A program made the position numbers and the translations under genes. A DNA stretch of 53,315 nucleotides from Coriobacteriales bacterium (GTDB taxonomy: Bacteria; Actinomycetota; Coriobacteriia; Coriobacteriales; UMGS124): positions 1-53,315 of the forward strand of contig JAFWFL010000038.1 of NCBI GenBank assembly GCA_017515595.1. Reading direction: 5' to 3'. Below the pieces are notes generated by a model. That model made no database searches and was not told where the DNA came from. It worked only from the letters and a program-made list of their open reading frames with translations. Within the stretch, counting starts at the first letter, position 1, and each line of letters opens with the position of its first letter. Of this stretch, positions 1 to 53,315 are shown one piece after another.

Positions 1-228
1 CCTTGTGATCATAAAACATCAGCGCGCCTACCGGCTGAGCGATAAATATTGGTTTGCCAATCAACAGACTGCCAAAACACGCGCATTTCTATTATGCAAA
101 ACAAAGATTGAATTTGATGGGTTGCAAAGTGGCATGGTTAGCATTTATTATCTACAGCATAAGGATTTGCAGCTTGTTATTGCATTTTTTGATCATTCAC
201 GTTGAGTGTTTTGACTCATTGGCAATAA

Positions 229-1251
229 CGCGGCCACTACCAATGGGCCGTTGATTTAGGTGCTGAGTTCATCTTTAACGCCCCTGCCGAGCAACTCGTT
301 GTTGACGAAAGCGGACGCGTAACCGGAGTAATTGCTTCAACCGAGAATGGCTATATCCAAGTAAATGCTGCAAAAGGCGTTATTATTGCTACAGGAGATA
401 TCGGTGGCAGCGAAGAAATGATGCGTGAATGGTGCCCAACACCTTTGCGCTGCGTTGTTAATATCTATAATCCCGAAGGCGGAGACACCGGCGACGGAAT
501 TCGGATGGCATTACAGATAGGCGCCGGCATGCAGCACGGTTTCCCAGCACCTATGCTTCATCCAATTGCACCTCAAGGCCCCTTTGCACAAAACGGTGAA
601 AGACGCGGATTCTTATGCGTTAACCGAGAGGGAGAACGTTATACCATTGAGTACAACAACCTCCACGGTATGGCAAATTCTCTGATTACTCAGCCAGGCG
701 GCGAAGCATATACTATCTTTGACGCTAACTTTGCTGAGTACGCACTGCGTATGAGTCCCGAGAACATCTCTGTTGAAGGTACCCCGATTGTTGACGAGAA
801 CACCCAAGCAAAAGTTGATGCTGCCGTTGCAGCTCAAGATGGTCTGTGCTTCAAAGCCGATACCCTTGAAGAGCTTGCAGAGCAAGTGGGTCTTCCGGTT
901 GACACATTCATGGCCTCTGTTAACCGCTACAACGAACTTGTAGCTGCGGGCGAAGATATTGACATGGGCCTTGAGCCTGACCTCCTCAGCCCAATTGACA
1001 CACCGCCTTTCTATGCATCACGCATAGGCCAGGCAATTCTCGTCATCATTTACGGCCTCAACTGCGATTCGCATTCCCGCGTATGCGATCCTGATGACAA
1101 TCCCATTCCCGGTCTTTATGCAGTGGGTAATGCACAAGGCAACTTCTTTGCTGTTGACTATCCGCTCATTTGCCCGGGCATCAGTCATGGCCGTTGCTTA
1201 ACCTTTGGTTACACGCTACCCAAAGCCATACTTAAGGATGAGCTTATCTAA
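229..1251 (+). pseudogene. FAD-dependent reductase (fumarate/urocanate reductase superfamily), 5'-truncated remnant
   Basis: The reading frame is open from just after an in-frame stop at 226-228 to 1251 and encodes the later part of a FAD_binding_2 flavoprotein. Visible are the mid-domain strand ending in GVIIATGDIG, the GDTGDG nucleotide-binding region, and the C-terminal FAD motif IPGLYAVGNAQGNFFAVDYP. The Tat signal, the GxGxxG Rossmann motif and roughly the first 200 residues are missing, and no ribosome site precedes the first ATG (418). It most resembles the paralogues at 26548 and 37537. Bases 1-228 hold no convincing gene. It is therefore a gene fragment, left either by deletion or recombination upstream; function as a reductase is not expected. 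Confidence 0.8.
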
Positions 1252-1315
1252 TACTTTGGTGCGTTTAAAAGAACGCAGTGTTTTCCTGATTAGCTGCTGA
1301 TCCATCAGATTAAAA

Positions 1316-1354
1316 CAATGAGGTAATGGAGCGGTATCGCCAGTTACCTCATTG
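1316..1354 (+). terminator. Hairpin after flavoprotein remnant
   Basis: Arms CAATGAGGTAA and TTACCTCATTG (11 bp, perfect) enclose an inner GCG-GTAT-CGC stem and are followed by TTTATT. It lies 65 bp after the remnant's stop and fits a Rho-independent terminator. Confidence 0.65.
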
Positions 1355-1583
1355 TTTATTAATACCACCTGCTAGATCACAATACGATTCTCCAAATAAT
1401 GACTCCATAAAAGAGGTACATCGCGTGCAGCATTTTCTTATCAGTGTATTTGCGATACCTTAATCAACTTAAGAAGGCCCCGGCAGATTCCAAACTCGAA
1501 GGGCTTCTCGGCAACTTATTTATGAAAGACTTTGTATACGTTACGAGAACCGTCTTCAGCATACTTGTCTAGAAAACCAAGAC

Positions 1584-1612
1584 TTGACACTCAGGGATGG
1601 TACGCATACTAT
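1584..1612 (+). promoter_or_regulatory. Repeated sigma70-like promoter module, copy 1
   Basis: TTGACA (1584-1589), exactly 17 bp, then TACTAT (1607-1612). The same block, with about 40 bp upstream and 45 bp downstream, recurs at 3554 and 14701. In each copy the apparent TTG start codon of the following frame is the first codon of the -35 box, so this part is better read as promoter than as coding sequence. Confidence 0.55.
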
Positions 1613-1967
1613 CTTTTTAGCGGCATCTGCTCCGCGTCTTGGTAATGACATAAAGCTTGATGGTTTTCTGGATTACCTGTATACCAACAAGCCCTCAGAT
1701 GACTTTACCAAACGTCTTGAAGCTGCCGTAATAGAAGCACATCATAACCAGCGTTGGAAGAAGGAATATATGTTCCTTGAAGATATTAAACGAGAACAGT
1801 ACGAGCTAGGTGAAGAAAAAGGTCGGAAAGAAGGCCGCGATGAATTGGCCAGACTCATCAATAAGCTGCTCTCTCTTGGTCGCAGCGATGACATTTCCCA
1901 CGTAACCACTGATGAAGCTTATCGAGACGCTCTCCTTAAAGAGTTCAACCTTACACTTAATGCATAG
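1584..1967 (+). pseudogene. Rpn-family (PD-(D/E)XK recombination-promoting nuclease/transposase) C-terminal fragment, copy 1
   Basis: From about 1647 the frame encodes the C-terminal tail typical of Rpn/YhgA-like proteins: a FLDYLYTNKPSDDF stretch, an alpha-helical EAHHNQRWKKEYMFLEDI segment, then the charged GEEKGRKEGRDE helix and a terminal LLKEFNLTL motif. Full-length family members are about 300 residues; only about 105 remain and the nuclease core is absent. The 5' part is the shared promoter module rather than Rpn sequence. Further copies of the tail lie at 3554-3972 and 14515-14598, so this is dispersed debris of a mobile-element-like family. It is probably not functional. Confidence 0.7.
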
Positions 1968-2009
1968 CGCAGAATAGCTTTGGCGTTGATCAATACCAAC
2001 GTATCTATT

Positions 2010-2049
2010 ACAGGGATGTAAAGGTGTTTAAATACTTTTACATCCCTGT
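2010..2049. repeat. Hairpin repeat following Rpn fragment, copy 1
   Basis: Perfect 13-bp arms ACAGGGATGTAAA / TTTACATCCCTGT with a 14-base loop. The same hairpin follows the second Rpn fragment at 4015-4054 within a longer duplicated stretch. No T-tract follows, so a terminator role is uncertain. Confidence 0.6.
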
Positions 2050-2118
2050 GATCATGTCGTCCGCTTTCAAGATCAAGAGAAGTATCGGTCTCAACAGGAT
2101 TAACGAGACAGATATAAG

Positions 2119-2340
2119 GGCACATAAGCTTGGAATCGAGCTGTCGCAAAATTTGCGACAGCTGCCATAGATGCAGGTGCCTGTACCTAAAGGTGAGCCC
2201 TCAGTATACCAACTCACCTATGAGAATGCCGGTAACAATCAGCGTGCAGATTTAAATCCAAGATGCACGGGTTTCTCGGCATCTTATTAATTTGTGTGTC
2301 AAAGGGGCAGGTTATTTGACACACTATAATATTTTTAATG
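2119..2340. repeat. 222-bp dispersed direct repeat, copy 1 (contains RhuM debris)
   Basis: Nearly identical to 16530-16751 on the same strand. It contains a short RhuM remnant (frame reading AVAKFAT), a REP-like GGTTTCTCGGCATC, and near its end a hairpin GTGTGTCAAA...TTTGACACAC. The right end runs into the 3' end of the fic gene. Confidence 0.75.
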
Positions 2341-3402
2341 AGTCACACTGTCGGCTTTTATATATGCAGTCTTTCTACCGGCGCCAATGCGAACCAGAGT
2401 CCCATCCTCAACAAGTTTTTTTAACGCAGATTCTACAGAAGAACTTCCCAGGCTCGGACAAGAAGCCAGTACTTCTTGTTTGGAAAACGCTCCTATCCTT
2501 TCGCTTACATGCGCTTTTACTATGTCGTATGAAGTACTTTTGGTTCCGGCCTTTTCTACAAGAGTAATCCTTGCTTCAAACTCACGATAACAGGCAAGAA
2601 TTACACCGAGCATATACTTTATAAACGGCTTGGGGTCATTCTTTTCTATATGCCATCCCTCGTCCGCTTTCTGCAGAGCATCGTAGTATGCCTCTTTTGT
2701 ATCTGCGATTGCTTTTTCTATACTGACATACTGTCCCACAAGATAGCCGCTTCTGTATAACAGCAGGAGTGTTAAGAGCCTGCTCATTCTACCGTTTCCG
2801 TCGTTAAACGGATGAATACAGAGGAAATCCAATATAAAACATGGAATAAGAATCAGCTCATCAACCAATTCCCTGCTCAATGTATTCTGATAAGTCTCAC
2901 ATATCATATTGATTGCATCAGGTGTTTCATAAGGCTCGAGCGGTTTAAAAAGAACAACCTTCTCACCGTTTTGAAGTACCATATCTATTTCGTTAGGAGA
3001 TGTCTTGAACTGGCCACCATACGAATAGTTCGTGTATTTAAGCAAATCCCTATGCATCTGAAGAATATAATTACTTTTGACAGGAAGCACGTCGTAATTC
3101 TCATGCACAAGATTAAGAACATTTCTATATCCCAGAATCTCTTCTTCATCCCTATTCTGGGGAGTAGTTTTATCTGCCACAAGCTGCTTTAAACGCGATC
3201 CTGTAGTAACAATTCCCTCAATCCGGTTGGATGCTTCTGTGCTTTGAATCTTTGCTATTTCTATAAGCCTTTCCAATTCTACGGGTTTCTGCCTGAGAAA
3301 GAGCTCTTGTTTTCCCTTATATTCGTGGATCTTCGATATATATGATATGATCTCGTTGTCCCATGTTTTGTTGGCTAGTTTTGAATAATCAAATTCTCTC
3401 AT
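2335..3402 (-). CDS. Fic family protein (probable AMP transferase)
   Basis: The protein is 355 residues from the ATG at 3402. Fic enzymes transfer AMP or related nucleotide groups to target proteins. The signature HPFNDGNGRMSR is complete at about residues 197-208, with the catalytic His. An inhibitory-helix motif SNRIEG (S-x3-E-G) sits at about residues 58-63, which places it in the class with an N-terminal autoinhibitory helix. The tail (about 290-355) resembles a winged helix, as in many Fic-HTH proteins. The frame also runs 25 codons further upstream to a TTG, but that stretch overlaps the repeated TCTCCCAAA operator-like DNA, and AAAGGAGAT precedes the ATG, so I prefer the ATG. It sits alone between repeat blocks, suggesting acquisition by transfer. 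No antitoxin is adjacent. Confidence 0.85.
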   Translation of the reverse strand: MREFDYSKLANKTWDNEIISYISKIHEYKGKQELFLRQKPVELERLIEIAKIQSTEASNRIEGIVTTGSRLKQLVADKTTPQNRDEEEILGYRNVLNLVHENYDVLPVKSNYILQMHRDLLKYTNYSYGGQFKTSPNEIDMVLQNGEKVVLFKPLEPYETPDAINMICETYQNTLSRELVDELILIPCFILDFLCIHPFNDGNGRMSRLLTLLLLYRSGYLVGQYVSIEKAIADTKEAYYDALQKADEGWHIEKNDPKPFIKYMLGVILACYREFEARITLVEKAGTKSTSYDIVKAHVSERIGAFSKQEVLASCPSLGSSSVESALKKLVEDGTLVRIGAGRKTAYIKADSVTH

Positions 3403-3419
3403 CCGAGGATCTATCTCCT

Positions 3420-3518
3420 TTCTCCCAAACAGTGAATTATTCTCCCAAATCTTATTCCTTTTTGGGAGAAAGGTCAATTCTTTGAGATGGTTTATTCTAA
3501 GCCAGAAAAACTCAGGCT
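3420..3518. promoter_or_regulatory. fic upstream region with TCTCCCAAA / TTTGGGAGA repeats
   Basis: Three TCTCCCAAA-type half-sites, one of them inverted, lie directly before fic. The same ~100 bp, gene missing, recurs at 22387-22490. A plausible operator/promoter block that was duplicated. Confidence 0.45.
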
Positions 3519-3553
3519 ACTGGTTTGAGAATACTTGTCTGGAAAACCAAGAC

Positions 3554-3972
3554 TTGACACTTCGTGACGGTACGCATACTATCTTTTTAGCGGCATCTGC
3601 TCCGCGACTTGGTGATAACACAAAGCTTGATGGTTTCTGGATTACTTATATACCAACAAGCCCTCAGATGACTTTACCTAACGTCTTGAAGCTGCCGTAA
3701 TAGAAGCACATCATAACCAGCGTTGGAAGAAGGAATACATGTTCCTTGAAGATATTAAACGAGAACAGTACGAACTGGGCATAAGCATTGGCGAAGAAAA
3801 AGGCCGGAAAGAAGGTCAAGAAGAAGGTCGCGAGGAAGGATTTTCTCTTCTAGGCAGACTCATCGATAAGCTTCTCTCGCTTGGTCGCATTGATGATGTC
3901 GCTCGTGTAACTAAAGATAAAACCTATCGAGATACTCTTCTTAAAGAGCTCAACCTTACAATTAATGCATAG
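3554..3972 (+). pseudogene. Rpn-family C-terminal fragment, copy 2, frameshifted
   Basis: Starts with a second copy of the promoter module (TTGACA 3554-3559, 17 bp, TACTAT 3577-3582). The Rpn frame is broken around 3640-3680: the segment matching FLDYLYTNKPSDDF of copy 1 is read in another frame, and the good frame resumes at 3739 with MFLEDIKREQYELG. The charged helix is longer than in copy 1 (repeated GRKEGQEEGREEG). It ends in LLKELNLTINA. A decayed copy. Confidence 0.75.
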
Positions 3973-4014
3973 TGCAGAATGACTTTGGTGTTTATCAATA
4001 TCAGCGTATCTATT

Positions 4015-4054
4015 ACAGGGATGTAAAGGTGTTTAAATGCTTTTACATCCCTGT
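4015..4054. repeat. Hairpin repeat following Rpn fragment, copy 2
   Basis: Same 13-bp arms as at 2010-2049, at the same distance from the Rpn stop. Confidence 0.6.
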
Positions 4055-4171
4055 AATCATATCAGCCGCTTTCAAGATCAAAAGAAGCATCAGCTTCAAT
4101 AGGATTAACGAGACAGATATATATACCAAATTCAACCGGTACATTTAATATCAAATACATAGTAGCCTAAC

Positions 4172-4291
4172 GGTAACAGGGGACATATCCCTGTTACCTT
4201 ATATTCGTAATAATATGAGGTAACATATGATATATCATCTGATATCCATTAATTACATAATTAAGGTAACAGGGATATGTCCCCTGTTACC
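4172..4291. repeat. Nested palindrome: 30-bp perfect inverted repeats, each itself a hairpin
   Basis: Bases 4172-4201 and 4262-4291 are exact reverse complements over 30 bp, separated by 60 bp of AT-rich DNA. Each arm also folds on itself (GGTAACAGGG...CCCTGTTACC). This gives a 120-bp MITE-like or BIME-like unit just upstream of the MFS gene. No clear target-site duplication was seen. Confidence 0.75.
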
Positions 4292-4403
4292 CCCACTCAC
4301 TCATACTTTTATTTGATGGTCGCAAGGAGCTTAATTCATACTCTTTATGGCTTTGCATATAGAGTAGAATGTATATTCACAATATAAGGTCGCGGAGTAA
4401 GGT

Positions 4404-5628
4404 ATGTTTGTGGCTGAGGAGAGAGCAGCAGCAAAAGAAGAGTCTATTTGGTCGCCCATGTTTGTGGCGCTTTTGCTTACCAATTTTTTAACTCGTTTGG
4501 GCAAGCTACTGCGGGAACTGTTTTGCCTTTGTTCGCGCGTGATCTTGGAGCAACCACGAGCGTTATTGGTTTTGTAGCGGGAGCGTTTGCCATAACCGCG
4601 CTTGCCATCAGACCGTTTGCTGGACCCGCATTTGACAGCTTCTCCAAAAACGACTGCTCATGGCTGCAATTGGTCTGAATTGCTGTTCTATGATTTTGTA
4701 TTCATTCGCTACATCTGTGCCCATGATACTCGGCGTCCGTTTGCTTCATGGAGTGGGCATGGGATGCGCAGCTCCGCTTGCTCTTTCGCTGGTGAGCGAT
4801 ACGTTGCCGCAGTCAAGAATCAATAGCGGTATCAGCATCTATATGCTCTCCATGTCTGCTGCAATGTTGGTGGGACCCGCGTTTGGCATCTGGATGTCAC
4901 ATGCTATTGGATACACCCCAACGTTTTTGGTCACCACTGCTTCTTTGGCCATATCATTAGCCCTGGTCACCCTACTTGTCAAAGATTCGCCCGTGCCTCC
5001 CGGAGGCAGGCCGCCTTACCAGCTCTCCTTAAAACGAGCGTTTGCCGTCCGCGCCATTGGACTGAGCTGCGTGCTCATGTTCTTTAGCATGACCTTCTCA
5101 TGCATCGGGTCATTTATGGCTATCTACGGAGACCTGCGCAGTGTGGAAGAGATTGGTCTGTACTTTACCGTCCAAGCAGCTTGTCTGTTCGCAACACGCC
5201 CCATCTTTGGCAGAATCTCTGACCGCGTAGGGACAACCCGCGTACTGCTACCTTCTGCCGCCTGCTTTGCTTTATCATTTGTACTCATAAGCCAAGCACA
5301 CGAGCTATGGCAATTCCTCGGTACAGCCGTAGTCGCTGCCTGTGGTTTTGGTGTTTGTAACCCGCTTATTCAAGCCCTCATATTTAAGTGTGTTCCTCAT
5401 GAAGCAAGAGGATCAGCAAGTAACACAAGTTATACAGGCATGGATATTGGCAGCCTTGCCGGCCCATACCTGGGAGGAATCATCATAGAATGTATTACCC
5501 CCATGGTAAGCGACGAAGTCACCGCTTACTCCACCATGTGGCTCATCATGATTATCCCCATGATCCTTGGCGTAGCCCTTTATCTGGTCTTACGCAAGCG
5601 AATACAACATTATATCCAAACCAAATGA
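4404..5628 (+). pseudogene. MFS transporter, two single-base frame breaks
   Basis: A membrane carrier of about 408 residues when repaired. The N-terminus (MFVAEERAAAKEE...) is in frame from the ATG at 4404; the frame changes at a six-T run (4484-4489) and again at a five-A run (4646-4650). Restoring one T and one A gives an unbroken protein through TNFFNSFGQATAG and DSFSKKRLLMAAIG, with 12 predicted helices and the MFS loop GRISDRVG between helices in the second half. Both lesions are one missing base in a homopolymer, so this may be a sequencing error, phase variation or a young pseudogene. Substrate unknown; the family is drug or metabolite export-like. Confidence 0.8.
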
Positions 5629-5640
5629 GCTATTAGAGTG

Positions 5641-5856
5641 ATGCTTATGAGCGAGTTTGTTGACCGCGCAAGAGAACTGAGACGCATTGTTGAACCTCAT
5701 TACAATTGCGCGCAGGCTGCTTTTGTTCCATTTGCCGAGCGCATGGACTTAACCCATGAGCAGGCATATTCTGTAACACAGGCGTTTGGAGGAGACATGC
5801 AAACCGGTAGCGTTTGCGGCGCGCTTGTTGGAGCACAGCTTTTGAAGCAATCCTGA
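5641..5856 (+). pseudogene. C_GCAxxG_C_C family protein, C-terminally truncated
   Basis: About 70 residues with YNCAQAAF near the start and GGDMQTGSVCGALVGA near the end, the two N-terminal cysteine motifs of the C_GCAxxG_C_C redox-disulphide family. Members normally run to 130-160 residues with further cysteines; here a stop follows directly after the CGA motif. The start is unclear: GTG 5638, ATG 5641 and ATG 5647 are all possible and no good ribosome site is seen. It follows the MFS gene by 12 bp and may have been cotranscribed. Compare the longer homologue at 22824. Confidence 0.6.
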
Positions 5857-5972
5857 TAACCAAAGACTGTCTGTGCCAAGGATAGTGTGTGAGAGAACCG
5901 TCTCCTGGTTTTGTTCGAGAGGCTCCCGGCTACCGGTTCACCGCTTACTTCCATGCATATTTTTGAGGAGAA

Positions 5973-6320
5973 ATGTCTACAAAATCAGCCTCATCTTTCA
6001 GCAAGTAGAAAATGAGCTGCCCTTTATGAATCGGCGTAAAAAACCCGGTTACTTTGTGCCACAGATCGTCCCCCGTTGTGGCTCCGTACTACGTGGTACG
6101 CCTCTATCACGGCGTTCTCAACACCCAGGGCGGCCCGCGCCGCAGTCCCAAGGGCGAGGTCCTGAACACCAAGCGCGAACCCATCCCGCGTCTCTACGCA
6201 GCCGGTGAGTTTGGCGCCATTTACGCCTACATGTACAACCTGGGTGGCAACTTCTCCGAGGCAATCTCGTCCGGCCGTCTTGCCGCCCGCAGCGCCTCTG
6301 CCCTGGAGCCCAGAGAGTAG
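5973..6320 (+). pseudogene. Flavoprotein remnant: start codon region joined to C-terminal FAD tail
   Basis: A GAGGAG ribosome site precedes ATG 5973, which begins a short serine-rich N-terminus (MSTKSASSFSK) and then stops. From about 6080 another frame encodes the end of a flavoprotein: APYYVVRLYHG, then IPRLYAAGEFGAIYAYMYNLGGN, the C-terminal FAD-binding motif. The body between is deleted. The C-terminal piece is visibly richer in G+C than its surroundings. Not functional. Confidence 0.7.
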
Positions 6321-6354
6321 CTCTGAAGAGCGGAAGTAAATTCCAAAGAGAAAC

Positions 6355-6389
6355 AGAGAGGCGCACCTCTGCCTTTGGTGCGTCTCTCT
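6355..6389. terminator. Convergent terminator hairpin
   Basis: Arms AGAGAGGCGCACC and GGTGCGTCTCTCT (one G-T pair) with a 9-base loop lie between the flavoprotein remnant and the FeS gene, which read toward each other. Confidence 0.65.
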
Positions 6390-6402
6390 TATATTGGGGC
6401 CC

Positions 6403-6969
6403 TTATGCTATATAGTAGACATTTGGTTCTGTGTTGGCCTCAGGATTCCATGGCATGGCACCTGCGGCTACCAGTTGTGCAACCTCGCTTTGAGGATCAT
6501 TGAGATCACCAAAGATGCGGGCATTCGCCGGACATGCCGCTACGCAATAGGGCTCATAACCCTCTGTTGAGCGCTCCATACAGAAGGTGCACTTGCTCGA
6601 TTTACCGGTTATGAAATTAATAACAGGTGCGCCATATGGACATGCTTCAACGCACGCGCTGCAGCCAATGCAGACTTCAGCATCAGGACTTACAATACCT
6701 GTCTCGGGATCCTTTGCCATAGCACCGGTGGGACAGGCGGCTACGCAGGCAGGATTGCTGCAATGATTGCAGAGTGTAGGCCTAAACTTGAGCTGTGTTT
6801 GCGGGAATATACCCGTAGATTGATAGAGAACGTCTCCGTCAAAGCTCATGAGGCCTGCCCAAAGTGTGTCGCTGGGAAGCTCGTGGTTAATATTGCATCC
6901 TACAACGCATGTTTGACATCCCACGCAAACCGTTGTATCTATAACCATTCCAAATTGTTTATCTGCCAT
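6403..6969 (-). CDS. Four-cluster ferredoxin subunit of molybdoenzyme 1 (DmsB/NrfC-like)
   Basis: 188 residues with four cysteine groups for [4Fe-4S] clusters in order: CVGCQTCVVGC, CNHCSNPACVAACP, CIGCSACVEACP and CTFCMERS...CVAACP. Such subunits carry electrons between a membrane or soluble donor and the molybdenum catalytic subunit and are usually exported with it as a complex. It lies 14 bp after the catalytic gene with its own ribosome site (GAGAGGGA), so the two form an operon. No membrane anchor gene follows, so the electron donor must be encoded elsewhere. Confidence 0.93.
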   Translation of the reverse strand: MADKQFGMVIDTTVCVGCQTCVVGCNINHELPSDTLWAGLMSFDGDVLYQSTGIFPQTQLKFRPTLCNHCSNPACVAACPTGAMAKDPETGIVSPDAEVCIGCSACVEACPYGAPVINFITGKSSKCTFCMERSTEGYEPYCVAACPANARIFGDLNDPQSEVAQLVAAGAMPWNPEANTEPNVYYIA

Positions 6970-6983
6970 GATTATCCCTCTCT

Positions 6984-9431
6984 TTATGCCTTCTCGACTT
7001 CGACAAGCACGTCATAGAAGGCGGCATTTGTCTCGCTGTATGCTTCTTCAGGTTCACAAAGCGTGAAATGAGTCAGATTCTGATAGCTCGAGTTCTCGAG
7101 TGTATACTCGGGCGTCCATCCGCTTTGGGTCGCAACGGTTCCGGGAATAATGCCCTCGGTCAAGAAAAGTTTAACCTTGAACTCACCGCGGTCATTATAG
7201 ACACGAACAATGTCATTGTGGGAAAGCCCGCGTGCCTCAGCATCTCGCGGATTCATTTGCAACAACGGTTCGCTTTGGACATTGGCAAGGGTAGGGGCAA
7301 GCATATGCTGCGTGTGGACATTCAGACGGTCATGATATTGGATAAACACCAGAGGATACTTTTGCGCAAGCTCACCTTCGCGCGGGTCTTCACAGGGTGG
7401 ATTCCACTTGGGAACCTCCTCGCCAAAGGGGGCCAGACTCTCGGTATAAAACTCGAATTTCTTAGTGGGCGTGGCATAACCGGCACCGTTGGCATACACA
7501 ATTGCCGGGTCATATAAGGCGTCAGAGCGTCCGTAAATACCTTGCTCTACCACATCACGATCCCAATCGAAGTCATCCCAGGCAGGATGCTCGGTACCAA
7601 CAAACTGGCGAATCCACTCTTCATCTGTCTTATTCCAATATTCGGCAACGCCCGTGCGCTCAGCAAGCATGGTCATAATCTCGACGTCTGACTTGCTTTC
7701 TCCCAAAGGCTCAATTGCGGGTTGGTTAAACATAACCCACGGGCTGCGGTTAATAAGGTCCCAATGCTCCCAGTAAGTGGTTGCCGGCAAAACAATATCT
7801 GAATACTTGGCAGTCCATGTCCACCAGGGGTCAACCGTCACAATGAAACCCATACCGGGAATAACGCTGTTAATAAGACGATTTGCATCAGGGCTCATGT
7901 TGATAAAGTTGGAATTTGCAAACCACATAAAGTTTATGGGCATGGGGTTTTGCTCTTCTGCTGCACTATAGAGAACGGAAGTCGAGAGCATATTGGCTGC
8001 TTTACCCGTATTTGACCAGTCTGAGAAGTCAAAATCAGGGCCGGTATAATCTGCAATCGGGCGTGTTGTTGCGGTGCCGCCAGCATGGCTCGCGCCGCCG
8101 CCGTTGACGCCAATGTAACCAGCAACCATCGCAAGCGTTGCTACCGTACGGAACGGCGCATACGAGTGATACACGCGCTGCATTCCTTGTCCCATGCGAA
8201 TAGCGGCAGGCTGGGCGTCTGCATATTCTTGTGCAAGACGAGTTACGGTCTCAGGCTCAATACCGCAAATTGCGGCGGTATACTCGGGCGTATACTCCAT
8301 GATGGAATCAACCAAATGGTCAAATGCCGTGCGGCACGCAACTCCATCCACGTCAAAATTGCCGCTCAAAGCAGGTACAACCGGCCCCTCTTTGATCTCT
8401 GCTGCAGTTGGGGCAGGCACTGCCGCCTGTGTCGCTTCATCCCATACCAGATAGTTATCATCTGCGTCACGCATATATTGCTTGGTAGCTTCATCGATAA
8501 GATACGGAGCACTGCTCTCGCTTATCAGCTTTTCTGAATTATGACGGCCGTTTGTGATAATCCAATGCATCATGCCCAACGCGAGCGCAGGGTCTGTTTG
8601 CGGATTGATGCCAATCCACTCGTCTGCCATGGCAGCGGTTGAGCATTGACGCGGGTCAATAACAATAACCTTGCAGCCTGCTTTCTTTGCAGCGACATAA
8701 TCGCGCAGCTCAGACGTATGAGTATCAGCAAGGTTGCGTCCCCACACAATAAGAAGCTTCGAATTAACATAGTCGCGTGAGTCATGGGCGCCACGGCCTG
8801 AACCAAAGCACATGGTCATGCCCATGGTCGCACCACGGTCTCCCATAATGCCTTCAATATCCCAGGTGGTTGCCCCAATGCAAGCAGCATAGCGCGTCGA
8901 CGCCTCCCAGGAAAGTTTGCCCAGGTCACCGGTGAACGAGTAGAATGACGCGGTTGTTGGATCTTCTTCGATGATGGGATTGAGCTTCTCGGCAATAATG
9001 TCCATAGCTTCTTCCCAGGTAATGCGCTCAAATTCTCCGCTTCCGCGCTCTCCGGTGCGCTTCATTGGCCACATGACACGGGAATTCTCGTCCTGGACAC
9101 GCTGGATATACGCCATGGAGCGTAGGCATGCGTTGGCATACCCCGGACGTCCCGGCATGTCGCCCGGCTCTACCCGCACCAGCTTGCCGTCACGAACAGT
9201 CCCTTGCAGATGACAGCGGCTTGTACAGTTAACGGTGCATACTGCATGCACGCACTTCTCGTCCTGTGCAACAGGAACTTCTCCCACTGAGGCGAGTGCC
9301 TGAGAAGCATTGCCGGTACCAAAGCCCAGTGCAGAAGCTACCGTTATTGCGCCAACGCCTTTAACAAACGTGCGACGCGTCAGTTTGCCGTCTTTCATAA
9401 AATACCGGGGAGCGTACTTATCTGTGCTCAT
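6984..9431 (-). CDS. Molybdopterin (bis-MGD) oxidoreductase, DMSO reductase family, Tat-exported; locus 1
   Basis: 815 residues from ATG 9431, which has AGGAAGGA just before it; the frame is open 55 codons further upstream but without Tat or family features. A twin-arginine signal RRTFVKG is at residues 19-25, followed by a hydrophobic stretch ending near 48. Cysteines C65, C69, C73 and C102 (C-x3-C-x3-C-x28-C) would hold the FS0 [4Fe-4S] cluster. Molybdopterin-domain signatures follow, with NTGKAANML in the middle and a C-terminal dinucleotide-binding domain (NDIVRVYNDRGEFK). The family reduces or oxidises S-oxides, N-oxides, oxyanions or aromatic compounds; the substrate is not inferable here. 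It lacks a neighbouring TorD chaperone. Confidence 0.93.
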   Translation of the reverse strand: MSTDKYAPRYFMKDGKLTRRTFVKGVGAITVASALGFGTGNASQALASVGEVPVAQDEKCVHAVCTVNCTSRCHLQGTVRDGKLVRVEPGDMPGRPGYANACLRSMAYIQRVQDENSRVMWPMKRTGERGSGEFERITWEEAMDIIAEKLNPIIEEDPTTASFYSFTGDLGKLSWEASTRYAACIGATTWDIEGIMGDRGATMGMTMCFGSGRGAHDSRDYVNSKLLIVWGRNLADTHTSELRDYVAAKKAGCKVIVIDPRQCSTAAMADEWIGINPQTDPALALGMMHWIITNGRHNSEKLISESSAPYLIDEATKQYMRDADDNYLVWDEATQAAVPAPTAAEIKEGPVVPALSGNFDVDGVACRTAFDHLVDSIMEYTPEYTAAICGIEPETVTRLAQEYADAQPAAIRMGQGMQRVYHSYAPFRTVATLAMVAGYIGVNGGGASHAGGTATTRPIADYTGPDFDFSDWSNTGKAANMLSTSVLYSAAEEQNPMPINFMWFANSNFINMSPDANRLINSVIPGMGFIVTVDPWWTWTAKYSDIVLPATTYWEHWDLINRSPWVMFNQPAIEPLGESKSDVEIMTMLAERTGVAEYWNKTDEEWIRQFVGTEHPAWDDFDWDRDVVEQGIYGRSDALYDPAIVYANGAGYATPTKKFEFYTESLAPFGEEVPKWNPPCEDPREGELAQKYPLVFIQYHDRLNVHTQHMLAPTLANVQSEPLLQMNPRDAEARGLSHNDIVRVYNDRGEFKVKLFLTEGIIPGTVATQSGWTPEYTLENSSYQNLTHFTLCEPEEAYSETNAAFYDVLVEVEKA

Positions 9432-9724
9432 AGTCCTTCCTCTCTTTTGATGCATCCATTCAACATGTGATGGAAACAATTGAGCCACCATGCGCGTGCA
9501 AAAACCCTGCGTGATATTCCTGTGGTGGCGCTTGACAAAACACACTATACCCGGGCAGTTTGCGGTTTTCAGCACAAAACGGTTGAGTGCTCTCACGGTT
9601 GGGTCAAAGTACCAACAATTGGAGAAGACATAGGTATTGAGAGCCGGTCACAATTTTGTGTGGTCTTTTACCGGGAAGATAGTTACGGTATTGGGTTAGT
9701 ACCGGCGTTTATGTTAATAACCCA

Positions 9725-11032
9725 ATGAGGACAGTGATTCTATTGAATGCTAAGATGCAAAGCATACACAGCATGTGCCACACTATATGCGAGAACCAAA
9801 GCTTCCTGTTTCTTATTGCATCATGTTTTTTATTCTATGCGTTTAATAACGTCGAGACCTCAGCTATGCCTGAATACGTTCTCGAGATGGGCGGTTCAAA
9901 GCTTCTCGCATCACTGCAAACCAGCCTCTTTGTAGGAGTTGCTGTCATACTGAGATTGTTTTTTGGTCCTCTTGCTGATGCACGTGGTCCCAGATTTGTC
10001 ATGATTATTGGAGCTTTGGGTTTTACCCTGCCTTGCCTGTTTCTGCCATTCTGCAACCACCTTTGGCAGATTATTGTACTACGGGTATGCCAAGCAGTTG
10101 GTTTGGCGGCATACCACCCCTGTGTAGCGCATTGTACCAGCAGGCTTTGCAACGCAGAGACTCTCGGAAAGCATATGGGTGTGGTGCGCTTTGCTTCTAC
10201 ACTGTCTCTCATGGTTGGTCCGGCAGTATTATTCCCGCTTATCGCCGCATATGGGTATGGAGTGTTCTTTGGAGTCCTCTGTATCTTGGGTTTTGTAGGC
10301 TTTCTTGCGCTTTTGCCGCTTGATGATAAACAACATACAAATATATGCCGCAACCGTACGGATGTGGCACCTGAGCCGGAATCCGAGAGCGATGTAGCTG
10401 ATGACCGCATTGATGCGCAGGACTTGACATCGCAACACGAGCCTGAGCCCCGTAAAACACCCAACTCATACAGCTGGTTACGGACACTGAACCGCTCAGA
10501 TATTGCACTTCTCATCTACCCTCTCATTTGTGCTTTTGGTTACAGTGTTATCCTTAACTTTGGGAAATTGCTGGTACAGGCCGAGATGCCCGGTATTAAT
10601 GACGGCTTGATCTTTACGTTCTTAAGCATAGGAGGGCTTGCGGGCAGCCTGGGCTGCGGAGTACTTCTCGATACCTATACCGCGCGGAAAACAGTCTTTG
10701 CCTGCCTTTGCATGATAACAACCGGAACGGCTCTCCTGGCTTTTGCTCAGGGTATCCTGTTGCTTGCAGCGGGTAGCATGCTTTTTGGCTGCGGGTACTT
10801 TGGCGCTACAACAGTCCTAACCGCTACCGCAGGTAAACAGGCTTCTCCGCTCATCAAAGGCAGCTTCATTGCTCTGCAGCAAAGCTGCCTTGACTGCGGT
10901 ATGGTCATTGGCAGCCTCACCGCCGGTGTGATCGCACAAGCATTTAATTCTCTGGCTGTAGCCTTTGTAGCGGCGTCAATTGTCATTGCGATTACCATAC
11001 CCATATGGCTCGCAATTGCACCCAAGCAGTGA
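9725..11032 (+). CDS. MFS transporter
   Basis: 435 residues, 12 predicted membrane helices in two bundles of six. The loop after helix 2 carries FFGPLADARGPR, the MFS motif-A position. The central cytoplasmic loop (about residues 205-250) is long and acidic (EPEPESESDVADDRIDAQ). It is divergent from the molybdoenzyme operon and convergent with the Crp/Fnr gene, so it may move the substrate or product of that enzyme; this is inference from position. No clear ribosome site precedes the first ATG, and internal Met 11 or Met 17 are alternative starts. Confidence 0.85.
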   Translation: MRTVILLNAKMQSIHSMCHTICENQSFLFLIASCFLFYAFNNVETSAMPEYVLEMGGSKLLASLQTSLFVGVAVILRLFFGPLADARGPRFVMIIGALGFTLPCLFLPFCNHLWQIIVLRVCQAVGLAAYHPCVAHCTSRLCNAETLGKHMGVVRFASTLSLMVGPAVLFPLIAAYGYGVFFGVLCILGFVGFLALLPLDDKQHTNICRNRTDVAPEPESESDVADDRIDAQDLTSQHEPEPRKTPNSYSWLRTLNRSDIALLIYPLICAFGYSVILNFGKLLVQAEMPGINDGLIFTFLSIGGLAGSLGCGVLLDTYTARKTVFACLCMITTGTALLAFAQGILLLAAGSMLFGCGYFGATTVLTATAGKQASPLIKGSFIALQQSCLDCGMVIGSLTAGVIAQAFNSLAVAFVAASIVIAITIPIWLAIAPKQ

Positions 11033-11098
11033 ACCGGATAACTGGGGCTTTGACAACAAATAACCGCAATACAAACCGCTGTTCCCTGTTTTAAGCCC

Positions 11099-11815
11099 TC
11101 ATGAATCCTTAGCTGTCACCAAGTCACCGGCTATTTGTTTGAGCTTTTTATAATCAGTGATGAGAAGACATCCGTGCTGGCGTTCTACACATTCGCTTTT
11201 GCGTAAAGCAGTGATTGCATTGGTTATTGAATTTGGATGTACTCCCAGCATAGAGGCTAAGTCAGAGTTGGTAAAGGGCACAACAGCCGGTGCCTGCGGC
11301 AACTTGAGTTCGCGTGCTATTGCAAGGAGAAGCGCGGCAAAGCGCTCAAGCACGGTATAAATTGAACCGTTTACGCTTTCGCGTGTTTGGTTTGCGAGCA
11401 TGTCAAAAAGGTAACAGGCAAATTCATAGCATATGTCGCCATGAACGGTTAAGTACTTTCTAAACTGAGCCGCATTCAGTGCATAAACCTCGCAAACCGC
11501 GGTAGCTTCAGCATCCAAAATGCTGGGATGCTCATTGTTCTCCTCCTCCATTTGCTGCATAGTTTGAAAACCAATAAGCGTGCCTGCTTTATGCAAAAAG
11601 ACCGTCTTCATGTCGCCTGAAGGATTGGTTGACGAGAGACGTATCATACCACGCGAAAGGTAAAACACTTGTTCAATACATTCTCCGCTGTGAAACAAAT
11701 ACTCCCCCGGATGGAGCTTGATTAACCTGTTCTGCACGGTATTTGCTGCAATGAGTTCTTCAACTGCCCGTGTTAAAACCTGACGAGGTTGAACAAAAAT
11801 GCTGATAGCCTCCAT
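11099..11815 (-). CDS. Crp/Fnr family transcriptional regulator
   Basis: 238 residues from ATG 11815, which follows GGGGAG at good spacing; the frame extends 20 codons upstream without support. Residues about 25-140 form a cyclic-nucleotide-binding-like beta barrel (PGEYLFHSGECIEQVFYLSRG). The last third is a winged helix, with FTNSDLASMLGVHPNSITNAI as recognition region. I see no N-terminal cysteine cluster of the Fnr type, so direct oxygen sensing through FeS is unlikely; a haem, redox or small-molecule ligand is possible. A natural candidate for controlling the neighbouring MFS gene and molybdoenzyme locus 1. Confidence 0.88.
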   Translation of the reverse strand: MEAISIFVQPRQVLTRAVEELIAANTVQNRLIKLHPGEYLFHSGECIEQVFYLSRGMIRLSSTNPSGDMKTVFLHKAGTLIGFQTMQQMEEENNEHPSILDAEATAVCEVYALNAAQFRKYLTVHGDICYEFACYLFDMLANQTRESVNGSIYTVLERFAALLLAIARELKLPQAPAVVPFTNSDLASMLGVHPNSITNAITALRKSECVERQHGCLLITDYKKLKQIAGDLVTAKDS

Positions 11816-12064
11816 ACCGCTCCCCTTATTGAACCAGCGTCCAGGCGCAGCCCCTTCTCTCCTTTGTAACCACAATAATTATGGCATGAAATAACAATGA
11901 ATAAAAGATAACCTACGGTTATTTCAGAGTAATTGCAGCTGCAGGTTACTGTTCAAAGTATATGTTCCACCGTCTCCATTCCTGTGAACAGTAACAACCA
12001 CGGAACTCGACAACGCGCTTACGCAGGAGCTGTAGTTGATGCACATACGTGTATATGATATCTT

Positions 12065-13423
12065 TTATACGAGGTAAGACATATAAAGCGGGAGATAAAG
12101 CCGGTTATCTGCTACTTGTAGCGGGCGGTCATGTAAAACATACTCGGTACCAATGCGTTTCATAAATCTTTGCTTAAATTTGTCAAGAGACACAAGCGAA
12201 TAGCGTTTACCTGATTTTACCTCTATAGGGCTTACTCTTGGTTTCATCGCCGCATCCAAAAACGGTGCTACTATAAGAAAATCAATCTCCATGCGCTCTT
12301 GTGCATTGTTTGATGCTTTACTATAGAAATACAAGCTGTGCCCTGATGCGACCAACTGTTGAGCAACGGCATTCTCTGCAAGCATCCCCTCATTTACTGA
12401 AGCATCGCCCAAAAGAACTTGACGATACACTTCAGGCATAATGTCTGTTGTGCTTGAAAAAGCCATAGTCGAGAGCAAGCCGGTGTCTGCAAGATAGCAT
12501 TTAACCGTTGTGTTGTCTTCTGTCAATGCCAACCCTAAAGACGGATCTTCTGAAAGCGTGCACAAGTTAACAGTAGCGGCTTCTTTAAGCCAGGAAAAAG
12601 CCGTCATAAAATCGCGCGAACGTGAATCTTCGCTTACTTCAGTATATACAAACCTTTTTTCATGTTTTGAAAGCAGACCCGGTATAGCGTCAAATACCGC
12701 TTTAATCCGCTTTGCGGTGTTCCCTCCGTATTTCTCTATGTCATCTCGATAAAGCTTGAGTACAAGATGCTTTGCATGGTTGGCGGCAGCCATGTCCCGT
12801 CCCGGAAGGTATGCACTCACTACCTGAGGCATTCCTCCTACAAGCATATATTCGCGCCAAATACGAGAAGCTTTACGATGCAGGTCATCCGGCAAGCATG
12901 TTCTTTTTTCAAATGCGTTTCTTATAAAATCAGCAAGTGCATCTTCGCCTAATGCCCAAAGAAACTCTTCAAAATCCATAGGATACATTTTGAGCGAGTC
13001 TTCTTCAGAAGGAATGAGGATATTCTTAACATTTTGTTTTATTGAGATTAAAGAGCCGGTTTCAATATAATCAAAACGTCCGTCAGCAACCAAATGCTTA
13101 ATAAATTCCCTCGCAGGAGGAAACAGTTGGACCTCATCAAAAATAATAAGTGATTTATGGGGAGTAAGCACTGTTCTATATGCTGCTGAAAGATAGAGAA
13201 AGAACTCATCAAGGCTTGTGCGCAAGTCAAGGAAGGTGCGTTTAAATTCTTCTGTTACCAGAGAGAAATCAATCATAATATATGAATCATATTCATTACG
13301 AGCAAATTCTTCTACTATGGTAGATTTTCCTACACGTCTGGCGCCTTCAACAAGCATTGCACTTGTAGCTGCTCCCGCTTTTTTCCAAGCAATTAGTTGG
13401 TCATATATTTTTCTTTTAAACAT
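12065..13423 (-). CDS. AAA+ ATP-binding protein with DUF4143 C-terminus (first of three)
   Basis: About 452 residues from ATG 13423, which has GGAGG five bases upstream; ATGs at 13435 and 13444 are upstream alternatives that overlap the direct-repeat operator. Walker A is GARRVGKST near residue 30, Walker B is SLIIFDEVQL near 95. The C-terminal half ends in a PD-(D/E)XK-like segment MEIDFLIVAPF...PIEVKSGKRYS. Proteins of this type are widespread and often horizontally transferred in gut anaerobes; the biological role is not known. It stands alone between regulatory repeats. Confidence 0.85.
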   Translation of the reverse strand: MFKRKIYDQLIAWKKAGAATSAMLVEGARRVGKSTIVEEFARNEYDSYIMIDFSLVTEEFKRTFLDLRTSLDEFFLYLSAAYRTVLTPHKSLIIFDEVQLFPPAREFIKHLVADGRFDYIETGSLISIKQNVKNILIPSEEDSLKMYPMDFEEFLWALGEDALADFIRNAFEKRTCLPDDLHRKASRIWREYMLVGGMPQVVSAYLPGRDMAAANHAKHLVLKLYRDDIEKYGGNTAKRIKAVFDAIPGLLSKHEKRFVYTEVSEDSRSRDFMTAFSWLKEAATVNLCTLSEDPSLGLALTEDNTTVKCYLADTGLLSTMAFSSTTDIMPEVYRQVLLGDASVNEGMLAENAVAQQLVASGHSLYFYSKASNNAQERMEIDFLIVAPFLDAAMKPRVSPIEVKSGKRYSLVSLDKFKQRFMKRIGTEYVLHDRPLQVADNRLYLPLYMSYLV

Positions 13424-13434
13424 CTTCTCCTCCA

Positions 13435-13490
13435 TAATGCACATTATTGAGGGTATCTAACATCATAATTATGCACAATATTGAGGGTAT
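13435..13490 (-). promoter_or_regulatory. Two 22-bp direct repeats at the start of the DUF4143 ATPase
   Basis: 13435-13456 and 13469-13490 agree at 20 of 22 bases (T-A/T-ATGCACAWTATTGAGGGTAT), start to start 34 bp. The first copy overlaps the upstream candidate start codons. Likely an operator, probably for autoregulation. Confidence 0.6.
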
Positions 13491-13729
13491 GGCAAGTATT
13501 ATACCTACACCTTTCTAAGGTATAAGACAATCTCCATACAAACCGGTTTAGAATCACGGGTTTAAGATTACCTGGTCTCTGCAAGCCTTGCAAATTCATA
13601 TCCGCTCAAAGGAGCTGAAGGCCGCATTATGTAAAATGCCGGACAACGAGCACCTGGTCATTGTCTGCGGCTAAGTGAGAGGCTAGTATTATGAGTTAAT
13701 GTTCGTAACACGCGCGTAGGAGAACCCTC
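13491..13729. other. Intergenic debris
   Basis: A short open stretch at about 13570-13674 (reading ...LQALQIHIRSKELKAALCK) has no start and no recognisable family. Otherwise nothing seen. Confidence 0.3.
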
Positions 13730-14002
13730 ATGGATACCTCAAAAGAAGAAGCTTATCATACATTAATTCAGGAAATTACAAACCTTGGTTTTCCGCAGGA
13801 GTTTGGAATGGTAATTGCCTGCGAGCTTAAATCTCAGAAGGCCATGTTGCGTATGGCGTCTTACCTGCGCCAGGCAAAGCCTCAAATTCCGGAAGATATT
13901 GCTGATGAAATGCTTGCAATTATCGAAGAACGCAATACCTGGATTGAGCACAAGATAAGTGAACACGCCAATTCGAGTATTACGCAGTACTACAATAGAT
14001 AA
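13730..14002 (+). CDS. Small conserved-looking helical protein, unknown function
   Basis: 90 residues, all predicted alpha-helical, without membrane segment or cysteine pattern beyond one Cys. GTAGGAGA lies at good spacing before the ATG, which supports translation. The sequence has a regular amphipathic layout (CELKSQKAMLRMASYLRQ) that suggests a small helical bundle. I do not recognise the family. It stands alone, with no partner gene; it is not obviously a toxin or antitoxin. Confidence 0.6.
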   Translation: MDTSKEEAYHTLIQEITNLGFPQEFGMVIACELKSQKAMLRMASYLRQAKPQIPEDIADEMLAIIEERNTWIEHKISEHANSSITQYYNR

Positions 14003-14390
14003 TAATACTTACGTGCCTAAAGTGGAAGGGCAAAGGGATCCATAGAGTATATTAATCGATGCCAGTAACAACAAGGTATATTCTTCATTTTTGAGAGAAT
14101 CAGATACAGAGAAATCTGTCAAAGCATGTTGTTATTTCAACTCTATAGCCCTTATAGTAAGATATAGTGAAAAATTCATATTTTATATGTTTTCCTTATT
14201 TTATTGGAGCTACCGTATCCTTGGTGTACACATGGAGCTACTCAAAGTAATGGGCAGGGGCGCAGGCAAAACGTATATGATGGATTAACGGCTAAATATC
14301 AATAAAGGTATGAATGCAGAGGTGTTTTGTTGCATAATAGATGATGTTGCCGGTAGCAAAACGGCGGCATCATTCGAGAACGGAGGCTTC
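14003..14390. other. Gene-free stretch
   Basis: AT-rich DNA with no supported gene. A short frame near 14231 (MELLKVMGRGAGKTYMMD) has a P-loop-like GRGAGKT but stops at once; it is probably the start of a lost gene. Confidence 0.35.
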
Positions 14391-14522
14391 ATGAATACTA
14401 CTGTGCCTGTACAAAACTGCCCTCGGTGTCATTTTCATTGTCCGCTTGATGCGTATTTGTGTGGCTGGGGCAAAGAGTTCGTTCAATGTCAGACAGAAGA
14501 AACACCTGTTCCGGAGAGATGA
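14391..14522 (+). pseudogene. Small cysteine-rich (zinc-ribbon-like) N-terminal fragment
   Basis: 43 residues with CPRCHFHCPLDAYLCGWGKE. The C-x2-C-x3-C-x6-C layout with a HCPLDAxxCGxG core resembles the N-terminal motif of a regulator group in gut Firmicutes and Actinobacteria, where a winged-helix domain follows. Here the frame is interrupted after PVPER, where an Rpn tail begins in another frame. GGAGG precedes the ATG. Probably a fragment; weak identification. Confidence 0.4.
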
Positions 14523-14598
14523 TATTGCCCGTGTAACTACAGATGAAACTTATCGAAACCATCTTCTTAAAGAGTTTGATCTTACGACAAATGCATAG
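14515..14598 (+). pseudogene. Rpn-family C-terminal tail, copy 3
   Basis: 28 residues reading RDDIARVTTDETYRNHLLKE and ending in LTTNA, matching the last part of copies 1 and 2. The rest is gone. Confidence 0.7.
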
Positions 14599-14700
14599 TG
14601 TGGAACAGCTTTGGTGTTCAGCAATATCAAAACTCTGTATACGTCATGAAAACCACTATCTCGATGCTAGTTTGAGAATACTTGTCTGGAAAGCCAAGAC

Positions 14701-15075
14701 TTGACACTTAGGGATGGTACGAATACTATCTTTTTAGCGGCATCTGCTCCGCGGCTTGGTAATGACATAAAGCTTCATGTTGATGCACAACATCAGGAAG
14801 TATGGCTAACACGAAATCAACTTGCGGTGCTGTATGGACGTGACGTCAAAACCATTGGCAAGCATATCAATAATGCGCTCAAAGAGAAACTTGCTGAAAT
14901 TCAAAATCGAACTGTCGCAAAATTTGCGACAGTTCAAATCGAAGGTGATCGCGAAGTTGTACGTCAAGTTGAGCACTACTCGCTCGACATGATTCTGGCA
15001 GTTGGTTACCGTGTAAAATCACAACGCGGCATCGAGTTCCGCCGCTGGGCGACTGATGCTGCCGAGAGTTTATAG
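14701..15075 (+). pseudogene. RhuM (virulence protein) family N-terminal fragment behind promoter module copy 3
   Basis: TTGACA 14701-14706, 17 bp, TACTAT 14724-14729 is the third copy of the promoter module. From about 14770 the frame encodes a RhuM N-terminus: QEVWLTRNQLAVLYGRDVKT, IGKHINNALKE, HYSLDMILAVGYRVKSQRG. Family members are about 330 residues; this one breaks off after GIEFRRWAT. The last residues DAAESL and the following DNA (15052-15100) match the antisense of the C_GCAxxG_C_C gene tail at 22898-22945, so the end is a recombination junction. Confidence 0.8.
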
Positions 15076-15141
15076 GATTGGGTTGGCTCCTCTGTAGATT
15101 CTACTGTCATTTGCTTGTAGCAGACACTTGCGAGCAAGGAC

Positions 15142-16392
15142 TCAGAATCTTCTGCCGTTCAGGATGAAATCAGCCAGGTTTGCATGAAAGATCCCATTTC
15201 TCTTCTGGAGAAGGGTATCTGTAGTGAGCAGATAGCGGGGGTAATTGTCCCCTCTGATACTTTCAAGAGCACGATATTCCCGATCCTCAGTCTCCCTGCT
15301 TTCGAGGATGGTATATGCAACCTGAACGTAGGAATAATTCATTTCGTTGTCCCGGAGAATAAAGTCGCATTCAAGCTTGCCAATCTTGCCAACGCTGATA
15401 CTATAATCGAGACTTGCCGCATAGATATAAATAATGTTTTCAAGAACAGGGCCAAAATTGATGCGGTTGTCAGTGTTTAAGGCATAGTAGAAAGACAGAT
15501 CAGACAGATAAAACTTCTTCTCTCCGGACAGGGATTTGCGGGATTTCATATCAAACCGGTCGCATGGCATGAGGATTTTCGCGCTGATGAGGGCATTAAT
15601 ATAGCGGGTTACGGTTTCCCGTTTGACCGGTAATCCGTTCTTAGCAAAGTCATCAACAATGTTCTGAATACTTGTAGTTGAGCCAAAGTTGTTCACAACA
15701 TATTTCATGATGGAATCAAATGCAGCCCGGTTGCGGATTTTGATTCGTTTCTTGATGTCCTTTTCGTAGATCTCATCAATCAGGCTTTGGACATATCTCC
15801 GCTTATCATTCATAGAATTCAGTCGGAGGACATAAGGGAATCCACCCTCATAGATATAGTTCCGCAACTCCGCCATCCTGTCGGAAGAAACCTGTTTCCC
15901 AAAGAATTCCTTGACGCGGCAATACTCATCAAAGGACAGAGGCAGGATATTAAACTCGATATACCGTCCCGTGAGCTTTGTCACAAGATCCCCCGAGAGC
16001 AGATAGGAATTCGATCCCGTGATAAAGATGGAATAATCACCTTGCTCGCGCCATGCATTGATAACCTGCTCGAATCCCTTGACGTTCTGAATCTCGTCGA
16101 TGAAGAGGTATTTCTTCCCCTTTGCCTTCCCATTCTTGGCAATGACCTCGTCGAGCGCGTCGGCGGTCTCGATTTTATTGAACGGCTTTTTGTCGAGGTT
16201 GAAATAGAGAATGTTTTCCTCTTTCACGCCGCTCTCCTTGAGCTCCCCGGCGATCAGGTTCATGATGGATGACTTGCCGCACCGTCTCACACCTGTCAGG
16301 ACTTTAATAATTTCACATTCGTGGTAAAAACCCCGGATTTTTTCGAGATACTTCTCCCGCTTATACAGATCAGTTCTTATTTCAAATTCCAT
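15142..16392 (-). CDS. AAA+ ATP-binding protein with DUF4143 C-terminus (second of three)
   Basis: 416 residues from ATG 16392, preceded by AGGAGG; the frame opens 11 codons earlier without a site. Walker A GVRRCGKSS lies near residue 36, Walker B KKYLFIDEIQ near 98, sensor-like IFITGSNSYLL near 127. The middle is a winged-helix-like region, and the end carries the DUF4143 nuclease-like fold (GKLECDFILRDN). The protein is quite different from the one at 12065, so they are not a recent duplication. Composition and isolated position suggest transfer. Role unknown. Confidence 0.87.
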   Translation of the reverse strand: MEFEIRTDLYKREKYLEKIRGFYHECEIIKVLTGVRRCGKSSIMNLIAGELKESGVKEENILYFNLDKKPFNKIETADALDEVIAKNGKAKGKKYLFIDEIQNVKGFEQVINAWREQGDYSIFITGSNSYLLSGDLVTKLTGRYIEFNILPLSFDEYCRVKEFFGKQVSSDRMAELRNYIYEGGFPYVLRLNSMNDKRRYVQSLIDEIYEKDIKKRIKIRNRAAFDSIMKYVVNNFGSTTSIQNIVDDFAKNGLPVKRETVTRYINALISAKILMPCDRFDMKSRKSLSGEKKFYLSDLSFYYALNTDNRINFGPVLENIIYIYAASLDYSISVGKIGKLECDFILRDNEMNYSYVQVAYTILESRETEDREYRALESIRGDNYPRYLLTTDTLLQKRNGIFHANLADFILNGRRF

Positions 16393-16426
16393 AGCACACC
16401 TCCTCAGATATAGGTAATATATCACA

Positions 16427-16491
16427 TAACGGGGATAAACGTAAGTTAAGGGGGTAAATAATTAATTAGTTTACATATTAACCCCGTTAAC
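16427..16491 (-). promoter_or_regulatory. Repeat-rich region upstream of second DUF4143 ATPase
   Basis: Similar boxes TAACGGGGATAAA (16427), TTAAGGGGGTAAA (16446) and the palindromic TTAACCCCGTTAA (16479) lie 35-100 bp before the start codon. Suggestive of an operator cluster; weaker than those at 13435 and 50336. Confidence 0.4.
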
Positions 16492-16529
16492 CAAGTCAAA
16501 AGCAAACACTTGCGCCAAAGAGCTGCAGG

Positions 16530-16751
16530 GGCACATAAGCTTGGAATCAAACTGTCGCAAAATTTGCGACAACTGCCATAGATGCAAGTGCCTGTACCTA
16601 AAGGTGAACCCTCGGTACACCAGCTCACCTATGAGAATGCCGGTAACGAGCGGCGTGCAGATTTAAATCCAAAATGCACGGGCTTCTCGGCATCTTATTA
16701 ATTTGTGTGCCAAAGGGGCAGGTTATTCGGCACACTATAATATTTTTAATG
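16530..16751. repeat. 222-bp dispersed direct repeat, copy 2
   Basis: Second copy of 2119-2340. The hairpin reads GTGTGCC...GGCACAC here and GTGTGTC...GACACAC in copy 1: a T-A pair replaced by C-G, so the stem is conserved while the sequence changes. Confidence 0.75.
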
Positions 16752-16830
16752 GTGCATAGGGACGGAGGCAATGCACCAAGTGCAAGAACAAAGAAACTAC
16801 CCCCCTCCAGACTGTCTGAAAAGGTCTCTT

Positions 16831-17055
16831 TTATTTGTATATAGTACTCCGATGCCCAATAGAAAATACTTCGATCACAAGTGTGTCATCTTTGATGGTA
16901 CATAGTATGCGGTAATCTCCAACACGGTATCGCCATTCGCCTGACCAATTCGCTGTAAGACCTTTACCATGAATACGTGGGTCTGAACATCCCTCAAGAT
17001 TCTTACTGATCCATCTCATTGCTTCTGCACCGTTTTGAAGTATACTATAAAGGTT
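16831..17055 (-). pseudogene. RelE/ParE-type toxin, N-terminally truncated
   Basis: The frame encodes the C-terminal two thirds of a RelE-fold toxin: GKGLTANWSGEWRYRVGDYR, then ILCTIKDDTLVIEVFSIGHR. These match the core strands and the catalytic arginine region of the family. The usual first 15-20 residues (the N-terminal strand and helix) are absent; a stop lies at 17056-17058. No antitoxin gene is adjacent. The LuxR gene begins 35 bp away, divergently. Probably a relic. Confidence 0.7.
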
Positions 17056-17089
17056 TTATTCGACTTCTTTTGAGTCTGGACTTGGTAGC

Positions 17090-18526
17090 ATGAAACTTGG
17101 TATTAAGCTCCACCCGCAATTGTTGCTTTTAGCGCCGTTTTTGGCGACGCTTGTGCTCTTTGTTCCAAACCTTCGTATTGTGCGCGATCTTACGCTGGCG
17201 CCTGAGAGCTTTGCCATGACCGGTGCCGCTATGATGCTCTCTTGTTTAGTGACGGCAATTGCCGCGACTGTGTATGCCACCAAGCAACATCGAGTCATCA
17301 GGCTTTCGACAACGGTGGCCTTGATATCTGCCGGTATATATGTCTTGTCTCATATTACCTTGTGGGTCCTGAGCTTGTATTATCAACAGGCATCTGAGGT
17401 CATTACCTTTTTACTTGGGCTTATAATGGGTGTAAGCGTTGTTCCGCTTTTTGTTCTTTGGGGCGAGCTCTATGAATATGACCTGAGAACGACGCTATTT
17501 CATGGTGCTTTATCAGGCATTTTAGCGGTTGTTCTCATAATTCTGATCTCGTTCATGAATGCAGTAATTGCTGCATTTACGTGGTGTATATGCGCTGCGT
17601 TGGGAGCGTTTACTCCGGCTGTCCAAACCAGAAAAAGCCCAGATCAAGATAATGCCATTGACGAGAATGATCCCCAAACCGTGGGCTACCGTGGTTTCTC
17701 GGCTTCGATTGTTGAATTACTGTCGACTATTTGGTTACCGCTGTTAGGAATGTTTGTTTGTGTTACCTGCAGCAGCATGGCTGAGGTCTCGCTTAACGGA
17801 CATATCCTCAGAGGGGAGTTTTATGGTCTCATTGTTGCTGCCATGCTCGCTGTAATTATATGCCTTATTCGCACAAAAGCACCATTGACTCTGGTAATTG
17901 AGTATATTGCTATTCCCTCTTTGGTAATTGCCGCAGTGGTACTTGCGAGCTTTCCCGCCGGTACCCTGCTGTTTACCATAGCCGCATATTTGGTGTTTGT
18001 ACCAACCATGTTTGTATCGCTCTATGCAATAGCGTCAGTAGCGGTCATCAGGGGTTTGTCACGAGTGTTTGTCGCGGGAACTACAGTTGCTACATGCTGT
18101 TTTGGCATGCTGGTGGGAAGTGTCCTCAACATAGCGTTTTCCCAAGAAGGGCTTACCGGCCAGCTCACCAACATTTTTTTGACACTGTTTTATGCTGCTG
18201 TTATGGGGAAAACAGTATTTACACTCTGGCGCGTCTCTCTTGAATCTGACCAGGTTAAAGCTGTGCCGGATACCGCCCCGGAACCACCTTTATCTGTATC
18301 TGAAGTCATGCAGCAGCCGCAAACAGATGCTTTTGCCCAAACCTATGGCTTTACCCCTCGTGAACGGGAGATTTTTGATTACCTCAAACAAGGTTACAAC
18401 TCCCGCTCCATTGCCAACGCATTGCTTATATCCGAGAATACCGTGCGCACCCATATGAAAAACATTTACCATAAGTGCAATGTTTCAACCCGCGAAGAAC
18501 TCCTGGTTCTGGTAAACAAGTCCTAA
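17090..18526 (+). CDS. LuxR-type regulator with 12-helix membrane domain
   Basis: 478 residues. Residues 1-400 form about 12 hydrophobic helices in MFS-like arrangement; a linker follows, then a GerE/LuxR helix-turn-helix at about 419-478 (TPREREIFDYLKQGYNSRSI, ENTVRTHMKNIYHK). This architecture is highly expanded in Eggerthellaceae, where such genes often sit beside the reductase they control; the membrane part is presumed to sense a ligand. The gene is convergent with the Tat flavoprotein at 18591, separated by one strong terminator, so that flavoprotein is its likely target. The ribosome site is weak, so the exact start is uncertain. Confidence 0.92.
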   Translation: MKLGIKLHPQLLLLAPFLATLVLFVPNLRIVRDLTLAPESFAMTGAAMMLSCLVTAIAATVYATKQHRVIRLSTTVALISAGIYVLSHITLWVLSLYYQQASEVITFLLGLIMGVSVVPLFVLWGELYEYDLRTTLFHGALSGILAVVLIILISFMNAVIAAFTWCICAALGAFTPAVQTRKSPDQDNAIDENDPQTVGYRGFSASIVELLSTIWLPLLGMFVCVTCSSMAEVSLNGHILRGEFYGLIVAAMLAVIICLIRTKAPLTLVIEYIAIPSLVIAAVVLASFPAGTLLFTIAAYLVFVPTMFVSLYAIASVAVIRGLSRVFVAGTTVATCCFGMLVGSVLNIAFSQEGLTGQLTNIFLTLFYAAVMGKTVFTLWRVSLESDQVKAVPDTAPEPPLSVSEVMQQPQTDAFAQTYGFTPREREIFDYLKQGYNSRSIANALLISENTVRTHMKNIYHKCNVSTREELLVLVNKS

Positions 18527-18528
18527 AA

Positions 18529-18562
18529 GCCGAGCCGGAAACCATGGGGCTTCCGGCTCGGC
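18529..18562. terminator. Strong bidirectional terminator
   Basis: Perfect 12-bp arms GCCGAGCCGGAA / TTCCGGCTCGGC, between the convergent LuxR and flavoprotein genes. Confidence 0.8.
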
Positions 18563-18590
18563 AGTGCTATAACAGCTCTAAAAATGCGGC

Positions 18591-20147
18591 TTACTTACGG
18601 GCAGCAGCGGCTTTGCCGGCAAGAAGGCCAAGGTATACTGCGGGGCCTTGGTTGGAGCCGGGGGCAGCCATACCGTATACTTCGCCCGTGAAACCGCTGG
18701 CAGCGTTGCCGCCGGCATACAGGCCCTCAATGTGGGTTCCGTCGGGAGCCATAACGCAGCCATCAGTGTCAACACGTACGCCACCAACGCTGTTGAGAAC
18801 GCCGGTCTTGAGCTTTGCTGTATAGAACGGGGCGGTTGCGACCTTGCAGAGCGGAGCGCCTGCCTTGCCAAACTCGCTGTCTACGCCAGCCTCTACCTGG
18901 GCATTCCAATTGTCAACAGTCTCTTTGAGGGTAGCGGCATCAACACCCATATACTCGGCAACCTCGTCAAGGGTATCAAACTTGGCAAGAGCGATGCTGT
19001 CATCAGCAGCCGCCTCGTCAAGGTCTTCCTGTACGGTGGCAATGGGCTGGAAGCCATAGCAGAAGCCGCTCCAGAAACAGGTGGTTCCGGTATTCTTGAA
19101 GAATTCTACATGGTCCTGGTCAAACAGCGAGTATGCCCTGCCCTGGCCGTGTACCAGGTTGTTGCAGACAAAGAACTGCTGAGCGAGAGACTCGTTCATA
19201 AAGCGCACGCCCTTTTGGTTGATCCAAATGTTGCTGCCTTCCTGGCCGGCAACATTATTGACAACCGACATAACGGGAGCACCGTCAATGGTGAGCCACA
19301 TATTGGCGGCGCAAACGTTCTTTGCGCGGCCATGAATTGTCTTCTCGACCATGGTAATGGCGTCGCCGTCCTGACCAGCAGCACCAAGGTGACGCCACTT
19401 TCCAAGCTCAAGCTTGGTGTATTCTTCCATCATGTCGTCGTTCGATCCAATGCCGCCTGTGGCAAGGCAAACGGTGGGAGCCTTGTAGTCAATGAGCTTG
19501 CCCTCGGGAGTGCGGGCGCGTGCGCCAACGCAGGTATTCCCGTCCATAAGCAAGTCTACTGCAGGGGTCTCGAGAAGAGCCTCGATACCATAGTTTTCCT
19601 TGGCATAAGCGGAGAGGATCTCAATGGCTGAGGTTGCGTTGCCGCCCAGGTATCCGTGCATGCAGTGGTTACCGGTGCCTGCGTCGCCAATACCGGTGAA
19701 AATAACGCCCTTTTCGATAAGCCAGTTAATGTATTCGCCGGACTCATAGATGTAGTTCTTAAAAAGGTCGGCCCTAATGACACCGTGGCTCCACTGAAGC
19801 TCTTCTTCAAAGATTTTCTCGGGGTCGGCAGGCTCAAAGCCCTGCTCTTTCTGAAAATCATCACCGTTGCCAAAGATACCTTCAGCATAAAGCGAAGAAC
19901 CGCCAATAAAGCTGTTCTTCTCGAGCAGCACAATGTTGGTGCAGCCAAGCTCGGCCGCCTTAATGGCAGCGCAGTAACCGCACATACCGGCACCGGCAAC
20001 AACAAAGTCGCAGATAATCTCTTCATCAGCTGCTTCTACGGCAGGAGCTTCCTGCTCAGAAGCAAGAGCTGAAGAAACAACACCTACACTGGCAGCAGTC
20101 GCAGCAGCAGCGCCAACAAAAGCACGACGTGAAAGCGAAACAGACAT
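18591..20147 (-). CDS. Tat-exported FAD-dependent reductase (fumarate/urocanate reductase superfamily)
   Basis: 518 residues with AAGGA before the ATG. Twin-arginine signal SRRAFVG at residues 6-12 and an Ala-rich stretch with a likely cleavage after ALAS near 30. The Rossmann motif GAGMCGYCAA begins near 52, FAD_binding_2 segments follow (LEKNSFIGGSS; DGDAITM), and the C-terminal FAD motif is HIEGLYAGGNAASGFTGEVYG. The region where true fumarate reductases have a His pair reads KTGVLNSVGGVRVD, so fumarate is unlikely. There is no FMN-binding or cytochrome domain in cis, so electrons must come from a separate carrier. It is convergent with the LuxR-type regulator. Substrate unknown. Confidence 0.92.
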   Translation of the reverse strand: MSVSLSRRAFVGAAAATAASVGVVSSALASEQEAPAVEAADEEIICDFVVAGAGMCGYCAAIKAAELGCTNIVLLEKNSFIGGSSLYAEGIFGNGDDFQKEQGFEPADPEKIFEEELQWSHGVIRADLFKNYIYESGEYINWLIEKGVIFTGIGDAGTGNHCMHGYLGGNATSAIEILSAYAKENYGIEALLETPAVDLLMDGNTCVGARARTPEGKLIDYKAPTVCLATGGIGSNDDMMEEYTKLELGKWRHLGAAGQDGDAITMVEKTIHGRAKNVCAANMWLTIDGAPVMSVVNNVAGQEGSNIWINQKGVRFMNESLAQQFFVCNNLVHGQGRAYSLFDQDHVEFFKNTGTTCFWSGFCYGFQPIATVQEDLDEAAADDSIALAKFDTLDEVAEYMGVDAATLKETVDNWNAQVEAGVDSEFGKAGAPLCKVATAPFYTAKLKTGVLNSVGGVRVDTDGCVMAPDGTHIEGLYAGGNAASGFTGEVYGMAAPGSNQGPAVYLGLLAGKAAAARK

Positions 20148-20520
20148 GTAAAATCCTTTCTAACAGCCAATTTGTAAAAGGTAACGCGGGGTAAAAGAGG
20201 AAAACCACCTGCCCCTGACGCTTGCGCCCCTGACACTTGCGGAGGCTTGGTGATTCAAACCATATACAAAATGCATTATTTGTCTATCGCCGGTACGTTG
20301 ATATTGATCACCGCAATGGTGAGGTACATGCATTACCTGGTATTATCATCAGCGTAAGAATGTCTTGAGACAGACAACGACTCGCAAAATACCTACTGCC
20401 GGCTGGCCAAAAAGATTCTCGATTGTGCAAAACACTTCTTGTAACAACGGAGACGCACAAAGAGCAGCACCTCGCAGAGTGCCGCAGATATGGTGCCAAA
20501 GGTTGCGCCATTGCATATCC
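20148..20520. promoter_or_regulatory. Upstream region of flavoprotein with 15-bp tandem repeat
   Basis: Gene-free. 20211-20225 and 20226-20240 are tandem copies of GCCCCTGACRCTTGC, 64-93 bp before the flavoprotein start, a possible activator site. CACCGCAATGGTG near 20311 is a further small dyad. The right side shares sequence with the flank of the second MITE-like copy. Confidence 0.4.
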
Positions 20521-20714
20521 TTCGTGCATGAAAAACTTCCTTTTATGACAACTTAAATGCGTTTGAGTTGTCATTTTCTCTCCATTGAGCTCCTCATGCC
20601 GAGAAGCCCGTGCTTTTGACCTGCGCTTTCTTCTCGGCATAGAATCGCACAGCTCTCCGCATGACAACTCAAATGCGTTTGAGTTGTCATGAAACGAAGA
20701 ATTTCATGCACGAA
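20521..20714. mobile_element. MITE-like palindromic element, copy 1
   Basis: 194 bp with terminal inverted repeats beginning TTCGTGCATGAAA. It contains three hairpins: TGACAACTT..GAGTTGTCA, the REP-like ATGCCGAGAAG..CTTCTCGGCAT (20596-20640), and ATGACAACTC..GAGTTGTCAT (20661-20690). No open frame. A second copy lies at 22595-22787; the two bracket tetR and the CPBP gene. Confidence 0.7.
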
Positions 20715-20841
20715 GGTGGTTTACGGACGATCTGTCAGGGGGGTTTCTCGGCATGCTATGTATAAAAGACTCTGTATACGTCATGAAAACCACTATTTCG
20801 ATGCCTGTTTGAGAATACCGTTGTCCCGCTCAGAAACTTTC

Positions 20842-20898
20842 TTGACAAAACAGTCACCTCGTAATATTATAACGGGTGTTATAATATTACGAGGTGAC
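20842..20898 (+). promoter_or_regulatory. Promoter overlapped by a perfect 21-bp inverted-repeat operator
   Basis: TTGACA (20842-20847), 17 bp, TATTAT (20865-20870). The arms 20853-20873 and 20878-20898 are exact reverse complements with a 4-bp centre, covering the -10 box. GAGGTG at 20891, within the right arm, is also the ribosome site of the TetR gene. Classic autorepression layout. Confidence 0.85.
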
Positions 20899-20902
20899 TT
20901 CG

Positions 20903-21451
20903 ATGTCAAAGAAACCAACGACAACAAGAGAGGCTATGATAGAAGGAGCTTTCCAGCTGGTCCGCCAAAAAGGCCATGAGTTTCTGACCGCAAGAAACCT
21001 TGCCGCTTTCCTTGGCTGTTCCACACAGCCCATCATGTATCAGTTCCCCAATCTGGATACCCTGAAAGATTTAACATATCAAAGAGCTGATGAATTCCAT
21101 ACCAAATACCTGCTGGCAGACAATGATCTTTTGGAGATAGGGCTTAGGTACATCCGGTTTGCAAAAGAAGAACCGCGGCTGTTTAGATTTCTTTTTCAAT
21201 CCGGCCGCTTCTCCGGATTCAGTCTGGAAGATTTGATTCGATCCCCAGAAACAGCAGAAATCCTTACTGCAGTGAGTACAGAAGAAGGGCTCGCGTTGGA
21301 TGACGCCGTTATCTTTTTTGAACCTTTGGCAGCCGCTGTTCATGGTTATGCCAGCCTGATTGCAAACAACGCAATGAAATATGACCCTGACGTAATTAAA
21401 AATGCGCTGACCATGCTGGCTGAAGGATTAGAGAGGACAGAGTTAAAATGA
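20903..21451 (+). CDS. TetR/AcrR family repressor
   Basis: 182 residues from ATG 20903; GTG 20894 is open but lies inside the operator and ribosome site. The N-terminal helix-turn-helix is FLTARNLAAFLGCSTQPIMY near residues 30-49. The rest is the alpha-helical ligand domain, including YIRFAKEEPRLFRFLFQ, a pattern of the WHG-type TetR C-terminal family. It overlaps the CPBP gene by four bases (ATGA), so both are one operon under a self-regulated promoter. It probably represses itself and the protease gene until an unknown inducer binds. Confidence 0.9.
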   Translation: MSKKPTTTREAMIEGAFQLVRQKGHEFLTARNLAAFLGCSTQPIMYQFPNLDTLKDLTYQRADEFHTKYLLADNDLLEIGLRYIRFAKEEPRLFRFLFQSGRFSGFSLEDLIRSPETAEILTAVSTEEGLALDDAVIFFEPLAAAVHGYASLIANNAMKYDPDVIKNALTMLAEGLERTELK

Positions 21452-22182
21452 TGAAGCTATATAAAAAGAGCGAGATTATGTTCGCAATCCTGTGGATTGT
21501 GATCTATACCGTAAGCATGGGGATCCTGCGAAATCTTGGAGATGACAGCCCTTGGATGATGCTGGGCTTGATTGTGATCTCCGTATTGATGTTTGTGTTC
21601 GTATGGAAGAACAGCTTCATGGAGAAATACGGCTTGGCCGGCTGGGCAAAGAATAGCAGGGCCATGCTGTGGTTTATTCCTTTATGGATTATCGCCAGTT
21701 GCAACCTCTGGGGCGGAATTTCGCCGGAGTATCCGCTTCCAGGGCTTATCTTTGCTGCAGTATCGATGGCGTTTGTTGGTTTTGCCGAGGAGCTCATCTT
21801 CAGGGGCTTCCTGTTTAAAGCAATGCTAAAAGACAGTAATGTAAAAGCAGCAATCATTGTCTCCTCAGTAACGTTTGGTCTGGGACACATCATAAATCTC
21901 TTCACGGGACACGATCTGGTCTCAACGCTTATGCAGGTGGTCTTCGCCATTGCTGTTGGTTTTGTCTTCACCATGGCCTATTACAAGGGTGGCAGCCTGC
22001 TTCCTTGCATCCTGGCACACAGCCTAACTGACATATTTGCCGTGTTCGCAAATAATGAGGTATCTTTTCAACTGAATGTGATCACTCACGCCATAATAAT
22101 TATCCTGGCAATCGCCTACGGTATATATCTTGCAAAGCATGTCGAAACACCGCTTATCAACCGTCTAAATTATCAGAAGTAA
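21448..22182 (+). CDS. CPBP family intramembrane metalloprotease
   Basis: 244 residues with about seven membrane helices. Family motifs are present in order: EELIFRGFLFKAML (EExxxR), FGLGHIINLF (second conserved His) and HSLTDIFAVF (third His region). The group includes CAAX prenyl-protease-like enzymes and bacteriocin self-immunity proteins. It is translationally coupled to the TetR gene and bracketed by MITE-like elements, so it may have moved as a cassette. An immunity or signalling-peptide role is possible, but no bacteriocin gene is nearby. Confidence 0.9.
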   Translation: MMKLYKKSEIMFAILWIVIYTVSMGILRNLGDDSPWMMLGLIVISVLMFVFVWKNSFMEKYGLAGWAKNSRAMLWFIPLWIIASCNLWGGISPEYPLPGLIFAAVSMAFVGFAEELIFRGFLFKAMLKDSNVKAAIIVSSVTFGLGHIINLFTGHDLVSTLMQVVFAIAVGFVFTMAYYKGGSLLPCILAHSLTDIFAVFANNEVSFQLNVITHAIIIILAIAYGIYLAKHVETPLINRLNYQK

Positions 22183-22283
22183 AATGCAGCCAATTCGCAG
22201 GAGTGTTTTTTGCAAGACCTTTTTGCAAAAAAGGTGCAGACAAATACAACTTTGTTGCCACGGATTTCATAAAGCATCCAGCG

Positions 22284-22490
22284 CTGGAAATACGCTCAAA
22301 GAGGAACTTGCTGGGATTCAAGATCGAACTGTCGCAAAATTTGCGACAGCTGCAGCAAATAATTATATTTATCAAACAGTTCTTTTTCTCCCAAACATTA
22401 AATTATTCTCCCAAAACATATTCCATTTTGGGAGATTTTGGGAGATAGGCCAGTTCTTTTAGAAGGTTTATTCAAAGCCAGATAGACTCA
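22284..22490 (+). pseudogene. RhuM crumb followed by duplicated fic upstream region
   Basis: 22284-22356 reads LKEELAGIQDRTVAKFAT, matching the RhuM fragment at 14875. 22387-22490 then repeats the TCTCCCAAA-rich upstream region of fic (3420-3518) without the gene. Pure debris, but it shows how blocks are shuffled. Confidence 0.65.
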
Positions 22491-22594
22491 GAACATTAAT
22501 TATTTAGTAACGTACCCTGGCAATAGCAATCATCATTGCTGGCGGAAGAGTCCAAAGCAGACATGGTGCCAAAGATTGTGCCATTGCATATCCA

Positions 22595-22787
22595 TCGTGC
22601 ATGAGAATCTTCCTTTTGTGACAACTTAAATGCGTTTGAGTTGTCATTTTCTCTTCATTGAGCTCCTCATGCCGAGAAGCCCGTGCTTCTGACCTGCGCT
22701 TTCTTCTCGGCATGAAATCACACAGCTCTCCGAATGACTACTCAAATGCGTTTGAGTAGTCATAAAAGGAAGTTTTTCATGCACGAA
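22595..22787. mobile_element. MITE-like palindromic element, copy 2
   Basis: 193 bp, same layout as 20521-20714. Its third hairpin reads ATGACTACTC..GAGTAGTCAT (22734-22763): the A-T pair of copy 1 is T-A here, so the stem is kept. A partial flank-like third copy is at about 23529-23572. Confidence 0.7.
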
Positions 22788-22823
22788 AGCGGTTTCAGGG
22801 CAATCTGTTGGGGAGCTTCTGTG

Positions 22824-23444
22824 CTATCGAAGATGTTCGTTTTCTGCACGGCGGCGTTCGTAGGTAAGCGTTGCAAGAGCACCGATTCCTAATGCCACTG
22901 ATGCTGCCGAGAGTTCATGGGATGGGGTTGGCTCCTCTGCAGGTTCCGGTTCTGCAGAAGCATCATTAAGCGGTTCGGGAGCCTCGTATTCGTACTCTTT
23001 GAGCAGAGCCTCCGCTATTTCTGTCGCATCAGCACAATAGGTGGCACAACGCCCCCAAGGGTCTATCCCAGCAGGAACTGTTTCTTGAGGGTTTTCTTTG
23101 GCTGCGTCATAACCGCCAAGCAAAAGTTCCCGGCATAATGTTGAACCGTTTCTTTCTGAAAACAGACGGTGAAGTTCCTTAGCAGCAGATTCGGCTCTTC
23201 CGTCACAAGAGTCGTCAAGCGGAGAAGAAAACCCGAGCGCCTGACCTAATACCAAAGCAGATACCGCAATTGCCCCGCAGGTATCGCCATGATTTATTCC
23301 TAATCCAAGGGCAGATACCATCCTGGCAGCTGCATCTTCAGACATACCAAGCATCTCGTGCCAGAATAATGCGAGGCATTGCGAACAGTGATATCCCTTA
23401 TCAAGCAAGTCTGCAAACTCTGCTTCCAATTGTTCGTGTATCAC
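22824..23444 (-). CDS. C_GCAxxG_C_C family protein with C-terminal membrane anchor
   Basis: 206 residues from a GTG at 23444 (preceded by AAAGG); the frame opens 62 codons earlier, but that part overlaps repeat flank. Motifs: YHCSQC near residue 18, NHGDTCGAI near 50, LCRELLLGG near 100 and GRCATYC near 128, the spaced cysteines of this redox-disulphide family. After them comes a Pro/Glu linker and a single hydrophobic helix (SVALGIGALATL) followed by YERRR, resembling a membrane anchor at the extreme C-terminus. The normal family is soluble and about 140 residues, so the anchored tail is unusual. The 5641 homologue lacks it. Confidence 0.75.
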   Translation of the reverse strand: MIHEQLEAEFADLLDKGYHCSQCLALFWHEMLGMSEDAAARMVSALGLGINHGDTCGAIAVSALVLGQALGFSSPLDDSCDGRAESAAKELHRLFSERNGSTLCRELLLGGYDAAKENPQETVPAGIDPWGRCATYCADATEIAEALLKEYEYEAPEPLNDASAEPEPAEEPTPSHELSAASVALGIGALATLTYERRRAENEHLR

Positions 23445-23595
23445 GCCAATACCTTTCTGTCTGTATATATGCCGCAAAAATGATAGCTTGGATGCTCTCT
23501 GCCGGCTATTAAGTTTGCCGCACCTGCTCAAAAAGTCCAAAGCCGACATTGTGCCATTGCATATCCTTCGTGATACGCTTGTGATACGTATAATC

Positions 23596-23865
23596 TTATA
23601 CAACAGCTCTTTGAGGAATAATGCCTGCAAATATTACTTCGTCGGATTCGTCATCGTAGGTGTATATTATCAAGAACACGCCAATAGGGACTTTTCTGGC
23701 ATTTGAACCAAAACGATTGGATAAAGAAAATCGAATGCATGGTGAACCATGAGAGGGGAATGTTTCTATACCTTCTAGCACTCGGTCTAAAAGATCAAGG
23801 TCAAGCTGCTCTTCAAAGGCTGCTACATCAGCAATAAAACCATCGCTGTATTTTATACTGCGCAT
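23596..23865 (-). CDS. RelE/ParE-type toxin
   Basis: 89 residues. MRSIKYSDGFIADVAAF at the start and VGVFLIIYTYDDE-like core strands (here IGVFLIIYTYDDESDEVIF) fit the RelE/ParE fold; RFGSNARKVP carries basic residues in the active region. Its start overlaps the antitoxin gene by 13 bp, the usual coupling. Such toxins cut mRNA at the ribosome or poison gyrase; which applies here is not clear. Confidence 0.8.
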   Translation of the reverse strand: MRSIKYSDGFIADVAAFEEQLDLDLLDRVLEGIETFPSHGSPCIRFSLSNRFGSNARKVPIGVFLIIYTYDDESDEVIFAGIIPQRAVV

Positions 23866-24149
23866 GAGGCAGCCTTTCTGCGTTCAACCTCTTCAAACAT
23901 CTCTTTTCTTGATGTTACATAATGTCCTGTTTCAATATCATGTTTGGCACGGTCAAGTATAAAAGCAAGCTGAGCTTCCTGAGCCGCTTCTGCACGTTCT
24001 TGTGCAATACGGTCTTCAAAAGCTTTCTCTGAAGTAAAAATCCAAGCGCCTCGGCCGTTTTCTGTAATATGCACTATGTTATTAAGCGCTTCATCTTTTA
24101 TAGTTTGTGGCTCTTTTGAAAGAGCGGTAATGGGAAATATAATTGCCAT
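23853..24149 (-). CDS. Phd/YefM-like antitoxin
   Basis: 98 residues from ATG 24149, with GAGGAG upstream; an ATG eight codons earlier lacks a site. The N-terminal IFPITALSKEPQTIKDEALN followed by IVHITENGRGAWIFTSEKAFE is the Phd/YefM DNA-binding and dimer fold. The tail is helical and charged, as needed to wrap the toxin. Upstream DNA has an ATAAT..ATTAT dyad at about 24171-24186 that may be its operator. Confidence 0.82.
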   Translation of the reverse strand: MAIIFPITALSKEPQTIKDEALNNIVHITENGRGAWIFTSEKAFEDRIAQERAEAAQEAQLAFILDRAKHDIETGHYVTSRKEMFEEVERRKAASCAV

Positions 24150-24173
24150 AGAGTTCTCCTCATACTCTGCCAA

Positions 24174-24663
24174 TAATATGACTATTATCTGATTATAGAG
24201 TAGTACTAAATAGGATCATTGTCAATCACGCTACAAATTACAGATAAGTGTGACTTACCTGGATACGTCTCACAAGAACCGTCCTCGTGATACGTGTTGA
24301 CAGAGAGCTTCTATTCACAGGGGTAGTAAGAGTTGGGATACAATACCTGTTTGGACTCGTGAATACTCTCCGACTGCTTAAGATACAAGGATACGGTTGC
24401 TCGGAAACTGCTTTCTGCTTCAAATACAAGGATACGGTTTCTCAAATCTGGTTCGACATTACCATATCTTTTAATATCCGCAGGTAAATAACTTGTCTCA
24501 TAAGGCAAGGGCTTCTCAGCAAGGGAAATAAGCAACCGTATCCTTGTATTTGAAGCAGCTAGGGTGATCTGTCCGGCTATATCATACAGTTGAGGGTATA
24601 AGTTCCTTACTAACATTGTGTTTCAGTTGTTCAAGTGTTACTATCTTTAAGTGTTCTTTTAGT
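24174..24663. repeat. Gene-free region with a perfect 25-bp inverted repeat
   Basis: 24415-24439 and 24534-24558 are exact reverse complements (core ATACAAGGATACGGTT), 94 bp apart; a third direct partial copy is at 24382-24404. No supported gene; a frame on the minus strand (24311-24616) has no recognisable features. Possibly a decayed non-autonomous element. Confidence 0.55.
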
Positions 24664-24691
24664 CATGGTTAAACCTTACGGTTTGGCCATG
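24664..24691. promoter_or_regulatory. Dyad upstream of flavoprotein 24751
   Basis: CATGG-tt-AAACC-ttac-GGTTT-gg-CCATG, symmetric over 28 bp, 60 bp before the start codon. Candidate regulator site. Confidence 0.45.
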
Positions 24692-24750
24692 GTCTCGGCG
24701 TTCAGGCTACATGGCCTGGTAAAAGTTCGCAGTATGAGAAAGGGAATGCT

Positions 24751-26352
24751 ATGAAACTCGATCGTCGATCCTTCATTCAGGGCAGCGCTGTTATGGGCGG
24801 AGCAATGATGCTTGGAGGTGCAGTGGCCCCCGCTTTAGCCGAGCAGATCCCGGCTCCCAAGGACTACATGGCCGCTCCCGAGCCAATTGGTGATGATCAG
24901 ATTTCTGAGACATTCGAGGCTGAACTTGTTATCATTGGCGCCGGTGCATCCGGCTCAGTTGCCTGTGCCACCGCGGCTGAGAACGGCGCGAGCGTCATAG
25001 TACTCCAAAAGGCCGAGTGCGTCTTCACTCACGGCTCCGGCTTTGCAGCCTGCGGCACCAAGATTCAGGCCGAGAAGGGCATCGAGACACCTGATCCCTG
25101 GAAGGTCCTTGGCGACATCGCACGTGAGGCCGGTGCAAACTTGGGCAAGTGGGAGGTTCTCAAACTCTGGGCAGACTACGGCGCTGAGATGGGCGACTGG
25201 CTTGTTGACAAGTTCGAAGATTCCGAGTACGGCCCCTTCCTTATTGACGGTGGTTCAGAGTTCTCCGAGCCTTGGAACCGCAACTATCCCGTTCCCCACC
25301 TGCCCCGCGGCACAAAGGTCGGTACGGGCAATATCATGGCCATCTGCACAGCTCTTGTTGACGAAGCCGTTGCTACGGGTCTTGTAGACGTCAAGTACGA
25401 GACTCCTGCTGTTCAGCTGCGCCAGGACGAGTCCGGCCGCGTGACCGGCGTTATCGCCAAGAATCCTGATGGCAACTACATCCTCTGCAACGCCACAAAG
25501 GGCGTCATCATCGCCGCTGGTGGTTATGAGGGCAACGCCAAAATGCGTGAAGATTTTCTCGGCCAGGCAATAGGTCTCGGCGTGGGCTACTCACGTCCCG
25601 AACTCACCCAGGGAGACGGCATTCTGATGGCCATCTGGGCAGGCGGACGCATCCAGCGTCTCCCCCACTGCTCCAACATCCATTATGACCCGGGTATCCT
25701 GGTTCCCACCCAAAAGGGCACCACAATCCCGTGGCTGCGCGTCAACAAGCTGGGCAAGCGCTTCTCGAACGAGGATGTTTGCTATGACTCCGTCTGGGCT
25801 CAAGACATTCGCCAGCCCGGTTGCATGCACTATCAGATCTTCGATGACAATTATCTTGAGGATCTCCCCAACATTGGCAAGGGTATGACCCAGTACGGCA
25901 AGTGGGAGACCCTGGTTCCCGATGGCGTTGCAAACGGTGATATCTACTGCGCCGACACCATTGAGCAACTGGCCGAGATGATTGAGGTGCCTGTAGAGAA
26001 CTTTGTGGCAACCGTTGAGCGCTATAACGAGCTCGCCGACATCGACGCCGAGTACGAGCCTGACTTTGGCAAGCTTGCCTACAAGGTCAAGAAGATTCAG
26101 AAGCCTCCGTTCTACGCAATCCCGCGTCAGGCTACCTGCCTCACCTCGCTCTCCGGCTTGGAGATCGACGGTAACCTGCATGTTCTCAACGCTGACAACG
26201 AGCCTATCCCCGGCCTCTTTGCCTGCGGCAACAGCTCGGGCAACTTCTTTGGCGGCGTGTACCAAAGCATGTCCACCCCATGCATGAGCATTGGCCGTGC
26301 CTTTGTAACCGCCCGTGTCGCTGCATGGAGAGCGCTGGGCATCGACAAGTAA
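24751..26352 (+). CDS. Tat-exported FAD-dependent reductase (fumarate/urocanate reductase superfamily)
   Basis: 533 residues with AAAGGGA before the ATG. Twin-arginine signal DRRSFIQG at residues 4-11, likely cleavage after PALA near 30. Rossmann motif IIGAGASGSVA near 61-71; GDGILMAIWAGG in the middle; IPGLFACGNSSGNFFGGVYQ at the C-terminal FAD site. The fumarate-type His pair is replaced (ATCLTSLSGLEID), so another acceptor is expected. G+C is higher here than in neighbouring repeats. A single transcription unit with a strong terminator directly after. No cognate membrane regulator is adjacent. Confidence 0.93.
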   Translation: MKLDRRSFIQGSAVMGGAMMLGGAVAPALAEQIPAPKDYMAAPEPIGDDQISETFEAELVIIGAGASGSVACATAAENGASVIVLQKAECVFTHGSGFAACGTKIQAEKGIETPDPWKVLGDIAREAGANLGKWEVLKLWADYGAEMGDWLVDKFEDSEYGPFLIDGGSEFSEPWNRNYPVPHLPRGTKVGTGNIMAICTALVDEAVATGLVDVKYETPAVQLRQDESGRVTGVIAKNPDGNYILCNATKGVIIAAGGYEGNAKMREDFLGQAIGLGVGYSRPELTQGDGILMAIWAGGRIQRLPHCSNIHYDPGILVPTQKGTTIPWLRVNKLGKRFSNEDVCYDSVWAQDIRQPGCMHYQIFDDNYLEDLPNIGKGMTQYGKWETLVPDGVANGDIYCADTIEQLAEMIEVPVENFVATVERYNELADIDAEYEPDFGKLAYKVKKIQKPPFYAIPRQATCLTSLSGLEIDGNLHVLNADNEPIPGLFACGNSSGNFFGGVYQSMSTPCMSIGRAFVTARVAAWRALGIDK

Positions 26353-26419
26353 CCCTTTCATGTGCACCCCGGCGTGATACTCTAAACAGATGTCTCGCCG
26401 GGATCTCATATACCAAAAA

Positions 26420-26452
26420 CCTGCCAAAAGCCTGAGTTTTGGCAGGTTTTTT
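26420..26452 (+). terminator. Rho-independent terminator of flavoprotein 24751
   Basis: CCTGCCAAAA / TTTTGGCAGG perfect 10-bp stem followed by TTTTTT. Confidence 0.9.
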
Positions 26453-26455
26453 ACA

Positions 26456-26487
26456 TGCCGAGAAGCCCGCGCGGGTTTCTCGGCATT
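26456..26487. repeat. REP-like hairpin GCCGAGAAGCCC..GGGTTTCTCGGC
   Basis: ATGCCGAGAA-gCCCG-cg-CGGGt-TTCTCGGCAT, 15 paired positions. One of the best members of the window-wide family (others at 20596, 22669, 37442, 43176). Confidence 0.75.
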
Positions 26488-26500
26488 TACTGTTATATGA

Positions 26501-26535
26501 GAATCTGCCTAAGGCGCTGGCCTTTTGGCAGATTC
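26501..26535 (-). terminator. Terminator hairpin after flavoprotein 26548
   Basis: GAATCTGCC / GGCAGATTC stem with an inner AAGG/CCTT stem, just after the stop on the minus strand. The same hairpin follows the paralogue (37490-37524). Confidence 0.6.
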
Positions 26536-26547
26536 ACACTGCGTGTC

Positions 26548-28182
26548 TTACTCTAAAGCTGCGATCTTTTGGCCAACGAGCCAGCCCCAGGCGAGGCAAC
26601 GGCCATGGGAGTTACCGGGCATATTGATGGGATAGTCAACTGCATACAGATCGCCAGAAGCATTGCCTACCGCATACAGGCCGGGGATTGGGTTCTCGTC
26701 TTTGTCGATGCACTGAAGATCAGTGTTGACCCTCAGACCGCCTACAACAACGAGGATGGCAGGGCCGGCCTTGAGAGCGTAGAATGGACCTTCCTTGATG
26801 GGATACAGGAACTCGGGCTCCTTTGCGAAGTCATCGTCCACGCCCTTCTCGCAGAGCTCGTTGTAACGCTCAACCGAGGCGAGCATGTTCTCTTTGTTTA
26901 CTTGGCCTGCTTCTTCCAGCATGTCAGCAAGCTCTTCAAGCGTATCTGCCTTAAAGCCGTTACCGCCGCCAACAGCCATGTTAACAGCCCAGTCAATCAT
27001 GGAGTGGTCAAATTCCTGGCCAACGTTTCTGCTCATGGAATCCCAGAACATACCGCCGCCGTAATTAAGGCTGTCCTTGGTATCTTCGCCATAGTTGGAG
27101 TCAAAAATGGAGTAAGCATAGCAACCGGGCTGCTTCAGCATTTGCAGGGACTTCGCCTGAACCCAGTTGGCCTCGTTAAAGAAGCGCTTGCCGTTCTTGT
27201 TGAGGAACAGGAACGGACCATGGAACCATGCGCAGGCTTGGGGATGCAAAGCGATGGGAAGCGGACCATCCTGCATTACAGCGCCTACCCACATGCCCAT
27301 CTTCTGGCCATCACCGGTAGCGGCGCCGGCCGGAGTGTATTCATCCCTCAGAACACCCTTCATCATGGGCTCGCAGTATGCGTCCATCATCTCGGGATCC
27401 TGATGGATATCGCCGGTGGCGAGAATAACGGCCTTTGAAGCCAGGACCTTCTTGTAGCCGTCTGCAGAAGAGACAATAGCGCCAACAACGCGGTCGCCTT
27501 CCTTGATAAGCTGCTCTGCTCTATGCTCAAAGTAGAACGGAACACCCATATCCAGGCAATCAGCAAACATAAGGGCGGTAGGCATAAAGCCGCTTACGCC
27601 GTCAGGAATCTCAAAGTTGCCGGCGCCAAAGGTGTGGAAGTCCGGCTCTTCCGGAGCAATGCGGCTTGCGGAATAACCGGCATAGATATTGTATGTAGCG
27701 CCCCTCTTGTCTGCCTTATCCAACAGCCAGTCCATAGCAGGGCCGGTACTGTCGAACCACATCTTGACCAGGGCTTCGTTATTGCGGTTGCCACAGGTAC
27801 GGTTCCAGCGATACTGCGCTGCTACAGGCTCAATCTCATATCCCAGTTGCTTGTTCAAACGGGAGTTGCAGGCGCCAACGCCGCCGCCACGGCCGTTTGC
27901 TTGCGTGGTCTTCTCAAAAACAGCAACCTGAAGCCCATTCTCTGCGCAGGAGCAGGCAGCTGCTACGCCAGAAGTACCGGCGCCTAAAACGGCGACTTCG
28001 ACCTCGATGGTCTCTACAATCTGGCTGTCATCAATTGGTGCGGGAGGCTCTTCCCAGCTCCATCTCTTAGCTGCAGGAGCGGCCTTCTCTTCTTCTGCCA
28101 GAGCAGGGGCTACGCTCAAAGCAGCCATTCCGGCAGCGCTTGCTGCTGCGCCTTTCACAAAATCTCGTCTTGCCAGTTCCAT
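26548..28182 (-). CDS. Tat-exported FAD-dependent reductase, paralogue A of a recent duplicate pair
   Basis: 544 residues. Signal ARRDFVKG at 4-11 with cleavage likely after PALA near 29; Rossmann GAGTSGVAAA at 67-76; GDGQKMGMWVGA mid-protein; C-terminal FAD motif IPGLYAVGNASGDLYAVDYP. The catalytic region reads AGPAILVVVGGLRVN, not the fumarate pattern. It differs from the gene at 37537 at about 25 residues and one gap, i.e. about 95 percent identical, with eight changes between residues 162 and 202. Upstream (about 110 bp) and downstream (about 50 bp) flanks are also shared. Substrate unknown. Confidence 0.93.
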   Translation of the reverse strand: MELARRDFVKGAAASAAGMAALSVAPALAEEEKAAPAAKRWSWEEPPAPIDDSQIVETIEVEVAVLGAGTSGVAAACSCAENGLQVAVFEKTTQANGRGGGVGACNSRLNKQLGYEIEPVAAQYRWNRTCGNRNNEALVKMWFDSTGPAMDWLLDKADKRGATYNIYAGYSASRIAPEEPDFHTFGAGNFEIPDGVSGFMPTALMFADCLDMGVPFYFEHRAEQLIKEGDRVVGAIVSSADGYKKVLASKAVILATGDIHQDPEMMDAYCEPMMKGVLRDEYTPAGAATGDGQKMGMWVGAVMQDGPLPIALHPQACAWFHGPFLFLNKNGKRFFNEANWVQAKSLQMLKQPGCYAYSIFDSNYGEDTKDSLNYGGGMFWDSMSRNVGQEFDHSMIDWAVNMAVGGGNGFKADTLEELADMLEEAGQVNKENMLASVERYNELCEKGVDDDFAKEPEFLYPIKEGPFYALKAGPAILVVVGGLRVNTDLQCIDKDENPIPGLYAVGNASGDLYAVDYPINMPGNSHGRCLAWGWLVGQKIAALE

Positions 28183-28224
28183 TGAACTTTTCCTTTCTGT
28201 TCCGTGGATAGTTCACAATGTGTT

Positions 28225-28266
28225 ACCGGGGAGGATTGCCCTCCCCGGTAGTTATAATGATATAAC
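28225..28266 (-). promoter_or_regulatory. Leader hairpin and GTTATA-TATAAC dyad upstream of flavoprotein 26548
   Basis: ACCGGGGAGG / CCTCCCCGGT perfect 10-bp stem (28225-28249), then GTTATAATGATATAAC (28251-28266). The dyad is kept with one change in the paralogue (39238-39253), while the G+C stem is degraded there. Confidence 0.45.
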
Positions 28267-28363
28267 TATTTTCTTAAAGGTACAATATGCCGAGAAAAAC
28301 TCTTCTGCCTCTCACTTGGAAAGTTGCTCTCGGGTTCCCGGTCAGGCGAGCATAGCGCCCGCG

Positions 28364-30423
28364 TTATTCTTCTGTCTCCTCTTCCTCTTCTCCTCCCTCG
28401 TACTGGGCGGTAACAACAAGATGCCTCGTAATATAGCTATAGTCGTTGTCCCAGCCGGTATACTCATAGTTTTCGATCTCGGGAGGCTCGGGAGCCGTTG
28501 CGCTCTGACCGTAATCAACATACTCGCGCTTGATAGCCGTGTAGTCAACACCCTCGCGGAACTTGACGAGATACGGACCGTATTCGCTCATCAGGTTGCC
28601 TTCCATATCAAAGTAATTGCATACCAGGGTCTTATCGGCTTCGATTGTTATAACAAGGCCCTTACCCTGTACCCATGCGCTGCCGCCGCCCGGATTGTCA
28701 TACTCATAGTCAGCCATGCATCCGGCAGAAAGGTATACAAAGTTGATCTGGCGTTCAGTACCATGGTTATCTATGGTAATGATATCGCCCGGACGGTGTA
28801 CCATGTCGTAGTTCTCGTCAAAGTCGGTGTGGTTGTGACCCCACAGAACAACAATGTTCGGATACTTGTTAAAGACATCGAGGAGTTTCTCGGCGTTCTG
28901 TTCAACACGGTCGCCCCAGAAGTGAACCGGGAAGTGAGTCAGAATAAAAATCGGGATATCTTTTGGCGCCGTGCTCAGATACTCGTCCACCGTGGCAATA
29001 TCTTCTTCGCTGTATCCCTGGCTGAACCTTGCTGAAATAGCGCCGGCACCCAGGCAATAGATGATATAATCATCCGTTCTCATTGCCTCACCCAGGCGGA
29101 ACAACCGCTTTGCGGTGTCAAGCTCATAATTGTTCATAAAATCGCCGCCTGCAGAAGGGTACCATTCATGGTTACCAAAGGTATAGATCGCGGTGCCTAT
29201 CTCTCTGGCTTCTACCTTACTGTCTACATAGTCAAGAATAAACTTGGCATTGTTCCAATATGCCTCTGCCGTTCTGGAATGGGCGCTGCCCATGTCACCG
29301 CAAGAACCAAAGACATCAATATAACCTATCTGTTTTTGCACGTTGTCATACCATACCTGCAGGTTGCACTGGTCAAAGTTTGTGCTGTAGTGAATGTCGG
29401 AGGCGAACATCATGGTAATGGAACCATCGGCATTCTTAACTGCGTCTCTCACGACCGTGGGGAGATCGCTGCCGTTGGGAACAAACTTCTCTTCCTTGAC
29501 GGTCTTAGGCATTTCCCTTTCAAACAAGATGATCTCTGCTGCATCAGCCTCATCTTCGCTCTCGCCAAAGAGTCCCGTCTCGGGATCAAAGGTAAGATAA
29601 TACATTTTGTGCATGAGGATGGTTTTTGTCTCTGCATCATACTCAAAGGTTCTGCCGCCCGAGAAGGTCATAAACCCGTGGCTTCCTGAGAAAATGAACT
29701 TTCCGGGAATACCGGCGTTCTCAACAGTGTCCTCTTCCCTTGCTGTCCAAACGGCATATTTCTCGGGACTTATGATGGCATCATCTTCAATAGTTACCGT
29801 GCGAGAACCTAATCCGTCCTCATCATAGCTCAGCGCGTAATTTACTCCGCCGATCTCAGTAACTACGACGTACTGGTTATCCTCTTCAAAAGCATCTGCT
29901 TTGGTAAATACGGGATAGGCTCATAAATGGTTATCTGTGCTGCATCAGCCTCATCTTCGCTCTCGTCAAAGAGTCCCGTCTCAGGGTCAAAGGTGAGGTA
30001 ATACATCTTGTGCATGAGAATGGTTTTTGTCTCTGGGTCATACTCAAAGGTTCTGCCGCCTGTGTAAATCATAAACCCGTGGCTTCCGAAGAAAATGAAC
30101 TTTCCGGGAGTACCGGCGCTTTCAATAGTATCTTCTTCTCGAGGTATCCACACGGCTTTTTTGTCTTCGAGTGTTATGATTCCGTCTTCCTCGGTAACAC
30201 ATACAGAAGTCAGTTCTTCGTCATAGGCCAGTGCATACTTAGCTCCGTCGACTTCTGCGACAATCAGGCAATCCAAGCCCTCCACTAATGTGTTTGTGGC
30301 TTGGTACTCCAATGCTTCTTCTACCTCAGAAGCAAAAGAGAGTGCTTCCATACCCATACTGGCCATAGCGGCAGTTGCAGCAGCACGGGTAATAAAGCTT
30401 CGCCTTGATAGACCCTTTAACAT
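28364..30423 (-). pseudogene. Tat-exported metallophosphoesterase with duplicated N-terminal domain, one frame break
   Basis: ATG 30423 (GGAGG upstream) starts a Tat signal SRRSFITRA and a beta-rich domain of about 125 residues. The frame stops at 29863 as written, but restoring one C in the CCC at 29912-29914 lets it run on as EPIPVFTKADAFEED into a second copy of the same domain (shared GGRTFEYD, KTILMHKMYYLTFDPETGLF) and then the calcineurin-like enzyme: FASDIHY, GSCGDMG, FGNHEWY, THFPVHF, GHNHTD, the full metal-binding set. The tail is Glu-rich (EGGEEEEETEE). Repaired length is about 685 residues. Function as an exported phosphatase or nucleotidase is plausible. Confidence 0.78.
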
Positions 30424-31046
30424 GTTGAATCCTCCATTAATAATCGATTACAACAAAACCTGTACGAGCGGGCATGTTCAACCCGCTAAAACACAGAGCG
30501 CTTGGACGGGACACAAGACTACATGTCTGTATGGTTCTTTCCATAACAGCAGTTTGCACTATCCATGAACTCGGGGTTCTCGTACGGCGGGAACTATATC
30601 AATTACGTTGGTGATCCATCTATGAACCAATGGTAAACTATATGTTATAAATAGTAAACTATTGGTTTACTAATGATTTGATACTTTGTCTTTTGAGGAG
30701 AAAACAAAACCTTAGCGAGCGTTTATCTTCCCGTTACTTTTAGAACTACTTTGCTGTCATTTGATACTTTAAAGAAAAACACGTGTTCATAATAGTATTA
30801 TATGGCTAACTCATTACTATGTGCATTCGTAATACAAATCGCATCATATAACGAAATGTCAAAACTCATTCAAAATATACCCTATTGTCAGAATGCCGCT
30901 TATCTCAAAAAGCAATGCCCGTGTTCCACATCGGTGATTCACATTTAGTGCACATACTTTTTGCTAATAAGACAAACCGGTTATCTTAAAAGGATGCCGG
31001 ATATCTCTCAAAGGCCTCGATTTTGACCAACACTATACAGTTGTCA
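30424..31046. promoter_or_regulatory. AT-rich gene-free region with GTTTAC dyad
   Basis: TAGTAAAC-tattg-GTTTACTA (30652-30672) is a perfect 8-bp dyad, with a further TGGTAAACTAT at about 30631. Similar GGTTTAC boxes lie before the XRE gene (31951-31976). The remaining sequence shows no gene. Confidence 0.45.
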
Positions 31047-31415
31047 TCAGTCCCGGATCAGGCTGATTCTTTGAATTGATTCCATTCTGATAAGCTTGTT
31101 TTTGGTCCCCTTGGGGCCTTCAATTTGCACGAGCATCCAGTCTTCATCTACGTCAAGGATGGTATTGGAACCGTGCTTTGTGTTTCCGTACATAACAACA
31201 TCAACGTCTTCATGGTCTTCTTTTAAGTCGAGTTCAACTTGTTTTCCTATGTAAGATTTGGCAGCCTGCAACAAAGCCCTACGGTCCTCATACAGTGGCG
31301 TTCCCTTTGTTTTTGTAAGCTGTTCTTCCAAAGACTCCACCCGGTGTTTTAAAGAACAGACCTGGAGATATGCGAACAGGCCAAAAATACCGAATACAAT
31401 TCCAATATACTCCAT
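31047..31415 (-). CDS. Single-pass membrane protein with beta-rich C-terminal domain
   Basis: 122 residues: an N-terminal helix (IGIVFGIFGLFAYLQVC), a short coiled segment (HRVESLEEQLTKTKG), then a domain that ends NKLIRMESIQRISLIRD. That last domain resembles the tail of the adjacent XRE regulator (GHIEKLIPVSSVRSIEILKE), including a WM-V pattern 20 residues earlier. The start overlaps the regulator's stop by one base (TGATG), so the two are coupled. Function unknown; perhaps a membrane partner that shares a ligand or binding surface with the regulator. Confidence 0.75.
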   Translation of the reverse strand: MEYIGIVFGIFGLFAYLQVCSLKHRVESLEEQLTKTKGTPLYEDRRALLQAAKSYIGKQVELDLKEDHEDVDVVMYGNTKHGSNTILDVDEDWMLVQIEGPKGTKNKLIRMESIQRISLIRD

Positions 31416-31870
31416 CAGTCTTCCTCCTTGAGAATTTCTATTGAACGCACGGAAGACACCGGGATCAGTTTTTCAATATGACCCTTTTTCAGCTCGGCAG
31501 AGACTTTCATCCAGTTGCCCTCAAAATCAATAACGCGGCAATCAGTGTTGTAGAGATCAATATCTGCTTCCTCATCAAAAAAGGCCAGTTTTACTCTCTT
31601 TCCCGCTGCTGATTTCAAAAGCCTGCTCACGCCTCTTTCTACAGACGGTTGTTCCTCGACAACGTCGTCTTTTAACAGATAATCGCAGCTAACGCCCAGG
31701 ATATCAGCTATTTCTCCAATTTTCTCGATATCCGGCATAGCCGTGCCTGCTTCCCAGCGGCATACGGTTTGCCTGGTTACAAACATCTTCTCGGCAAATT
31801 CGGTCTGGGTAAGACCAAGGTCTTTTCTCTTTTTCGCTATCTTGCTACCAAGCTCATTCATGGTAATCAC
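31415..31870 (-). CDS. XRE-family regulator with beta-rich C-terminal domain
   Basis: About 151 residues from GTG 31870 (AAAGGAG four to five bases upstream) or 148 from ATG 31861. Helix-turn-helix at residues 5-60: LGLTQTEFAEKMFVTRQTVC, RWEAGTAMPDIEKIGEIADI. A linker is followed by a domain (AGKRVKLAFFDEEADIDLY...NWMKVSAEL) shared with the downstream membrane protein. GGTTTAC direct repeats just upstream are probable binding sites, also seen before the metallophosphoesterase. Confidence 0.88.
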   Translation of the reverse strand: MITMNELGSKIAKKRKDLGLTQTEFAEKMFVTRQTVCRWEAGTAMPDIEKIGEIADILGVSCDYLLKDDVVEEQPSVERGVSRLLKSAAGKRVKLAFFDEEADIDLYNTDCRVIDFEGNWMKVSAELKKGHIEKLIPVSSVRSIEILKEED

Positions 31871-31950
31871 GGTCTCCTTTCTGTACCTACCCGGTATTCT
31901 ATGGTGTTTGCCCCCAATTGTACAAGAAGAACCGGCGTGCAAAATGTAAC

Positions 31951-31980
31951 ATGGTGGTTTACATAAGTGGTTTACTTATG
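31951..31980 (-). promoter_or_regulatory. GGTTTAC repeats upstream of XRE gene
   Basis: Two direct GTGGTTTAC boxes (about 31953 and 31966), the second extended to a GTAAAC-compatible dyad with CATAAG..CTTATG. Compare 30652-30672. Confidence 0.45.
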
Positions 31981-32028
31981 AGTGTCAACGCCTAAACAAC
32001 CGGCGTCTCACGCATGCTGATACCGGTT

Positions 32029-32063
32029 CGTGCACATTTGAGCGCACACCTCAAATGTGCACG
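32029..32063. terminator. Terminator between PIN module and XRE region
   Basis: Perfect 14-bp arms CGTGCACATTTGAG / CTCAAATGTGCACG, 7-base loop, TTTATTT on the plus-strand side. Confidence 0.75.
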
Positions 32064-32064
32064 T

Positions 32065-32565
32065 TTATTTATCTTTTAATATATTGAGAAGCTCTTGGAC
32101 TTGGGACGGAGTTTTTGCCAATACGGGGGAGTGCTTAAGGAGAGACTCGTCGGTTGTAACGAGAAGGTCTGCTTTTGAGCGCTCCGCTGCTGCCAATACC
32201 AGGTTATCTTCTAAGTCTGAATGTATACTGCGCAGTTTCTTTGCCAGCCAGACATCAGACATGTCCATACCAACAGCAGTTGCATTCTCTTCGAGATGGT
32301 CTATACAAGCCCATGCAAGCTGTTGAATTGACTGAGCATCAGCATCACTCACTACGTCTCCGCTGTCTCTGATCTGCTTCTTTACAAGACGATCAATCAT
32401 GAAAAACAAATCCTTTGCGGTGGTTACCGCGTAAAGCAATGTCACATTGTTCAAGAAAGCCGCATCAATCAAATTAAACGCTTCTTTGTGACCTGCCCTG
32501 TCAGTTAAATAATAGTCCAGCCAAACGCAGGTATCTATGAGGATGGTATACGGTTGGATGCTCAT
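32065..32565 (-). CDS. PIN-domain protein (probable VapC-like toxin)
   Basis: 166 residues. The PIN fold is shown by ILIDTCVWLDYY at the start (first Asp), LEDNLVLAAAERSKADLLVT near the end (second and third acidic residues) and the final TDESLL. PIN toxins are Mg-dependent RNases. The start overlaps the upstream antitoxin stop by one base, typical of such pairs. Its length (166) is greater than a classic VapC (130), with a helical insert in the middle. Confidence 0.82.
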   Translation of the reverse strand: MSIQPYTILIDTCVWLDYYLTDRAGHKEAFNLIDAAFLNNVTLLYAVTTAKDLFFMIDRLVKKQIRDSGDVVSDADAQSIQQLAWACIDHLEENATAVGMDMSDVWLAKKLRSIHSDLEDNLVLAAAERSKADLLVTTDESLLKHSPVLAKTPSQVQELLNILKDK

Positions 32566-32915
32566 TACGTTGCCTGCCTCTCTTCGATAAGGCTGTCATA
32601 GTATTCATCACGTAATTCCTTATAGGAGAGTTCTTTGATTAGTGAGGTACCAGTCCCAGCCAATCTCTTTGAAAGAAATTGTTCAATGAGCTGGGATGGG
32701 TGCACCTCTCTGGACGCAGTTTCTGTTCCTGAGTGCTCAGGTTTAAACTTTAAAACATTACCAACATAAGCCGGATTGCGCTCATTATCTGCTGCAAACT
32801 GCCATACCGCACGCACAGCAGCAGAAGGGCTATAGCCCGCTTTCGCCAGCACGGCATCGCCTCGATATTTTAAAGAGCTGTCTATCCTTACATTCATTTG
32901 CATATCTCTGCTCAT
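32565..32915 (-). CDS. Ribbon-helix-helix antitoxin (RelB/DinJ-like)
   Basis: 116 residues, GGGGGAGG before the ATG. The start MQMNVRIDSSLKYRGDAVLA and SPSAAVRAVWQF form the RelB/DinJ-type ribbon-helix-helix. The C-terminal half (HPSQLIEQFLSKR...YKELRDEYYD) would contact the PIN toxin. Pairing RHH of this type with PIN is common. Confidence 0.8.
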   Translation of the reverse strand: MSRDMQMNVRIDSSLKYRGDAVLAKAGYSPSAAVRAVWQFAADNERNPAYVGNVLKFKPEHSGTETASREVHPSQLIEQFLSKRLAGTGTSLIKELSYKELRDEYYDSLIEERQAT

Positions 32916-33060
32916 ATCATCCTCCCCCTAATTATGTATAGCATAGTATAGCGTACAGATTCAAAACAATTAATCAGAATGCTCAAGTACAGAGAGAGCA
33001 CAAGCACACATCTCGGGTGTGCATCATTGAGCAATATGTTGAATGCTTATGTCAAAACGT

Positions 33061-33128
33061 TATAGGTGGCTTAATGAATCCTTATAGCTGGTAAATCTTG
33101 TAACAGAATGATAACGATATTACTATAA
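33061..33128 (+). promoter_or_regulatory. Conserved promoter block shared by molybdoenzyme loci 2 and 3, copy 1
   Basis: 33061-33104 matches 42216-42259 at 37 of 44 bases (TATAGGTGSCTTAATGAWTC...), and 15 bp further both have ATTACTATAA, a likely -10 region. Located 220 bp before the catalytic gene. The remaining 32916-33060 holds no gene. Confidence 0.65.
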
Positions 33129-33348
33129 CCATGTCTTATTGTGCAATTTTTCAGGTGCAAAATGAGAGGAGGAAAAACAGCGGGACGCATCTTGTTTGAG
33201 AGAGACATGATGCGCAGGTTAAAGCTGCTGCAACCGTGCGTACCGGACCATTCATAACCCGGGGTTCCAAGCCACGTTGCGAATCTTAATGAAAAATGGT
33301 TTGACCATGCATTAAGATGCCATTTTAAAGGAGAGGGAGGAAACAGAT

Positions 33349-35799
33349 ATGCCTTTTGAAACGCATAGTTTCTCACGTAGGAATTTCATTAAAGGAGCCG
33401 CGGTTGTATCTGCCGCCGGCGCCTTGGCTGCCTGCTTGCCCAACACGCAGAATCTTATCGCAGCCGCTCAGGCTGATGAAGCAAAAAGCCCCGATACCAT
33501 TTTTGCAGGTACATGCGCTGGTAACTGCTCGGGCGGATGCTTTATGAACATCCATGTGCGCGACGGACAGATTGTTCGCACCACCGCACGCGATTTCCCG
33601 GACACGCAGTACAACCGTATTTGCGCCAAGGGCGTAGGCATGGTTGGCCGTGTATACGGTGCCAAGCGTCTGCGTTACCCCATGCGTCGTGTTGGCGAGC
33701 GCGGAAGCGGCGAGTGGGAGCGCATTACCTGGGACGAGGCCATTAACGAGCTTTGCTCCAAGTGGAAGGAATACACTGACGAGTACGGCCCCGAGGCCAT
33801 GAGCATTATGACCGGTTCGGGCAACTACCACATCGCAAGCGGTATGGGCGGCTACTATGGCGCCTGCAACCTGCTCCGCAACATTACCGGTGCTTCTACC
33901 TTGGGCTTTAACGTAGACGCAGCAGCCTTTATTGGCTGGACCCGCGCTGTTGGCGGCTTTGCCCAGAATGAGGCAAAGGACGTCTTTAACTCCAAGACCA
34001 TCATCGTGTGGGGCGCTAACCCCTCGGTCTCAGGCATGCAGATGTTCCACTTCACTCTTGAGGCCAAGGACAAGGGTGCCCGCGTTATTGTGATTGACCC
34101 GGTGTTCAATGCAACCGCCGCGAAGGCAGACGAGTTCATTCCGGTCCGCGCCGGCTACGACGGACCTCTCGCCATGGCATGCCTTAACTACATTAATGAC
34201 ATGAACTGGTGGAACGAGGACATTCTCAAGAACAAGACCCAGGCTCCGTTCCTCATCAAAGAAGACGGTATGTACCTGCGTATGGTTGACCTTGGCGTTG
34301 AGCCTCCCATGGTAACCGATCCTGCTACCGGTGCCGAGACACCCGGCGTAAGCCCGTATGCAGTATGGGACCTCGCTACCAACAGCGCCGTCGCCTATAC
34401 CGACGCCCAGGATCCGGCAATCCGTGAGGTTGCCCCTATCAACGGCATCAAGGTTCAAACCGCCTTTGAGAATTTGCTCGAGCAAATCGCTCCGTATACC
34501 GTGGCTGAAGCTGCACGTATGTGCCGCGTGACTGAAGACCAGATTATGGAACTCGCCCGTACCTACGTTGAGGACGGTCCCGTTTGCACCATCTCAATGA
34601 TGGGTCCTGACCACTACTTCAACGGCCAGTACAGCACATGGCCCATGTTCCTCCTCGCCGCCGTTACCGACAACATCTGCAAGCCCGGCGGCGGCATTGG
34701 TTACCCGCAGTTCACCGCTCCTGGTGCCGGCATCCTCAACGCTCTGTCCTGCTATCCCTTAGATGGAGTAGGCGCCGGCCGCACCGTAAACGACAACGTT
34801 ATTCTCGACACGCTCGAGACCGGCATGCATGGCGGCGTTCCCATTACCATCAAGGGTACCTGGATTAGCCATGTGAACCCCCTCTGCACGCTTGGCGACC
34901 GCAACTACACGCTTACCTGGATGGATAAGCTTGACTTCATCGCCGTTTCCGACATCTATATGACCGAGACCGCAGCTCATGCAGACCTCGTTTTGCCGGC
35001 ATCAATGTGGTTTGAATCTGACGACATCTTTACCGCATTTGGTACACACACCTATATTACCTGGACCGACAAGGCCATCGAGCCGCTCGGCGAGTCAAAG
35101 CCCGACTATGAGATTTGGGGCGCGGTTGCAAACGGCCTCGGCCTTGGCGACAAGTGGCCTTCAAAGGAAGACTTCCTGAGGTCCACCATTGATACTGACC
35201 TTGCCCGTTCACTCGGCATTACCTATGAGTCACTCAAAGAGCAGAAGATCTTTAAGTACTATGCTGATGATGACTTTGTAATCTCCGCAATGGCAACCGA
35301 GACCGGCCGTGCAGGTATGTACTATGACACCGTTATCTCCCGCGGCTGGGATCTTGGCCAGGAGTTTGACGATAAGAAAGAGCGTATGGTTTACTGGGAG
35401 GAGCCCGGCGAGGTTGGCGAGCACAGCGAGCTTCTCAAGAAGTATCCGTTCCATATGTTCAGCGACCATATGCGCACCCGTACGCACTCCCAGTGGGCCG
35501 ACTGCGAGCTCATGAAGGAATACGAGCCCGAACCCGTTGTACGTATGTGCTCCGCAGATGCCGAGGCGCTCGGCCTCAAAGAGGGAGATGCTGCGCGCAT
35601 CTTTAACGACCGTGGCTATGTTGTTATGAAGGTCAACATCCATGACGGCCTGCCTCAGGGCATGGTATCTTCTCCGCGAAGCTTCCAGGAAGACGAGTTT
35701 ATAGACGGACATTATTCAAGCCTGCCTTCAACCGAGTTTAACCAATGCGCCGCTAACCTGGCGTTTAACGACGTAGCTGTTGGCATCGAAAAGGCATAA
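33349..35799 (+). CDS. Molybdopterin oxidoreductase, DMSO reductase family, Tat signal with lipobox; locus 2
   Basis: 816 residues, GGGAGG before the ATG. Tat motif SRRNFIKG at 9-16; the hydrophobic segment ends in LAAC (26-29), a lipobox, so the mature enzyme may be a lipoprotein anchored at Cys 29. Cysteines C56, C60, C64 and C92 (C-x3-C-x3-C-x27-C) fit the FS0 cluster. Molybdopterin domains follow (IVWGANPSVSGMQMF; VLPASMWFESDD; EGDAARIFNDRGYVV). First gene of an operon with FeS subunit and TorD chaperone. Acceptor unknown; not close enough by eye to name DmsA, TorA or a specific reductase. Confidence 0.94.
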   Translation: MPFETHSFSRRNFIKGAAVVSAAGALAACLPNTQNLIAAAQADEAKSPDTIFAGTCAGNCSGGCFMNIHVRDGQIVRTTARDFPDTQYNRICAKGVGMVGRVYGAKRLRYPMRRVGERGSGEWERITWDEAINELCSKWKEYTDEYGPEAMSIMTGSGNYHIASGMGGYYGACNLLRNITGASTLGFNVDAAAFIGWTRAVGGFAQNEAKDVFNSKTIIVWGANPSVSGMQMFHFTLEAKDKGARVIVIDPVFNATAAKADEFIPVRAGYDGPLAMACLNYINDMNWWNEDILKNKTQAPFLIKEDGMYLRMVDLGVEPPMVTDPATGAETPGVSPYAVWDLATNSAVAYTDAQDPAIREVAPINGIKVQTAFENLLEQIAPYTVAEAARMCRVTEDQIMELARTYVEDGPVCTISMMGPDHYFNGQYSTWPMFLLAAVTDNICKPGGGIGYPQFTAPGAGILNALSCYPLDGVGAGRTVNDNVILDTLETGMHGGVPITIKGTWISHVNPLCTLGDRNYTLTWMDKLDFIAVSDIYMTETAAHADLVLPASMWFESDDIFTAFGTHTYITWTDKAIEPLGESKPDYEIWGAVANGLGLGDKWPSKEDFLRSTIDTDLARSLGITYESLKEQKIFKYYADDDFVISAMATETGRAGMYYDTVISRGWDLGQEFDDKKERMVYWEEPGEVGEHSELLKKYPFHMFSDHMRTRTHSQWADCELMKEYEPEPVVRMCSADAEALGLKEGDAARIFNDRGYVVMKVNIHDGLPQGMVSSPRSFQEDEFIDGHYSSLPSTEFNQCAANLAFNDVAVGIEKA

Positions 35800-35817
35800 A
35801 GAGGAGTGTGATAAGCA

Positions 35818-36444
35818 ATGGCACGTTATGGTATGGCAATAGATTTAAACCGTTGCTTTGGATGCCAAACCTGCGCAGCGGCATGCAAGATTGCAAACAA
35901 TCTTCCCAAAGAACTCGTATACAACAGGGTTCTTACCAATGAGGGCGAATCAAAAATTGACTGCGCTCAGGGTTCGTACCCCAACAACGTAAAGCTTGAG
36001 TTCAGGCCCATTGGATGCCAGCATTGCGATAACCCCGCATGCCTGGCCGTATGCCCCACCGGCGCTACCCAAAAGCGCGAAGACGGCATTGTCTGGGTTG
36101 ACAGCGAGCTCTGCATTGGTTGCGATTCGTGCATCGCAGCCTGCCCCTACGAGGGTGTCCGCACGCATCTTTCTAGCGATCCCGGTTATTACCTGGATGT
36201 TGTTGTGGGCGAGTATGACGCACCCAAGCACATTGGCGGAACCGTTGAGAAGTGCAACTTCTGCTTCAATCTCATTGACCGTGGCGAGGTTCCCGCATGC
36301 ATGCAGCTCTGCCCGGGCCGCGCACGTTACTGGGGAGACCTTGATGATCCCGAGAGCGACATCAGCAAGGCAATTGAGGGCCGCGTAGTCGAGAAACTCC
36401 ATGAGGAAGCCGGCACCTCACCCAACGTTTATTATCTGCGTTAA
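35818..36444 (+). CDS. Four-cluster ferredoxin subunit of molybdoenzyme 2
   Basis: 208 residues. Cysteine groups CFGCQTCAAACK, CQHCDNPACLAVCP, CIGCDSCIAACP and CNFCFNLI...CMQLCP supply four [4Fe-4S] clusters. GAGGAG lies upstream, 18 bp after the catalytic gene. It would pass electrons to the catalytic subunit. No NrfD/DmsC anchor gene is present; the lipobox on the catalytic subunit could provide membrane attachment instead. Confidence 0.93.
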   Translation: MARYGMAIDLNRCFGCQTCAAACKIANNLPKELVYNRVLTNEGESKIDCAQGSYPNNVKLEFRPIGCQHCDNPACLAVCPTGATQKREDGIVWVDSELCIGCDSCIAACPYEGVRTHLSSDPGYYLDVVVGEYDAPKHIGGTVEKCNFCFNLIDRGEVPACMQLCPGRARYWGDLDDPESDISKAIEGRVVEKLHEEAGTSPNVYYLR

Positions 36445-36455
36445 ACATTATGAGG

Positions 36456-36488
36456 ACCAGTATAAAGGAGCAAGTGCTTTATACTGGT
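36456..36488 (+). terminator. Terminator after FeS subunit gene
   Basis: ACCAGTATAAAG / CTTTATACTGGT perfect 12-bp stem followed by TCTT. It separates the structural genes from the chaperone gene. Confidence 0.7.
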
Positions 36489-36503
36489 TCTTACTGTCTT
36501 TGA

Positions 36504-36549
36504 AATGTGGCAGAGAACGGTGACACATTGACCTGTCCTCTGTCACATT
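36504..36549. repeat. Imperfect dyad before torD-like gene
   Basis: AATGTGGCAGAG / CTCTGTCACATT, one G-T pair in 12. Possibly a leader or regulatory hairpin. Confidence 0.45.
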
Positions 36550-36579
36550 CCCTTTTGGCCTTTACCAAGGAGAATGCAC

Positions 36580-37290
36580 ATGGTTGCTGCTTGTACTGAT
36601 CTATCCCAGAAACTGCATAGGTGTATTGGTCTTGCCGATGCATGCGAATTGCTGGCGGCAACCTTTTGTTTTCCTACCCCTGAACTCGCAAATGCCCTGG
36701 TTGACGGGTCTTATGCTTCTGACTGCACAGGCTGCTTTGCAGACATGGGGGCGAGCCGGGAAACTCTTGATTCTCTTGCGTCAGAACTCGAGCCGTTTAA
36801 AGAGCGTGAGGTACAGGAGCTGCTGGATGCGCTGAAAAAGGGCAACTCTATTTTGTATTTGGCGCCCGGCCTTGATGTTCCGGTTTGGCCGTATGAATCT
36901 CCGTTTCACACCATGCGCCTTGACCCTACTGCCAAACCGTCGCTCTTCAGAACGCAAATCGCTTTGGACATTGAGGCGCTCATGCGCGATGCCGGTGTTG
37001 CCTATGAATATGCACGCACTGACCCAATCGACAGTATTTGGAACGAGTTTAGCTACCTGTCATTTTTGTACGGCAGTCTGGCCCAGGCGATTCAAGAAAA
37101 CAATACAGACCAAGCCACGGAATGGCAAAAGCACATAGACATCTTTACCCAAAAACATGTCGCAAACTGGTTCTCAGACTTCATGGCCGCATCAATAGAA
37201 CAAGCAACAAAGCACTCATACGGCATAGAGTACAAGACGTTTGCCCGCATTGGAGCGTTGCTAACGCAAGAGCTTCTCAAAAACTCTTAA
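36580..37290 (+). CDS. TorD/DmsD-family chaperone for molybdoenzyme 2
   Basis: 236 residues, all helical. The start is ATG 36580 rather than 36574, because AAGGAGA lies too close to the first. Features: ACELLAATFCFPTPEL at the start, LYLAPGLDVPVWPYESPF in the centre (the TorD loop region), YLSFLYGSLA and the C-terminal ARIGALLTQELL helix. TorD proteins bind the Tat signal and help insert the cofactor before export. The downstream position after the structural genes fits this role. Confidence 0.88.
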   Translation: MVAACTDLSQKLHRCIGLADACELLAATFCFPTPELANALVDGSYASDCTGCFADMGASRETLDSLASELEPFKEREVQELLDALKKGNSILYLAPGLDVPVWPYESPFHTMRLDPTAKPSLFRTQIALDIEALMRDAGVAYEYARTDPIDSIWNEFSYLSFLYGSLAQAIQENNTDQATEWQKHIDIFTQKHVANWFSDFMAASIEQATKHSYGIEYKTFARIGALLTQELLKNS

Positions 37291-37441
37291 GCCTGCCTTA
37301 CTGAGTGGCCAGGCAGACTGGTTCCTTATAAGGCCAGCCCCTCTGCAGAACCCGGCGTACGGCCTTTCCGCACCGGGCTTCTCGTAAAGCTGATACCAAA
37401 TAACCTACCAAAAGCCCAAGCTCTCTGGCTGGTTTCGAAAA

Positions 37442-37475
37442 ATGCCGAGAAACCCTTTGATGAGTTTCTCGGCAT
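37442..37475. repeat. REP-like hairpin
   Basis: ATGCCGAGAAAC / GTTTCTCGGCAT, 12 bp, 10-base loop, followed by TTCCTTTT. It may double as terminator. Confidence 0.75.
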
Positions 37476-37489
37476 TTCCTTTTATAGGT

Positions 37490-37524
37490 GAATCTGCCAA
37501 AAGCGCTATCCTTTAGGCAGATTC
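37490..37524 (-). terminator. Terminator hairpin after flavoprotein 37537
   Basis: GAATCTGCC / GGCAGATTC as at 26501-26535. Confidence 0.6.
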
Positions 37525-37536
37525 ACACAATATGTC

Positions 37537-39168
37537 TTACTCTAAAGCTGCAATCTTCTGTCCAACGAGCCAGCCCCAGGCGAGGCAACGGCCATGGGAG
37601 TTACCGGGCATATTGATGGGATAGTCAACCGCATACAGATCGCCGGAGGCATTGCCAACCGCATACAGGCCAGGGATTGGATTCTCATCTTTGTCGATGC
37701 ACTGAAGATCAGTGTTGACCCTCAAACCACCCACAACAACGAGGATGGCAGGGCCGGCCTTGAGAGCGTAGAATGGACCTTCCTTGATGGGATACAGGAA
37801 CTCAGGCTCCTTCGCGAAGTCATCGTCCACGCCCTTCTCGCAGAGCTCGTTATAGCGCTCTACCGACGCAAGCATGTTCTCTTTGTTTACTTCGCCTGCT
37901 TCTTCCAGCATGTCAGCCAGCTCTTCAAGCGTATCTGCCTTGAAGCCGTTCCTGCCAATGGACATATTGATGGCCCAGTCAATCATGGAAGGATCAAATT
38001 CCTGGCCAACATTTCTGCTCATGGAATCCCAGAACATACCGCCGCCGTAATTCAAGCTGTCCTTAGTATCTCTGCCATAGTTAGAATCAAAAATTGAGTA
38101 AGCATAGCAACCGGGCTGCCTGAGCATTTGCAGGGACTTTGCCTGTACCCAGTTTGCCTCATTAAAGAAGCGCTTGCCGTTCTTATTAACAAACAGGAAC
38201 GGGCCATGGAACCATGCACACGCTTGGGGATGAAGAGCGATGGGGAGAGGAGCATCCTGCATAACAGCGCCTGCCCACATACCCATCTTCTGTCCGTCAC
38301 CGGTAGCGGCGCCGGCCGGGGTGTATTCATCTCTCAGGACACCCTTCATCATAGGCTCGCAATATGCATCCATCATCTCGGGGTCTTCATGGATATCGCC
38401 GGTGGCAAGAATTACGGCCTTGGAAGCGAGAACCTTTTTATAGCCGTCTGCGCAAGATACAATGGCGCCCACAACACGGTCGCCTTCCTTGATGAGCTGC
38501 TCTGCTCTGTGCTCAAAGTAGAAAGGAACACCCATATCCAGGCAGTCTGCAAACATAAGTGCGCAGGGCACAAAGCCAGCTACGCCATCCGGAATCTCAA
38601 AATCGCCGATGCCAAAGGTGTGGAAATCAGGCTCTTCAGGAGCGATGCGGCTTAAAGAATAGCCGGCATAGAGATTATACGTGCAACCCCTCTTGTCTGC
38701 TTTGTCGAGCAACCAGTCCATAGCGGGGCCGGTATTGTCGAACCACATCTTGACCAGGGCTTCATTATTGCGGTTGCCGCAGGTACGGTTCCAACGATAC
38801 TGTGCCGCTACAGGCTCAATCTCATATCCCAGTTGCTTGTTCAGACGGGAGTTGCAGGCGCCAACGCCGCCGCCACGGCCGTTTGCTTGCGTGGTCTTCT
38901 CAAAAACAGCAACCTGAAGCCCATTCTCCGCGCATGAGCAGGCGGCTGCCACGCCAGAGGTACCGGCGCCTAAAACAGCAACCTCAACCTCGATGGTTTC
39001 TATGATCTCGCTGTCATCAATAGGTGCGGGAGGCTCTTCCCAGCTCCATCTCTTAGCTGCAGGCATTGCCTTCTCTTCTTCAGCCAGAGCAGGAGCTACG
39101 CTCAAAGCAGCCATCCCGGCAGCGCTTGCGGCTGCGCCTTTCACAAAATCTCGTCTTGCCAGTTCCAT
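37537..39168 (-). CDS. Tat-exported FAD-dependent reductase, paralogue B of a recent duplicate pair
   Basis: 543 residues with the same signal, Rossmann and C-terminal FAD motifs as paralogue A (26548). The changes cluster at residues 162, 166, 172, 187, 189, 197, 200 and 202 (A to C, I to L, A to L, A to I, N to D, S to A, M to V, T to C), with the rest thinly spread. Three of the replacements or nearby ones introduce cysteine. This may alter substrate choice, but position in the fold needs a model. Upstream DNA has its own dyad at 39324 not present in A, so control differs. Confidence 0.93.
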   Translation of the reverse strand: MELARRDFVKGAAASAAGMAALSVAPALAEEEKAMPAAKRWSWEEPPAPIDDSEIIETIEVEVAVLGAGTSGVAAACSCAENGLQVAVFEKTTQANGRGGGVGACNSRLNKQLGYEIEPVAAQYRWNRTCGNRNNEALVKMWFDNTGPAMDWLLDKADKRGCTYNLYAGYSLSRIAPEEPDFHTFGIGDFEIPDGVAGFVPCALMFADCLDMGVPFYFEHRAEQLIKEGDRVVGAIVSCADGYKKVLASKAVILATGDIHEDPEMMDAYCEPMMKGVLRDEYTPAGAATGDGQKMGMWAGAVMQDAPLPIALHPQACAWFHGPFLFVNKNGKRFFNEANWVQAKSLQMLRQPGCYAYSIFDSNYGRDTKDSLNYGGGMFWDSMSRNVGQEFDPSMIDWAINMSIGRNGFKADTLEELADMLEEAGEVNKENMLASVERYNELCEKGVDDDFAKEPEFLYPIKEGPFYALKAGPAILVVVGGLRVNTDLQCIDKDENPIPGLYAVGNASGDLYAVDYPINMPGNSHGRCLAWGWLVGQKIAALE

Positions 39169-39323
39169 TGAACTTTTCCTTTCTGTTCCGTGGATAGTTC
39201 ACTATGTGTCACCAAGGAAGATTGTCCTTCCCGGGTAGTTAAAATGATATAACTTATTTCTTAAAGGTACAATATGCCAAAAACAATGATTCCACCTCTC
39301 CATTGACAAACGGTTTCACTGAT

Positions 39324-39358
39324 GTGATAAACAGCTATTACGCGCTACCGTTTATCAC
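39324..39358. promoter_or_regulatory. GTGATAAAC dyad upstream of paralogue B
   Basis: Perfect 9-bp arms GTGATAAAC / GTTTATCAC, 17 bp apart, about 170 bp before the start; absent upstream of paralogue A. Confidence 0.5.
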
Positions 39359-39429
39359 AATACATCCGCCCGTCTTGGAGCTTTTCTTACTCAAAATCTG
39401 CTCGCAAACTCAAAACCCACCATGACTTG

Positions 39430-39859
39430 GTGCCAGAGATCTTGGTTCACGGGAGGATTGGTGGCAGAGATCCCCGTCTACGTGAGGATTGCTGGCAGAG
39501 ATCCCCATTTACGGGAGGATTGGTGGCAGAGATCCTCGTTTACGAGAGTCGCTCCGCCACAAATTTGACCATCTGTACAACCCGTTGGCTCACTTTTGAC
39601 CGTTTGCGCGGTATAAAAGGATAAGTAGCAAGGGCTTCTCAAACAAAACGTCTCATGAACTGGTGTTTTGATAAAACCGCGGAGAAACCCTTGCGAATGG
39701 TTTTGTGCATCTCGTCAAGTTCGTGTCAACAGGATGTGCAAACGCTCAAGTTCGTGCCAACGGATTGTGCAGGTGGTCAAGTTTGTGCCGGAGCGACTCA
39801 CGTAAACGGGGATCTCTGCCACCAATCCTCCCGTAAATGAGGATCTGTGCCATCAAAAA
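39430..39859. repeat. Palindromic array of 31-bp units, element A
   Basis: Left arm: four tandem 31-bp units (39430, 39461, 39492, 39523; core GGCAGAGATCC..GTTTACG), then, after 2 bp, two units of a second type (39556, 39587; core TTGACC.TTTG). Centre: GCAAGGGCTTCTC (39628-39640) and its complement GAGAAACCCTTGC (39682-39694). Right arm: the same unit types inverted, five exactly contiguous 31-bp units from 39705 to 39859. The whole is a 430-bp imperfect palindrome. Element B (41809) has the same plan. No open frame explains it. Confidence 0.85.
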
Positions 39860-39895
39860 GCCCCGCCCTCCTGTTCAGAAGAGGGCGGGGCTTTT
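39856..39895 (-). terminator. Strong terminator of flavoprotein 39927
   Basis: Perfect 15-bp G+C-rich arms AAAAGCCCCGCCCTC / GAGGGCGGGGCTTTT with a T-run on the minus strand. It touches element A. Confidence 0.9.
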
Positions 39896-39926
39896 ACTTA
39901 ACGAATCTTAAGGTCTTAGGGCTGGT

Positions 39927-41565
39927 TTATTTAACCCAGAACTTCTTGATCTCGTCATACTTGGCAGGATTGCTGGGCTCCAAACCACCGGTGGCAGCAT
40001 GGATACCGGCATAACGGCCCATGGTGATGTATGAACCGCAGCAGAGACCGCCCTGATAGAGGTTCCACTCGAGGCCACCGCAGATGTTGCCTGCGCCGGA
40101 GCCTACTGAGTAGAGGCCGGGGATGGGCTCGTCGTTGGCGTCGAGAACACGGCAGCAACCGTCAACCTCAACACCGGCGTTAATGGCGCTGCAGCGAATC
40201 CACTGACGGATGCCCCAGTAAGGAGGTGTGTCGATGGGGATCATCTTGTCCTTGGCTACACCAAACTCGGTGTCAAGGCCGTCGGCGCAGTGCTGGTTCC
40301 AAGCCTCAACGCTTGCGATGAGGTTCTCGGCCGGAATGCCAAGGATCTCAGCGAGTTCTTCGAGGGTGTCGGCACGATGGGTGTCAACAAGACCCGGATA
40401 TACACCGGTGGGATTCTCGAGGTAATCAGGGATGTAATTCTCGAGAGAAGCAATGGAGGTACGGGCGTTGTACTTGGCCTGGAACTCGTTGTCGAAGATG
40501 CGGAAGAAGTGACCGCGGTCCTCGGCGTTCTTGTTCCAAATGAGTGAGAGGTCCCAGGACTCCATGGGGATCTCTTCGTTCATGAAGCGCTTGCCCTCGT
40601 CATTGAGAGCCATGAAGGGATAGCTGGTCATAAACATAGGAGCAGCGTCCATGTCGTGCATGGTCTTGGCATGGTTTACCGGAACAAAGCGGCCGCCGGC
40701 CAGGATGCACAGAAGGATACCGTCAGCGGTGCGGTTGAACTGCTTGCGCTGGAAGGGAACTACATCGGGCGAATAGCGCTCTACGAGGCTCTCATTGTTC
40801 TGATAGTCGCCGGCAGCGATGATAACAGCCTTGGCAGCGTTGAACTTGATGTAACCGCTCTCATTCTTACCAATAACGCCCTTAACAGCGCCGCTCTCGT
40901 CCTGAATGAGCTGGACAGCCGGGGTGTCATAGAAGAACTGTGCGCCTTCAGCCTCAGCCGCGTTTGCAAGCCTGGTCATAATCTCGGTGTGGTTGAGAGG
41001 CTTGGGGCCGTAAGAGCTGAGAACTACGGCTGCGAGGTTGATCGTCATACTCGTTAACGGTGTGTGAGCAAGATGCGGGCGGGAAGCCAACTTCCTCAGC
41101 CTTGCCAAGGAGCCACATCTGGGTTTCGCCTGAATGGTATACAAAGTTGTCGAGAAGAGCAGGATTCATGCGGTAACCGCCGGCCTTACGCCATGCCTGC
41201 TTGTACTGAAGAAGACCAACCTCGGTGCTCTCTTCGAGAATAACGCCCGAGTCGCCGTTGCCGTTTGCCATAACAATGGATTCCTTCTGCAGGCAAGCAA
41301 CAGAAGCGCCCTCTCCCAGAGCGCCCCAAACAGCAGGAACACCTGCGGTACCGGCGCCAACAACAACAACGTCAACAGAAACCTCATCTGCAAACTCAGT
41401 AATAGGCTCAAGCTCAACAACAGAAGCCTCAAAGTCGGCAGCAATTAAACCTTTGGGATACTCAAAAGCGGCGGCTTCATCAGCAAGAGCCACATTGGCA
41501 GCAACAGCGGTTGCAGCAGCGGTAGCGCCGGCGGCCTTCAAGAAATCTCTGCGGTTCAGTTCCAT
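39927..41565 (-). pseudogene. Tat-exported FAD-dependent reductase, one frame break
   Basis: From ATG 41565 the frame gives a Tat signal NRRDFLKAAG, a Rossmann motif VVGAGTAGVPA near residue 70 and continues to HTVNEYDD; a second frame then continues INLAAVVLSSYGPKPLN to the C-terminal FAD motif IPGLYSVGSGAGNICGGLEW. One missing base near 41038-41044 accounts for the break. Repaired length is about 546 residues. Catalytic region reads WIRCSAINAGVEVD, again unlike fumarate reductase. The gene is bracketed by elements A and B. It is either a read error or a recent pseudogene, since the rest is intact. Confidence 0.85.
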
Positions 41566-41808
41566 AATAGTTCCCTTTCTGATCGATAACACACAAATGC
41601 ATGGGGCATTTGTTTTGACGACGTTGCATATAATGCCATGACTTGGTAAAACGCATGACATAATTTATGGCTATTGTTGAGAAAACTCTCATACATGAAA
41701 ACATAGATTATGGATTTACTTAAAAAACCAAAAACATAATTTATGGGAAACCCAAGGTGCAGGCTTTGCTCGAAAGATTGATAGATCTCACTTCACAAGA
41801 GCTGCTCT

Positions 41809-42111
41809 GACGTGAACTTGCCCATTTGCGCACTTCTCTGTCACGATCTTGACCGTTTGTACATCCCGTTGCCACGATCTTGACCGTTTGTACATCCCGT
41901 TGCCACGTTTTTGACCGTTTGTACATGGATAGCTGCAAGGGCTTCTCGGCAGCTCATTAAAACACCAGATAATTTTGTTTCCGGGCGGAGAAACCCTTGC
42001 TATCAACCCCTTTTAAATGCGCATATGCTCAAGATTGTTCCAACGGGATGTGCATATGCTCAAGATTGTGCCAACGGGATGTGCAAATGGTCAAGTTCAT
42101 GCCAGGGCAAC
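41809..42111. repeat. Palindromic array of 31-bp units, element B
   Basis: Left arm: four contiguous 31-bp units (41809, 41840, 41871, 41902; core CACGATCTTGACCGTTTGTA). Centre: GCAAGGGCTTCTC (41935-41947) and GAGAAACCCTTGC (41988-42000). Right arm: three contiguous inverted 31-bp units (42019, 42050, 42081). Same centre and period as element A. After it, GATAAAAGGGTT is repeated (42124, 42144). Confidence 0.85.
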
Positions 42112-42215
42112 TCCTGTTCAGCGATAAAAGGGTTCAGGTAAGAGATAAAAGGGTTTGGGTGAGAGATAAAAGAACGAAGGAACCGATACCTCTTGATACC
42201 TATATATGGAAATAT

Positions 42216-42283
42216 TATAGGTGCCTTAATGATTCCTTATAGTTAATAAACCTTGTTACTTATTCCTATGAGTATTACTATAA
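42216..42283 (+). promoter_or_regulatory. Conserved promoter block shared by molybdoenzyme loci 2 and 3, copy 2
   Basis: Matches 33061-33128, including spacing to ATTACTATAA (42274-42283). It stands 145 bp before the first gene of locus 3. Confidence 0.65.
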
Positions 42284-42426
42284 GAAGGCTGTTATATTCT
42301 GAAGTATGAGAGCACAGGGAGCAGGTTTAATCCTGTTTGGGAGAGAGACAAGGTACGCAGGTTTGATGCTATTGCAAGGGGGTAACCAGGAGCAATAGCA
42401 TCATTCTGCGTCCCGAGGAGTTTACT

Positions 42427-43152
42427 ATGACATTGGTTCAAGGAGTAATTTCGGTCCTGCTGAGTCTTGCTATAGCGCTTATTATTGCCGGACCGCTTGC
42501 CAAGCCTCTGCATAAGCATGCCTGGGTGTTTTATCTTATCGCAAGCATTGTAACCGTGCTTTATCTTTGGTACCACTTCTCTAAGATGTATATCCCCGGC
42601 ATTCAGATTTGGCTGGCGATGCTCCAAAAGGGCTGGCTGTCTTGCTGGCTTTTGGCGATTGTCATGTTCACGGGCTGCTTTGATGCGCATTCGCCCATAA
42701 GAAGGCACCTGCAACCCATCAGGGCTGAGCTGTCGATTCTCTCGTTCATCTTAATGAACGCGCACGCGTGGTACTACCTGCCCATTTATCTCCCCAACTT
42801 CTTTGCTTATCTCTCGCGCGACGGGTGGCTGGGAACATCCCTTGTGGTGAGCATTGTTCTCACACTTTTGTATGTACCGCTTACCATTACCTCAATCAAG
42901 TACTTAAGAACCCATATGTCGGCAAAAAGCTGGAAGCATCTCCAGCGCTGGGCATATGTGCTTGTTGCCCTGTTATATTTGCATATTATATTTGTCCTGG
43001 CCCGCCCGCTCTTTCAGGGGTCAGCCATTTCGCAAGGTCATGCGATCTCGCTTGTAGTCTATACGTCGCTGGGGGTCTTGTATGCCATCATGCGTCTGGC
43101 AAAGTGGCAGCGTGACCGCAAGGCCACAGCTTCTATAACAGCTGCGAGTTAA
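42427..43152 (+). CDS. Ferric-reductase-like b-haem membrane protein (MsrQ/YedZ-like)
   Basis: 241 residues, about six to seven helices. Histidines in helices, YLWYHFSKM, ILMNAHAWYYLP and LLYLHIIFVLA, are placed as haem ligands, and KHLQRWAYVLVALLY is typical of the ferric-reductase/MsrQ transmembrane family. It has GAGGAG before the ATG and is first in locus 3. It probably takes electrons from the quinol pool for the exported molybdoenzyme that follows, in place of a DmsC-type anchor. This role is inferred from gene order. Confidence 0.82.
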   Translation: MTLVQGVISVLLSLAIALIIAGPLAKPLHKHAWVFYLIASIVTVLYLWYHFSKMYIPGIQIWLAMLQKGWLSCWLLAIVMFTGCFDAHSPIRRHLQPIRAELSILSFILMNAHAWYYLPIYLPNFFAYLSRDGWLGTSLVVSIVLTLLYVPLTITSIKYLRTHMSAKSWKHLQRWAYVLVALLYLHIIFVLARPLFQGSAISQGHAISLVVYTSLGVLYAIMRLAKWQRDRKATASITAAS

Positions 43153-43175
43153 GAGCTGCTGAGGCTCTTTGCCCG

Positions 43176-43213
43176 GCCGAGAAACCAGGTCTTATCTGCG
43201 CGAGTTTCTCGGC
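43176..43213. repeat. REP-like hairpin
   Basis: GCCGAGAAAC / GTTTCTCGGC with an 18-base loop, between the membrane-protein and catalytic genes. Confidence 0.65.
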
Positions 43214-43389
43214 ATCCCAGAAAATGTGGGCGGGCAATGCTTGTTTGTTTTGGTGTTACCGCGATTCCTGGTAATCGCGTTTTGGAGAGTGAGCAGGTTA
43301 CGTATTCCAAAGTGAGGCATTCTCTTGCCAAACATAAAGATGCAAACCAGCTCAAGGTATTGTAAGAGAGAGGGAGAGAGGGTTACATT

Positions 43390-46011
43390 ATGTCACAAAA
43401 AACCCTGTCCAGGCGAAGCTTTGTGAAGTGGGCATCCATTGCAGGAGCCGCTGCATCTTCAGTCAGCTTCGCCGCAAGCCCCATCCTGGCTATGGCCGAT
43501 GAGGCGCAAGAAAGTGCCGAGGAGTGGAAAACCGCCCCATGCATGTTCAACTGCAGCTGTGGATCATCACGCTGCCTTTTGAAGGTGCGCATGGAAGACG
43601 GCATCCCGGTTGCAATCAAGTCAGACGAGGATCCCGAGGACAACGAGTATTGTCCGCAGCGTCGCGCCTGTGCCCGTGGTAGGTCACAGATCAGCAACGT
43701 ATTCTCACCCGCGCGCGTTAAGTATCCCATGAAGCGCAAGAACTGGAGCCCCGACGCTCCTAACGGCGAACTGCGCGGTATTGACGAGTGGGAGCGCATC
43801 AGCTGGGATGAAGCGCTTGACATCGTAGCCGAGCAAATCAAAAAAACCGTTGACGAGTATGGCAGCAAGGGCATTCTTGCCGCTGCATACAGCGACATTG
43901 GCGATACCTACTTTGATCCGGTGATTTGTCTGCTTAACGTTTTGGGCGGCGCACTTCACCATGAGACCGGTACGGTATCTATGGGCTCCTGGCCTGCAGT
44001 TGAGCTCTACATGACCGGCGGTTATTACAGCAACACTGATAGCCTCTCGGCCGCAAAGTCCGAGCTCCATGTTCACTTTGGCAACAACTGGGTAGCCAAC
44101 AAGTCAGGCAACACCCCCTATTACATGGACTACGCGCGCGAGCAGGGCGGCAAGTGGATTATCATCGAACCCTGGCTCAACCAGACCGCTGAGATGATTG
44201 CTGACGAGTGGATTCCCGTACGTCCCGGCACCGACACCGCTCTTTGCCTGGGCATTATGTACCACTGGATCGAGAATGGCCTGTATGACCAGGAGTTCCT
44301 CGACAAGTACTGCGTTGGTTTTGACGCAGAGCACATGCCTGAGGGTGCAAACCCCGAGGACAACTTTAAGGACTATGTTCTTGGCACCTATGACGGCGAG
44401 CCTAAGACTCCCGAGTGGGCAGCAGCCATTTGCGGTACCCCCGCAGACGTTATCCGTAGCTTTGCCGAGGAAATCGCCGCAGCTAAGACTGTTGACTTCT
44501 TTGCCGGCCAGTCAACCACCAAGATTCCGGCGGGCGAGATGTTTGCCCAGGTATTCTACACCATGGCCTTCATGAAGGGCGGCCTTGGCACCGAGGGTAA
44601 CTCCGTTGCTTGGGTAGGCAGGGCAGAGGGCATCTCAATGTTGCCGTTTGTTCTCGCCGGCGACGCTTCCAACGGCTTCCAGCTGAACCCGTTGAACCCG
44701 CTTACTCCTGACGCATCGGCAGGCGGCATCCCCAACTTCCTCGCACTCACCAATGAGAACTGGGACCGTCCTGACTACACCGAGCTCTGGCAGAGCATTC
44801 TTGACGGTGCTTATGGCCGCGACTGCTGGCCGGGCGGCAAGAAGCCTATGAACGTGCATCAGATTTACTCGGGCGGCTATGAGAACTCACTCAACTCCGT
44901 ACCGAATGCCAATGCCGGTATCAAAGCATACCGCAGCATGGACTTCACCTGGGCTCTCCAGCCTTGGTTCAACGCATCGTGCAAGTACAGCGATGTTGTT
45001 CTTCCCGCAGCTCCCTGGTGGGAGAAGGGCGAGCTTGCCTGGACAGGCGACTCCTCAACCGTATACTGGGCTGACCGCATTATTGACCCCATGTATGAGG
45101 CTATGCCCGAGAGCTACGTGGCAGAAGAGCTGGCCAAGCGCCTGGGTATTGATCCCAAGCTCGTGAACACCATGACTGATTCTGAGCGTACCTACTGCTC
45201 AATCGCCGGTGCTTTGGAGCTTACTGACCGCTCGGCTATGGCTTTCGCGCCGCTCTTTACCATTACACAAGAGGATCTCGACGAACTTGGCATCACGGTA
45301 GGCGGTCCGCAAGAGGGAATTACCTCATTTGCCGAGTTCAAGAAGAAGGGTTACTACAAGCATCAGCGTTCCGAGGGCGACAAGGTCGCTGCTCCGCAGT
45401 TTGAGCTCTTCCGCCAGGATCCCGAGGCCTTCCCCGTGGCAACCGCCTCAGGTAAGCTTGAGATTTATTGCAAGACTCTCGCCGACGTTATCAACGCGTG
45501 CGGTTATTCCACCATCAGCCCCATTGGCAAGTGGCAAATTGGCGACCCTGAGCAAGGTCAGGGCACCCAAACCGACGAGTATCCGCTCCTTCTCTGGACA
45601 CCTCATTCACTGCGTCGCGCCCACACGGTCAACGACAACGTATTCTCTCTGCGCGAGGCCTTCCCGCAGTGCTGCTTCATGAGCACCTACGACGCACAGA
45701 AGCTTGGCATCGAGAACGGCGATACCGTGCTTATGACAAGCCCGTATGGCCAGGTTCTGCGCTATGCCAAGGTACTGCCTACCGTTGTACCCGGCGCTGT
45801 TGCAATGCAGGACGGCGCATGGATTAACATCGACGAGGCTACCGGAATCGACCTCGGCGGCGATCCGAACATTCTCCAGGCTCCCAAGGCTTCCGGCCAG
45901 GCATCTCAGTCATGGACCGGCACCCTGGTAAGGGTCGAGAAGTACACAGGCGATCTCAAGCTGATGCCCGACAAAGAGACACCTCTCGTCCTGCCGGTTG
46001 GCATCGAGTAA
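43390..46011 (+). CDS. Molybdopterin oxidoreductase, DMSO reductase family, Tat-exported; locus 3
   Basis: 873 residues. Tat motif SRRSFVKW at 7-14, cleavage likely after ILAMA near 35. Cysteines at 51, 55, 57, 62, 88 and 94; a set of four of them holds FS0, though the spacing differs from loci 1 and 2. Molybdopterin regions: VHFGNNWVANKSG, WIIIEPWLNQTAEM, VLPAAPWWEKGE, and a C-terminal GDTVLMTSPYGQVLRYAKV domain. It is longer than the other two and clearly a separate subgroup. Operon with the b-haem protein, FeS subunit and TorD. Substrate unknown. Confidence 0.94.
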   Translation: MSQKTLSRRSFVKWASIAGAAASSVSFAASPILAMADEAQESAEEWKTAPCMFNCSCGSSRCLLKVRMEDGIPVAIKSDEDPEDNEYCPQRRACARGRSQISNVFSPARVKYPMKRKNWSPDAPNGELRGIDEWERISWDEALDIVAEQIKKTVDEYGSKGILAAAYSDIGDTYFDPVICLLNVLGGALHHETGTVSMGSWPAVELYMTGGYYSNTDSLSAAKSELHVHFGNNWVANKSGNTPYYMDYAREQGGKWIIIEPWLNQTAEMIADEWIPVRPGTDTALCLGIMYHWIENGLYDQEFLDKYCVGFDAEHMPEGANPEDNFKDYVLGTYDGEPKTPEWAAAICGTPADVIRSFAEEIAAAKTVDFFAGQSTTKIPAGEMFAQVFYTMAFMKGGLGTEGNSVAWVGRAEGISMLPFVLAGDASNGFQLNPLNPLTPDASAGGIPNFLALTNENWDRPDYTELWQSILDGAYGRDCWPGGKKPMNVHQIYSGGYENSLNSVPNANAGIKAYRSMDFTWALQPWFNASCKYSDVVLPAAPWWEKGELAWTGDSSTVYWADRIIDPMYEAMPESYVAEELAKRLGIDPKLVNTMTDSERTYCSIAGALELTDRSAMAFAPLFTITQEDLDELGITVGGPQEGITSFAEFKKKGYYKHQRSEGDKVAAPQFELFRQDPEAFPVATASGKLEIYCKTLADVINACGYSTISPIGKWQIGDPEQGQGTQTDEYPLLLWTPHSLRRAHTVNDNVFSLREAFPQCCFMSTYDAQKLGIENGDTVLMTSPYGQVLRYAKVLPTVVPGAVAMQDGAWINIDEATGIDLGGDPNILQAPKASGQASQSWTGTLVRVEKYTGDLKLMPDKETPLVLPVGIE

Positions 46012-46029
46012 CAGAAGGGGGTATCTAAC

Positions 46030-46659
46030 ATGGCACAGTATGCATTTTATTTCAACGCCAACAAGTGCACCGGTTGTAAAACCTGCCAGGTGGCGTGCAA
46101 GGAGACCTATCATCTCCCCATTAAGAACCTCTGGCGCCGCGTTTACAACTATGTAGGCGGCGACTGGAGTGTTGACGAGGAGGCCGGGACCTTCTCGCCC
46201 AACGGCGTCTTTGGCTATTTTGTATCGGCCGCGTGCAACCACTGCGCAGCGCCTGCTTGCGTAGAGAACTGCCCGGTTGGCGCTATGCAGAAGGATCCTG
46301 AGACCGGTATTGTCTTTGTGGACCAGGAACTCTGCATTGGCTGCCAAACCTGCGTCAACGTTTGCCCCTACGGCGCTCCTTCATTCCTTGAAGAAGAGCT
46401 TAAGTCAAGCAAGTGCGATATGTGCAAAGCCAAGGTAGACGCAGGCGAGAAGCCCGTGTGCGTTGCAGCATGCCCCATGCGTGCACTCGACTTTGGCGAC
46501 CGCGACGAGCTCATCGCCAAATACGGCGAAGGCGACATTGAGATTGAGCCGCTGCCCAAGAACGTCACCGGTGCAACCACCATCATCACTCCTCATCGCA
46601 ATGCCCAGAAGTCCGGCGAAGGAACCGGCTACTGCGTAAGCCTGCCTGAAGAGATATAA
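46030..46659 (+). CDS. Four-cluster ferredoxin subunit of molybdoenzyme 3
   Basis: 209 residues with CTGCKTCQVACK, CNHCAAPACVENCP, CIGCQTCVNVCP and CDMCKAKV...CVAACP, four [4Fe-4S] cluster sites. It follows the catalytic gene by 18 bp. It links the b-haem membrane protein to the catalytic subunit in the inferred chain. Confidence 0.94.
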   Translation: MAQYAFYFNANKCTGCKTCQVACKETYHLPIKNLWRRVYNYVGGDWSVDEEAGTFSPNGVFGYFVSAACNHCAAPACVENCPVGAMQKDPETGIVFVDQELCIGCQTCVNVCPYGAPSFLEEELKSSKCDMCKAKVDAGEKPVCVAACPMRALDFGDRDELIAKYGEGDIEIEPLPKNVTGATTIITPHRNAQKSGEGTGYCVSLPEEI

Positions 46660-46667
46660 TAAATTAA

Positions 46668-46707
46668 GCACAGCGCCGGTCTCAGCGACTGATGACCGGC
46701 GCTGTGC
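46668..46707 (+). terminator. Hairpin between FeS and chaperone genes
   Basis: GCACAGCGCCGGT / ACCGGCGCTGTGC perfect 13-bp stem, then CTTATTT. Like locus 2, the chaperone gene is set off by a terminator, which would lower its expression. Confidence 0.8.
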
Positions 46708-46738
46708 CTTATTTGGGTACGCAATTTTGGAGGTATTG

Positions 46739-47422
46739 ATGGAGAAGCCAACCGCAGAAGACATACTGGCCGCTCAAGTCTCGTTTGAGTTTGTGGCAGC
46801 TCTTGTTCATGACGAGCCCACAACAGACATGCTGAATACGCTTCGCGAAGAAAGCGCTTTGGACGAAGCGCCGTTTGGCAATGAAAACGAGAATGTGAAG
46901 CGCGGTCTTGCACTTATGCGCGGTTGGCTCGCCACCAACATCGAAGAAGCTGCAGACCATGAACTTGCCGGAGAATGGCTCGACCTTCTCATTGGCCGCG
47001 GAGAGCCCAAAGCCCCCTGTTGGGAGTCATACTACACCGAACCTGACCGCAGGCTTTACAGCCAAAACTCCATCGATATCAAGAAAGCTTTTAGAGAGCA
47101 CGGAGCTCAGCTGCAAACAAGCGAAAACGAGCCCGTTGACCATCTGGGAATACTCCTTCGGTTTGTTGCCTTCCTTATGGCACAAGAGATCAATGCTCTG
47201 AACACCGAAAATCATGAGCAAGCCGAGTGGTACGCAAAGTCTCAGAAAGAGTTCCTAAGCACACACGTCCTCCCCTGGCTCTCGTCCTGGTTTACCAACG
47301 TCCAACGCAGCACCAAGAATGATTTCTACCTCGGCGTATCCTACCTCCTCTTTGGCATAGTCCAATCCTACGTAGAACGCTTTGGCATCTACTACTACTC
47401 AACCCGGGATGTGTTTGAATAA
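46739..47422 (+). CDS. TorD/DmsD-family chaperone for molybdoenzyme 3
   Basis: 227 residues from ATG 46739, GGAGG five bases upstream. Helical throughout; YTEPDRRLYSQNSID is at the position of the TorD hinge and LPWLSSWFTNVQRS and YLGVSYLLFGIVQSY are family-like. It presumably guards the Tat signal of the 43390 enzyme. It differs strongly from the chaperone at 36580, fitting the partner specificity known for this family. Confidence 0.87.
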   Translation: MEKPTAEDILAAQVSFEFVAALVHDEPTTDMLNTLREESALDEAPFGNENENVKRGLALMRGWLATNIEEAADHELAGEWLDLLIGRGEPKAPCWESYYTEPDRRLYSQNSIDIKKAFREHGAQLQTSENEPVDHLGILLRFVAFLMAQEINALNTENHEQAEWYAKSQKEFLSTHVLPWLSSWFTNVQRSTKNDFYLGVSYLLFGIVQSYVERFGIYYYSTRDVFE

Positions 47423-47447
47423 AAGAACGAAAAGAACGAGGGAATGG

Positions 47448-48635
47448 TTACGACCGCAGCATGAATTTTCTTGCGATGCTGATACCAATCTTATAGGGAA
47501 CCGGGCGCAGGGCTGCATCTGCTTCTTTGAGTTTTTCTCGGATAGGAATACTTTGCGGACAATGGCGTTCGCATGCGCCGCAGCCTACACATTGGGTTGC
47601 GAAAGCAGGTTCTTTGCGAAAAGCAACCATTTGCATATATTCAATACGGGCGCCGTGTTTACTCTCGGCATACATCTGGTTGTAGTATTTAAAGGCGCTG
47701 GGGATGTCGACTCCCTTGGGACAGGGCATACAGTATGAGCATCCGGTACAGCCCACACGCTCTGTTTCTGCAAAACAGGCTTTTATCTGGTCAATAACCT
47801 GCTGAGCTTCAGGACGGAGGCTTCCCGGCTCAGAGGCAGATGCTATGCGGCAGTTCTCCTCGACCATGTCAAGCGAGTTCATGCCGCTTAACACGCAGGT
47901 CACCTCGGGCTGGTTCCACAGCCATCTCAACGCATATTCAGCTGCGCTGTATCCAAGCGGGTTTTGAGCGATAATCTGCTTGGCCTTATTGGGCAAACGG
48001 TCTACGAGCTTGCCGCCGCGTAATGGTTCCATGATGATAACGGGAATACCTTTTTGAACTGCGCCTTCAAGTCCCTTGCGACCGGCTTGGGAGTGCTCGT
48101 CAACATAGTTGTACTGAATCTGGCAAAAGTCCCAGTCATATGCCTCAAGTACGGGCAAAAACTGGGCGGTGTTCCCGTGGAATGAAAAACCTATATTGCG
48201 AATTTGTCCGGTTGCCTTCTTTTGGGCAATCCATTCTTCTATACCAAGCTTTTGGAGCTTTTGCCACTGAGAGATGTCGGTGATCATATGCATAAGGTAA
48301 TAATCAACGCGGTCCGTACGCAGACGCGCGAGCTGCTCGTTAAAAATCCGGTCTATCGCGGCATGATTGCTCACCATATAAGGCGGGAGCTTTGTCGCAA
48401 CCTTTACCTGGTCGCGCACGTTGTTCTTCTCAAGTATCTCGCCCAGGAGAGCCTCGCTTCCCGGGTAGATATATGCCGTATCAAAATAATTGACTCCGGC
48501 CTCTATGGCACGCATGATCTCGCCCTCAGCCTTTACCAGGTCAATGCCTGCTCCCTTGCGTGAGAACCGCATGCACCCATATCCCAGAATAGAAATCCTC
48601 TCCCCATGCCTGTCTTCTCGGTATAACATAGACAT
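47448..48635 (-). CDS. Aldo/keto reductase with C-terminal ferredoxin domain
   Basis: 395 residues. The TIM-barrel AKR part shows ILGYGCMRF, the catalytic FDTAYIYPGSE (Asp and Tyr), VATKLP (Lys) and a His in YYLMHMI. The C-terminal 100 residues add two [4Fe-4S] sites: CTGCSYCMPCPKG and CVGCGACERHCPQ. Such FeS-AKR proteins are common in anaerobes, with unknown substrates. It is convergent with locus 3, with only 25 bp between them. GAGGAGA precedes the start. Confidence 0.92.
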   Translation of the reverse strand: MSMLYREDRHGERISILGYGCMRFSRKGAGIDLVKAEGEIMRAIEAGVNYFDTAYIYPGSEALLGEILEKNNVRDQVKVATKLPPYMVSNHAAIDRIFNEQLARLRTDRVDYYLMHMITDISQWQKLQKLGIEEWIAQKKATGQIRNIGFSFHGNTAQFLPVLEAYDWDFCQIQYNYVDEHSQAGRKGLEGAVQKGIPVIIMEPLRGGKLVDRLPNKAKQIIAQNPLGYSAAEYALRWLWNQPEVTCVLSGMNSLDMVEENCRIASASEPGSLRPEAQQVIDQIKACFAETERVGCTGCSYCMPCPKGVDIPSAFKYYNQMYAESKHGARIEYMQMVAFRKEPAFATQCVGCGACERHCPQSIPIREKLKEADAALRPVPYKIGISIARKFMLRS

Positions 48636-48767
48636 CTCTCTCCTCTGAATATCTGCCTACATTATTTTACCATGGCTTTACCTGGTATCTTTAATTCTTT
48701 GATACTCCATGAAACGTATTTTGATGAACCTGCAAGGGCTTCTTGGCCAGATAATTCAATACTGTAA

Positions 48768-49187
48768 TTACTTCAAGCTGAACGGGTTTATACATCTAAC
48801 GCTGAGTAGTGCAAAATCTTTTGTATTTCTGGTCACAACAATGAGACCTGAGACCTGTGCAGTTGCGGCGATCATAATGTCTTGAATGCCAATGTTGTTT
48901 CCGCCTGACCAGGCCTGTACTCTTAATGTGCTGCATACTTGCGCTTCTTGTAAACCAAATACCAAGATGCGGTGCGCGTATTGTGCGCTGATTGCCTGAA
49001 TTGCTGCCAGAATTGCGTCTTTTCTCTGGCCATTTGGCATGCGTTTTGCTCCGTAAAGCATTTCCTCTATTGTTATGGCGCTTATGAAAGACTCATTTAT
49101 AACACTCTGAAGCCAAGCAACAACAGCTAAATCAGGCTTTTTTAATAATGGCTCTGAAAGCACGTTGGTATCTATAAGGTATGCCAT
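48768..49187 (-). CDS. PIN-domain toxin (VapC/FitB-like)
   Basis: 139 residues: MAYLIDTNVLSEPLLKKPD gives the first Asp, FISAITIEEMLYGAKRM the Glu, and GIQDIMIAATAQVSGLIVVT with TKDF the last acidic residues. It is the standard VapC/FitB length. It follows its antitoxin by 8 bp with AGGTGG before the ATG. The 3' part was duplicated at 51856. Confidence 0.9.
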   Translation of the reverse strand: MAYLIDTNVLSEPLLKKPDLAVVAWLQSVINESFISAITIEEMLYGAKRMPNGQRKDAILAAIQAISAQYAHRILVFGLQEAQVCSTLRVQAWSGGNNIGIQDIMIAATAQVSGLIVVTRNTKDFALLSVRCINPFSLK

Positions 49188-49195
49188 ACACCCAC

Positions 49196-49426
49196 CTACT
49201 CAAAGCTGAAGTCCCTGCCTGGTTCGCGGCTTGGAATAACAAAGTCATCGCCTTCTACTTTGCCCGCTTCCAGAAGAATATCAATGATGGAATTCGTCTG
49301 CGGCATATAATGCTGTTTAATTGTTGACAAAAGCTCGGCCTGTACAGACCAGCCCTTCTTTTTGGCTTCTGCTGCAATAGCCTGCTTGGTAGCTTCATCC
49401 ACATTTCTAATAAGCACTTGTGACAT
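49196..49426 (-). CDS. FitA-like antitoxin
   Basis: 76 residues from ATG 49426 (GTG 49432 also possible, GGGAG upstream). MSQVLIRNVDEATKQAIAAE and WSVQAELLSTIKQ form the FitA/Arc ribbon-helix-helix. The tail DFVIPSREPGRDFSFE would bind the PIN toxin. Upstream palindromes are likely its operator. Confidence 0.88.
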   Translation of the reverse strand: MSQVLIRNVDEATKQAIAAEAKKKGWSVQAELLSTIKQHYMPQTNSIIDILLEAGKVEGDDFVIPSREPGRDFSFE

Positions 49427-49457
49427 TGCCACTCAACTCCCAAATATGCAAACAACT

Positions 49458-49476
49458 AGTGATATCACTGATATCA
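49458..49476 (-). promoter_or_regulatory. Operator palindromes of the FitA/PIN module
   Basis: AGTGATATCACT (perfect) followed at once by TGATATCA (perfect), about 30-50 bp before the antitoxin start. Confidence 0.6.
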
Positions 49477-49709
49477 TAAATCAGCACTCGTTCGCTGTCA
49501 ACCATTGACTGTGCCTTTGTAAGACTTTCACTACATGCCGAGACTAAGTATACGAGCAGCATAACCGCAAGCACAATTGTTGAATATAACTACTCTGTTG
49601 GATATAATTCTATGGTGAACAAGGAAAGATAAGTAGTGTCAGCAAGTATCCAATCCTCATATGATAGGTTTCGAGACTTGTAAGACAAGGTGCTCGAGAG
49701 GATTATTTC

Positions 49710-50309
49710 GTGATTTGGTTTACGGCAGATACGCATTTTGGGCATCAGAATATCATTGCTGCGTGCAAACGTCCTTGGGAAACCGCAGATCAAATGAATG
49801 AGGGGCTCATTGCCAATATCAATAATCTTGTTATGCCTTATGATACGCTCTATATTCTGGGCGACTTCTCTTACCGTCTTCCTCGGGAAAATGCTGCTGC
49901 TTTGCGCTCTCAAATACATTGTAAGCATGTGCATTTGGTAAACGGCAATCACGACAAAAACTGGGATGATTACCCGGGTGACCCAAATGGTGGCCGTGTG
50001 TTCGAAAGTGCTCAAGACTATCTTGAGCTAAAGCTCGAGGGAGGCCGTAAATTGGTTTGTTTTCACTATCCTCTCCTCGAATGGGCAAGTGCCTACCGTG
50101 ACGCTATTCATGTGCACGGACACATCCACAGCCTGGGCTCAGCTTACAACGAGCAAAACCGTGCTCAGGGATATTACCGCTACGACGTTGGAGTCGATGC
50201 AAACAACTACTATCCCGTAGCTCTCGATGACATTGTTTCTTTCTTTAATGGTGTTACAAGCGCCTTTGTCTCGACCGGAAGATCAGACTATAAACTGCCT
50301 GCAGAATAA
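49710..50309 (+). CDS. Calcineurin-like phosphoesterase
   Basis: 199 residues from GTG 49710, with GAGAGGA upstream. Metal-binding motifs are complete: FTADTHFGH, ILGDFS, VNGNHDK, CFHYPL and HVHGHIHS. It is cytoplasmic, without signal. The family includes phosphodiesterases such as YfcE, often broad in specificity. It stands alone. It is distinct from the Tat-exported enzyme at 28364. Confidence 0.92.
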   Translation: MIWFTADTHFGHQNIIAACKRPWETADQMNEGLIANINNLVMPYDTLYILGDFSYRLPRENAAALRSQIHCKHVHLVNGNHDKNWDDYPGDPNGGRVFESAQDYLELKLEGGRKLVCFHYPLLEWASAYRDAIHVHGHIHSLGSAYNEQNRAQGYYRYDVGVDANNYYPVALDDIVSFFNGVTSAFVSTGRSDYKLPAE

Positions 50310-50335
50310 CTCAAGGCAGCGCTGGAAATACTTAA

Positions 50336-50415
50336 GGCGCAAAATATAGATTTACTAAGGCGTAATTTAATATTTATAATTGGCGTAAAATACTGAATGA
50401 TAAGAGCGTAAAATA
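50336..50415 (+). promoter_or_regulatory. Four iteron-like repeats, exact 23-bp period, before third DUF4143 ATPase
   Basis: GGCGCAAAATA (50336), GGCGTAATTTA (50359), GGCGTAAAATA (50382) and AGCGTAAAATA (50405) start exactly 23 bp apart. They end 38 bp before the start codon. Likely operator array. Confidence 0.7.
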
Positions 50416-50453
50416 TGGTTCGTTACAAGTATCATACTCCGAGAGGTTATATT

Positions 50454-51752
50454 ATGCGGCAACCAGAACACACCCTTACACCATCTGGCTATGTACACAG
50501 ATTGGTTGAGAGCCGGCTCGATACGCTTATGCATGGGTTTGGATGTGTTGAGATTACCGGACCAAAATGGTGTGGTAAGACATGGACCGCGCTTTCCCGG
50601 TGTGCAAGCGTCACACATCTCGATAAACGGTCAGATCGAGAGGCAGCCTTGGTTGATCCGGATCTCGCTTTAGTTGGAGATGCGCCGCATCTGGTTGATG
50701 AATGGCAAGAGGTACCGGAGGTTTGGGATGCAACAAGACGCTTTATTGATAACTCTGGTAACAAGCGTGGTTTATTCTTGCTTACCGGGTCTACCAATCT
50801 CAAGAAAGAAGACAGGGAGAAGGTACATCATTCAGGTACCGGTCGCATTGCGCATATTGTTATGAGGCCTATGTGTCTTGCAGAAACAGGCGATTCATCA
50901 GCTGGAATCAGTTTTAAAGATTTGCTAGAGGGAACAGCATTGACTCCCATGAAATCAAATGCTGAAATCTATGATATAGCCAGATGGTGCTGTCGCGGAG
51001 GTTGGCCTGCAAACCTTGGGCTTAAAGACAACATTGCTTTGGAAACAGCCAATCAATATGTACAATCAGTAGTAAATATTAATGTAGTTGATGAGGGGTA
51101 TTCTCCTGAGACCGCTTTATCTCTTATGAGAGCACTGGCCATAAATGCAAGTCAAGCGGTTACCTATAAAACATTGTCACAAGATATGGGGCGCGGAAAC
51201 AACGGAATTGACCCTGGCACAATCGTATCTTATCTTGATTTCTTTGAGAGGCTTTACCTTACCGAATCGCTGTACGGTTGGGAGCCGCCTATGCGGTCAA
51301 AAGCGCGCGTGCGAGTAAAACCCAAGCGCTATTTTGTTGATCCGTCACTTGCTGCAGCGCTTCTTTTTGCTACACCAACGCGCTTAGTACACGATATGCA
51401 AACGCTGGGCCTTCTCTTTGAAAACCTCGTGATACGTGATTTGCGGGTGTTTCTTTCCACATATAGCGGTATTGGAAATAGCATTTATTATTACCGTGAT
51501 GAAAAAGGTTTGGAAGTCGATGCTATCGTTGAATACGCCGGTCGTTGGGCAGGCATTGAGATAAAGTTAAGCGACACAAAAGCAGATGAAGCAGCCGCAA
51601 ACCTCATAAGACTCAGAAATAAAGTCTTAAACAATGCGGCGCATCAAAACAATGAACCTGCATTTTTGGCTGTCATTGTCGGAAAAGGCAGTATGGCTTA
51701 CCAACGCCAAGACGGTGTGCTCATTGTCCCGGCATCACTCTTAGGAGCATAA
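50454..51752 (+). CDS. AAA+ ATP-binding protein with DUF4143 C-terminus (third of three)
   Basis: 432 residues from ATG 50454 with GAGAGG upstream; the frame opens 13 codons earlier inside the repeat array. Walker A GPKWCGKTW near residue 36, Walker B-like HLVDEWQEVP near 82, LFLLTGSTNLK near 105. The end has the nuclease-like GLEVDAIVEYAGRWAGIEIK with conserved Asp, Glu and Lys. The role of the family is unknown. All three copies here are mutually diverged. Confidence 0.87.
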   Translation: MRQPEHTLTPSGYVHRLVESRLDTLMHGFGCVEITGPKWCGKTWTALSRCASVTHLDKRSDREAALVDPDLALVGDAPHLVDEWQEVPEVWDATRRFIDNSGNKRGLFLLTGSTNLKKEDREKVHHSGTGRIAHIVMRPMCLAETGDSSAGISFKDLLEGTALTPMKSNAEIYDIARWCCRGGWPANLGLKDNIALETANQYVQSVVNINVVDEGYSPETALSLMRALAINASQAVTYKTLSQDMGRGNNGIDPGTIVSYLDFFERLYLTESLYGWEPPMRSKARVRVKPKRYFVDPSLAAALLFATPTRLVHDMQTLGLLFENLVIRDLRVFLSTYSGIGNSIYYYRDEKGLEVDAIVEYAGRWAGIEIKLSDTKADEAAANLIRLRNKVLNNAAHQNNEPAFLAVIVGKGSMAYQRQDGVLIVPASLLGA

Positions 51753-51855
51753 GCACAATAGCAGAACACAGGAGAACGATGGAACCGTTCCCTCGTTCCT
51801 AATACTGCCTTTAGATTATACAAGGGCTTCTCGGCCAGATAATTCAATGCTGTAA

Positions 51856-52024
51856 TTACTTCAAGCTGAACGGGTTTAAACATCTAACACTGAGTGGTGC
51901 AAAATCTTTTGTATTTCTGGTTACAACAATGAGACCTGAGACCTGCGCAGTTGCAGCGATCATAATGTCTTGAATGCCAATGTTGTTTCAGCCTGACCAG
52001 GCTTGTTCCCTTAATGTGCTGCAT
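51856..52024 (-). pseudogene. PIN toxin 3' fragment, duplicate of 48768 region
   Basis: 51822-52024 repeats 48734-48936 with a few changes: the REP-like AAGGGCTTCTCGGCC, spacer and the last ~55 codons of the PIN gene including the stop. The copy breaks off after GCTGCATAC. Confidence 0.85.
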
Positions 52025-52084
52025 ACATCCATGCCCGTTCACCGTCAATCCCTGTTACTGCACGTGCCAGCTTTTTCTCCCTCA

Positions 52085-53206
52085 TCAAATGATCATGCCA
52101 CCGCCTGCGAGAATTCCGTCCTCGTAGGCTACGGCGTATTGACCGGGGGTTATGGCGCGCTGGGGCTCGTCAAAGTCTACACGCACTTGGTTGTTCTCCA
52201 GGGGATAAACCATTGCTGGTTGCTCGGTATGGCGGTAATGGGTGCGTACTTTGAGATGCAAAGGACCAGCGGGAGGTTCAATAATCCAGTTCCAGTCTTT
52301 TACAAAGCAGGTCTGCGACATAATGGATTCAAGTGGACCCAGAGTAACAGTATTCGCGGCCACGTCTTTTGCACACACATAGGCAGGCTCTCCCAGCGCA
52401 ACACCCAAACCTTTGCGCTGGCCAATGGTATAGCCGGCTATGCCTCGGTGTGAACCCACAACGCGGCCGTCGCAGGTAATGATGGAACCTTCAGGGTAGG
52501 CTTCTCCTCGCCTGCGCTCGAGAAATCCCAGATAATCGCCATCGGGCACAAAGCAAATATCCTCGCTTTCGCGCTTACGGGCAGTAACAAGACCGTACTC
52601 CTGGGCAATATCGCGCACATGCTGTTTGGTAAGCTCCCCAAGCGGTAAAAGAACGCGGGCAAGCTGCTTTTGCGTGAGAAGGCACAAAAAGTAACTCTGA
52701 TCTTTTGTGACATCTGCCGCCTTTGCCAGCAGGTGCCGAGAAGACCCGCGCTCAGGCTCAGGCATCTGTTCCACAAGCGGATCATCATCAGCTGTACCAG
52801 GATGAATAACCCGCGCATAATGTCCTGTGGCAATATAGTCGCACCCAAGCTCCCGCGCCCGTTGCAGCAGGTATCCAAACTTGAGGCAGCGGTTACAGCG
52901 CACACACGGGTTTGGCGTCAAACCTGACTCATAGCTCTGAGCAAAGTCGCTCACCACATCACGCTCAAACTCGTAAGAAAAATCAAATGCATAATGCGGT
53001 ATGCCAAGCGTGCGGGCAACGGAACGAGCATCTTCAACATCATCAAGGCTGCAACAGGTATTGTTTTGTGCCTCAAGACTTCCCGGGCCTCCGTGCAAAA
53101 GCATGGTAGCCCCAATGCAGTTATATCCCTGCTCCTTGAGCAACACGGCCGCTACACTCGAGTCAACCCCGCCGCTCATCCCAATAAGCACACTGCCCTT
53201 AGTCAT
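52085..53206 (-). CDS. mnmA: tRNA-specific 2-thiouridylase MnmA
   Basis: 373 residues. It thiolates U34 in tRNAs for Lys, Glu and Gln, in the cytoplasm, using ATP and sulfur from a relay. Motifs: PP-loop GMSGGVDSSVAA at the start, NPCVRCNRCLKFG (first catalytic Cys region), ATGHYARV, and SEDICFVPDGDY with the second catalytic Cys; FDEPQRAITPGQ near the C-terminus is typical. Length fits the family (about 360). It is the only clear housekeeping gene in the window. No cysteine desulfurase gene lies next to it within the window. Confidence 0.97.
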   Translation of the reverse strand: MTKGSVLIGMSGGVDSSVAAVLLKEQGYNCIGATMLLHGGPGSLEAQNNTCCSLDDVEDARSVARTLGIPHYAFDFSYEFERDVVSDFAQSYESGLTPNPCVRCNRCLKFGYLLQRARELGCDYIATGHYARVIHPGTADDDPLVEQMPEPERGSSRHLLAKAADVTKDQSYFLCLLTQKQLARVLLPLGELTKQHVRDIAQEYGLVTARKRESEDICFVPDGDYLGFLERRRGEAYPEGSIITCDGRVVGSHRGIAGYTIGQRKGLGVALGEPAYVCAKDVAANTVTLGPLESIMSQTCFVKDWNWIIEPPAGPLHLKVRTHYRHTEQPAMVYPLENNQVRVDFDEPQRAITPGQYAVAYEDGILAGGGMII

Positions 53207-53240
53207 CCAGACTTCTCCTTGTTCTATGACAGGAGACGGT

Positions 53241-53315
53241 TATGACAGGGGACGGTGGTTTGACAGGAAAAGAACGGGTATGACAGGGGACGGTGGTTTG
53301 ACAGGAAAAGAACGA
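53241..53315. repeat. 38-bp tandem repeat upstream of mnmA
   Basis: Two nearly full units (53241-53278, 53279-53315) of TATGACAGGGGACGGTGGTT followed by TGACAGGAAAAGAACG. A degenerate earlier unit starts near 53225. The array may continue beyond the window. Confidence 0.75.

Follow-up and report, generated by a model that had tools for sequence, protein, structure and literature searches.

The window, by which we mean the whole stretch of 53,315 nucleotides that was analysed, is contig 65 (C65) of a 3.3-Mb draft assembly of 134 contigs and harbors two palindromic arrays (elements A and B) on either side of a flavoprotein gene. This gene carries a twin-arginine signal and is split between the ORFs 39927-41144 and 40954-41661, which differ in frame and overlap at 40954-41144; the interval 39927-41661 appears to hold either a frameshifted gene or a sequence error. 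The window also contains a 1.9-kb duplication (37393-39300 and 26410-28313, 89% identical) that comprises a flavoprotein gene together with its upstream region and terminator, and of which the copy at 26410 has no adjoining array. The components of the two elements are as follows (coordinates of the window).

39428-39554, plus strand: left arm of A, four outer-type 31-bp units (TGGCAGAGATCCCCGTTTACGGGAGGATTGG type; unit starts 39431, 39462, 39493 and 39524)
39555-39627, plus strand: left arm of A, inner-type units (TGGCACAAACTTGACCGTTTGCACAACCCGT type), the second one degenerate
39628-39694, read on the minus strand: core of A, 67 nt, stem GCAAGGGYTTCTC/GAGAAACCCTTGC, conserved ACACCAG
39698-39790, minus strand: right arm of A, three inner-type units, inverted
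39791-39856, minus strand: right arm of A, two outer-type units, inverted, last bases TGTGCCATCA
39856-39895, no strand: terminator-like GC-rich hairpin abutting A, outside the repeat family
41805-41934, plus strand: left arm of B, clear inner-type units at 41839 and 41870, outer and core-proximal units degenerate
41935-42000, plus strand: core of B, 66 nt, GCAAGGGCTTCTCGGCAGCTCATTAAAACACCAGATAATTTTGTTTCCGGGCGGAGAAACCCTTGC
42012-42111, minus strand: right arm of B, inverted inner-type units, clear at 42043 and 42074

Both elements share one plan, in which the arms are made of tandem 31-bp units mirrored around a core of 66-67 nt with the stem GCAAGGGYTTCTC/GAGAAACCCTTGC (39628-39640/39682-39694 in A, 41935-41947/41988-42000 in B). 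This plan, as proposed by the sequence-only reading (tandem units, a central stem, then the units inverted), was borne out by repeat and inverted-repeat searches and by folding. The inverted repeats of A (39489-39607/39738-39856) extend over 119 nt with 87% complementarity and those of B (41788-41895/42017-42124) over 108 nt with 73%; Tandem Repeats Finder returned a period of 31 in or near A (39427-39548, 39703-39789 and 39797-39856) and in B (41842-41926 and 42017-42104); and the single-strand folds are far more stable than those of dinucleotide shuffles (z -19.7 for A, -9.5 for B). The units had been described as exact, which holds nearly so for the period, their constant feature, and not for their sequences, which are about 75-95% identical within one type. 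Of the individual units reported, the one placed at 41809 in B is degenerate (64% to its reference), while the five counted in the right arm of A are present and resolve into three of the inner and two of the outer type.

Genomic distribution of the repeat family

Searching the genome with B, the outer arm of A and a class II copy as queries, together with a covariance model of the core, we identified at least 18 loci (fragments excluded), which fall into two sub-families. Class I comprises about 13 elements, 12 of them recovered by the core model at E<=1e-11 and one added (C20:1223), located on contigs C65 (A and B), C91, C4, C26, C132, C72, C105, C13, C117, C89, C20 and C79; class II comprises at least five (two on C88, and one each on C34, C79 and C57/C133), and fragments of the family lie on C110 and C132. 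Every strong match of the core model falls inside an array locus. The class I core (GCAAGGGYTTCTCCGC..TTATTAAAA.ACCAGGTAAT..CGGAGAAACCCTTGC) is 64-67 nt long in every copy except that of C20, and the class II core is related to it and has a longer perfect stem. The elements measure about 200-550 bp, with inverted arms of up to about 200 nt and no transposase gene inside.

The 31-bp units carry a TGGCAC box (TGTGCCA when inverted), and consecutive unit starts are nearly all 31 bp, or a multiple thereof, apart. Inner (U1) and outer (U2/U3) unit types differ in sequence except for the box and are arranged with the outer type outside and the inner type inside; the claim that two types keep one register in A was confirmed, and the same was observed within single arms of C91, C13, C105 and C72. 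Imperfect palindromes are present inside single units (GATCC-N-GGATC in the outer type, CAAAC-N-GTTTG in the inner type). Unit sequence and number vary widely among copies, several of which (C89, C26 and C132) are truncated or decayed.

Each copy examined is placed between ORFs, the gaps being codirectional, divergent or convergent and the core having either orientation relative to the neighboring genes; we noticed no neighbor gene common to these copies. As the copies (at least 18 loci, all intergenic) adjoin unrelated genes, the bracketing of the flavoprotein gene that had drawn attention to A and B is incidental; a composite transposon around this gene was likewise rejected, since each array is a complete palindrome and the other copies have unrelated neighbors. 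Terminator-like hairpins abut several copies (A, C34, C57, C79 and C88a, as judged by eye). An assembly artefact is unlikely, since the family has numerous divergent copies that are independent of each other, though breaks of some contigs do coincide with elements.

Other palindromic repeat families coexist in the genome. One of them (L019:1356-1476 and L023:4114-4232) has TGCAAGTTATGACGGGYGCTAGCATGA arms and bears the motif GGGCTTCTCGGC near its centre; another, with TGACTACTCAAATGCGTTTGAGTAGTCA-like arms, has at least five copies (20541-20705 and 22606-22766 of the window; L022:3216-3435; L019:23-188; L025:1634-1835). Moreover, the end of the window (53225-53314, the contig end) consists of a 38-bp tandem repeat (ACGGGTATGACAGGGGACGGTGGTTTGACAGGAAAAGA), to which a sequence in L087 (GGGACGGTGGTTTGAC) is similar.

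Outside its own genome, the family was encountered neither in 299 genomes searched with B nor in 397 genomes of the order searched with a class II query, both searches having scored the best 2 candidates per genome, such that distant relatives could escape; a weak match in genome G037 (26 bp) lies in the core segment of the query. Neither of the two closest relatives, which belong to the same family and another genus, has the repeat; exact tandem patterns returned nothing from 84,980 genomes or from viral contigs (collections that may omit records of the own genome), and no match came from blastn searches of plasmids with A or of phages with B. Judged by these sequence searches, the family is species-restricted and its build unusual, a close copy elsewhere not having been found.

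Possible mobility and candidate partners

The dispersal over at least 18 non-homologous intergenic sites, which had been suggested as a check on the two arrays, supports a mobile-element-like repeat, and on balance we favor, by a modest degree, the view that A and B belong to a species-restricted family of palindromic repeats that are non-coding, modular and MITE-like. The likeness to MITEs is extensive (small, non-coding, non-autonomous and dispersed elements with long inverted terminal repeats, strong folding and intergenic placement). Membership is not proven, since searches for target duplications and for a partner transposase both came up empty, and the family departs from a clean MITE in that the outer ends differ among copies and the arms are arrays of variable length. 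The mobile element end, one of the options in the sequence-only reading, is upheld as far as the dispersed copies go and finds no backing in target duplications or in a transposase with these ends. In nine elements inspected by eye, no target-site duplication was seen at the TGGCA boxes farthest out (a weak test on fuzzy ends); within the 134-contig draft we found neither an autonomous element with these ends nor an array with a gene inside; and no empty insertion site could be demonstrated, the paralogy with 26410-28313 (89%) stopping before A.

A related and, in our estimation, unlikely scenario is that the elements are internally deleted (MITE) forms of an IS21/Tn7/Mu-like element, whose units would be transposase-binding repeats and whose core would replace the genes. 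The ends of IS21-family elements, as those of Tn7 and Mu, are composed of multiple repeats (L1/L2, R1/R2) with the donor end CA (PMC10122671), i.e. several repeated transposase sites per end that are inverted at the other end; the units described here start with TGG and the arms are oriented as in transposon ends, with outer ends that are fuzzy. On the other hand, no transposase genes lie between the arms and no such full-length element was found in the genome, the IS21 IstA/IstB models (NF033546 and PF01695) remained below cut-off in the own genome (G000), the single IS21 copy observed in a family relative differs in its end repeats, and the absence of target duplications at the boxes inspected weighs in the same direction.

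We also considered a gene start (L107:1556-1868, 41 aa) that directly adjoins two 31-bp units at the end of contig C60 and is putatively IS1634-transposase-like. This candidate was discarded, as it had no match in Pfam, NCBIfam or tblastn, and the remainder of the element did not turn up among 100 contig starts. The flank of the C60 copy recurs at the end of contig C79 (99% over 120 bp), which makes the junction look like a later insertion and suggests an event with a long duplicated target. The end of this IS-like candidate matches the core of B at 16 of 17 positions, which amounts to no better than about 3 in 1000 shuffles when all cores are considered.

The fixed register across different unit sequences supports the units as DNA sites for a protein, and is the strongest hint that a single protein may read their spacing; to this extent it sustains the sequence-only suggestion, drawn from the 31 bp, of protein binding on one DNA face. 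The same features (a period close to three helical turns, one register shared by units of different sequence and the imperfect palindromes in single units) would also suit nucleoid or regulator binding arrays of the host that are kept for a function, e.g. in domain organisation or gene control. We regard this as improbable, for unit sequence and number vary, several copies are truncated or decayed, the neighbors have no obvious commonality and the relatives are without arrays.

The core motif

The core stem consists of two inverted copies of a 13-mer (GGGYTTCTCGGCA) that is found genome-wide, with 220 copies in the own genome; the shorter GGGYTTCTCGGC occurs 299 times as compared to a single copy of its reversed control. 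In the window, GGGYTTCTCGGC(A) (12/13-mer) is located at 1501, 2269, 16680, 20598, 20741, 22671, 26457, 26473, 37444, 41939 and 51824. The motif GGGCTTCTCGGC of the TGCAAGTTATGACGGGYGCTAGCATGA-arm repeat is the same as that of this 13-mer family, and the TGACTACTCAAATGCGTTTGAGTAGTCA-like-arm repeats also lie close to it. Two members of one genus in another family possess 250 and 239 copies of GGGYTTCTCGGCA, several other genera about 10-25, and the two other genomes of the own family none. Within sampled DNA of the genome, 30 of 36 matches are intergenic, with 82% of the DNA coding (the sample includes stretches fetched because of 13-mer matches); of 29 matches sampled from the distant genus, 18 fall in ORFs (a sample picked by matches and holding repeats). 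Furthermore, by our own count, about 15 opposite-strand pairs within 60 bp are present among the first 100 matches listed, and some of these pairs form terminator-like hairpins.

Such a distribution is reminiscent of DNA uptake sequences or of REPs, and the motif is perhaps a more interesting lead than the repeat family itself. We know of no uptake sequence in the group of this organism, and literature searches returned none, which is weak evidence. With REPs and their derivatives (BIMEs, REPINs) the family shares a core in which a short motif, present in hundreds of mostly intergenic copies, is paired in inverted orientation. REPs are 20-40 bp long and mostly belong to GTAG- or CGTC-tagged super-families, some being linked to RAYT transposases (PMC3733652, PMC2817692); the consensus of the core motif shows neither tag. 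The elements might also be uptake hitch-hikers, in which the inverted, uptake-like GGGYTTCTCGGCA would let natural transformation favor their spread and the arrays would be new multi-site ends, a reading to which we assign little probability.

Evolution of the arms

The two arms of an element have variants in common that are specific to their position: mirrored units are 75% identical as compared to 60% for non-mirrored ones (0 of 5000 permutations). Arm-to-arm identity declines with each 31-bp step outward (0.87, 0.84, 0.79, 0.70 and 0.63); from 87% beside the core it drops within four to five units to the level of the aligned background (about 62%). Left and right inner arms are identical, a private GAGTATGGGT variant included, in the element whose halves lie on contigs C133 and C57 and at which the assembly breaks. 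The mirrored variants and the outward decay of identity point to arms that evolve together as DNA, and one of two processes may account for them: correction of the arms against each other, or growth of the array from its centre. As mismatches between the arms are evenly split between G-U and A-C (76 and 71, no G-U excess), the correction seems to take place at the level of DNA rather than through selection for RNA pairing.

The even split also speaks against a conserved RNA duplex. A structured RNA was among the options of the sequence-only reading; that the elements are such a non-coding RNA, or a hairpin at which RNase III would process mRNA, is favored by the extremely stable folds and the terminator abutting A, and is rendered highly improbable by this mismatch test, by the lack of an Rfam match in the window and by the core occurring in either orientation to genes. 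The possibility that the units form a CRISPR array falls at once, since they are contiguous, without unique spacers, and inverted across the core.

Affinities and proposed origin

By behavior and placement, the nearest counterparts of the family are MITEs or BOX elements, but its in-register arm is unusual. Similar to BOX of Streptococcus pneumoniae (boxA-boxB(n)-boxC; PMC3049150), it is modular, intergenic and strongly folded and has variable tandem modules; however, BOX has single end modules and internal tandem boxB, whereas here tandem modules with a period of 31 form inverted arms around a hairpin core and fixed outer ends are not seen.

Each copy has a core hairpin of about 66-72 nt between two inverted arms of variable unit stacks (with TGGCAC/TGTGCCA-like boxes). 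Under the MITE-like reading, the 31-bp sites, which at three helical turns would present themselves on one DNA face, would be recognised by a protein, probably a transposase supplied in trans. Past spread would have placed the copies in intergenic gaps, the number of units would change through slippage or unequal exchange, and the arms of a copy would be kept alike by fold-back (cruciform/hairpin) repair, strongest near the core.

In a group from which we know of no such signal, the 13-mer linked to these repeats may serve in DNA uptake or as a terminator. If a transposase binds the 31-bp units, they would constitute a new type of multi-site end, and the mirrored, in-register 31-bp arms, an unusual build, may stand as a natural record of fold-back gene conversion.
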